A DNA stretch of 33,276 nucleotides, taken from assembly GCA_017452505.1 (NCBI GenBank), contig JAFTMI010000006.1, forward strand, positions 1 through 33,276, written 5' to 3'. The translations under genes and the position numbers were made by a program. The notes below the pieces were generated by a model. That model had not been told where the DNA came from. It did no database searches and saw only the letters and a list, made by a program, of their open reading frames with translations. The DNA comes from Oscillospiraceae bacterium. GTDB lineage: Bacteria > Bacillota > Clostridia > Oscillospirales > Oscillospiraceae. Positions 1-33,276 of the stretch are shown one piece after another. Each line of letters opens with the position of its first letter. Within the stretch, counting starts at the first letter, position 1.

Positions 1-322
1 CATCGGCCCACAGTCGCTCCAGGTCATATAATTCTCTGGCGTCAACGGTGAAAATATGCACCACCACGCTGCCAAAATCCAGCAGTTCCCAGGTGTTGCC
101 CCGGTGACCCTCACGGCCCAGCATGGGCTCGCCCAGCTGCTCCAGGGTGTACTCCGCGTAATCGCAGAGGGTCTTTACGTGGGTGTTAGAAGTACCGGTG
201 CAGATCAGAAAATAATCTGCCAGGGAGCTTACCTTTTCGATCTTCAGCAACTTAATATCCAGGCCCTTTTTCTCATCCAAAGCCTTGGTGACTGCAATCG
301 CAACTTCTTTTGCACTTAACAT
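1..322 (-). CDS. rsfS: Ribosomal silencing factor RsfS (3' end cut by window edge)
   Basis: The reverse-strand reading starts MLSAKEVAIAVTKALDEKKG and continues through a DYFLICTGTSN segment and a GNTWELLDFGSVVVHIF segment, which are typical of the RsfS/YbeB/Iojap family. The family binds ribosomal protein L14 and blocks subunit joining when nutrients are short. About 107 codons are present and the C-terminal end lies outside the window. The ATG at 322 is preceded by a GAGAGG ribosome-binding site; an ATG eight bases upstream runs into a stop after four codons. It is the last visible gene of the smc-ftsY-rdgB-yhbY-nadD operon, 18 bases after the nadD-yqeK stop. The order NadD, YqeK, RsfS is common in Firmicutes and supports the call. 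Confidence 0.93.
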   Translation of the reverse strand, partial: MLSAKEVAIAVTKALDEKKGLDIKLLKIEKVSSLADYFLICTGTSNTHVKTLCDYAEYTLEQLGEPMLGREGHRGNTWELLDFGSVVVHIFTVDARELYDLERLWAD

Positions 323-340
323 AGTTTCATCCTCTCATTC

Positions 341-1519
341 TTATACACCGGAGCGCTCCAAGAAGGCCAAGGCCTCCGCAGATTCCGGAGAAATCTCTCT
401 TCCCTGCTCTTTGAGCAGCTTAAGGGTCATTTCAAGTCCCAATTTTAGGGCTTTATCCAAATCCGTAAAGGCAAGCTCACGAAGCTTTTCTACCCCTGGG
501 AAGTCCCGGTTCGGCTCCATATAGTCTGCCACATACAGAATTTTTTCCAAAGTATTCATATTTGCTTTTCCGGTGGTATGACTGCGAATGGCAGCTACCA
601 CTTCCCTATTTTCCCCAAATATCCGGTCAGCAACCAGGCTGCCGGTAATGGCGTGGAGTGTTTTGGGATTTTTCTCGTGAAAAGCATCCAACATCATACC
701 ATACTCCCGGCACAATGTCAATTGCAGCGGGCCGTCCAGAGCTTTCGTGATATCGTGAAGAAGTCCGGCTCTTGCCGCGTCGGTTTCATTCGCACCCCAG
801 CGCCGGGCCAGTTCCGCTGCGGTGTCCCGGCAGCCTAAGATATGGGCCACCCGGTTGGGCTTCACCAAGCTCACCGCCACCTGCTCCAATTCTTCAAGGC
901 TTAAGTTTCGGTAGTGCTTTGCCGTGCCGTAAAATCCCTGCTGGCGGATATAGCTTTCCACGCCCTCCGATAGGAACGGACCGGCACACTGAAAGATCAG
1001 CATACGACGCAGTTGGGTGGAAGAAATGGCTGTTACCGGATTTTTTACCAGGTACACTTTCGCCCCGTGGTCTTCTAAGTTTTTCTTCTGCGCCTCAATT
1101 TCCTCCAATTCGCCCCTATCTCCTCTATAGAGGACACCCAAGGATGCCTTTTGCAGAATCCTTTGGGGCTGCATCCAGGTAAGAAAAGAAAGGAACATAT
1201 CCGTACCCATCAGCAAAATCAGTTCTGCATCCGGGTATTGGGACGCAATTTGCTCCACGGTTTCATAGGTGTAGCTGGTGCCGCCACGGCGCAGCTCTAT
1301 ATCGCTGACCTCCATATTCTCCCCGGCTGCAAGCTCAAGCATTTTTGCTCTTTGCTCCGGCGCAGGAGAATGGTCGGGTAAGCGCTTATGGGGAGAAATG
1401 CAGGAAGGTATCAGCAGCAGGCGCTCCAATTCCAGGGCCTCAATGGCATACGCCGCCCCCCGGATATGGCCTGCATGAGGCGGATTAAAGGTACCGCCGT
1501 AAATGCCGATCCGTTTCAT
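341..1519 (-). CDS. nadD: Fused nicotinate-nucleotide adenylyltransferase (NadD) and YqeK HD-domain hydrolase
   Basis: Residues 1 to about 195 are a NadD domain: the GGTFNPPHAGH nucleotidyltransferase motif lies at residues 9-19 and an SSTQLRRM motif follows near residue 166. NadD adenylates nicotinate mononucleotide in NAD synthesis. Residues about 200-392 are an HD-domain protein of the YqeK family, with HILGCRDTA, GLLHDITKAL and a late LYVADYMEPNRDFPG segment; YqeK proteins hydrolyse diadenosine tetraphosphate. In Bacillus these are two adjacent genes, and here they are one 392-residue frame with no internal stop. Start ATG has a GAGGAGG site seven bases upstream. It sits between yhbY and rsfS in the operon. 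Both domains look intact, so I infer a bifunctional enzyme. Confidence 0.93.
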   Translation of the reverse strand: MKRIGIYGGTFNPPHAGHIRGAAYAIEALELERLLLIPSCISPHKRLPDHSPAPEQRAKMLELAAGENMEVSDIELRRGGTSYTYETVEQIASQYPDAELILLMGTDMFLSFLTWMQPQRILQKASLGVLYRGDRGELEEIEAQKKNLEDHGAKVYLVKNPVTAISSTQLRRMLIFQCAGPFLSEGVESYIRQQGFYGTAKHYRNLSLEELEQVAVSLVKPNRVAHILGCRDTAAELARRWGANETDAARAGLLHDITKALDGPLQLTLCREYGMMLDAFHEKNPKTLHAITGSLVADRIFGENREVVAAIRSHTTGKANMNTLEKILYVADYMEPNRDFPGVEKLRELAFTDLDKALKLGLEMTLKLLKEQGREISPESAEALAFLERSGV

Positions 1520-1537
1520 TGCATTCCCTCCTCTGCG

Positions 1538-2008
1538 TTAGTCTTGATTCTTCAGCTGACGCTCTCTGTCTCGCTCAATGGCTTTATCAATGGCCATTTG
1601 ACGGAAGTATTCATTCCGCTGCTCCCGGACCTTTCTTGCCGCCTGGCGGCGAGCCTGGGCGCCCTTGCGGACAGGGTTTTTCTTGCCGGATGGGGTTTCC
1701 TTCCGCTTGGCGCGGCCGGACTGATTCCGCTGGTCCTGGAGCTGCTGGCTGAATCGGTAGATCACAAACTTTGTGCCGATCACAGCAACACCCTCAGCGC
1801 CGGTATACTGGCAGATCTCGTCGCAAACCTCCCGGGGAGTCATCATTGCGCCCTCCAGCACCTTACCCTTTACCAGTTCCCGGGCATTCAGCTGGTTCTC
1901 TGCTTCGGCGATCACCGCATCGGTGACACCGCCTTTGCCCACCATCAAGGTGGTATCTATGGTCGTGGCCTGGCTTCGCAGCTCCGCCCGCTCTTTACTT
2001 GTCAGCAT
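1538..2008 (-). CDS. yhbY: YhbY-type (CRM domain) RNA-binding protein with a basic C-terminal tail
   Basis: The first 95 or so residues match the YhbY/CRS1 RNA-binding (CRM) fold: MLTSKERAELRSQA start, a GKGG loop at residues 24-27, and GAEGVAVIGTKFVIYRFS near the end of the domain. YhbY binds pre-50S ribosomal particles. The remaining 60 residues form a strongly basic, probably disordered or helical tail (GRAKRKETPSGKKNP, ARRQAARKVREQRNE), longer than the roughly 97-residue stand-alone family members. The start lies inside the end of rdgB (14-base overlap) with an AAGGAGG site six bases upstream, which indicates translational coupling. The tail probably adds RNA affinity, which is inference. 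Confidence 0.88.
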   Translation of the reverse strand: MLTSKERAELRSQATTIDTTLMVGKGGVTDAVIAEAENQLNARELVKGKVLEGAMMTPREVCDEICQYTGAEGVAVIGTKFVIYRFSQQLQDQRNQSGRAKRKETPSGKKNPVRKGAQARRQAARKVREQRNEYFRQMAIDKAIERDRERQLKNQD

Positions 2009-2600
2009 AGCCTGCCTCCTTCAGTTTCTCGTAAAACAGTTTCAAGGCGTTCGCCCGGTGGGATACTTCATTCTTGTCCTCCGGGGACATTTCCGCTGTG
2101 GATTTGCCTGCAGGGGGATAGTAGAAAATAGGATCATAGCCGAAGCCGTTCTCTCCTCTGGGCTCACGAAGCAGCTCACCGTGGATCTCACCCCGGGCCT
2201 GGATGGTCTTGCCGTCAGGGGTAACCATCGTGATCACGCAGACGAATTGCGCCTGGCGCTGGCCATCGGGTACATGCTCCGTATTTTTCAGCAACAGAAG
2301 AAGTCTTCCCCAATCGTCTAAGGAATCGTCAAAGCCATAGCGAGCGGAATAAACGCCCGGCTCTCCGTTCAGTGCGTCCACCGCAATGCCGGAATCGTCT
2401 GCCAAAGCAGGCAGGCCTGTGGCTTCCATCACGGCTTTGGCCTTCAGAAGAGAATTTTCCTCAAAGGTCGTGCCGGTTTCTTCCACATCGATATCCACAC
2501 CCAGCTCGGACTGGAGCACCAGCTCCATATCAAATTTCTGGGTAATTTTGCTGATTTCCACCAGCTTGTGTTTATTTTTACTTGCAAGAACTACTTTCAT
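1995..2600 (-). CDS. rdgB: XTP/dITP diphosphatase (RdgB/HAM1 family)
   Basis: The 201-residue protein starts MKVVLASKNKHKLVEI, contains the family core ADDSGIAVDALNGEPGVYSARYG and the GFGYDPIFYYP and EMSPEDKNEVSHRANAL motifs. The family removes non-canonical purine nucleoside triphosphates (XTP, ITP, dITP) from the pool by pyrophosphate release. Length is normal. The start codon overlaps the ftsY stop (ATGA) with a GGAGG site upstream inside ftsY, so it is translationally coupled. It sits inside the smc-ftsY operon; RdgB next to YhbY and NadD is a recurring clostridial arrangement. Confidence 0.95.
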   Translation of the reverse strand: MKVVLASKNKHKLVEISKITQKFDMELVLQSELGVDIDVEETGTTFEENSLLKAKAVMEATGLPALADDSGIAVDALNGEPGVYSARYGFDDSLDDWGRLLLLLKNTEHVPDGQRQAQFVCVITMVTPDGKTIQARGEIHGELLREPRGENGFGYDPIFYYPPAGKSTAEMSPEDKNEVSHRANALKLFYEKLKEAGYADK

Positions 2601-3505
2601 TGCAGCAGCGCCTCCACAAAGTCTTTTGCCTCAAAGGGCATCAAGTCGTCGGCCTTTTCGCCCACGCCCACGAATTTCACAGGAATCTGCAGGCTGTCCG
2701 CCACGGCGATCACAATACCGCCCTTGGCAGTGCCGTCCAGTTTCGTAAGGGCAATGGCGGTAACGCCGGCGATCTCCTTAAACTGCTTGGCCTGGATAAG
2801 GCCGTTTTGGCCGGTAGTACCGTCCAGCACCAGCAGCACTTCTTTGGCGGCATTGGGCAGTTCCCGCTCCACGATACGGCTGATCTTATTCAGTTCGTTC
2901 ATAAGGTTAGTCTTATTATGCAGACGGCCGGCGGTGTCAATAATAATCACATCCGCGCCCTTTGCTTTAGCAGACTGGATACCGTCATACACCACTGAGG
3001 CAGGGTCTGCACCCTCGTTTTGACGGACAATGCCGCTGCCGGAACGCTCAGCCCAAATTTCCAGTTGGTCTGCCGCTGCGGCACGGAAGGTATCGCCTGC
3101 CACCAAAAGGACATTCTTGCCCTCATTTTTCAGTTGGGTGGCGATCTTGCCGATGGTAGTGGTCTTTCCCACGCCGTTGACACCGATCACCAGGATCACA
3201 GAGGGCTTGGTGGACAGATCCAGGGCGGTATCGCCTACATTCAGCATTTCCACCAGAATTTCTTTCAAGGCAGACTTAGCTTCCTCTGTGGTTTTCAGGT
3301 GCTGCTCCTTGATGGTTTTCCGCAGGCGGTCTGTGGCCTTCACTGCGGTATCCACGCCCAGGTCGGCTATGATAAGGCTTTCTTCCAGCTCGTCATAGAA
3401 ATCCTCATCGATCTCGGAAAAGCCGGAGAACACGCTGTCCAAGGTGTTGGACAAGGCATCTCTTGTCTTGCTAAGACCCGCTTTGATTTTATCAAAAAAG
3501 CCCAT
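2597..3505 (-). CDS. ftsY: Signal recognition particle receptor FtsY
   Basis: This 302-residue SRP GTPase has the N domain (residues 1 to about 90) and G domain with Walker A GVNGVGKTTTIGKIA, the AGDTFRAAAADQLE segment, DTAGR, and TKLDGTAKGG. FtsY docks ribosome-nascent-chain complexes carrying SRP at the membrane translocon. There is no long acidic A domain, as is usual in Firmicutes. The gene follows smc by 11 bases and overlaps rdgB by four, so it is clearly in the same transcript. Confidence 0.97.
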   Translation of the reverse strand: MGFFDKIKAGLSKTRDALSNTLDSVFSGFSEIDEDFYDELEESLIIADLGVDTAVKATDRLRKTIKEQHLKTTEEAKSALKEILVEMLNVGDTALDLSTKPSVILVIGVNGVGKTTTIGKIATQLKNEGKNVLLVAGDTFRAAAADQLEIWAERSGSGIVRQNEGADPASVVYDGIQSAKAKGADVIIIDTAGRLHNKTNLMNELNKISRIVERELPNAAKEVLLVLDGTTGQNGLIQAKQFKEIAGVTAIALTKLDGTAKGGIVIAVADSLQIPVKFVGVGEKADDLMPFEAKDFVEALLQ

Positions 3506-3516
3506 AAATAACTCCT

Positions 3517-6500
3517 TTATTCCACAATTCCCAGGTACTCTTCCATCTGGTTTAAGTCCAGGCGCAGCAGCTTACTGATACCCTGTTCCTGCATAGTCAC
3601 ACCGTACAGCACATCGGAAGCTTCCATAGTACCACGGCGGTGGGTGATGACGATAAACTGGGTCTTGGAGCTAAGATTCCGCAGGTAAGAGGAAAAACGC
3701 TCCACATTCCGGTCATCCAAAGCTGCATCGATCTCATCGAGCATACAGAAGGGCGTGGGCCGCACCTTCAGAATCGCAAAGTACAGGGCGATAGCCACAA
3801 AGGCCTTCTCGCCACCGGACAGCAGTGTAATAGTCTTGACCTGCTTTCCGGGAGGCTGCACACGAATTTCAATGCCACAGGTCAAGGGATTCTCCGGGTC
3901 TTCCAGCAGAAGCTGGCCCTTACCACCCTGGAACATTTCTTCAAAGACCTTGCCGAAGTATTCATTGATCTTGGCAAATTCCGTTACGAAGATCTCCGTC
4001 ATTTGGGTGGTGATTTCCTTGATAATGCCCTCCAGATCCTTCTTTGCGCTGAGCACATCATCCCGCTGAGAGGTCAGGTAGGTATAGCGCTCGTTGACAC
4101 GGGCAAACTCTTCGATAGCGCCTAAGTTGGGAGTGCCCAAGGAAGAAATCTTCCGCTTCAGCTCGGCGATCCGACGGGAAGCTGCTGCCACGGATTCGAT
4201 CTCTGCTTTCTTTTCCACTGCAGTGCCGGGGGTCAAGCCATAAGTATCCCACAGCTTGTCCACGGTGTTCCGCTCCTCTATAAGGGCGGTTTCTTTCTTA
4301 TTTTCAAGCAATGCACAAGCCCGCTCCATATTGAGAATGGACTTGTTTTTCTCCTGGATATCGCCCTCGGTCTTGGACTTTTCCGCCTCAATCCGGGCAT
4401 ACTCGCCCTGGGCATCCTTCATACCCTGGCGAACTTTTGCGATTTCAGCCGCATTTTCTTCCTGCCGCTTCAGCTGGCGCTGGATCTCCTCCTGCAGGCG
4501 GATATTTTCCGCTGCAATGGCATCGATATCGGACAGTTTCCTGCTCTTATCTCCCTCAGCGGCGGCCTGCAGAACCCGTAGGTCAGCAATGTGGGCATTG
4601 GCAGTGGTACGCTCTGCCTCCAAGGCAGCAGAATCGGTACGCAAGGCGTTCATCTGGTCGGTAATTACAGAGGTAGCCTTGTCCGCCTCAGACTGGGTGC
4701 CCTCCAACGCAGCGATTTGCTGACGGGTCTGGGTCAGCTGTTCGGTAAACACACCCACCTGGGCTCGGATAGCAGCCAGCTGCTCCCGGTCAGATGTATT
4801 GCGCTTTTCCAAGTTCTCCAATTCGCGGGTTGCTGCATCCTTGGCATCACAGATGGCCTGCAGCCAGGTTTCCCGCTGACGGACATAACCCTCCTGGGTC
4901 AGCACCTGCTTTTCAGCCTCCTGGAGCTGCTCTCGGGCGGTATTCATCTGGAACTCCACCTGGTCAGCAGCACGGCGGGCCTCCTGGAACTCCGTTTCCA
5001 GGGTTTCCAGCTTGGCAGACAGATCCTTTTCCCGGGCTGCCAGTTTGTCCAGTTCGTTGGCACGGCTCAAGATGCCTGCTTCTCTGTTCACAGAACCGCC
5101 GGTCATAGAACCGCCGGGGTTCACCACCTGGCCGTCTAAGGTGACGATCTTAAAGCGGTTATTATACTGCTTCGCCATCGCGATAGCCGCATCAATATCC
5201 TCAACAATAACGATCCGGCCCAACAGGTCTTCCATCAGATTTTCATACCGTTTTTCAAACTTAATGAGCTTGGAAGCAACTCCCACATAGCCACGGCACT
5301 TTTCAAGGCCGGTTTCCTTCAGCTCTCTGCCACGAATGGAAGACAGCGGCCAAAAGGTGGTACGACCGCCGTTTGTGCGCTTTAAGTAGGCAATAGCAGC
5401 CTTGGCGTCCTGCTCAGTATCCACAACGATCTGCTGCATAGCGCCGCCCAAGGCGATCTCAATGGCCACAGTATACTGATCCTCAGCACGGATCAGCTGA
5501 GAGATAGGACCGTGGATATTCCGCAGAGAACCACCCTTAGCCGCCTGCATCACCTGGCGGACAGACTTCTGATAACCTTCAAAATCCTGCTCCATTGCCC
5601 GGAACGCACGGGCCTTGGCAGAAACCTCGTCCAGCTGGTTGCGGAGCTTCTGCACCTGCTCAGCCAGCTCATCCCGGCGCTTTGCACGGGTTGTCTGACG
5701 AAGGGTATAGCCGGCAATGGCATTTTGGTTGGCAGTGACTTCTTCCTGGGCTTTTTTCAGTTCCTTTTGGCAAGCGGTCAGTTGTTCCCGGGCCTCCTGC
5801 TCCTTGGCTTCTCCGGACTGCAGGTCTGCACGAATCTCCTCCGCTCTTTCGGTACTGCCGGCCATATTAGCCTCCAGGGCCTTTTCGTCTGCTTCCCGGG
5901 CAGCTAAGTCGGCTGTCAGATTCACTTCACGGGTCCGCAGCTCCATAAACTGCCGGGTAAGGCCCTGGGCATCGGCGGTCATTGCCATCAGCTGCTTTTG
6001 CAGTGCTTCCAGTTCGGCTGCCTTTTGGGCTACGATGGTATCAATCTCAGCAATACGGGCTGTGGCCTGCTCCATCTGGACTGTCAGACCACTGCTGCGG
6101 TCTTCCTGTCCCTGCAAATCCTCCTTGCTGCGGGCAATGGTTTCTTCGTTATGCTTAACAGTGCTTTCCAGCACTGCAATTTGTCCTTCGATCTGCTGGT
6201 GCGTTCCCTCCAGCAGAGAGACCTGGTCACGAAGGGTATCTACCGCGCTGTTCTGGTGGCGCAGCTGGGCACCCATCTGCTCAGCAGACAAGTACATTTT
6301 CTCCAAATCATCATGGGCCTGCTGCAGCACAAAGGACGCAGAAGTATAGTCCTCCGCTGCCTTCTTTGCCTCGGCAGAAAGCTTGTCCAACTTATCCAGC
6401 CAAACAGCCACTTCGATACCCTGCAATTCGTCACGAAGCTCCAAATACTTGGATGCCTTCTCAGACTGCACACGCAAAGGCTCTAATTGCAGCTCCAGTT

Positions 6501-7089
6501 CGGAGACCTTATCGCCAATACGCATCAGATTGTCTTCCGTATGCATAAGCTTTCGCTCGGTCTCCTCTTTGCGGTGGCGGTATTTGGAAATACCGGCAGC
6601 CTCCTCGAAGATTTCCCGGCGGTCAGCACTCTTGAGCGACAGAATTTCGTCAATTCTGCCCTGGCCGATATTGGAATAACCCTCCTTGCCCAAGCCAGTA
6701 TCCATAAACATCTCGTTGATGTCACGAAGACGGGCGGATTGGCGGTTGATATAGTATTCACTGTCGCCGCTGCGATAATACCGGCGAGTGATCATAACCT
6801 CGTCGGAATCGTAGGGCAGCGCGCGGTCGGAATTATCCAGGATCAAAGTCGCTTCGGCAAAGCCGACGGCAGCTCTTTTCTGCGTGCCGCCGAAGATCAC
6901 ATCCTCCATTTTTGCGCCACGGAGGGTCTTGGAGCTCTGCTCGCCCATGACCCACAAAATGGCATCGGAAATATTGGATTTGCCGGAGCCGTTGGGGCCA
7001 ACGATGGCGGTAATATCGTCGCCGAAACGGATCAGCGTTTTATCGGGGAAGGACTTAAAGCCCTGCACCTCCAAGGATTTTAAATACAT
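3517..7089 (-). CDS. smc: Chromosome segregation protein SMC
   Basis: A full-length 1190-residue SMC. The N-terminal Walker A is GPNGSGKSNISDAI (about residues 32-45). Two long coiled coils rich in Q, E, K and A flank a hinge around residues 510-660 (GPISQLI, DGQVVNPGGSMTGGS). The C-terminal head has the ABC signature LLSGGEKAFVAIAL and Walker B FCMLDEIDAALDD. SMC dimers with ScpA/ScpB extrude DNA loops and organise the origin region. It is the first gene of its operon, with a promoter at 7130-7158. In many Firmicutes rnc lies upstream of smc; here a divergent gene occupies that side. Confidence 0.97.
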   Translation of the reverse strand: MYLKSLEVQGFKSFPDKTLIRFGDDITAIVGPNGSGKSNISDAILWVMGEQSSKTLRGAKMEDVIFGGTQKRAAVGFAEATLILDNSDRALPYDSDEVMITRRYYRSGDSEYYINRQSARLRDINEMFMDTGLGKEGYSNIGQGRIDEILSLKSADRREIFEEAAGISKYRHRKEETERKLMHTEDNLMRIGDKVSELELQLEPLRVQSEKASKYLELRDELQGIEVAVWLDKLDKLSAEAKKAAEDYTSASFVLQQAHDDLEKMYLSAEQMGAQLRHQNSAVDTLRDQVSLLEGTHQQIEGQIAVLESTVKHNEETIARSKEDLQGQEDRSSGLTVQMEQATARIAEIDTIVAQKAAELEALQKQLMAMTADAQGLTRQFMELRTREVNLTADLAAREADEKALEANMAGSTERAEEIRADLQSGEAKEQEAREQLTACQKELKKAQEEVTANQNAIAGYTLRQTTRAKRRDELAEQVQKLRNQLDEVSAKARAFRAMEQDFEGYQKSVRQVMQAAKGGSLRNIHGPISQLIRAEDQYTVAIEIALGGAMQQIVVDTEQDAKAAIAYLKRTNGGRTTFWPLSSIRGRELKETGLEKCRGYVGVASKLIKFEKRYENLMEDLLGRIVIVEDIDAAIAMAKQYNNRFKIVTLDGQVVNPGGSMTGGSVNREAGILSRANELDKLAAREKDLSAKLETLETEFQEARRAADQVEFQMNTAREQLQEAEKQVLTQEGYVRQRETWLQAICDAKDAATRELENLEKRNTSDREQLAAIRAQVGVFTEQLTQTRQQIAALEGTQSEADKATSVITDQMNALRTDSAALEAERTTANAHIADLRVLQAAAEGDKSRKLSDIDAIAAENIRLQEEIQRQLKRQEENAAEIAKVRQGMKDAQGEYARIEAEKSKTEGDIQEKNKSILNMERACALLENKKETALIEERNTVDKLWDTYGLTPGTAVEKKAEIESVAAASRRIAELKRKISSLGTPNLGAIEEFARVNERYTYLTSQRDDVLSAKKDLEGIIKEITTQMTEIFVTEFAKINEYFGKVFEEMFQGGKGQLLLEDPENPLTCGIEIRVQPPGKQVKTITLLSGGEKAFVAIALYFAILKVRPTPFCMLDEIDAALDDRNVERFSSYLRNLSSKTQFIVITHRRGTMEASDVLYGVTMQEQGISKLLRLDLNQMEEYLGIVE

Positions 7090-7129
7090 AGCAAAAACCT
7101 CTTGCCAAAAAGTTAAATTGAATCAGTTT

Positions 7130-7158
7130 ATTATACCGAAAAAAACGAAAAATTGCAA
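7130..7158 (-). promoter_or_regulatory. Promoter of the smc operon
   Basis: On the minus strand, TTGCAA (7158-7153) and TATAAT (7135-7130) are separated by 17 bases. The predicted start leaves a leader of about 35 bases before the smc ATG, which has an AGAGG site. This is the only strong promoter seen for the six-gene minus operon. Confidence 0.75.
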
Positions 7159-7249
7159 GGCTTTCTTTCCATATTTTACACAAATCGGTGTGCATATCGC
7201 AATGTTGCGTAACACCTGTGTCAATTTCACTGTTTTCAGGATTTTTTTG

Positions 7250-7278
7250 TTGCCAAAATGGGGTATTTTTGTTATAAT
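7250..7278 (+). promoter_or_regulatory. Promoter of the E2-like membrane protein gene
   Basis: TTGCCA (7250-7255) and TATAAT (7273-7278) are spaced by 17 bases. The expected transcription start (about 7284-7286) falls only two to four bases before the ATG at 7288, and no Shine-Dalgarno site fits that ATG. The mRNA would be leaderless or nearly so. Confidence 0.7.
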
Positions 7279-7287
7279 GGTATTGTT

Positions 7288-8679
7288 ATGGAAAAGAGAA
7301 AGAGTTTTTATGTCAGTCCGAAAAACGGATTGACCTGGCTGGTAGTCCTTTGCATGGTCTGCTCGGCAGTGGCCCGCGTTTTGTTCGGTGAGAAAGGCAT
7401 CGATGTGTGGAGCCAAATCGTTCTGCCAATCGCAGCAGTCCTGCTTTACGGGGCCATCTGCCTGTTCAGCGGCAAGGAGCGGTTCTATAAGACCGCTATC
7501 CCCTTCTGGATGATTTGCATCTATTACGGTTTTGTCTTTACCGGGTACGATTTTGGCGACCATGACAAGATGATCGATGTGCTGTACGCCGTTGCTATGT
7601 TCTTCATCGCTGTCATATACACCCAGATAACCTGCGGCAAAATCCCCGCAAGTTCTCTGATTATACCCCTGGCTGTAGCCCCCTTTGGCGCTCTTCTGTA
7701 CCTGGAGCGGGACAACTGGCAAAGCCCTGTTCTGTTGGCTGACGCTTTGATGGCGTTGGCTCTGGTGCTGGTTGTATTCGCTATTCGCGTACATCCCGCC
7801 GGAGAATACCATCCCACCTGGGGTGACCGTACCGACGGCCGTCGGATCCGCTCAGAACCGCCCATCAATCAAATCGGGCCTTATTTAATGTGGACTCGTT
7901 GTGCCTCTATGAATCTGTTTGCCGATGCCATTGAGATCAGCAACGCCGAACGTTACATCCGGCAAAAGCGCAAGGAAGGTCTGACTTCCTTCGGTATGAT
8001 GCACGTCATGCTGGCTGCCTACTGCCGCGCCCTGTGCAAATATCCCGGATTAAACCGCTTTATTTCCGGTCAGAAGCTCTATACACACGGCGATGACATT
8101 CAATTTTGTCTGACCGTAAAAAAGGATATGTCCACCGACTCCCCCGATACAGTTATCAAAGTGCATCTGACCCCCACGGACACCCCCGAGGATGTTTACA
8201 ACAAGATCAACAAGGAAGTGGAAATCGTCAAGAACACCCCCTTGGATTCCAGTTTGGACAACACCGCCAACCTGCTGACTATGATCCCCGGTGTATTCCT
8301 GAAATTCACCGTTTGGCTGCTGCGGCTGCTGGATTATTTCGGATTGCTTCCCAAGTTCCTGTTGGAGGTAAGCCCCTTCCACGGAAGTGTGTATTTTACT
8401 TCGATGGGTTCTCTCGGCATCCCTCCCGTTTTCCATCATCTGTACGATTTCGGCAATATGCCTATGTTTGTCTCCTTCGGCTGCAAGCGCAGAGCCCTGG
8501 AGGTTCAGGAGGACGGCTCCGTGGTGCAGAAAAAGTATGTGGACATTAAGATCTCCACCGACGAAAGAATCGTGGACGGCTTCTACTACGCCACCTTCTT
8601 CAAGCACTATAAGCACCTGCTCCTCCGTCCGGAAATTCTGGATACCCCTGTTGAAGAAGTCAAGCAGGATGTTGACTAA
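7288..8679 (+). CDS. Membrane-anchored protein with a 2-oxoacid dehydrogenase E2-like acyltransferase domain
   Basis: The first 185 or so residues hold five or six hydrophobic segments (such as LTWLVVLCMVCSAVARVLF and VLLADALMALALVLVVFAI). The rest resembles the E2/chloramphenicol-acetyltransferase fold: a conserved R/M-rich entry strand, FHGSVYFTSMGSLGIPPVFHHLYDFG, and the C-terminal DERIVDGFYYATFFKHYKHLL at about residue 425, which lines up with the E2 motif DHRxxDG. The catalytic His of that motif is Glu here. There is no lipoyl or subunit-binding domain and no E1 or E3 gene nearby, so a pyruvate dehydrogenase role is unlikely. I chose ATG 7288 because an in-frame ATG at 7258 lies inside the promoter. 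birA follows three bases after the stop. Function unknown: acyl transfer to a lipid or envelope substrate, or a non-catalytic role, are both possible. Confidence 0.75.
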   Translation: MEKRKSFYVSPKNGLTWLVVLCMVCSAVARVLFGEKGIDVWSQIVLPIAAVLLYGAICLFSGKERFYKTAIPFWMICIYYGFVFTGYDFGDHDKMIDVLYAVAMFFIAVIYTQITCGKIPASSLIIPLAVAPFGALLYLERDNWQSPVLLADALMALALVLVVFAIRVHPAGEYHPTWGDRTDGRRIRSEPPINQIGPYLMWTRCASMNLFADAIEISNAERYIRQKRKEGLTSFGMMHVMLAAYCRALCKYPGLNRFISGQKLYTHGDDIQFCLTVKKDMSTDSPDTVIKVHLTPTDTPEDVYNKINKEVEIVKNTPLDSSLDNTANLLTMIPGVFLKFTVWLLRLLDYFGLLPKFLLEVSPFHGSVYFTSMGSLGIPPVFHHLYDFGNMPMFVSFGCKRRALEVQEDGSVVQKKYVDIKISTDERIVDGFYYATFFKHYKHLLLRPEILDTPVEEVKQDVD

Positions 8680-8682
8680 GTT

Positions 8683-9480
8683 ATGAAAGAACAAATTTTA
8701 TCTCAAATTCCTACAGAGTGTCCCTGGCGGGACACTCTGTATTGGTATGATACAATTGATTCCACAAATACCCGGGCAAAGGAGCTGGCCAAAGAGGGTG
8801 CTCCTGCCGGTACTGTATTGGTAGCCGGCAACCAAACCGGTGGCCGGGGGCGTATGGGGCGCAGTTTCTCCTCCCCTGCCGGAATGGGTGTATATCTGTC
8901 CGTGATTCTCCGCCCCGGGTGCAAAGGGAATCAGCTTATGCATTTGACCTGCGCTGCCGCTGTCGCCGCCTGTGAAGCCGTGGAAAAGGCAAGCGGTACG
9001 CTTCCTGGCATCAAATGGATCAACGATTTGGTTTGCGGAAAAGAAAAGTTAGGGGGTATCCTAACAGAACTATCCGTAAACAGCGACGGTTTTGTGGATT
9101 GGGCTGTTGTGGGTATCGGCATTAACTGCTGTCAGAAAAAGACAGATTTCCCAACTGAATTGCAGGATATTGCCACTTCCCTGCTTCTGCAAACAGGAAA
9201 AGCCTGTTCTCCTGCCCTGTTGGCTGCTTGTCTAACGGAATCTCTTTACGAAATGGATAAGATTCTGCTGTCACAAAAGCAGCAGCTTATGGACATCTAC
9301 CGCCGCCATTGTGTGACCCTTGGAAAAAGGATCCTAATGGTCCGGGGTGATGAATCCGCCTATGGAGAAGCCTTGGATTTAGACGAAGACGGAGGTCTGT
9401 TGGTTCGTCTGTCTGACGAAACAGAAAAAGTTGTCAATTCCGGGGAAGTCAGCATCCGGGGTATGTATGGCTATGTATAA
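8683..9480 (+). CDS. birA: Biotin-[acetyl-CoA-carboxylase] ligase, short form without the DNA-binding domain
   Basis: A 265-residue ligase with the family core: IDSTNTRAKELAKEGAPAGTVLVAGNQTGGRGRMGRSFSSP (the GRGRxGR biotinyl-AMP loop), KWINDLV, KLGGILTE and VVGIGINC. It activates biotin and attaches it to carboxylase carrier domains. The N-terminal winged helix of bifunctional BirA repressors is missing, so this is the type I enzyme with no direct repressor role. It starts three bases after the preceding gene stops and has no strong ribosome-binding site, so translation may be coupled. A perfect 13-bp hairpin lies 30 bases into the frame (8712-8741). Confidence 0.94.
   Translation: MKEQILSQIPTECPWRDTLYWYDTIDSTNTRAKELAKEGAPAGTVLVAGNQTGGRGRMGRSFSSPAGMGVYLSVILRPGCKGNQLMHLTCAAAVAACEAVEKASGTLPGIKWINDLVCGKEKLGGILTELSVNSDGFVDWAVVGIGINCCQKKTDFPTELQDIATSLLLQTGKACSPALLAACLTESLYEMDKILLSQKQQLMDIYRRHCVTLGKRILMVRGDESAYGEALDLDEDGGLLVRLSDETEKVVNSGEVSIRGMYGYV
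8712..8741 (+). repeat. Perfect 13-bp hairpin inside the start of birA
   Basis: Arms 8712-8724 (TACAGAGTGTCCC) and 8729-8741 pair without mismatch around a four-base TGGC loop. It is within codons 10-20 of birA. No T-run follows, so it is not a standard terminator. Confidence 0.9.
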
Positions 9481-9487
9481 ATTCTTC

Positions 9488-9516
9488 TTGCATTTTTTAT
9501 GGCGATTGGTTATAAT
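9488..9516 (+). promoter_or_regulatory. Promoter of the small acidic membrane protein gene
   Basis: TTGCAT (9488-9493) and TATAAT (9511-9516) with a 17-base spacer, beginning eight bases after the birA stop. It gives a leader of about 45 bases before the start at 9568. Confidence 0.75.
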
Positions 9517-9567
9517 AATCTTACAAGAGTACACTCCAAAACGGATCTTTTATGGGAGGTTATGATT

Positions 9568-9786
9568 ATGAAAGTTTTTAACAAAATTCTGAAGGTTTTC
9601 TTGGCTTTGGCCGCTGTTGCCGGCATCATTTACACCATTGCTGCTTACGGCGAGCGGATCGTTGCCTGGGCAAAGAACCTGCTGGAAACTCTGCGCGCCA
9701 AAATTGATTACTGTTACAACGATGACGAGGATTTCGACGAGGAATTCTGCGACGATGTAACCGACGAGGAAGATTTCGAGGCTTAA
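9568..9786 (+). CDS. Small single-span membrane protein with an acidic tail
   Basis: A 72-residue protein: basic start MKVFNKILKVF, one membrane segment (LALAAVAGIIYTIAAYG), an amphipathic linker, then a tail of about 20 residues that is mostly Asp and Glu with two Cys (DDEDFDEEFCDDVTDEEDFE). I chose ATG 9568 because the GGGAGG site ends eight bases before it; ATG 9562 is only two bases away from that site. It has its own promoter and a strong terminator, so it is a deliberate single-gene unit and probably well expressed. Similar short acidic-tailed proteins occur in clostridial genomes without known function. No function assigned. Confidence 0.75.
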   Translation: MKVFNKILKVFLALAAVAGIIYTIAAYGERIVAWAKNLLETLRAKIDYCYNDDEDFDEEFCDDVTDEEDFEA

Positions 9787-9795
9787 TTGCTTGAC

Positions 9796-9830
9796 AAAAA
9801 ACGCCATCTCCACTGGAGATGGCGTTTTTT
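9796..9830. terminator. Bidirectional terminator between the small membrane protein gene and the pseudouridine synthase gene
   Basis: ACGCCATCTCC (9801-9811) pairs with 9815-9825 around a three-base loop, flanked by A-run and T-run. It serves the plus gene ending at 9786, and the minus gene ends at its edge (9829). Confidence 0.92.
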
Positions 9831-10797
9831 ATTTGATTTCAGCATTTGGGAAATAGGTTTTCACGAAATCCACTTCTTCTACCTGGAAACTCTTGCCGTT
9901 CAAATACGCCAGGCAGCCGCTGTCTGTTGTGAATTGGAAGGTCAGCTTATAGGAATAGAGGGCCTGGTAGGTTCTGTCAAACCGCTTGTCCAGTTTTCCG
10001 TATTTGCCGTCACCCAGGAGCGGGTGACCCGCATGGGCAAACTGGGCGCGGATCTGGTGGGTTCTGCCGGTGATCAGCTCGCACTCCACCAAGGACAGGC
10101 CGTTGGCGCTTTGCAGCACCTTATAGTTGGTTTGGCAGGTTTTCGCGCCGGGTTGCGGGGTATCTGTGACGAAGACCCGGTTCTTTTGGGCATCTTTGAA
10201 GAGGTAGCCTTTCAGGCTGCCTTTTTGCGGCTTGGGCGTGCCCTCTACAATAGCCAAATAGCGCTTGTCCAGCTCTCGGTCCTTGATTTTCTGGTTCAGA
10301 ATCCGCAGGGCTTCGGCATTCTTGGCAGCGATCACAATACCGCCGGTATTGCGATCAATGCGGTTGCACAGGGCAGGCGCAAAGGCATTCTCCCCCCTCG
10401 GACTCCACTCCCGCTTTTGGTAAAGATAGGCCTGGATATGGTCGATAAGGGTTCTGCCATACTCTGCTCCGTCGTGGGGATGGACGGCCAAGCCGGGGCG
10501 CTTGTCTGCCAGGAGGATATTCTCATCCTCGTAGACAATGTTCAGCTTGGGCGTTGCCACCGTCAGGTAGGCATTATCCTCCCGGGGCTTGTCAAAAAAT
10601 TCATCGTTGATAAACAGCTGCAGCACATCGCCGTCTTCCAGACGGGTATCCCGCTCAGCACGGGCACCATTGCGCTTGATACGTTTAATGCGGATGTATT
10701 TTTGCGCCAAAGATGCCGGCAGCAGCGGCACTGCCTTGCCCAAAAAGCGATCCAGCCGCTGGCCGCTGTCATTGGGGCCAATGGTTATCTCTTTCAT
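9829..10797 (-). CDS. RluA-family 23S rRNA pseudouridine synthase (RluC/RluD type)
   Basis: 322 residues with an N-terminal S4 RNA-binding domain (about 12-75: SGQRLDRFLGKAVPLLP, RIKRNG) and a pseudouridine synthase domain. The catalytic Asp is in CNRIDRNTGGIVIAAK, a variant of the HRLDxxTSG motif; RYLAIVEG and GRTHQIRAQFAHAGHPLLGDGKYG follow. Enzymes of this family isomerise uridines in 23S rRNA. The start overlaps the hprK stop by four bases, so the two genes are coupled. The exact target position cannot be set from sequence alone. Confidence 0.92.
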   Translation of the reverse strand: MKEITIGPNDSGQRLDRFLGKAVPLLPASLAQKYIRIKRIKRNGARAERDTRLEDGDVLQLFINDEFFDKPREDNAYLTVATPKLNIVYEDENILLADKRPGLAVHPHDGAEYGRTLIDHIQAYLYQKREWSPRGENAFAPALCNRIDRNTGGIVIAAKNAEALRILNQKIKDRELDKRYLAIVEGTPKPQKGSLKGYLFKDAQKNRVFVTDTPQPGAKTCQTNYKVLQSANGLSLVECELITGRTHQIRAQFAHAGHPLLGDGKYGKLDKRFDRTYQALYSYKLTFQFTTDSGCLAYLNGKSFQVEEVDFVKTYFPNAEIK

Positions 10798-11726
10798 AGA
10801 GGTTCTCCCACAAGGTTGTTGATCTGCTCTGTAAACTCCTTGGCGGGGTTGTAGCCCATCTTCCGCTGGCGGTTATTCATTGCCGCCACCTCCAAAATCA
10901 CCGCCAAATTACGGCCGGGGGTGATAGGAATGGTGTTAATAGGAATCTGCACGCCCAAAATGTCTGTATACTGATCTTCCAGTCCCAGGCGGTCATAGGT
11001 TTGGTGCTGATCCCAGGGAACCACATTCACAACCAAGTCGATTTCATTTTCTGCCTTAACTGCGCCCATACCAAACAGCTTTGCCACATTGATAATGCCT
11101 ATGTCCCGCAGCTCCACATAGTTACGGACCACATCCGGCGCAGAACCGATGAGCTTATTACCAACCTTGCGGATCTCCACAGCATCGTCAGCGATCAGTC
11201 GGTGGCCGCGCTTTAAAAGCTCCACAGCGGTTTCACTCTTGCCCATACCGCTTTCACCGGTGAGGAGGATTCCCTCGCCGTAGACCTCCATCAGCACGCC
11301 GTGGCGGGTGATTCGGGATGCAAGGGTCGCAGACAAATACGCAATGATCGCCGACACAATGGTGCTGGTGCTCTCATGGCAGCGCAGGACAGTTACATCG
11401 TGCTTCTTCGCCATCTCCAGGCACACCGGGTCCACCGCATTATAGCGGGTGATCAGCAACGCTGGGAACTTAAAGGCGCAGTAGCGGTCTAAGGTCATTG
11501 CCCGCTCCGCCTCAGAAAGCTTTTGCAGATAACTTACCTCCACATTGCCCATAACCTGCAGGCGCATGGGCTCAAAGTGGTCAAAGTATCCGGCAAGCTG
11601 CAGACCGGGTCTTGCCACATCTGCAACGGTAAGTTGAATGTTTTCATAATCGCTGGAACGATAGGCAACCTCCAGCTCAAATTCCTTGACCAGCGTGGTC
11701 AACGGTACACTATATACATTAAACAT
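10794..11726 (-). CDS. hprK: HPr kinase/phosphorylase
   Basis: Starting at MFNVYSVPLTTLVKEF the protein is 310 residues, the usual size. It has the Walker A GESGMGKSETAVELLKRGH, the following LIADDAVEI segment, and the family signature ELRDIGIINVAKLFGMGAV. HprK phosphorylates Ser46 of HPr when glycolytic intermediates are high, and so drives carbon catabolite control with CcpA in Firmicutes. A longer frame from 11810 would pass through the promoter at 11752-11780, and a GGGGTG site sits seven bases before ATG 11726. No HPr gene is in the window. It heads a two-gene operon with the pseudouridine synthase gene. Confidence 0.95.
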   Translation of the reverse strand: MFNVYSVPLTTLVKEFELEVAYRSSDYENIQLTVADVARPGLQLAGYFDHFEPMRLQVMGNVEVSYLQKLSEAERAMTLDRYCAFKFPALLITRYNAVDPVCLEMAKKHDVTVLRCHESTSTIVSAIIAYLSATLASRITRHGVLMEVYGEGILLTGESGMGKSETAVELLKRGHRLIADDAVEIRKVGNKLIGSAPDVVRNYVELRDIGIINVAKLFGMGAVKAENEIDLVVNVVPWDQHQTYDRLGLEDQYTDILGVQIPINTIPITPGRNLAVILEVAAMNNRQRKMGYNPAKEFTEQINNLVGEPL

Positions 11727-11751
11727 CGTTTCGCACCCCATTTCTATGGCT

Positions 11752-11780
11752 ATTATAACGGCCAACAGGTCAAATAGCAA
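11752..11780 (-). promoter_or_regulatory. Promoter of hprK
   Basis: On the minus strand, TTGCTA (11780-11775) and TATAAT (11757-11752) are 17 bases apart. Its position rules out the upstream start codons of the longer hprK frame. Confidence 0.65.
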
Positions 11781-11818
11781 CAATATTTTAGAAAAGTAAA
11801 AAATTTTCAAAAAAACAC

Positions 11819-11847
11819 TTGCATTTTGGAAGAATCTTTGGTATCAT
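11819..11847 (+). promoter_or_regulatory. Promoter of rpmB
   Basis: TTGCAT (11819-11824), 17-base spacer, TATCAT (11842-11847). It gives a leader of about 55 bases before the start at 11907. Confidence 0.7.
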
Positions 11848-11906
11848 ATCAAAGCGCCTGTTTGCAGGGCGTCAAATTTGTGAGATTCGATAGGAGGTGC
11901 AGCAGA

Positions 11907-12095
11907 ATGGCGAAGTGTGATTTTTGTGACAAGGGCGTTACCTTTGGTATTAAGGTTTCCCACTCCCACAGACGTTCCAACCGGACTTGGAAGCCCAATG
12001 TAAAGCGGGTCAAGGCCATTGTGAACGGTACTCCGTGCCACGTGTACGCTTGTACCAGATGCCTCCGTTCCAATAAGGTTGAGCGGGCCATCTAA
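11907..12095 (+). CDS. rpmB: 50S ribosomal protein L28 (zinc-binding form)
   Basis: 62 residues beginning MAKCDFCDKGVTFGIKVSHS and including SNRTWKPNV. Two CxxC pairs (CDFC at 4-7 and CTRC at 49-52) mark the zinc-binding C+ version of L28. The ATG follows an AGGAGG site by nine bases. It is a single-gene unit with its own promoter and terminator, lying between hprK and the secreted lysozyme gene. Confidence 0.97.
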   Translation: MAKCDFCDKGVTFGIKVSHSHRRSNRTWKPNVKRVKAIVNGTPCHVYACTRCLRSNKVERAI

Positions 12096-12112
12096 TCCCT
12101 TGCAACCAAAGT

Positions 12113-12141
12113 ACGGCATTGCGTTATGCAATGCCGTTTTT
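12113..12141 (+). terminator. Terminator of rpmB
   Basis: ACGGCATTGC (12113-12122) pairs with 12128-12137 around a five-base loop, followed by a T-run. Confidence 0.9.
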
Positions 12142-12153
12142 GCGTTTTATAGC

Positions 12154-12187
12154 AAAAGAGAGAGTTCCCAAATGGGAACCCTCTTTT
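12154..12187 (-). terminator. Terminator of the secreted lysozyme gene
   Basis: A GTTCCC/GGGAAC stem extended by GAG/CTC across one mismatch with a four-base loop. It is immediately downstream of the lysozyme stop, with a T-run on the minus strand. Confidence 0.75.
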
Positions 12188-12188
12188 A

Positions 12189-14462
12189 TTACTTTGTATA
12201 GCCCATATGGATCCAGCCGGTGGCAATTCTGCCCCAGGTGGCGCCATCCGAAGCCTTCTTGGTTTCCAAAATATCTACCTTAGAGCCATAGTAGAGATAC
12301 CCTACAATGGCATTTTCCGTGCCGGCATCTCTGCGAACACGCAGGCAGTCGGCAATGATAGTTTTGGTAGTCTTTTGGGTGGTGGGGGTGGTAGGCGTGG
12401 TAGGTGTTGTCTGGGTCTGGGCCTTATCCAGGATCACATAGTCCATGGAAATCCAGCCTTCCACGATCTTGCCCCATTTCATACCGCCAACAGTTTTCTG
12501 CTCGGTGATGGTTACCTTCTGCTTGGGAGACAGGTAGCCTGCCACCGCATAGGAAGTACCGGGGCCGCTGCGAATGCGCAGCCATTCCTGGACATTTACT
12601 GTGCCGGTCACAGCATTTGCCGGTGTTGTGGGCTGGGTGGTTGTGTTGTCGGCATTGCCGGTGCTGGTGGTCTGATCGAACTTCACATAGTTGATGCAGA
12701 TCCAGCCATTGGCTATCTTACCCCATTCCAACGTGCCATTGATCTTGCGTTCCGTAATCGTAACGGATGCGCCTTGGGTCAAGTAGCTGACAATGGAATA
12801 GGTCGTACCGGGGCCGCTGCGAATCAGCAGCTCTGTGGCAGTTACCTTGCCGGTTTGTGCGCCGGTACTGCCGGTATTGCCGGTATTGCCGGTGCTGCCG
12901 CTTGCAGGCTTATCCAGGATCACATAGTCCAGGCTGATCCAGCCCTTGGTAATACGACCCCAGGTCGTTGCGCCCACGGTCTTCTGCTCCAGGATCTCCA
13001 CCTTTTCCTTGGGGCCAAGGTAACCGGCAACAGAATAGGATGTGCCGGGGCCGTTACGGACACGCAGCCATTCCTGCACATTGGTAATGCCGGTGACCTT
13101 GGTCTGCTCCGGCTTTGCAGGGGCGGTAGTAGGCGCTACAGTGGGTTTCGCTGTTGCGGCTGTTGCAGCCGTGGGTTTGGCAGTTGCGGTGGTAGCAGCT
13201 GTAGGCTTGGTGGCCTGGCTGTTGATAACAGTTTCGTAATTGGTGTACTGCAGAGCGATCCAGCCCTTTTCGGATTTACCCCAAAGGTATCCGGTGCCGG
13301 TAGCGGTTTCCGTGATGGTCAGCTTATCGCCCTTGGTAGCCACGCCCACTCTTGTATAGTTGGTGCCGGGCCCCTGGCGCAGGTTCACATCAACACCGGT
13401 TACGGTAATATTTACAGGATCCTGCTTTGTAGTATTATTCTCAGCCGGAGCTTTTCCGCCGGCGTCCTTCCACTGGGCATACAGGGTCTTGCCCTTGGTG
13501 GAGGCATTCAGAACAGTAACCTTGGTGCCGCCGGACTTAGCGGTGAACCAGCCCTGGAAGGTATAACCTGCATAGGTAGGAGTCGGGAAGGGCTTGGCTG
13601 TAAGCTTGGCATCATAGCCCTGGCTCCGGGGACTGGTCGTGCCACCATTGGCATCATAAAGAACATAACAATAATGATCCGGAGGATTTTGGCTGTAAAC
13701 ACCGTTAAGATATATATTTGCCTCACTCAGGCGGCGGCGCAGCAGGAAGCTCTTGATCTCACCGCCGGCACTGCACCACAGGGCAAAGGCCCGGATCAGA
13801 TCGTTGCCTTTATATCCCTTTGCAATGGCTGTATGGAATGTGCCGTTGGTTTCGTAGCACCAACCGGTACCACAGTTAAAGGAGAACAGCACCAGCGCAT
13901 CAAACTGGTTCTGCGTCAGCTTAAGGCCATACTTATCAATAACCTTTTTGTTGATATCACGCTCGATCTTGATGAGGTGATTGCGAAGCAGTGTTTCAGC
14001 TTCCTTCTCGGTGATACCGTTTTGGGTATAGTACTGGACCATATCACTGGGGCAGCTTGTGCCGTAACCCACAGTGTACTGGGTGTAATCCCAATAGGGC
14101 TTTCTGCTGAAACCTTCCTCTGCCTTCAGCACACGGATGCAGTCATTGCTGGCATGCATACCGGGCTCAGTAGGCTGGCTTGCAATGGTGGGCTTCACAG
14201 TGGGCGCCACGGTAGCCTTGGTAGTAGGCTTCGTAGTAGGCGCAGTCGTGGGAGCCGTTGTCGCCTTTGTGGCAGGCGCGGTAGTGGCCTTTGTTGTGGG
14301 TTTGGTAGTCGGCGCCGTGGTAGGCGCGGTAGTCGGTTCTGTTGTAGGCGCCGTTGTGGGCGCAGTAGTACTTTGTGCCGTTTCTGCCCAGGCTGTAGCA
14401 GGCAGAATGCTGAGCAGCATAATCACCGCCAGTAACAAACTGGTAATTCGTTTCTTCACCAA
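12189..14462 (-). CDS. Secreted lysozyme (GH24-type) with InlB-type repeat and five SH3b domains
   Basis: Order of parts: signal peptide (KKRITSLLLAVIMLLSILPATAWA, cut near residue 26); a Thr/Pro/Ala spacer of TAPTT and TKPTT units (about 29-100); a phage-T4-like GH24 lysozyme domain with E116, D125 and T130 (EEGF, PYWDYTQYTVGYGT) and the LTQNQFDALVLFSFNCGTG motif; a Listeria-Bacteroides repeat (YDANGGT to LYAQW, about 270-335); then five bacterial SH3 domains with RxGPGTxY cores. SH3b domains 2 and 4 are nearly the same (NVQEWLRxRxGPGTSY). The protein should cut peptidoglycan outside the cell while the SH3b domains hold the wall. The start is non-ATG: TTG 14462 or GTG 14459, six or nine bases after AAAGGAG. 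No phage genes are nearby, so it is a resident wall hydrolase. Confidence 0.9.
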   Translation of the reverse strand: MVKKRITSLLLAVIMLLSILPATAWAETAQSTTAPTTAPTTEPTTAPTTAPTTKPTTKATTAPATKATTAPTTAPTTKPTTKATVAPTVKPTIASQPTEPGMHASNDCIRVLKAEEGFSRKPYWDYTQYTVGYGTSCPSDMVQYYTQNGITEKEAETLLRNHLIKIERDINKKVIDKYGLKLTQNQFDALVLFSFNCGTGWCYETNGTFHTAIAKGYKGNDLIRAFALWCSAGGEIKSFLLRRRLSEANIYLNGVYSQNPPDHYCYVLYDANGGTTSPRSQGYDAKLTAKPFPTPTYAGYTFQGWFTAKSGGTKVTVLNASTKGKTLYAQWKDAGGKAPAENNTTKQDPVNITVTGVDVNLRQGPGTNYTRVGVATKGDKLTITETATGTGYLWGKSEKGWIALQYTNYETVINSQATKPTAATTATAKPTAATAATAKPTVAPTTAPAKPEQTKVTGITNVQEWLRVRNGPGTSYSVAGYLGPKEKVEILEQKTVGATTWGRITKGWISLDYVILDKPASGSTGNTGNTGSTGAQTGKVTATELLIRSGPGTTYSIVSYLTQGASVTITERKINGTLEWGKIANGWICINYVKFDQTTSTGNADNTTTQPTTPANAVTGTVNVQEWLRIRSGPGTSYAVAGYLSPKQKVTITEQKTVGGMKWGKIVEGWISMDYVILDKAQTQTTPTTPTTPTTQKTTKTIIADCLRVRRDAGTENAIVGYLYYGSKVDILETKKASDGATWGRIATGWIHMGYTK

Positions 14463-14493
14463 TATGTACTCCTTTCAGTTTCTTTGCGCAACC

Positions 14494-14522
14494 ATTATAG
14501 CAGACATAACGCGTTATTGCAA
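14494..14522 (-). promoter_or_regulatory. Promoter of the lysozyme gene with a palindromic spacer
   Basis: On the minus strand, TTGCAA (14522-14517) and TATAAT (14499-14494) are spaced by 17 bases. The spacer contains the perfect palindrome ATAACGCGTTAT (14506-14517), a candidate operator. Confidence 0.7.
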
Positions 14523-14681
14523 CCTTTTTTTCGCAATTGTTACACGTTTGTTACCAATTTTACTGCAAAAATGTTTCCTATTCTGTATTATTTTAGGTGT
14601 TTATTTCCATATTTTTACAAATTATGTTTATCCTGCAAGTTAACATAATTTTATCGGTTATACTTTCCAAGGGCAATTTCG
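14523..14681. other. AT-rich gap between divergent lysozyme and mnmA promoters
   Basis: No gene is visible. The only structure seen is an inverted repeat, AAATTATGTT (14619-14628) and AACATAATTT (14642-14651), with a 13-base loop and no T-run that would suit a terminator. Confidence 0.6.
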
Positions 14682-14710
14682 TTGCATTTCGTTTTTTTAT
14701 GTGATAAGAT
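14682..14710 (+). promoter_or_regulatory. Promoter of mnmA
   Basis: TTGCAT (14682-14687), 17-base spacer, TAAGAT (14705-14710). The expected transcript start is about 25 bases before the coding start. Confidence 0.65.
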
Positions 14711-14739
14711 AGGCACATCTTAACAAGGAGGTGTTGCAA

Positions 14740-15801
14740 TTGGTAGCGATGATCGCCATGAGCGGCGGTGTGGACAGTTCTGTTGCTGCATATCTTACGC
14801 AGCAGGACGGTCTTACCTGCATCGGCGCAACCGCACAGATGTGCGGACCGGATATTTTGGGCAACGCTTACTCCCAGCAAAGTATCATGGATGCCAAAGC
14901 CGTTGCTGACCGCCTTGGAATGGATTTTCACATTTTAGATGCCACGGAAGCCTTTCGGCAGGATGTGGTAGAAGCTTTTATTCGTTGCTATGAAGAGGGT
15001 CTGACCCCCAACCCCTGCATTCAGTGTAACAAGCATATTAAGTTTTCTTATCTGCTGGACCAAGCCTTGGAGTTAGGTTGTGACTGCATTGTTACCGGCC
15101 ATTATGCCAAGATTCGGCAGGACGAAAAAACCGGCAGGTTTTTGCTGTACAAAGCCGCCGACGAAAGCAAGGATCAGTCTTATTTTCTTGCCTGCTTAGA
15201 TCAACGCCAGCTCTCCCATGCCCGCTTCCCTTTGGGAGAATACACCAAGGCAGAAATTCGGGAAATTGCAGAAAAACAAGGTTTTCTCAATGCCAAAAAG
15301 CGGGACAGCCAGGATATTTGTTTCATTCCGGACGGGGATTATAAAGCTTTTATCTGCCGCTATACCGGTAAGGCGTATCCCGCCGGAGATTATTTGGATC
15401 TGCAAGGCAAGGTCGTGGGCAAACACACCGGCGCTATCGGCTACACTTTAGGCCAGCGGAAAGGTCTGGGCATCGCCATGGGCGCACCGGTGTATGTATG
15501 CAGCAAGGATATGGATGCCAACACAGTAACAATCGGCCCGGAGGAAGCGCTGTTTACCGCTACCTTGGTGGCAAGGGATTGGAACTGGCTTCCCTTCCCT
15601 GCTTTGACCGAACCCATTCGGGTTATGGCCAAGGCGCGGTATCGGCACATCCCCCAGCCTGCAACGGTATATCCTGCAGAAGGCGGCAACGCCAAGGTGG
15701 TTTTTGACGAAGCGCAAAGGGCTATCACACCGGGACAAACCGTTGTCCTGTATGACGGGGATATGGTGGTCGGCAGCGGCATCATTACCGAAGCTTATTA
15801 A
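14740..15801 (+). CDS. mnmA: tRNA-specific 2-thiouridylase MnmA
   Basis: About 353 residues with the PP-loop MSGGVDSSVAAYL at the N-terminus, the first catalytic Cys in NPCIQCNKHIKF, VTGHYAKI, and the second catalytic Cys in SQDICFIPDGDY; YTLGQRKGLG and the C-terminal barrel domain follow. MnmA puts sulfur on U34 of tRNA-Glu, -Gln and -Lys, with sulfur relayed from a cysteine desulfurase. TTG 14740 is the best start because AAGGAGG (14725-14731) ends eight bases before it; GTG 14743 and ATG 14749 are alternatives, and GTG 14731 overlaps the ribosome-binding site. No desulfurase gene is adjacent. The gene is a single unit with its own promoter and terminator. Confidence 0.95.
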   Translation: MVAMIAMSGGVDSSVAAYLTQQDGLTCIGATAQMCGPDILGNAYSQQSIMDAKAVADRLGMDFHILDATEAFRQDVVEAFIRCYEEGLTPNPCIQCNKHIKFSYLLDQALELGCDCIVTGHYAKIRQDEKTGRFLLYKAADESKDQSYFLACLDQRQLSHARFPLGEYTKAEIREIAEKQGFLNAKKRDSQDICFIPDGDYKAFICRYTGKAYPAGDYLDLQGKVVGKHTGAIGYTLGQRKGLGIAMGAPVYVCSKDMDANTVTIGPEEALFTATLVARDWNWLPFPALTEPIRVMAKARYRHIPQPATVYPAEGGNAKVVFDEAQRAITPGQTVVLYDGDMVVGSGIITEAY

Positions 15802-15829
15802 AAACCGGAAGCTCGGCTTCCGGTTTTTT
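15801..15829. terminator. Bidirectional terminator between mnmA and the AraC-type regulator gene
   Basis: AAAACCGGAAGC pairs with GCTTCCGGTTTT around a three-base loop. It serves mnmA on the plus strand and the regulator gene on the minus strand, whose stop lies at its edge. Confidence 0.9.
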
Positions 15830-16712
15830 ATTTCACGATAGATTGGCGGTACTGACTGGGACTCATATTGGTGGCATCCCGGAAGCATTTGGAAAAGTAC
15901 TGAGGAGAATCATAATGCAAAAGTTCCGAGATCTGCGCTAAAGTATGGCGATTTTCCCGAATCAGCTTTTTTGCCTCCCGGATCTTTAGTCCATTGTAGT
16001 AATGCATAATGCCACCGGGATAAAATTCGCGAAAAAGGGCTTTTACCGTACTTTCTGACTTCCTGACCGCTTTTGCCACATCCGAAACAGTCAAACGGCC
16101 ATAAACATTGGCTTGCAGCACATCCAAAATTTCCTTAATTTCAAAATTCACCGCCACGCCGTCGATCTGCACGCTTTGGCGGCTTATTTTTGTCAAGCTC
16201 TCCCTGTGGCGATACAAGCTGATAAGGAATATTTCCAGCAGATTGCGAATCATTTGAAAACCGCCAAAAGGCGCATCCGGCAGCGCATGCAAATTTTGCA
16301 GCAAAGGATTATTGGGGTTTTCCAACCGAAAGCAGGCCAAACCCTCAGACATCAACAAGGAAAGTAATCTTTTTTCCTCCGCGTTCAGCTGCAGAATTTT
16401 GCCCTCAAAATGCTTCATAGCCACGCTGTCACATTCAAAGGTCAGAATGCTCACATTGGGGGCGTTTTTTCCGTCACCGGACAGATTGTGGTACTCGTTT
16501 GGTTTGTGAAAAGTGACCTCACCGCTTTTTAAGGTAAATTGGTTTTTGTCTGCTGTGCAGAACATTTCACCTTTGTCGATATACACCATTTCCCAAAAAT
16601 CATGCCGCTCACCGTCATTGCGAAAGTCCTTTGACAGCTCCATATAGAATATGGTAATGATTTTTCGGATGTGGATCACTCCCGGAAGACCTTGTCTAAT
16701 AAATTTGTCCAT
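15828..16712 (-). CDS. AraC-family transcriptional regulator, probable regulator of the adjacent sugar operon
   Basis: A 294-residue protein with an N-terminal cupin-type sensing domain (HDFWEMVYIDKGEMFC, LKSGEVTFHKPNEYHNL) and a C-terminal double helix-turn-helix (about 195-294: LTVSDVAKAVRKSESTVKALFREF, then LAQISELLHYDSPQYFSKCFRDATNMSPSQYRQS). The cupin domain in this family usually binds a sugar. The gene is divergent from the deacetylase operon, with about 100 bases between them holding shared repeats (16739-16794), so it very likely controls that operon and itself. ATG 16712 is preferred over an in-frame TTG six bases upstream; the ribosome-binding site is weak in both cases. The ligand is unknown. 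Confidence 0.9.
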   Translation of the reverse strand: MDKFIRQGLPGVIHIRKIITIFYMELSKDFRNDGERHDFWEMVYIDKGEMFCTADKNQFTLKSGEVTFHKPNEYHNLSGDGKNAPNVSILTFECDSVAMKHFEGKILQLNAEEKRLLSLLMSEGLACFRLENPNNPLLQNLHALPDAPFGGFQMIRNLLEIFLISLYRHRESLTKISRQSVQIDGVAVNFEIKEILDVLQANVYGRLTVSDVAKAVRKSESTVKALFREFYPGGIMHYYNGLKIREAKKLIRENRHTLAQISELLHYDSPQYFSKCFRDATNMSPSQYRQSIVK

Positions 16713-16738
16713 ACGCAAAACCCACTTTGTCTGATTTT

Positions 16739-16794
16739 GTTAGTATTATATCCGATTTTCCATTTTTCTGCAAGTATAAAATCTTTATACTAAC
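16739..16794. promoter_or_regulatory. Divergent control region with candidate AraC operators
   Basis: The minus-strand promoter for the regulator is TTGCAG (16773-16768), 17 bases, TATAAT (16750-16745). On the plus side a -10 such as TATACT (16786-16791) has no good -35, which fits activator-dependent transcription. GTTAGTAT occurs at 16739-16746 and inverted at 16787-16794, and AGTATAAA (16773-16780) faces TTTATACT (16784-16791) across three bases. These repeats overlap both promoters. Confidence 0.6.
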
Positions 16795-16814
16795 CTTAGA
16801 AAGGAGGTATGCGT

Positions 16815-17522
16815 ATGTATACCGTTTTAGTAATTTCCTGTCATCCCGACGATATGGAGATCGCCTGCGCCGGCACGCTCTTAAAATGCAAGGAGCGGGG
16901 TGACCGGGTGGTAATCTGTCATCTGTCCAGCGGTAATCTGGGCCATGTAGTGATCCCTCCCGATGAACTGATCAAAATGCGGGCCAAGGAAGCAGAGCGC
17001 TCCGCCCAATTGGCAGGCTTCGAAGTCATTCACAGTTTCTTTGACGATTTGGAGATCTACGACAACAACAAAGAAGCGCGGGACAAAGTAGTGGAGGTGA
17101 TCCAGCAGGTTGACCCCGATTTCATCATCACCCACGACCCTAACGACTATATGCCCGACCACACAGCGGTTTCCCGGTTGGTATTCGATGCCAGCTTCAC
17201 TGCTACCCTGCCCAACTATCCCACCAAGACCGGCAAAGCCGCAAGATTGGTGCCTATCTACTATATGGATACCCTGGCAGGTGTGAACTTTAATCCCACG
17301 GAATATGTGGATGTATCCGACCACATTGACAAGAAACTCCAGATGCTGGAGTGTCATGAGACCCAAGTGGTATGGATGCGGGATCACGACGGCATTGATT
17401 TCCCCGATATGGTAAAAACCTGCTGCCGCTACAGAGGTTTCCAGTGCGGCGCAGAGTATGCTGAGGGCTTCCGCCAGTGTCAAGTCTACTTAAAAGGAAC
17501 TACAAAACGGCTGCTGCCGTAA
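16815..17522 (+). CDS. PIG-L (LmbE-like) family N-deacetylase
   Basis: 235 residues starting [23 protein letters not shown]. The HPDD motif and the later PDHTAV ([16 protein letters not shown]) are the zinc-binding and catalytic elements of the PIG-L/LmbE family. Members remove acetyl groups from N-acetylglucosamine-containing substrates such as GlcNAc-malate, GlcNAc-inositol or diacetylchitobiose. ATG 16815 is used because AAGGAGG (16801-16807) is seven bases upstream; ATG 16809 is one base from that site. It is the first gene of a four-gene operon with a NagB-like protein, PfkB kinase and MtlD-like dehydrogenase, so its substrate is probably an imported N-acetylated sugar. No transporter or bacillithiol gene is nearby. 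Confidence 0.88.
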
Positions 17523-17535
17523 GGAGGATATAAAT

Positions 17536-18483
17536 ATGGATTTTAATTCTACTGTTAAAGGTTCTGCCCTGGAGGGCTTTTATCCTGCCGGTTGGGATTT
17601 TGCCAAGATTGATGCCTGCATAGGCGCGCCGGAAACTATTTGCGACCGGCAGGCTTTTTGGAATCCCGCTTTTAACCCTGTACAGTGCGAGAGCCTGGGC
17701 GAGTTTGAGACCTATATGGGTCATGAGATCGCCATTCAGATCAAGAACGCCGCTGACCGGGGCGAAAAGATCGCTTTCATTCTGCCTGTCGGCCCTATGG
17801 GTATGTACAAATGGGTGGTTTACTTCCTGAAAGAGTGGAAGGTATCCTGCAAGCACGTTTACACCTTCAATATGGACGAATGGGCAGATGCCGACGGCAA
17901 CACCCTGCCCTCTGACAATCCCGGTGCTTTCCAGTATGCAATGGAGCAGGCGCTGTTCAATCCCTTAGGTGAGCTGACCGTTCCCGCTGAGCAGCGGAAC
18001 TTTGCCACCAAGGAGAATCTGCCCACCTATCCCGAAAAGATCGCTAAGCTGAAGGCAGAGGGCGCTAAGCTGGTGCTGGTTTACGGCATCGGCAGAATGT
18101 GCCACATTGCTTTCTGGGAGCCCACCTTTGCCGCTGATTATGCAATCGCTGCAGAATGGGAGAAAGCACCCTACCGCATCGCTGCCAAGATCCACCCTCT
18201 GACTGTGGAGCAGAACGCACTGACCAGCTTCAAGTCCCGCACCACTTTGGTCCCCTGCCGGGCCAACACCATCGGCCCCGGCCTGTTCCTGCAGGCGGAT
18301 TATGCCATTGGCGGTGCTGACGGCGTATTGAGCCGCGGCATGCAGTGGCAGGGTCTGTCTCTGTGGATGACTCTGCGCCACGGTGTGGATCCCTGGATCA
18401 CCTCTTCCTATATTCCCACCTTGGCAGGCAGACTGTTCTTCTTGAAAGAACTGGCCGGCCCCCTGGAAGCTGAGTGCAACTGA
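17536..18483 (+). CDS. NagB-like (glucosamine-6-phosphate deaminase/isomerase family) protein with altered active site
   Basis: 315 residues, longer than the roughly 240-270 of NagB. The family motifs are visible but changed. FNMDEW (111-116) matches FNMDEY, keeping the catalytic Asp. [13 protein letters not shown] (184-196) matches GxGxDGHIAFNEP but has Met for the Asp and Cys for the Gly, while His190 and Glu195 are kept. PVGPMGMYK (84-92) is a shortened form of the sugar-phosphate loop. SRTT at 234-237 is retained. An AAGGAGG site is eight bases upstream of the ATG. Bacteroidetes have similar proteins in which a NagB-like domain is fused to a PIG-L domain (from memory), which fits the gene order here. 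True glucosamine-6-phosphate deamination is doubtful. Confidence 0.8.
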
Positions 18484-19466
18484 TGAAAGCTTTCGAGAGA
18501 AAAGGTATTGCCGTCGCAGGCAGCATCTTGGTTGACAAGATCAACGAAATCAGTGCGTATCCTCCTGCCGGTGAACTGACACAGATCCGCAGCATTCAAT
18601 ATGCCGCCGGCGGATGTGTTCCCAATGTAGCTATAGACTTAAAGAAAATTGCCCCAAGCCTTCCGGTACGAGCCGTTGGCAAAATCGGTAACGACTCCGA
18701 GGGCAAATTCCTTTCAAGTCTTCTGTTAGCCAATGGTGTTTTCACCCAAGACCTTGCAGTTATGGATGGCGAAAAAACCAGTTTCACCGAGGTTATGAGC
18801 ATCCCCGGTGGACAACGGACCTTCTTTGTTTACCCCGGCGCCAGCGCAGATTTTGGCATTGCAGATATGGACTTTGGTGCCATTCACGCGAAAATCCTTC
18901 ATCTTGGCTACTTTTTGCTGCTGCAAAAGGTAGATAACGGCGATGGATTAAAAATCCTGCAGGCAGCAAAGGAACGCGGTATAGAGACATCCATTGACTT
19001 AGTCAGCGAAAACTCCGACAGATACAACCTTGTTCTGCCCTGTCTTCCCTACACTGACTATCTCATTGTAAACGAGTTAGAGGCCGGCAGACTGGCTGGG
19101 ATAGAGCCTATCACTGAAAATTTGGAGAGAATTGCGCGACGGTTAATGGAATTGGGTGTGCAAAAGAAGGTCATCATTCATATGCCGGAGCGATCTGTAT
19201 GCTTGAGCAAGGAAGGTTATAGCGTTCTTGGCTCTTACATCCTTCCCGATGGTTATATCCAAGGCACCACCGGTGCCGGTGATGCTTTCTGCGCCGGTGC
19301 GTTGATCGGCATTTACAACGGTTGGAACGATATGGCGATTATGGAATTTGCATCAAGCTGTTCTGTTATGGCGCTAAGCTGCCCGGATGCTACCGGCGGC
19401 ATGAAAACAGAAACAGAAATCAAAGACTACTGTAAGCAATTTACAAGACGGGAGGCAGGACAATGA
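18483..19466 (+). CDS. PfkB-family carbohydrate kinase
   Basis: 327 residues of the ribokinase fold: GSILVDKINEI near the start, the GG-containing substrate region YAAGGCVPNVAIDLKK, GKIGNDSEGKFL, and the C-terminal signature GTTGAGDAFCAGALIG with its catalytic Asp. The family phosphorylates sugars, nucleosides or sugar phosphates with ATP. The start codon overlaps the previous stop (TGATG) and the next gene also overlaps by four bases, so the operon is translationally coupled. By context it should phosphorylate the deacetylated sugar or the product of the NagB-like enzyme; the substrate cannot be fixed from motifs. Confidence 0.9.
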   Translation: MKAFERKGIAVAGSILVDKINEISAYPPAGELTQIRSIQYAAGGCVPNVAIDLKKIAPSLPVRAVGKIGNDSEGKFLSSLLLANGVFTQDLAVMDGEKTSFTEVMSIPGGQRTFFVYPGASADFGIADMDFGAIHAKILHLGYFLLLQKVDNGDGLKILQAAKERGIETSIDLVSENSDRYNLVLPCLPYTDYLIVNELEAGRLAGIEPITENLERIARRLMELGVQKKVIIHMPERSVCLSKEGYSVLGSYILPDGYIQGTTGAGDAFCAGALIGIYNGWNDMAIMEFASSCSVMALSCPDATGGMKTETEIKDYCKQFTRREAGQ

Positions 19467-20674
19467 AGGCAGTTATGTACGGCGGCGGCAATATCGGCAG
19501 AGGCTTTATCGGACAACTTCTAAGCCAATCCGGTTATGAAGTCACCTTTATTGATGTAGCCGATGCCGTGGTTGATTCCTTGAACAGCGAACACAAATAT
19601 CCCGTCCGAATTCTTTCCAATGAGGGTCACAGGGATATTGAAGTCACCAACGTCCGTGCTGTTCACGGCAATAATACCGAAGCGGTCGCCGATGCCATTG
19701 CAAATGCAGATATTATGGCAACTGCTGTGGGTGCCAGAATTTTGAAATTCATTGTTCCCAATATTATTGCAGGCTTGCGCAAGCGCTGGGCAGAAAACAA
19801 ACCGCCATTGAATATTATCATTTGCGAAAATCTGATGGATGCCAACAAGGTTCTGGAGCAAATGCTGAAAGAGCAGCTCACGGTCGAAGAACAGAGTCTT
19901 TTCGACGAAACCGTCGGTTTGGTCGAAGCATCCATCGGTCGAATGGTACCCATTCAAACAGAAGAAATGAAAGCCGGTGAACCTATGCGTGTTTGCGTGG
20001 AAAGCTACGGCTTCTTACCTGTGGACAAAGCTGCTTTCCTTGGTGACATCCCCAATATCAAAAATATGGTCCCCTTTGAACCCTTTGATTTCTACATCAA
20101 GCGCAAGCTATACCTGCACAATATGGGCCACGCGATCTGCGCGTATTTAGGTGATTTATTGGGCTTGGAGTACATTTACCAAGCGATTGATGTACCGGAA
20201 ATCAAGATCATTGTACAAAACGCAATGCTGGAAAGCGCCATTGCCCTTTCCAAGACCTATCGTGTCCCCCTGGAAGAACTGCTTTGCCATACTGAAGATC
20301 TGCTGTATCGGTTCACCAACAAAGCATTGCAGGACACCTGCAAGCGTGTGGGTGGTGACCCGGCCCGAAAGCTGTCTGCCCAGGACCGGCTCATTGGTGC
20401 CTCTTCCCTTGTAATGCAAACCGGAGAAACCCCGGTTTATATCGCTATCGGCTGCGCCGCCGGTCTGCATCGGTTGGTTGCTGAAAGCGGTTTGGAACAA
20501 ACTCTTGAAAATGCCAAGGCCACACTGCTGCAAACCTCCGGTTTGGCAGAAAATGACCGTCTTACAGCACTGGTCTTAGAGATATATGAAAAGATCCTTG
20601 CCGGTGAGACTCTGGCTCAGCTGCGGCATTTCGGACAAGAAGAAAAAGCCACTAACAGGCACAATGTAATTTAA
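19463..20674 (+). CDS. Mannitol-1-phosphate 5-dehydrogenase family protein
   Basis: 403 residues with an N-terminal NAD-binding motif MKAVMYGGGNIGRGFIGQLL and the long-chain polyol dehydrogenase core: ICENLMDANKVL, GLVEASIGRMVP, and KRKLYLHNMGHAICAYLG, which matches the K...N-x-G-H catalytic pattern of MtlD. Such enzymes interconvert fructose-6-phosphate and mannitol-1-phosphate or similar polyol and ketose phosphates. There is no mannitol PTS gene in the window. Last gene of the AraC-linked operon, with a GGGAGG site upstream and an ATGA overlap with the kinase gene. The real substrate may be another sugar or polyol phosphate. Confidence 0.85.
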   Translation: MKAVMYGGGNIGRGFIGQLLSQSGYEVTFIDVADAVVDSLNSEHKYPVRILSNEGHRDIEVTNVRAVHGNNTEAVADAIANADIMATAVGARILKFIVPNIIAGLRKRWAENKPPLNIIICENLMDANKVLEQMLKEQLTVEEQSLFDETVGLVEASIGRMVPIQTEEMKAGEPMRVCVESYGFLPVDKAAFLGDIPNIKNMVPFEPFDFYIKRKLYLHNMGHAICAYLGDLLGLEYIYQAIDVPEIKIIVQNAMLESAIALSKTYRVPLEELLCHTEDLLYRFTNKALQDTCKRVGGDPARKLSAQDRLIGASSLVMQTGETPVYIAIGCAAGLHRLVAESGLEQTLENAKATLLQTSGLAENDRLTALVLEIYEKILAGETLAQLRHFGQEEKATNRHNVI

Positions 20675-20684
20675 AACGTAAAGT

Positions 20685-20719
20685 AAAAAACACATCCACC
20701 TAAGGTGGATGTGTTTTTT
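20685..20719. terminator. Bidirectional terminator between the sugar operon and the ABC transporter gene
   Basis: CACATCCACC (20691-20700) pairs with 20704-20713 around a TAA loop, with A-run and T-run on either side. It ends both convergent units. Confidence 0.92.
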
Positions 20720-20722
20720 GTT

Positions 20723-23700
20723 TTATTCAGTTCGCAGAGCCACAACGGGGTCTTTCTTGGCTGCGCTTCTGGAGGGGATAATACCGGAGAACAAAGTCAG
20801 CAAAACACTGATCAGCACCAGCACGATCGCCACATTCCAGGGCAGCACTGCCCGCAGATTGGCAATGTCGGTAAGAGCAAAGAGGATCACATTCACCACA
20901 GCGCACAGGCCGTAGGTCACGATCACTCCCAGCAAACCGGATGTGAAGCCTATGATCATCGTTTCCGCATTGAACATACCGGACACATTCCGCTTGGATG
21001 CGCCGATAGCCCGCAATATTCCGATCTCCTTTGTCCGCTCCTGGACAGAGATCAAGGTGATAACGCCAATCATAATGGAAGACACCACCAGAGAAATGGC
21101 CACAAAGGCGATCAGCACATAGGTGATGGCATTGATGATGGTGGTAATGGAAGACATCATAATACCCACATAGTCGGTATAATGGATCTGCTGCAGCTCC
21201 TCCACAGAATCGTTGTAGGCGGAAATAACCTCTTCCACCACATCCTTATTCTCAAAGCTGGAGGCATACAGATTGATGGTTGCCGGGTCATCCAGATCCA
21301 CATCGCTGAGCTTACGCAGGTTCTGCTCATAGGTGGAGTCGGAGAACTCCATCACGCTGTTATAGCAAACCGTATACTGCTCCGGAGTATACTTCATCAA
21401 GTCTGTTTGCAGCATCAACAGCTTATTCTCCATAGGCATCTTGTAGCATTGCTGCAGGCTCATCATCACAGTGACCAACTCTGCCTGGGGATTGGTTTCA
21501 CCTTCCGGAAGTGTGGTCGCATCTCCCTGGGGAATGGTCGCACCCAACTGAGGAGTGGTTGCGCCAACCTGGGGAGCGGTTGCACCAGCCTGGGGCGCTG
21601 CATCAGCAGATTCCTGGACCAATCTGGGATCTACCATCTTTACAAGGTTATCCTGCAGAAGCTTGCGCAGCTCTGCATCCTTCATATTCTTGATGTAGCT
21701 GGTCGCCGCCTGGATGTCGATACCCTCTTGCTGACCCAGTGCGTCAAGCACTTGCTTCTCCATAGTCTCCCGGGTCATAGAAGCAAGCATCCCATCCACA
21801 GCAAGGGCCACCTGCATATCCATATACACTTCAGCCTGCTCCTCGGGCGTTAAGCCGTCGATATGTTTCACCAGGAGATCTCGCATTTCCTCATGGGTGA
21901 TCGCATCGCTGTTGGGGAACGGCATACCGGTGAAAATATCCATTGCAGGATCCTGCTTTTGCGCCTCCAGCGCAGCAGATTCCAAATTCTTTTGGGCAAC
22001 GAACTCCGTGAGCATCTTGGTGTAGCCAATAGAGCCGGTAAGCATAGTGGAGCTGGCCTTCTCACTGGGGCGAATAATACCGGTGACTTTCAGCTTCAGC
22101 GCATTATCATAAAGCTGCCTTAATTTAACGGAATCCGCCCGCTTATCCACATACAGACCGGTAGCTGCATCCTTCTCATAGCAATCAGCATTGAGGATCA
22201 CACGGAATTCCTTGGCACAAATTTCCTCGTAGGACCATTTTTTCTGATCGGCATCAACCTCTTCGCCCTTCATAATGGCATTGAAGCTGTCCTCGATCTT
22301 ATCGTGGGATTCCAGGCCCAGGGCATACATAGTCAGATCGTCCAGTTCATTATTCTCATTGACCACCAGCACGATCTCATTATAGCTATTGGGCCAGCTG
22401 CCGTAGATCACATCATACTGATCTTCCAGCACAGGGTTAACGGGGCTGCCGTCCTTGCCGGAAAGAAGTTCATTCCACAGCTTCATTTCCATACCCGGCA
22501 TTTGCATTCCCATACCGCCGCCCATATTTTCACCCATGGACATCATAGAGGACATATCCATTCCCATAAAATCCTTAAGCGCTTCGGCAAGCAGCTGCTG
22601 GGTATCAGAATAGACGATGTTACCTACAGGGTCCTGGGTATACACCAGCAGATCCATATCGTAGGTATACTGGATGCCGGTCAATGCCTCAGATAGTTTA
22701 TTCTCCTCTTCCGGCTTCTGCATTTCCTGCTCCAAATAGGTCTTAAAAGCCTTCAGGTCATTTTCCGTGGACTCCATATTGTTCAGGGCATTGATCATAT
22801 CCGCCATTACGGAAACAGAATAGACCGCGTCCTTATCGTGAGCAGATTCCCCATCGGTTTCCTTGCCCATAAAGGTTTCCATCAAGGTGCCGATGTCCAC
22901 CGTAGTCGCTTCCAGGGTCAGCGGATAAGAAGACAGGGTATCCTCCTGGACAGCATTGATGTAGGTGGTCATACCGTTGGACACCGCATAGATCAGCGCA
23001 ATACCGATGATGCCGATAGAGCCTGCAAAGGAGGTCAGCGCGGTACGACCCTTCTTGGTAAACAGGTTCTTTAAGGAAAGGCCAAAGGAAGTACTCCAGG
23101 ACATGGAGGGTTTCCGGACAGCCTTCTTCTTGACGGATGCCGCCTGGGTCTCCTCTTCCTCGCAGGCCTTCTGTTCCTCTTCGTTCAAGGGCGCGGAGTC
23201 ACTGGTGATCTCGCCGTCCAGCATCCGAATGATACGGGTGGAGTAGGTGTTGGCCAGGTCCGGGTTATGGGTGACCATGATCACCAACCGGTCCTTGGCA
23301 ACTTCCTTCAAAATCTCCATAACCTGCACACTGGTTTCTGTATCCAATGCGCCGGTGGGCTCGTCAGCCAAAATGATGTCCGGGTTATTCACCAACGCAC
23401 GGGCAATTGCCACACGCTGCATCTGTCCGCCGGACATTTGGCTGGGCTTTTTCTTCAGCTGATCACCCAGGCCCACCTGCTCCAGCACGGCTTTCGCCCG
23501 CTGGCGGCGCTCCCGCTTGGAAACACCGGACAGGGTCAGCGCCAGCTCCACATTCTGCAAAACGCTCTGATGGGGAATCAGATTGTAGCTTTGGAACACA
23601 AAGCCGATGGAGTGGTTGCGGTAAGTATCCCAATCCCGGTCCTTATACTTCTTGGTGGACCGGCCATCGATCACCAAATCGCCGCTGGTATACTTATCCA

Positions 23701-23860
23701 GGCCGCCGATGATGTTCAGCATAGTGGTCTTACCGCAGCCGGAGGGACCCAAAATGGACACGAACTCGTGGGGGCGGAACTGCAGAGAGATACCCCGCAG
23801 AGCCCGAACGGTATTCTCGCCGGCGGCATAGTTTTTAACAATGTTTTTCAGTTGCAGCAT
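20723..23860 (-). CDS. Fused ABC transporter ATPase and FtsX-like permease with a large external domain
   Basis: 1045 residues in one frame. Residues 1-230 are an ATPase of the MacB/LolD type: Walker [10 protein letters not shown] (38-46), signature [15 protein letters not shown], Walker [13 protein letters not shown]. After a charged linker comes a membrane helix ([17 protein letters not shown]), an external region of more than 550 residues, and three C-terminal membrane segments with the FtsX-type core ([40 protein letters not shown]). Such pumps act mechanically on lipoproteins, peptides or toxins rather than importing solutes. The external part has 12 Met within 28 residues (22484-22567) and a run of GATxPQ repeats (about 21510-21605). 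It lies after der and plsY on the same strand. Substrate unknown; a bacteriocin or wall-active peptide exporter or resistance pump is plausible. Confidence 0.9.
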
Positions 23861-23887
23861 ATATGCGCGTCCTTTCCTACATAAGGG

Positions 23888-24517
23888 TTATTTCTTCTTT
23901 TTGAATTTGCTGAAGGTGGCCTTTCTCTCATTGCCCTTCAGCAACCGGCCAACATTGCTCCTGTGCATAAACACGATCAGCAAGCCCAAGGCCGCGCCCA
24001 ACGCCGACGCCAAAGGACTTTGCGCGCCATATATCACGGGAAATGCGATCACAAAAGACAATGTACCTAAGATCGAGCTCAAGGAAACATATCTGGTCAC
24101 AAACAGGCAGACCGCAAAAATGCCTAGGGCCAGCAAGCCCAGGCGCCAATCAGCCATCAGCGCAACGGTCACGCCGCTCAGCACGCCCTTGCCGCCGTGG
24201 AAACCCAACAGAGCCGGAAAAACATGGCCAATACACACAGCTATTCCGCCAATCAGCACACCGTCCAGCGGGCAGCCATAGGGGGTCAACAGAAGCCTTC
24301 CCACCTGGCACGCTACTACCGCTTTCAGCATATCCACGCAAACTACCAGCAATGCGCTGCCGGGGCCAAACATCCGCAGAAAATTGGTAAGGCCTGCATT
24401 GCCGCTGCCTTGGTCACGGACATCCTTTTTTGCCAAAAGGTTGGAAATGCTCACAGCGCCATTAAGATTACCCAGCATATAGCCAGCCAGGATCGTCAAA
24501 ACGATAGGAAACCACAT
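23888..24517 (-). CDS. plsY: Acyl-phosphate:glycerol-3-phosphate acyltransferase PlsY
   Basis: 209 residues, mostly membrane-spanning, with the PlsY motifs GYMLGNLNGAVSISNLLAKKDVRDQGSGNAGLTN near the N-terminus, GHVFPALLGFHGGKGV in the middle, and HRSNVGRLLKGNE at the end. PlsY makes lysophosphatidate in the first step of phospholipid synthesis. Its AAGGAGG site is inside the last codons of der, with two bases between stop and start, so the two are coupled. der-plsY adjacency is common in Firmicutes. Confidence 0.96.
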   Translation of the reverse strand: MWFPIVLTILAGYMLGNLNGAVSISNLLAKKDVRDQGSGNAGLTNFLRMFGPGSALLVVCVDMLKAVVACQVGRLLLTPYGCPLDGVLIGGIAVCIGHVFPALLGFHGGKGVLSGVTVALMADWRLGLLALGIFAVCLFVTRYVSLSSILGTLSFVIAFPVIYGAQSPLASALGAALGLLIVFMHRSNVGRLLKGNERKATFSKFKKKK

Positions 24518-24519
24518 AA

Positions 24520-25851
24520 TTACTCCTCCTTGTCGCCCTTTTGGCGAATGGTAATGCGCACAGGGGTTCCCTGCAGACCGAATACCTCACGGATCTGATT
24601 TTCCAAATATCTTTGATAAGAGAAGTGGAACAGTCTTGCATCGTTGCAGAAAATCACAAAATGGGGGGGCTTTGTACCTGCCTGGGTCATATAGTAGATC
24701 TTCAGCCGGCGACCCTTATCGGAGGGAGGCTGCACCCGGGCGGTGGCTTCTGCCAAGATGGAGTTCAGCGCGCCGGTAGTAATACGGCTGGTGTTCTGCT
24801 TGTGCACATCCTGGATCACCTGGAACAGCTTGTCCACACGGGAACCGGTGAGGGCGGACAGAAACACCACAGGGGCATAGGTCATATAGCTTAGGCCGTC
24901 ACGGACAGCCAGCTCCTTATCCCGCATGGTATTGGTTTCCTTGTCGGCAACAGCGTCCCATTTGTTCACAACAATGATAGCCGCTTTGCCAGCCTCATGG
25001 ACAAGGCCTGCGATCTTGGTATCCTGCTCGGTAACACCGTCGTTGGCATCTATAAGGATCAGGCACACATCCGCCCGCTCAATAGCCGCAACGGTACGCA
25101 TATTGGAGAATTTCTCGATGATATCGTCCACCTTGCTCTTGCGGCGCATACCGGCGGTATCAATAAAGCAATATTTACCTGTTTCATTTTCAAATTCGGA
25201 GTCGATGGCATCCCGGGTCGTGCCGGCAATATTGGACACGATCACCCGCTCCTCGCCCAAAATCCGGTTTAAAAGGCTGCTCTTTCCCACATTGGGCTTG
25301 CCAACGATTGCCACCTTGATGACATCGCTTTCTTCTTCCTCTTCTTCTGCTTCCGGGAACTGCTCCAAACACCAATCCAACAGATCACCGGTACCGTGAC
25401 CGTGGATAGCAGACACTTCAAACAGGTCACCGATGCCCAGTGCATAGAACTCGTACACATCCGGATTCACCGGGCCGATGGCATCACACTTGTTCACAGC
25501 CAGCGCCACAGGCTTGCCGGACTTCCGGAGCATGGTAGCCACATCCTGGTCGGCAGCGGTCACACCGGTCTGCACATCCACCACCATCACGATACAATCA
25601 GCCAATTCAATACCGATCTCTGCCTGGCGGCGCATAAATTTCAGCATATCATTCTCGGTACCCGGCTCGATACCGCCGGTATCCACCAAGGAAAAGCTTC
25701 TGCCACACCACTCGCAATCTCCGTAAATACGGTCACGGGTGACACCGGGAGTATCCTCCACAATAGAGGTCCTGCGACCGGTGAGCTTATTAAACAGCAT
25801 GGACTTACCCACATTGGGACGACCTACGATCGCAACCAGAGGTTTTGCCAT
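24520..25851 (-). CDS. der: Ribosome-assembly GTPase Der (EngA)
   Basis: 443 residues with two tandem GTPase domains. The first has GRPNVGKSMLFNKL and DTGG; the second has GKPNVGKSSLLNRIL and DTAGMRRKSKVDD. Both carry NKxD motifs (NKCD, NKWD), and a C-terminal KH-like domain begins near residue 350. Der is needed for 50S subunit maturation. ATG is preceded by an AGGAG site. First gene of the der-plsY-ABC unit. Confidence 0.97.
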   Translation of the reverse strand: MAKPLVAIVGRPNVGKSMLFNKLTGRRTSIVEDTPGVTRDRIYGDCEWCGRSFSLVDTGGIEPGTENDMLKFMRRQAEIGIELADCIVMVVDVQTGVTAADQDVATMLRKSGKPVALAVNKCDAIGPVNPDVYEFYALGIGDLFEVSAIHGHGTGDLLDWCLEQFPEAEEEEEESDVIKVAIVGKPNVGKSSLLNRILGEERVIVSNIAGTTRDAIDSEFENETGKYCFIDTAGMRRKSKVDDIIEKFSNMRTVAAIERADVCLILIDANDGVTEQDTKIAGLVHEAGKAAIIVVNKWDAVADKETNTMRDKELAVRDGLSYMTYAPVVFLSALTGSRVDKLFQVIQDVHKQNTSRITTGALNSILAEATARVQPPSDKGRRLKIYYMTQAGTKPPHFVIFCNDARLFHFSYQRYLENQIREVFGLQGTPVRITIRQKGDKEE

Positions 25852-25877
25852 AGGAAACCACTCCTCTCTTCGAAATA

Positions 25878-25906
25878 ATTATCGCATGAAACTATGAACA
25901 AATCAA
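25878..25906 (-). promoter_or_regulatory. Promoter of der
   Basis: On the minus strand, TTGATT (25906-25901), 17-base spacer, GATAAT (25883-25878), with a TG extension (TGCGATAAT). It stands between der and the L32 terminator. Confidence 0.6.
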
Positions 25907-25953
25907 CGCAAATCCTGTCGATTCACATAAGTTTTACAATTTGGTTATAAATG

Positions 25954-25983
25954 GAAAAAGAGGAAGGCAGCACGCCTTCCTCT
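25954..25983 (-). terminator. Terminator of the DUF177-rpmF unit
   Basis: AGAGGAAGGC (25959-25968) pairs with 25974-25983 around a five-base loop, followed on the minus strand by a T-run at 25958-25954. Confidence 0.9.
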
Positions 25984-26005
25984 CAGCTTACGCTTTTTTC
26001 CAGCC

Positions 26006-26191
26006 TTACTCAGCCTTAGCTTCCAGGACCTGGCGGCCATTGTAGGTACCGCAAGCCTTGCAAGCTCTATGAGGCATAACGGGCTCACCGCACTTGGGGC
26101 AAACAGCCACACTGGGGGCGGACAGCTTCCAGTTGGAACCGCGGCGCTTGTCACGGCGGGCGCTGGACACTTTACACTTAGGGACAGCCAT
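26006..26191 (-). CDS. rpmF: 50S ribosomal protein L32
   Basis: 61 residues beginning MAVPKCKVSSARRDKRRGSNW, with the zinc ribbon CPKCG (31-35) and CKACG (44-48) and the ending YNGRQVLE. The ATG at 26191 has an AGGAGG site eight bases upstream; a longer frame from 26212 would start upstream of that site. It follows the DUF177 gene, the usual pair in many bacteria. Confidence 0.97.
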   Translation of the reverse strand: MAVPKCKVSSARRDKRRGSNWKLSAPSVAVCPKCGEPVMPHRACKACGTYNGRQVLEAKAE

Positions 26192-26239
26192 TTGAGACAC
26201 CTCCTTGGTCAAACTGCTTTTTACAGCATTCTTTGTTTA

Positions 26240-26740
26240 CTACTTATCGAGAAGCTGCCTTAAAGCAGCAAAACGGGGATCGAGCTCCTTCTGGCAAGTG
26301 CAGGGACCATCGTTGAGGTTCTTGCCGCATCTGCAGCAAAGACCTTTACAGTCCTCTTTACACAGCAGTTTGGAGTCCATATTCAGGACAAAAACCGTCC
26401 GGACAATGTCATCCAAATCAGCAGTGTCTGCCTCCAGGGGGAAAACCCATTCATCTTCGCTGTCTTCGTTGGCAAGCTCAGCAACCAGCACCGCATCGAT
26501 GGGAATTTCCACATCCCGGTCAAAATCGGAAGCGCAGCGGTCGCAGGTTCCGTGAATACAGGTTTTGATCAAGCCCTTCATCACAAGAACTCCGGCGGTA
26601 TTGCGCACCGTGCCGCTGGCCAGCACCGGCTCACTAACCGGCTTGCTTGTGCCATACACAAGATCGCTCAGATCCACGCTGACAGAGTAGGCTACGCTTT
26701 CACCGGGACGGTCTATAATTGAAGACAGATCCAGTCGCAT
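26240..26740 (-). CDS. DUF177 (YceD-like) ribosome-associated protein
   Basis: 166 residues from MRLDLSSIIDRPGE. It contains CIHGTCDRCASDFDRDVEIPI, an acidic WVFPLEADTADLDDIVRTV block and a C-terminal Cys-rich segment (CKGLCCRCGKNLNDGPC). DUF177/YceD proteins are found with rpmF and are tied to 23S rRNA accumulation. The start at 26740 is chosen because a perfect promoter (26772-26800) lies across the longer frame that would begin at 26800, and a GAGGAGGGGG site precedes 26740. Confidence 0.9.
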   Translation of the reverse strand: MRLDLSSIIDRPGESVAYSVSVDLSDLVYGTSKPVSEPVLASGTVRNTAGVLVMKGLIKTCIHGTCDRCASDFDRDVEIPIDAVLVAELANEDSEDEWVFPLEADTADLDDIVRTVFVLNMDSKLLCKEDCKGLCCRCGKNLNDGPCTCQKELDPRFAALRQLLDK

Positions 26741-26771
26741 AGTATCCCCCTCCTCACAGTCGTGCTTAGCT

Positions 26772-26800
26772 ATTATATAGGCAAATTCCCTGTTTGTCAA
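26772..26800 (-). promoter_or_regulatory. Consensus promoter of the DUF177-rpmF unit
   Basis: On the minus strand, TTGACA (26800-26795) and TATAAT (26777-26772), both perfect, with a 17-base spacer. Transcription should begin about 25 bases before the ATG. Confidence 0.85.
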
Positions 26801-26815
26801 ACATTATTTTTACAT

Positions 26816-27898
26816 TTATTTGGGTTTTTTCAGAAAAATCTTCTCTGCACACAATCCATCGGCACTTTCCCAAAAAAGACGGAATGCAGTGGGCAGGGCT
26901 ATTTGCGCGTTGATCTCCTCGGCTGTCAGCCAAAGATAATCGCCGCCGCAGTTTGCCGTTTCCACATAAGTTCCACACATATCCCATTCTATATGGGTAA
27001 ATACGTGTTTTCGCTCCACTTGTACCAGAATTTCTTTCGGTTTTACTCCGAGCTTCTCCACTTCCGCCAGTGTTTCCCGGATATTCAGTTTCCCCGGCAC
27101 ATTGGGAAACTGCCAAAGGCCTGCCAGCAACCCTTTATTGGGTCGTTTTTCCAGCGCAAAACGGCCATCGCAGTATAGGATCAGTACTGTTTTCTGTTCT
27201 ACCTTTCGTTGCTTGGGGGGAGATTTTTTCGGAAGACTTGGCGCAGTTCCCCTCCGATAGCCCAAGCAGAAGGGATTGCAGGGGCAATTCTCGCAATCCG
27301 GCAGGCGGTTTGGTCCGCAAAGGGTCGCGCCCAGCTCCATCAAAGCCTGAGTGAAGTCCCCTGCCCTGTCCGGATAGATTTTTTCCAATTCCTCACGGGC
27401 AGACTTTTTGAAAGCAGGTGTATCAATGGGGGTATCGTCGTCAGTAAGCCTGGACAAAACCCTCAGCACATTGCCGTCCACCGCCGGGGTCTTTTGGTTA
27501 AAGGCAATGGAGCTAATAGCACCGGCGGTATAATCGCCAATGCCGGGCAAGCTGCGGATCTGGCTGTATTCGTTGGGGAATATGCCATTATATTGATCTA
27601 CGATCTGCTGGGCGGCTTTTTTCAGATTTCGTACCCGGCTGTAATATCCCAGACCCTCCCATAGCTTATGGAGGACATCATCGTCGCAGTTTGCCAAATC
27701 TGCAATTGTAGGGAGTTTTTCCAAAAAACGGGCATAATAGCCTTTCACAGCCTCTACCCGGGTCTGCTGGAGCATGATCTCAGACACCCAAATGTGATAA
27801 GGGTCTTTGTCCCGCCGCCAGGGCAGTTCCCGGTGTCCTGCATCATACCAGGGAAGCAGTGCCCCCGGCAGCTTGGCAAGTATTGCATTTTTCGCCAT
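26816..27898 (-). CDS. mutY: A/G-specific adenine glycosylase MutY
   Basis: 360 residues with the helix-hairpin-helix glycosylase core: RELPWRRDKDPYHIWVSEIMLQQTRVEAV, GLGYYSRVRNLKKAA, and LPGIGDYTAGAISSIAFNQKTPAVDGNVLRVLSR with its catalytic Asp. Four Cys at CGPNRLPDCENCPCNPFC would bind the 4Fe-4S cluster; the first gap is seven residues rather than the classic six. The C-terminal part is the NUDIX-like 8-oxoG recognition domain. MutY removes adenine opposite 8-oxoguanine. ATG 27898 has an AAGGAGG site seven bases upstream; GTG 27904 is too close to it. Single-gene unit. Confidence 0.95.
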   Translation of the reverse strand: MAKNAILAKLPGALLPWYDAGHRELPWRRDKDPYHIWVSEIMLQQTRVEAVKGYYARFLEKLPTIADLANCDDDVLHKLWEGLGYYSRVRNLKKAAQQIVDQYNGIFPNEYSQIRSLPGIGDYTAGAISSIAFNQKTPAVDGNVLRVLSRLTDDDTPIDTPAFKKSAREELEKIYPDRAGDFTQALMELGATLCGPNRLPDCENCPCNPFCLGYRRGTAPSLPKKSPPKQRKVEQKTVLILYCDGRFALEKRPNKGLLAGLWQFPNVPGKLNIRETLAEVEKLGVKPKEILVQVERKHVFTHIEWDMCGTYVETANCGGDYLWLTAEEINAQIALPTAFRLFWESADGLCAEKIFLKKPK

Positions 27899-27924
27899 GG
27901 GCACACCTCCTTTTTTGTCTAATT

Positions 27925-27954
27925 ATTTTACAACAACGGACTCTTTTATGTCAA
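27925..27954 (-). promoter_or_regulatory. Promoter of mutY
   Basis: On the minus strand, TTGACA (27954-27949), 18-base spacer, TAAAAT (27930-27925). Confidence 0.6.
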
Positions 27955-28000
27955 GGTCGAAGGCATTTAGAAAAATATGTGAAAATTCCGAAAAAAAGGC

Positions 28001-28029
28001 TTGCATTTTGATTTTAGATGTGTTATTAT
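28001..28029 (+). promoter_or_regulatory. Promoter of tRNA-Arg
   Basis: TTGCAT (28001-28006), 17-base spacer, TATTAT (28024-28029), about 25 bases before the mature tRNA 5' end. Confidence 0.7.
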
Positions 28030-28056
28030 ACTTTGGCACTTGAGAAAAGTGTGTAT

Positions 28057-28133
28057 GCGCCGATAGCTCAGTTGGATAGAGTGACTGGCTACGAACCAGT
28101 AGGTCGGGGGTTCGAGTCCCTTTCGGCGTACCA
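28057..28133 (+). tRNA. tRNA-Arg (anticodon ACG), CCA encoded
   Basis: A complete cloverleaf: acceptor GCGCCGA pairs with TCGGCGT (one G-U at the end), D-arm with AGCTCAGTTGGATAGAG, anticodon stem ACTGG/CCAGT around CTACGAA giving ACG, and T-arm GGGGGTTCGAGTCCC-like. The 3' ACCA is encoded. ACG should be read as ICG after deamination and decode CGU, CGC and CGA. A terminator follows directly. Confidence 0.96.
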
Positions 28134-28171
28134 AAAAATCCAGATACCCAAATGGGTATCTGGATTTTTTG
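28134..28171 (+). terminator. Terminator of tRNA-Arg
   Basis: A long perfect stem of AATCCAGATACCCA with its complement and a two-base loop, flanked by A-run and T-run, starting right after the CCA. Confidence 0.92.
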
Positions 28172-28174
28172 TTG

Positions 28175-28291
28175 CCGAGGGACTCGAAGATCATAAATGC
28201 AATATGCCAGTGGCATATTGCTGCCACCAGTACAAACACTGGTGGCTACCTTACATTTGCAAAGCAAATGCACGAGTCCCTTTCGGCGTAC
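28175..28291. repeat. Hairpin-rich element bounded by copies of the tRNA-Arg 3' end
   Basis: The left end CCGAGGGACTCGAA (28175-28188) is an inverted copy of the tRNA T-arm region (two bases shorter). The right end CGAGTCCCTTTCGGCGTAC (28273-28291) repeats tRNA bases 28113-28131 exactly. Between them are three perfect hairpins: 28199-28221 (10 bp), 28223-28246 (9 bp) and 28254-28270 (7 bp). No coding frame is convincing. It resembles a miniature inverted-repeat element or an att-site scar. Confidence 0.7.
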
Positions 28292-28308
28292 GCCGCCCGT
28301 AGGGCGGC
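28292..28308. repeat. GC hairpin next to the tRNA-derived element
   Basis: GCCGCCC (28292-28298) pairs with GGGCGGC (28302-28308) around GTA. No T-run follows. It directly abuts the right copy of the tRNA 3' end. Confidence 0.8.
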
Positions 28309-28354
28309 ATATCCCACTCACCACAACAATGGGCCGGTAATTACATTTTCCCTC

Positions 28355-28383
28355 TTGTTTTTTTCGAAAGAAGAGGTTATAAT
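28355..28383 (+). promoter_or_regulatory. Promoter of the DUF1858 gene
   Basis: TTGTTT (28355-28360), 17-base spacer, TATAAT (28378-28383). An in-frame ATG at 28384 would be right at the -10 edge, which supports the start at 28414. Confidence 0.7.
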
Positions 28384-28413
28384 ATGGCAAGAAAAAGATT
28401 AGGAGGTCATATT

Positions 28414-28650
28414 ATGGCTGTTAAAATTGAAAAAGAAACCATTATCGGTGATGTTTTGGACATCGCACCCCACGCTGCACCTTTGTTCTTCGCAATCGGT
28501 ATGCACTGCCTGGGCTGCCCCTCTTCCCGCGGTGAGACCGTGGAAGAAGCCTGCGCTGTTCACGGCATCGACTGTGAGCCTTTCCTGGCTCAGCTGAATC
28601 ACTTCCTGGAGGCCTATGAGGCTGACCAGGCTGAGAAGGCAGAAAAGTAA
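28414..28650 (+). CDS. DUF1858 redox-disulfide domain protein
   Basis: 78 residues: MAVKIEKETIIGDVLDIAPHAAPLFFAIGMHCLGCPSSRGETVEEACAVHGID. The HCLGCPSS motif is the CxxC of the DUF1858 / hybrid-cluster-protein-associated domain (TIGR03980). These small proteins are common in anaerobes and are thought to act in redox or metal-cluster chemistry, but their job is not established. ATG 28414 follows AGGAGG by seven bases. No hybrid-cluster protein gene is nearby. It has its own promoter and is followed by the palindromic element at 28659-28774. Confidence 0.9.
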   Translation: MAVKIEKETIIGDVLDIAPHAAPLFFAIGMHCLGCPSSRGETVEEACAVHGIDCEPFLAQLNHFLEAYEADQAEKAEK

Positions 28651-28658
28651 AATCCCAC

Positions 28659-28774
28659 ACCATCCCGTTTGCGATAAACACAACCTTGCGGAATCCCTAT
28701 TCAGGGAGGAGATTGCCACACCAGTCTGCGGACTGGTTCGCAATGACGCGTGTATTGTGTTTCGCCGGGATGGT
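28659..28774. repeat. Nested inverted-repeat element containing a REP-like core
   Basis: Outer arms ACCATCCCG (28659-28667) and CGGGATGGT (28766-28774); second arms AAACACAA (28676-28683) and TTGTGTTT (28755-28762); a CCCT/AGGG hairpin near 28694-28706; and a GAGATTGCCAC...CGCAATGAC core at 28709-28747 with its own ACCAGT/ACTGGT stem. It fills the gap between the DUF1858 gene and trmK and has no coding frame. Confidence 0.75.
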
Positions 28775-28794
28775 ATTTTTTATGAGGTAAGTGT

Positions 28795-29463
28795 ATGAAG
28801 ATCCCCCTGTCAAGCCGGCTCTTGGCCTGCTGCAGCTTTGTTTCCCCCGGTGATCGGGTGGCGGATATCGGCTGCGACCACGGGTACTTAGGTATTTATT
28901 TGCTGCACAAGGGCATTGCCAGCGCAGTAATCGCATCTGACATCAATGAAGGCCCTCTGCAAAGCGCTGTCCGCAACAGTGAGAAATTCGGTGTGCGGGA
29001 CAAAATCAGCTTTTATCTTTCCGACGGTGTGCGAAATATCCCCAGGGAATTTGATACCATGGTATGTGCCGGAATGGGTGGGGATACGATGGTATCCATT
29101 CTCTCTGCCGCACCCTGGCTGCAAAGCAAGCAGTATCGGCTGATCCTGCAATGCCAATCCAAGACACCGCTGCTGCGGAAGTATTTGTCGGATACCGGCT
29201 GGCGAATTGCCCAAGAAAAAGTCTTGAAGGATGGCAAATTCCTCTATACTGTGATGGAGGTTCTTTGGCAGCCGGATTCTCCCAAGCTGACCCCGGCACA
29301 ATGCTACATCCCCCCTGCCCTAATTGAATCAGAGGAAGCCGTTGCTTATCGAAAGTGGGTCGTGGAAGGTTTGCGGATCGCCACTGCCCACACCGATGAT
29401 GCAGAGAAAAAGCAGATTCTAAAAGAGCTGGAGATTGCCACGTCGCTTCGCTCCTCGCAATGA
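28795..29463 (+). CDS. trmK: tRNA (adenine-22-N1)-methyltransferase TrmK
   Basis: 222 residues of a class I SAM methyltransferase: SSRLLACCSFVSPGDRVADIGCDHGYLGIYLL (SAM motif), ASDINEGPLQSAVRN, and DTMVCAGMGGDTMVSIL, then PLLRKYLSDTGWRIAQEKVLKDGKFLYTVMEV. The family methylates A22 of some tRNAs. Its neighbour, a Nif3-like gene, is the standard partner in Firmicutes. A GAGG site is seven bases before the ATG, just past the palindromic element. The last ten or so codons and the stop fall in a REP-like repeat (29431-29464), so the C-terminus (IATSLRSSQ) is probably not ancestral. Confidence 0.93.
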   Translation: MKIPLSSRLLACCSFVSPGDRVADIGCDHGYLGIYLLHKGIASAVIASDINEGPLQSAVRNSEKFGVRDKISFYLSDGVRNIPREFDTMVCAGMGGDTMVSILSAAPWLQSKQYRLILQCQSKTPLLRKYLSDTGWRIAQEKVLKDGKFLYTVMEVLWQPDSPKLTPAQCYIPPALIESEEAVAYRKWVVEGLRIATAHTDDAEKKQILKELEIATSLRSSQ

Positions 29464-29464
29464 C
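29431..29464. repeat. REP-like palindrome overlapping the 3' end of trmK
   Basis: GAGATTGCCAC at the left and CGCAATGAC at the right with an imperfect central stem; the ATTGC and GCAAT ends pair. It has the same ends as the core at 28709-28747 but a different middle. Confidence 0.8.
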
Positions 29465-29486
29465 AAGGAAGAATAGGAGATTATCT

Positions 29487-30257
29487 ATGACTACCGTTCA
29501 GGATATTTTACGATTTGTTGAGTCCATTGCGCCTCCTTCTTTGAAGATGGAGGGTGACAATGTAGGCCTTTTGTGCGGTCGGGCCGACAAGGAGGTCAAA
29601 ACCGTCTTGGTTGCCCTTGACCCCTTTCCCTCTGTATGCCGGGAGGCTGTGGCAGAAGGCGCTGACCTGCTGGTGACCCATCACCCCATCATTCACGGAA
29701 GCATCACATCTGTGACAGACCAGACCACCTATGGGCAGGCTATCTTGGAGCTGTTGGCTCACAACATTTCCGCTGTCAATGCCCACACCAATTTGGATTG
29801 CGCCGATGGCGGTGTCAATGACACTTTGGCTGCGCGCTTGGGTTTGTCCGAGATTCAGAAGATCTCTGTTGATCCCTATGGCCTTTTGCGGCAAGGACAG
29901 GTGGACGCCCAATCTTTGGAGGATTTCCTGGCCAAGGTGAAAGCAAATTTGGGCTGTGCCGGTCTACGGTATGCCGAGGGCGGCAAGGAAGTTCGAAAGG
30001 TAGCCGTGGGCGGCGGCTCCTGCGGCTCGGAGCTAGCAGCTGTGGCAGCGGCCGGGTGCGACACCTTTGTCACCGCTGACGTGAAATACAATCAATTTTG
30101 GGATGCACAAATGCTGGGTATCAATATGATCGATGCCGGTCATTTCCACACGGAGAATCCTGTGGTGGCTGTGCTGGCAGAGAAAATCCAGGCTGCATTC
30201 CCCCATATCCAGGTAAAAATCTCGAAAAACCACTGTGACTGTATGAAATTCTATTGA
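29487..30257 (+). CDS. Nif3-like dinuclear metal-center protein (DUF34)
   Basis: 256 residues from MTTVQDILRFVESIAPPSLKMEGDNVGLLCG. The metal-site motifs are visible: LVTHHPIIH (two His), HTNLDCADGGVND, and near the end DVKYNQFWDA and DAGHFHTENPVV. It is the short version without the central insertion of B. subtilis YqfO. The family binds two metals and has been proposed to act as a hydrolase; the function is not settled. ATG 29487 has an AGGAG site seven bases upstream. It follows trmK by 23 bases. Confidence 0.93.
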   Translation: MTTVQDILRFVESIAPPSLKMEGDNVGLLCGRADKEVKTVLVALDPFPSVCREAVAEGADLLVTHHPIIHGSITSVTDQTTYGQAILELLAHNISAVNAHTNLDCADGGVNDTLAARLGLSEIQKISVDPYGLLRQGQVDAQSLEDFLAKVKANLGCAGLRYAEGGKEVRKVAVGGGSCGSELAAVAAAGCDTFVTADVKYNQFWDAQMLGINMIDAGHFHTENPVVAVLAEKIQAAFPHIQVKISKNHCDCMKFY

Positions 30258-30282
30258 TTTTTCCGGTCTGTGGTGCTAAAAT
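30254..30282 (+). promoter_or_regulatory. Promoter of yebC
   Basis: TTGATT (30254-30259), 17-base spacer, TAAAAT (30277-30282). It overlaps the stop codon of the Nif3-like gene. Confidence 0.6.
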
Positions 30283-30315
30283 AGTTGCGATAATTTTTGA
30301 AGGGAAGAAAGAAAT

Positions 30316-31044
30316 ATGTCCGGACATTCCAAATGGCATAACATTCAAAAGACCAAGGGCGCACAGGACGCCAAGCGCGCTGCCGCCTTTACCAAGATCG
30401 CCAAGGAGCTGATCGTGGCTGTGAAGGAGGGCGGCGGCATCACCGATCCTGCCAACAACTCCCGTTTGGCTACTGTCATCACCAAGGCCAAGGCTGCTAA
30501 CATGCCCAACGATAACATCAAGCGTTGCCTGGAGAAGGCTGCAGGCGGTGGCGGCGGCGACAGCTATGAAACCATTACCTACGAAGGCTACGGCCCCGGC
30601 GGTGTTGCTGTGATCGTAGAAACTATGACCGACAACCGCAACCGTACCGCAGGTTCTATGCGCCATCACTTCGACAAGTTCGGCGGCAACCTGGGCGCTT
30701 CCGGCTGTGTGGCATGGAGCTTTGACAAGAAGGGTGTGCTGGTCATCGACAACGAAGACGGCGACTACGACGAAGAAGAAGTTATGATGGACGCAATGGA
30801 TGCCGGCGCTGATGATTTTGAGGCCGAGGAAGATTGCTTCACCATCTACACCCTCCCCGATGATTTCAACGACGTTGTTGCCAAGCTGGATAAGTACAAC
30901 TTCGTTTCCGCGCAGATCGAGATGGTCCCCCAGAACTATCAGAAGCTGGAATCCGAAGAGCAGGCTACCCAGATGCAGAAGCTCATCGACGCTATGGAAG
31001 ATGACGACGATGTGCAGAACGTGTGGCACAACTGGGAAGAGTAA
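30316..31044 (+). CDS. yebC: YebC/PmpR (TACO1) family protein
   Basis: 242 residues opening MSGHSKWHNIQKTKGAQDAKRAAAFTKIAKEL, with the family segments NMPNDNIKRCLEKA, YEGYGPGGVAVIVE and TDNRNRTAGSMRHHFDKFGGNLG. YebC proteins have been described as transcription regulators, and more recently as ribosome-associated factors that help at polyproline stretches. The C-terminal half is acidic. An AGGGAAG site lies upstream of the ATG. Own promoter and terminator. Confidence 0.96.
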   Translation: MSGHSKWHNIQKTKGAQDAKRAAAFTKIAKELIVAVKEGGGITDPANNSRLATVITKAKAANMPNDNIKRCLEKAAGGGGGDSYETITYEGYGPGGVAVIVETMTDNRNRTAGSMRHHFDKFGGNLGASGCVAWSFDKKGVLVIDNEDGDYDEEEVMMDAMDAGADDFEAEEDCFTIYTLPDDFNDVVAKLDKYNFVSAQIEMVPQNYQKLESEEQATQMQKLIDAMEDDDDVQNVWHNWEE

Positions 31045-31055
31045 TTCAAGAAGCA

Positions 31056-31090
31056 ATCCCCGGAGCAGATTTGCTCCGGGGATATTTTTA
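31056..31090. terminator. Terminator of yebC, shared with the convergent zinc-ribbon gene
   Basis: ATCCCCGGAGCA (31056-31067) pairs with 31072-31083 around GATT, followed by a T-rich run. The convergent gene stops at 31088. Confidence 0.92.
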
Positions 31091-31552
31091 TTGTTTGAAG
31101 TCGCCGCATTTCTTGCACTGGCCGTATTTCATAGGATTCTCCGTGCCGCATTTTTTACACACCCAATTTTCATCCACACTAATTTTTGGTGTGTCAGCAC
31201 CCATTATTTTTATTTTCTCGTTTATATCACGAAGATAATGTACAGTCTCACCATTGGCATACATGGCAATTGTGATTCGATATGCGCCTCTAATAAATAT
31301 CAAATATGCACATCCTGCAATTAGTGCATAAAAAACAATATAGGCCAACAAATTGTATATAAATCCACCTATGCTCTTAATGCTTTGCGCCGCTTCTACA
31401 ATTCCGATTATAAAAAGAACAAGCTCAAGAACCAGTATTATGTTGTATATCACAACAGCAACTTTATAAGTACGTTTTGCGGTATTTTTCAGTTCCTGGC
31501 CTACGTCCTTTGTGACATCCTCAACATCTCTTATGAAACGATAGTAAAACAT
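31088..31552 (-). CDS. Small membrane protein with C-terminal zinc ribbon
   Basis: 154 residues: a charged N-terminus (RFIRDVEDVTKDVGQELKN), two long hydrophobic spans (about 31-55 and 65-90), a cytosolic-type segment, and a C-terminal zinc ribbon with CKKCG at 132-136 and CKKCG at 146-150. I do not recognise a named family. The coding region is richer in A and T than its neighbours, which could mean recent arrival or weak codon selection. The ATG is preceded by a GGGGGGAGAG site. It is a single-gene unit. Confidence 0.85.
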   Translation of the reverse strand: MFYYRFIRDVEDVTKDVGQELKNTAKRTYKVAVVIYNIILVLELVLFIIGIVEAAQSIKSIGGFIYNLLAYIVFYALIAGCAYLIFIRGAYRITIAMYANGETVHYLRDINEKIKIMGADTPKISVDENWVCKKCGTENPMKYGQCKKCGDFKQ

Positions 31553-31581
31553 GCAGTCTCTCCCCCCTTTTATGATATATA

Positions 31582-31610
31582 ATTATATCAAATCCTTTAT
31601 TTTAAGTCAA
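31582..31610 (-). promoter_or_regulatory. Promoter of the zinc-ribbon membrane protein gene
   Basis: On the minus strand, TTGACT (31610-31605), 17-base spacer, TATAAT (31587-31582). Confidence 0.75.
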
Positions 31611-31625
31611 CGATTCCCAATATGC

Positions 31626-31660
31626 AAAAGCCGATATGCCGCAAAGCAGCATATCGGCTT
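31626..31660 (-). terminator. Terminator of the lactate/malate dehydrogenase gene
   Basis: AAGCCGATATGC (31628-31639) pairs with 31649-31660 around a nine-base loop, with a short T-run on the minus strand. Confidence 0.85.
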
Positions 31661-31664
31661 ATTT

Positions 31665-32609
31665 TTACAGTTGGATTTGTGCAATGACTTCTTTCAGCTT
31701 GTTGGCACTATTTTGAAGCTTTGCAACTTCCGCATCGGTGAGTCTGTTGAGGATCTTTCCGCGGACACCCTTACGGTCAACAAGAGCCAAGGTGGACAGG
31801 CACACATCGTCCACACCGTACTCGCCGTGCATCATGGTGGACACAGTCAGCGCGGTACCGGCGCCTGCGTAAATGCACTTACAGATATGGCAAACGGACA
31901 TTGCCACCGCATAGAAGGTTGCGCCCTTATTCTCAATGATAACGCCGCCAGACTTCTTCACGAAGGTCTCGACCTCTTCGTAGTCCTGATTCCAGTTAAT
32001 GCGTTCTTTATCAGGAGAATTCTCCTTATACACATTGATATGGTTATTGGCGATGGTAGCCAAGGACCAAGGCACGAAGGAGCTGTCGCCGTGTTCGCCA
32101 TAGACATGGGCATGGACATTCTTGGGGCTGATATGGAAGCGCTTGGCAAGCTCAGACTGCAAGCGGCTGGTATCTAAGATTGTACCGGAGCCAATGATCT
32201 GATTCTCGGGCAGGCCGGAGATCTTATGGAACACATAGGTTAGCACATCCACAGGGTTGGATACGATCACATAAACGGCCTCGGGCGCGTGCTGCACCAC
32301 ATTCTTAGCCACATCCTTGAGGATATTCACATTGGTCTGTGCCAGGTCCAGACGGCTCATACCGGGCTTACGGGCAACGCCGCAGGTGATGACCACGATA
32401 TCGGAACCGGCAGCATCTTCATAGTCACCGGAGCGGACAACAGCAGGAGAATGGAAAGGCGCACCCTGGTAAATATCCAACGCTTCACCATAGGCCTTCT
32501 TGGTATTGATATCCACCAAAACGATCTCAGTAGCAACGCCTTGGACCATTAAATCGTTTGCAACAGTAGCGCCCACGCTGCCTGCGCCGATCACAGTAAT
32601 CTTGCTCAT
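31665..32609 (-). CDS. Lactate/malate dehydrogenase family protein (annotated best as L-lactate dehydrogenase)
   Basis: 314 residues of the LDH/MDH fold: ITVIGAGSVGATVANDLM (NAD site), the substrate loop CGVARKPGMSRLDLAQTN, VSNPVDVLTYV, GSGTILDTSRLQSEL and the catalytic His in VYGEHGDSSFVPWS. The GEHGDS block and the DTSR stretch are lactate-dehydrogenase-like. The specificity position in the loop is Arg (ARKPG), as in malate dehydrogenases; typical lactate enzymes have Gln there. So either substrate is possible. It sits beside acetate kinase, which suits a fermentative end-product region. It has a perfect promoter at 32666-32694. Confidence 0.88.
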   Translation of the reverse strand: MSKITVIGAGSVGATVANDLMVQGVATEIVLVDINTKKAYGEALDIYQGAPFHSPAVVRSGDYEDAAGSDIVVITCGVARKPGMSRLDLAQTNVNILKDVAKNVVQHAPEAVYVIVSNPVDVLTYVFHKISGLPENQIIGSGTILDTSRLQSELAKRFHISPKNVHAHVYGEHGDSSFVPWSLATIANNHINVYKENSPDKERINWNQDYEEVETFVKKSGGVIIENKGATFYAVAMSVCHICKCIYAGAGTALTVSTMMHGEYGVDDVCLSTLALVDRKGVRGKILNRLTDAEVAKLQNSANKLKEVIAQIQL

Positions 32610-32635
32610 AATTGAAAGCTCCTTAATATTTAATC

Positions 32636-32678
32636 GCGGTGTTCATCACCGCAAGTATCGATAATATTATACCGATAC
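32636..32678 (-). promoter_or_regulatory. Leader hairpin and inverted repeat of the dehydrogenase gene
   Basis: GCGGTG (32636-32641) pairs with CACCGC (32647-32652) around five bases, in the untranslated leader. GTATCG (32655-32660) and CGATAC (32673-32678) form an inverted repeat across the -10 box, a possible operator. Confidence 0.45.
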
Positions 32679-32694
32679 ACATACCTTCTGTCAA
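32666..32694 (-). promoter_or_regulatory. Consensus promoter of the dehydrogenase gene
   Basis: On the minus strand, TTGACA (32694-32689), 17-base spacer, TATAAT (32671-32666), both perfect. Confidence 0.85.
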
Positions 32695-32717
32695 GTGCTT
32701 TCCCGGAAAATTGTAGC

Positions 32718-32746
32718 AAAAAAGACCCGCAATTGCGGGTCTTTTT
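32718..32746 (-). terminator. Terminator of ackA
   Basis: AAAAAGACCCGC, an AATT centre and GCGGGTCTTTTT form a perfect palindrome with T-runs on both strands. It lies 14 bases after the ackA stop. Confidence 0.9.
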
Positions 32747-32759
32747 CAGAAAAGCGATA

Positions 32760-33276
32760 TTACTTGGCTGCAGCGACCAGCTCAGCGGTATCCTGAGCGA
32801 TCATCAGCTCTTCGTTGGTGGGAACGACCCAAACTTCAACCTTGGAGTCGGGAGTGGAGATCTTCATTTCCTTACCCCGCTTGCTGTTCAGCTCGGGATC
32901 GATCTTAACGCCCATAAAGCCCAGGTACTCGCAAACTGCGGCACGGACATTGCAGTCGTTCTCGCCAACACCGGCAGTAAAGGTCAGAACATCGATACCG
33001 TTCAGAGCGGCTGCGTAAGCGCCAACATACTTGGCAACCTCGTAGCAGAACTTGTCACGGGCCAGGGTGCAGTTCTCATCGCCGTTCTTGGAGCCGTCTT
33101 CCAAATCACGGAAGTCGGAGGAAACGCCGGAGATAGCCAGCATGCCGGACTTCTTGTTCAGCATGTTCAGGCACTCGTCAACGCTCATACCATACTTATT
33201 GCAGATGAACTGCACAACAGCAGCATCGATATCACCGGAGCGGGTACCCATAGGAACACCGGCCAGAGGGGTCAGA
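32760..33276 (-). CDS. ackA: Acetate kinase, C-terminal part (5' end cut by window edge)
   Basis: The frame enters from the right edge as LTPLAGVPMGTRSGDIDAAV, the conserved acetate kinase motif around the catalytic Arg region, and continues to LAISGVSSDFRDLE, VLTFTAGVGENDCNVRAAV and VVPTNEELMIAQDTAELV. Acetate kinase makes ATP from acetyl phosphate. About 172 codons are present of the usual 400. The start and any pta partner are outside the window. The Met at 33251 is internal, not the start. Confidence 0.97.
   Translation of the reverse strand, partial: LTPLAGVPMGTRSGDIDAAVVQFICNKYGMSVDECLNMLNKKSGMLAISGVSSDFRDLEDGSKNGDENCTLARDKFCYEVAKYVGAYAAALNGIDVLTFTAGVGENDCNVRAAVCEYLGFMGVKIDPELNSKRGKEMKISTPDSKVEVWVVPTNEELMIAQDTAELVAAAK

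Follow-up and report, generated by a model that had tools for sequence, protein, structure and literature searches.

The window analysed here is a stretch of 33,276 nucleotides from an Oscillospiraceae bacterium (contig JAFTMI010000006.1). At positions 15828-20674 it carries an operon of PIG-L, NagBL, PfkB and MtlD-like genes flanked by an AraC-type regulator. The list of open reading frames (ORFs) and a family profile search confirmed five ORFs there, the divergent regulator and four plus-strand genes, all of them matching the families to which the earlier note had assigned them. The features of the locus are as follows.

15828..16718, minus strand: AraC-family regulator with a cupin-like sensor domain (PF12833, HTH_18, E 3.7e-14; PF02311, AraC_binding, E 1.4e-4)
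16719..16808, no strand: divergent intergenic region of 90 bp, defined by the coordinates
16809..17522, plus strand: PIG-L/LmbE-type deacetylase (PF02585, E 3.3e-28)
17536..18483, plus strand: NagBL, a NagB-fold protein apparently without the NagB phosphate site (phmmer match, predicted structure, lost motifs)
18474..19466, plus strand: PfkB/ribokinase-type kinase, proposed ketose kinase (PF00294, E 5.2e-31)
19463..20674, plus strand: MtlD-like polyol(-phosphate) dehydrogenase (Mannitol_dh N-terminal domain PF01232, E 9.8e-41; C-terminal domain PF08125, E 2.4e-23)
20685..20719, no strand assigned (listed on the minus strand by the scan): terminator-like hairpin of 16 pairs, between the operon end and a convergent ABC transporter gene

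PIG-L and NagBL are separated by 13 bp, NagBL and PfkB overlap by 10 bp, and PfkB and MtlD by 4 bp. The TTG start of the regulator at 16718 is a mechanical call, and the true start may be further in. The operator and the promoters are presumed to lie in the 90-bp divergent region, and the AraC-type protein would control the gene set; its relatives adjoin PIG-L on the opposite strand in many loci. A consensus promoter scan of positions 16600-20800 returned 5 sites against 4.5 expected, none of them in the divergent region. Nine terminator-like sites were found in the window against 4.9 expected, the hairpin behind the operon having by far the longest stem. The operon contains no sugar transporter and no glycosidase, and neither a PTS nor AgaS was recognised in it from ORFs and family profiles. 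It is also free of NagA and canonical NagB, as previously noted; for the genome this does not hold, since both NagA (G000:C10) and NagB (G000:C31) score over their cut-offs elsewhere in the host.

With NagBL as query, GTDB contigs yielded at least 576 related stretches. The best 80 loci were kept; they are 84-98% identical, and their titles name Clostridia-type or uncultured bacteria, in many cases of ruminant hindgut origin. The NagBL-type operon is recurrent in gut bacteria. Gene content was counted in 112 distinct-NagBL operons, which remained from 121 records after removal of 5 duplicates and of 4 records, L074 and the paralogue loci L101-L103, in which no ORF exceeded 55% identity with NagBL. 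Operons were delimited mechanically by gaps under 250 bp, and several of the extra members are housekeeping or unrelated genes. With many loci stopping at contig ends, which makes the counts lower bounds, PIG-L was present in 87 operons and PfkB in 69, followed by a class II aldolase (39), Gfo/Idh/MocA (30), MtlD (14), and DegT aminotransferase (6).

Among 295 genomes of the host order, 40 carry NagBL and 43 PIG-L, with 38 having both and 250 neither (Fisher P-value 6e-40, genomes treated as independent); this table includes 40 of the 44 matching genomes, the 4 with only a 28% paralogue being set aside. PIG-L and NagBL are at most 5 kb apart in 32 of the 38 genomes that have both. Conserved co-occurrence, proposed earlier as a check of the pathway, was found for PIG-L and NagBL (38/40) and extends to PfkB in 69/112 operons. 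In a sample of the phylum, 8 of 398 genomes, the host included, have a NagBL match at 1e-30.

NagBL gave no Pfam match at 1e-3 and obtained 46.7 bits with TIGR00502 (glucosamine-6-phosphate deaminase NagB), below the cut-off of 236.9. By phmmer it matches NagB (1cd5, E 1.9e-8), and its structure predicted by AlphaFold has the NagB fold. Equivalents of the NagB catalytic residues D72, H143 and E148 are present in all 15 chosen NagBL representatives. These window-like alignment rows were chosen from the family (9 + 6), and 10 canonical rows were chosen from 29 NagB sequences that had been picked via the motif around H143. Phosphate binding in NagB involves the TG[SG][ST]P loop, R172, and K208. 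None of these motifs occurs in any of the 111 distinct NagBL, as against 28, 28, and 21 of the 29 canonical NagB, respectively, and the alignment shows the same loss in 15/15 representatives. Judged from these motifs, the phosphate pocket of NagBL seems to have been lost. His143 of NagB is catalytic and contacts Glu148, according to PMC4008608. A plain GlcN6P deaminase is not the first choice for NagBL given the loss of the phosphate site; against a lactonase identity speaks the HIAFWEP signature.

The AlphaFold model of NagBL is weak near the active site, with pLDDT below 50 at 187-192, 220-240, and 264-268. K233, R235, R242, and R267 are invariant in 39 aligned NagBL and mostly kept in the 15 window-like representatives; invariant in this weakly modelled region, they may offer another grip on a phosphate or an acid group in the window clade. 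The substrate of NagBL would then be an acidic amino sugar, either a uronic acid or one with the phosphate elsewhere, held by these conserved basic residues. The preference of YdjH and YdjI, kin of the kinase and aldolase discussed below, for long-chain sugars with a carboxylate end (PMC9602453) fits such a substrate. However, in the 37% identity NagBL subfamily K233, R235, and R267 are non-basic and only R242 is still basic (Lys), yet PIG-L still adjoins NagBL in 3 of 5 loci, and we consider an acidic substrate unlikely. The position equivalent to D141 is Met, Val or Cys in NagBL rather than Asp or Asn, so its chemistry may have changed. It is very improbable in our estimate that NagBL is an aldose-ketose isomerase or lactonase-like hydrolase of the wider NagB/6PGL/RpiA fold, in a pathway whose substrate is an aminocyclitol, a diamino sugar or another glycoside.

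PIG-L scores 99.2 bits with PF02585 (gathering score 28.2) and carries the HPDD motif. Its closest sequence relatives are BshB1 and diacetylchitobiose deacetylase; PDB entry 8bgn is matched with E 2.9e-21. Its 127.1 bits with TIGR04001 (BshB1) fall below the cut-off of 182.5, and a bacillithiol deacetylase identity was rejected on this score. Across the family, the HPDD motif is present in 92/94 and the later PDH motif in 70/94 sequences. PIG-L and NagBL both match NCBIfam NF002557 weakly, in different parts of the model (3.3e-7 and 3.4e-4). This model (PRK02122) describes NagB-PIG-L two-domain proteins, whereas the two are separate genes here. A PIG-L-type diacetylchitobiose deacetylase also serves archaeal chitin catabolism, where it acts on unphosphorylated GlcNAc units; there glucosamine is phosphorylated before deamination, whereas we propose that deamination comes first here.

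The order of steps is addressed by a second operon of the host genome, in which a 28% NagBL paralogue has one gene on either side. One of these codes for a NagA relative scoring 157 bits (cut-off 225.65), the other for an FGGY kinase that comes closest to the xylulokinase model, with 356.7 bits (cut-off 380.25). Across 15 paralogue loci (L101-L103, L164, and L176-L186, where the paralogue frame was missed in L182, while the L176 and L181 loci are short or stop close to the gene), a NagA relative was seen in 11 and an FGGY relative in 7, four of the latter at only 28-31% identity. The HHR.PG motif is absent from 10/10 of these NagA relatives. We dropped the idea that they have lost the phosphate-loop Arg, since Lys or Arg holds its column in 9/10; by this alignment, the sister NagA-type deacetylase may still bind phosphate, which lowered our confidence in the scheme and in the broader claim given below. 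Even so, NagB relatives that lack the usual phosphate site are accompanied by deacetylases from two unrelated families and by kinases from two unrelated families. FGGY kinases have free sugars as their substrates, and so the sister operon suggests that deamination precedes phosphorylation. Together with the loss of the phosphate site in NagBL, this disfavours the order given in the earlier note, namely deacetylation, phosphorylation, and then isomerisation or deamination.

The PfkB of the window scores 87 bits with the ribokinase model, below its cut-off, and 38.6 bits with the 1-PFK/hexose kinase model TIGR03168, where 216.4 would be needed. E. coli YdjH, which shares the ydj cluster with the aldolase YdjI, is among its matches, and YdjI is the top PDB match of the class II aldolase found in the relatives. 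In contrast to the NagBL operons, a ydj gene table in PMC9602453 lists no deacetylase or deaminase. The operon aldolase has Ala in 46 of 47 rows at a Ser position of the distal-phosphate loop of fructose-bisphosphate aldolases. The replacement agrees with a ketose 1-phosphate substrate rather than a bisphosphate.

These features bear on a divergent version of the standard route, in which a GlcN6P/GalN6P-type deaminase would be fed by a kinase or PTS encoded elsewhere in the genome, like in the Nag or Aga pathways, and PfkB would make a ketose bisphosphate for the aldolase. The aldolase does belong to the class II family, and the gene set resembles the Aga/GalNAc pathway (AgaA, AgaS, LacC, KbaY/GatY) in the order of its functions, with a deacetylase, a deaminase, a LacC-type (PfkB-type) kinase, and a KbaY-type class II aldolase (PMC12118421). 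The NagBL operon differs in that no PTS or AgaS was recognised, the deaminase candidate has no phosphate site, the kinase is ribokinase-like, and the distal-phosphate loop of the aldolase is altered. The disappearance of the phosphate-site motifs throughout NagBL, the low kinase score, the replaced Ser, and the presence of NagA and NagB elsewhere in the host genome make this version quite unlikely.

The MtlD-like protein reaches 287 bits with the best of the curated MtlD models (cut-off 356), has both Mannitol_dh domains over gathering, and matches mannitol-1-phosphate 5-dehydrogenase (PDB 3h2z) with E 3.7e-61. It is not a constant member of the pathway, with MtlD in 14/112 operons and a class II aldolase in 39/112. 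The two genes were never found in one operon (0/112, 4.9 expected if independent, P-value 0.0015, loci counted as independent). Within the 69 PfkB operons, of which 37 have the aldolase and 14 MtlD, there was likewise no joint case (7.5 expected, P-value 3e-6, again with loci counted as independent). In a tree built from 53 NagBL, the aldolase/MtlD label changes 7 times, with at least 4 changes forced by supported branches, and MtlD occurs in more than one gene order. This exclusion and the repeated change of label indicate that MtlD seems to replace the aldolase. Its role would, at a guess, be conversion of a ketose phosphate to a polyol phosphate; known kin of MtlD act on 6-phosphates, and the fit with a C1-phosphate is therefore awkward. 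In the host genome, which is 82.5% complete, the operon aldolase has one match (46% identity, at a contig end), and no close Gfo/Idh/MocA was found, the best being at 31%.

We propose that the operon serves catabolism of an N-acetylated amino sugar, with a phosphate-free first half and phosphate added after deamination, and assign this reading a probability of about 0.46. The reactions, their order, the C1 phosphorylation site, and the sugar we infer as follows. PIG-L would strip the acetyl group from a free sugar or small glycoside. NagBL, with its acid/base residues kept and the phosphate pocket apparently gone, would release ammonia from the free 2-amino-2-deoxy aldose and so yield a free ketose. 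PfkB would phosphorylate the ketose, most likely at C1. In many relatives the class II aldolase would split the ketose phosphate into DHAP and an aldehyde; in the window lineage MtlD would act instead, perhaps disposing of electrons by reduction of the ketose phosphate to a polyol phosphate. The link to a polyol phosphate envisaged in the earlier note is thus possible for the MtlD variant and falls away for all other operons, whereas its proposal of an amino-sugar pathway distinct from the standard GlcNAc route is supported. The canonical Nag pathway likewise passes a 2-acetamido sugar from deacetylation to isomerisation/deamination by a NagB-fold protein. It differs in using NagA where PIG-L stands here and a NagB that has the 6-phosphate site, and the NagBL operon additionally has a kinase together with either an aldolase or MtlD.

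GalNAc or GlcNAc is the likeliest sugar. One related operon (L051) contains a GH123-domain gene and genes that by eye look like an ABC sugar transporter. GH123/DUF4091 proteins are beta-N-acetylgalactosaminidases, according to PMC11087588, and the gene hints at GalNAc; GH30, GH94, fucosidase, and sulfatase genes in other NagBL loci keep the hint from being decisive. Among relatives of about 37% identity, PIG-L adjoins NagBL in three loci (L159-L161), together with DegT, ceramidase-like, and Gfo/Idh/MocA genes. In the other two, L157 and L158, PIG-L was not seen, and a ceramidase-like gene is accompanied by genes that by eye resemble a sugar ABC transporter; L157 also has a gene for an AAC(3)-like acetyltransferase and a NagA relative over the NagA cut-off. 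The ceramidase-like protein of paralogue locus L101 has no PDB relatives at E 0.1. The DegT, Gfo/Idh/MocA, and ceramidase-like genes of these deep relatives have no role in the proposed scheme and count against it, as does the lack of a sugar transporter and a glycosidase in the window operon.

The NagB-family deaminases known to us act on 6-phosphates. Among the titles listed in a literature search, conducted largely without subscription papers, none dealt with this combination of genes or with NagB relatives that use free hexosamines. A broader claim can be made, that a phosphate-last amino-sugar route arose at least twice in Firmicutes by use of a NagB-fold family on free hexosamines, in one case with PIG-L, PfkB, and aldolase or MtlD, in the other with a diverged NagA and an FGGY kinase, the MtlD version leading to a polyol phosphate electron sink; we regard it as rather doubtful. 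If true, a NagB-like family without phosphate site, joined by two deacetylase and two kinase families, would represent a different logic of amino-sugar use. NagBL-type genes would easily be mislabelled as GlcN6P deaminase, and pathway models of gut Clostridia could therefore misassign them.

The genome that holds the window carries a second operon, and other contigs contribute loci of the NagB-fold protein (NagBL), some of them distant. Two of these, with a further gene of the window, are:

L101:4272-12041 (G000:C10), second operon of the same genome as the window
L157:2291-10813, distant NagBL locus
Window 12189-14462, minus strand, long protein with proline/threonine-rich linkers (from the translation)

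The second operon encodes a NagA relative, a NagBL paralogue, an FGGY kinase and, by similarity, two ceramidase-like proteins, together with one further gene whose start is similar to the triosephosphate-isomerase-like L185:8585-9280. The long window protein, when its translation was read by eye, showed an apparent lysozyme-type domain and, after it, SH3-like segments that recur.

Next to NagBL, the operons of L035, L049, L055 and L064 share proteins of one cluster, each roughly 650 aa long. The scanned member of this cluster, from L089, has a DUF4838 domain, and the cluster is possibly an uncharacterised glycosidase group. At L039 the NagBL match (5510-6454) is split over two ORFs instead of one; therefore, the copy in that MAG is broken or misassembled.

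At L157 and L158, a ceramidase-like gene and transporter-like genes adjoin the distant NagBL. L157, the scanned locus of this pair, has a NagA scoring above the family cut-off and a relative of AAC(3)-type acetyltransferases, perhaps a sugar N-acetyltransferase.

PIG-L, NagBL, a DegT aminotransferase, a ceramidase-like protein and a Gfo/Idh/MocA protein form a conserved set in the deep relatives L159, L160 and L161; a ROK-like regulator, judged by eye, accompanies it in L159 and L161. In these relatives, the gene set may indicate an amino sugar that bears a second amino group.
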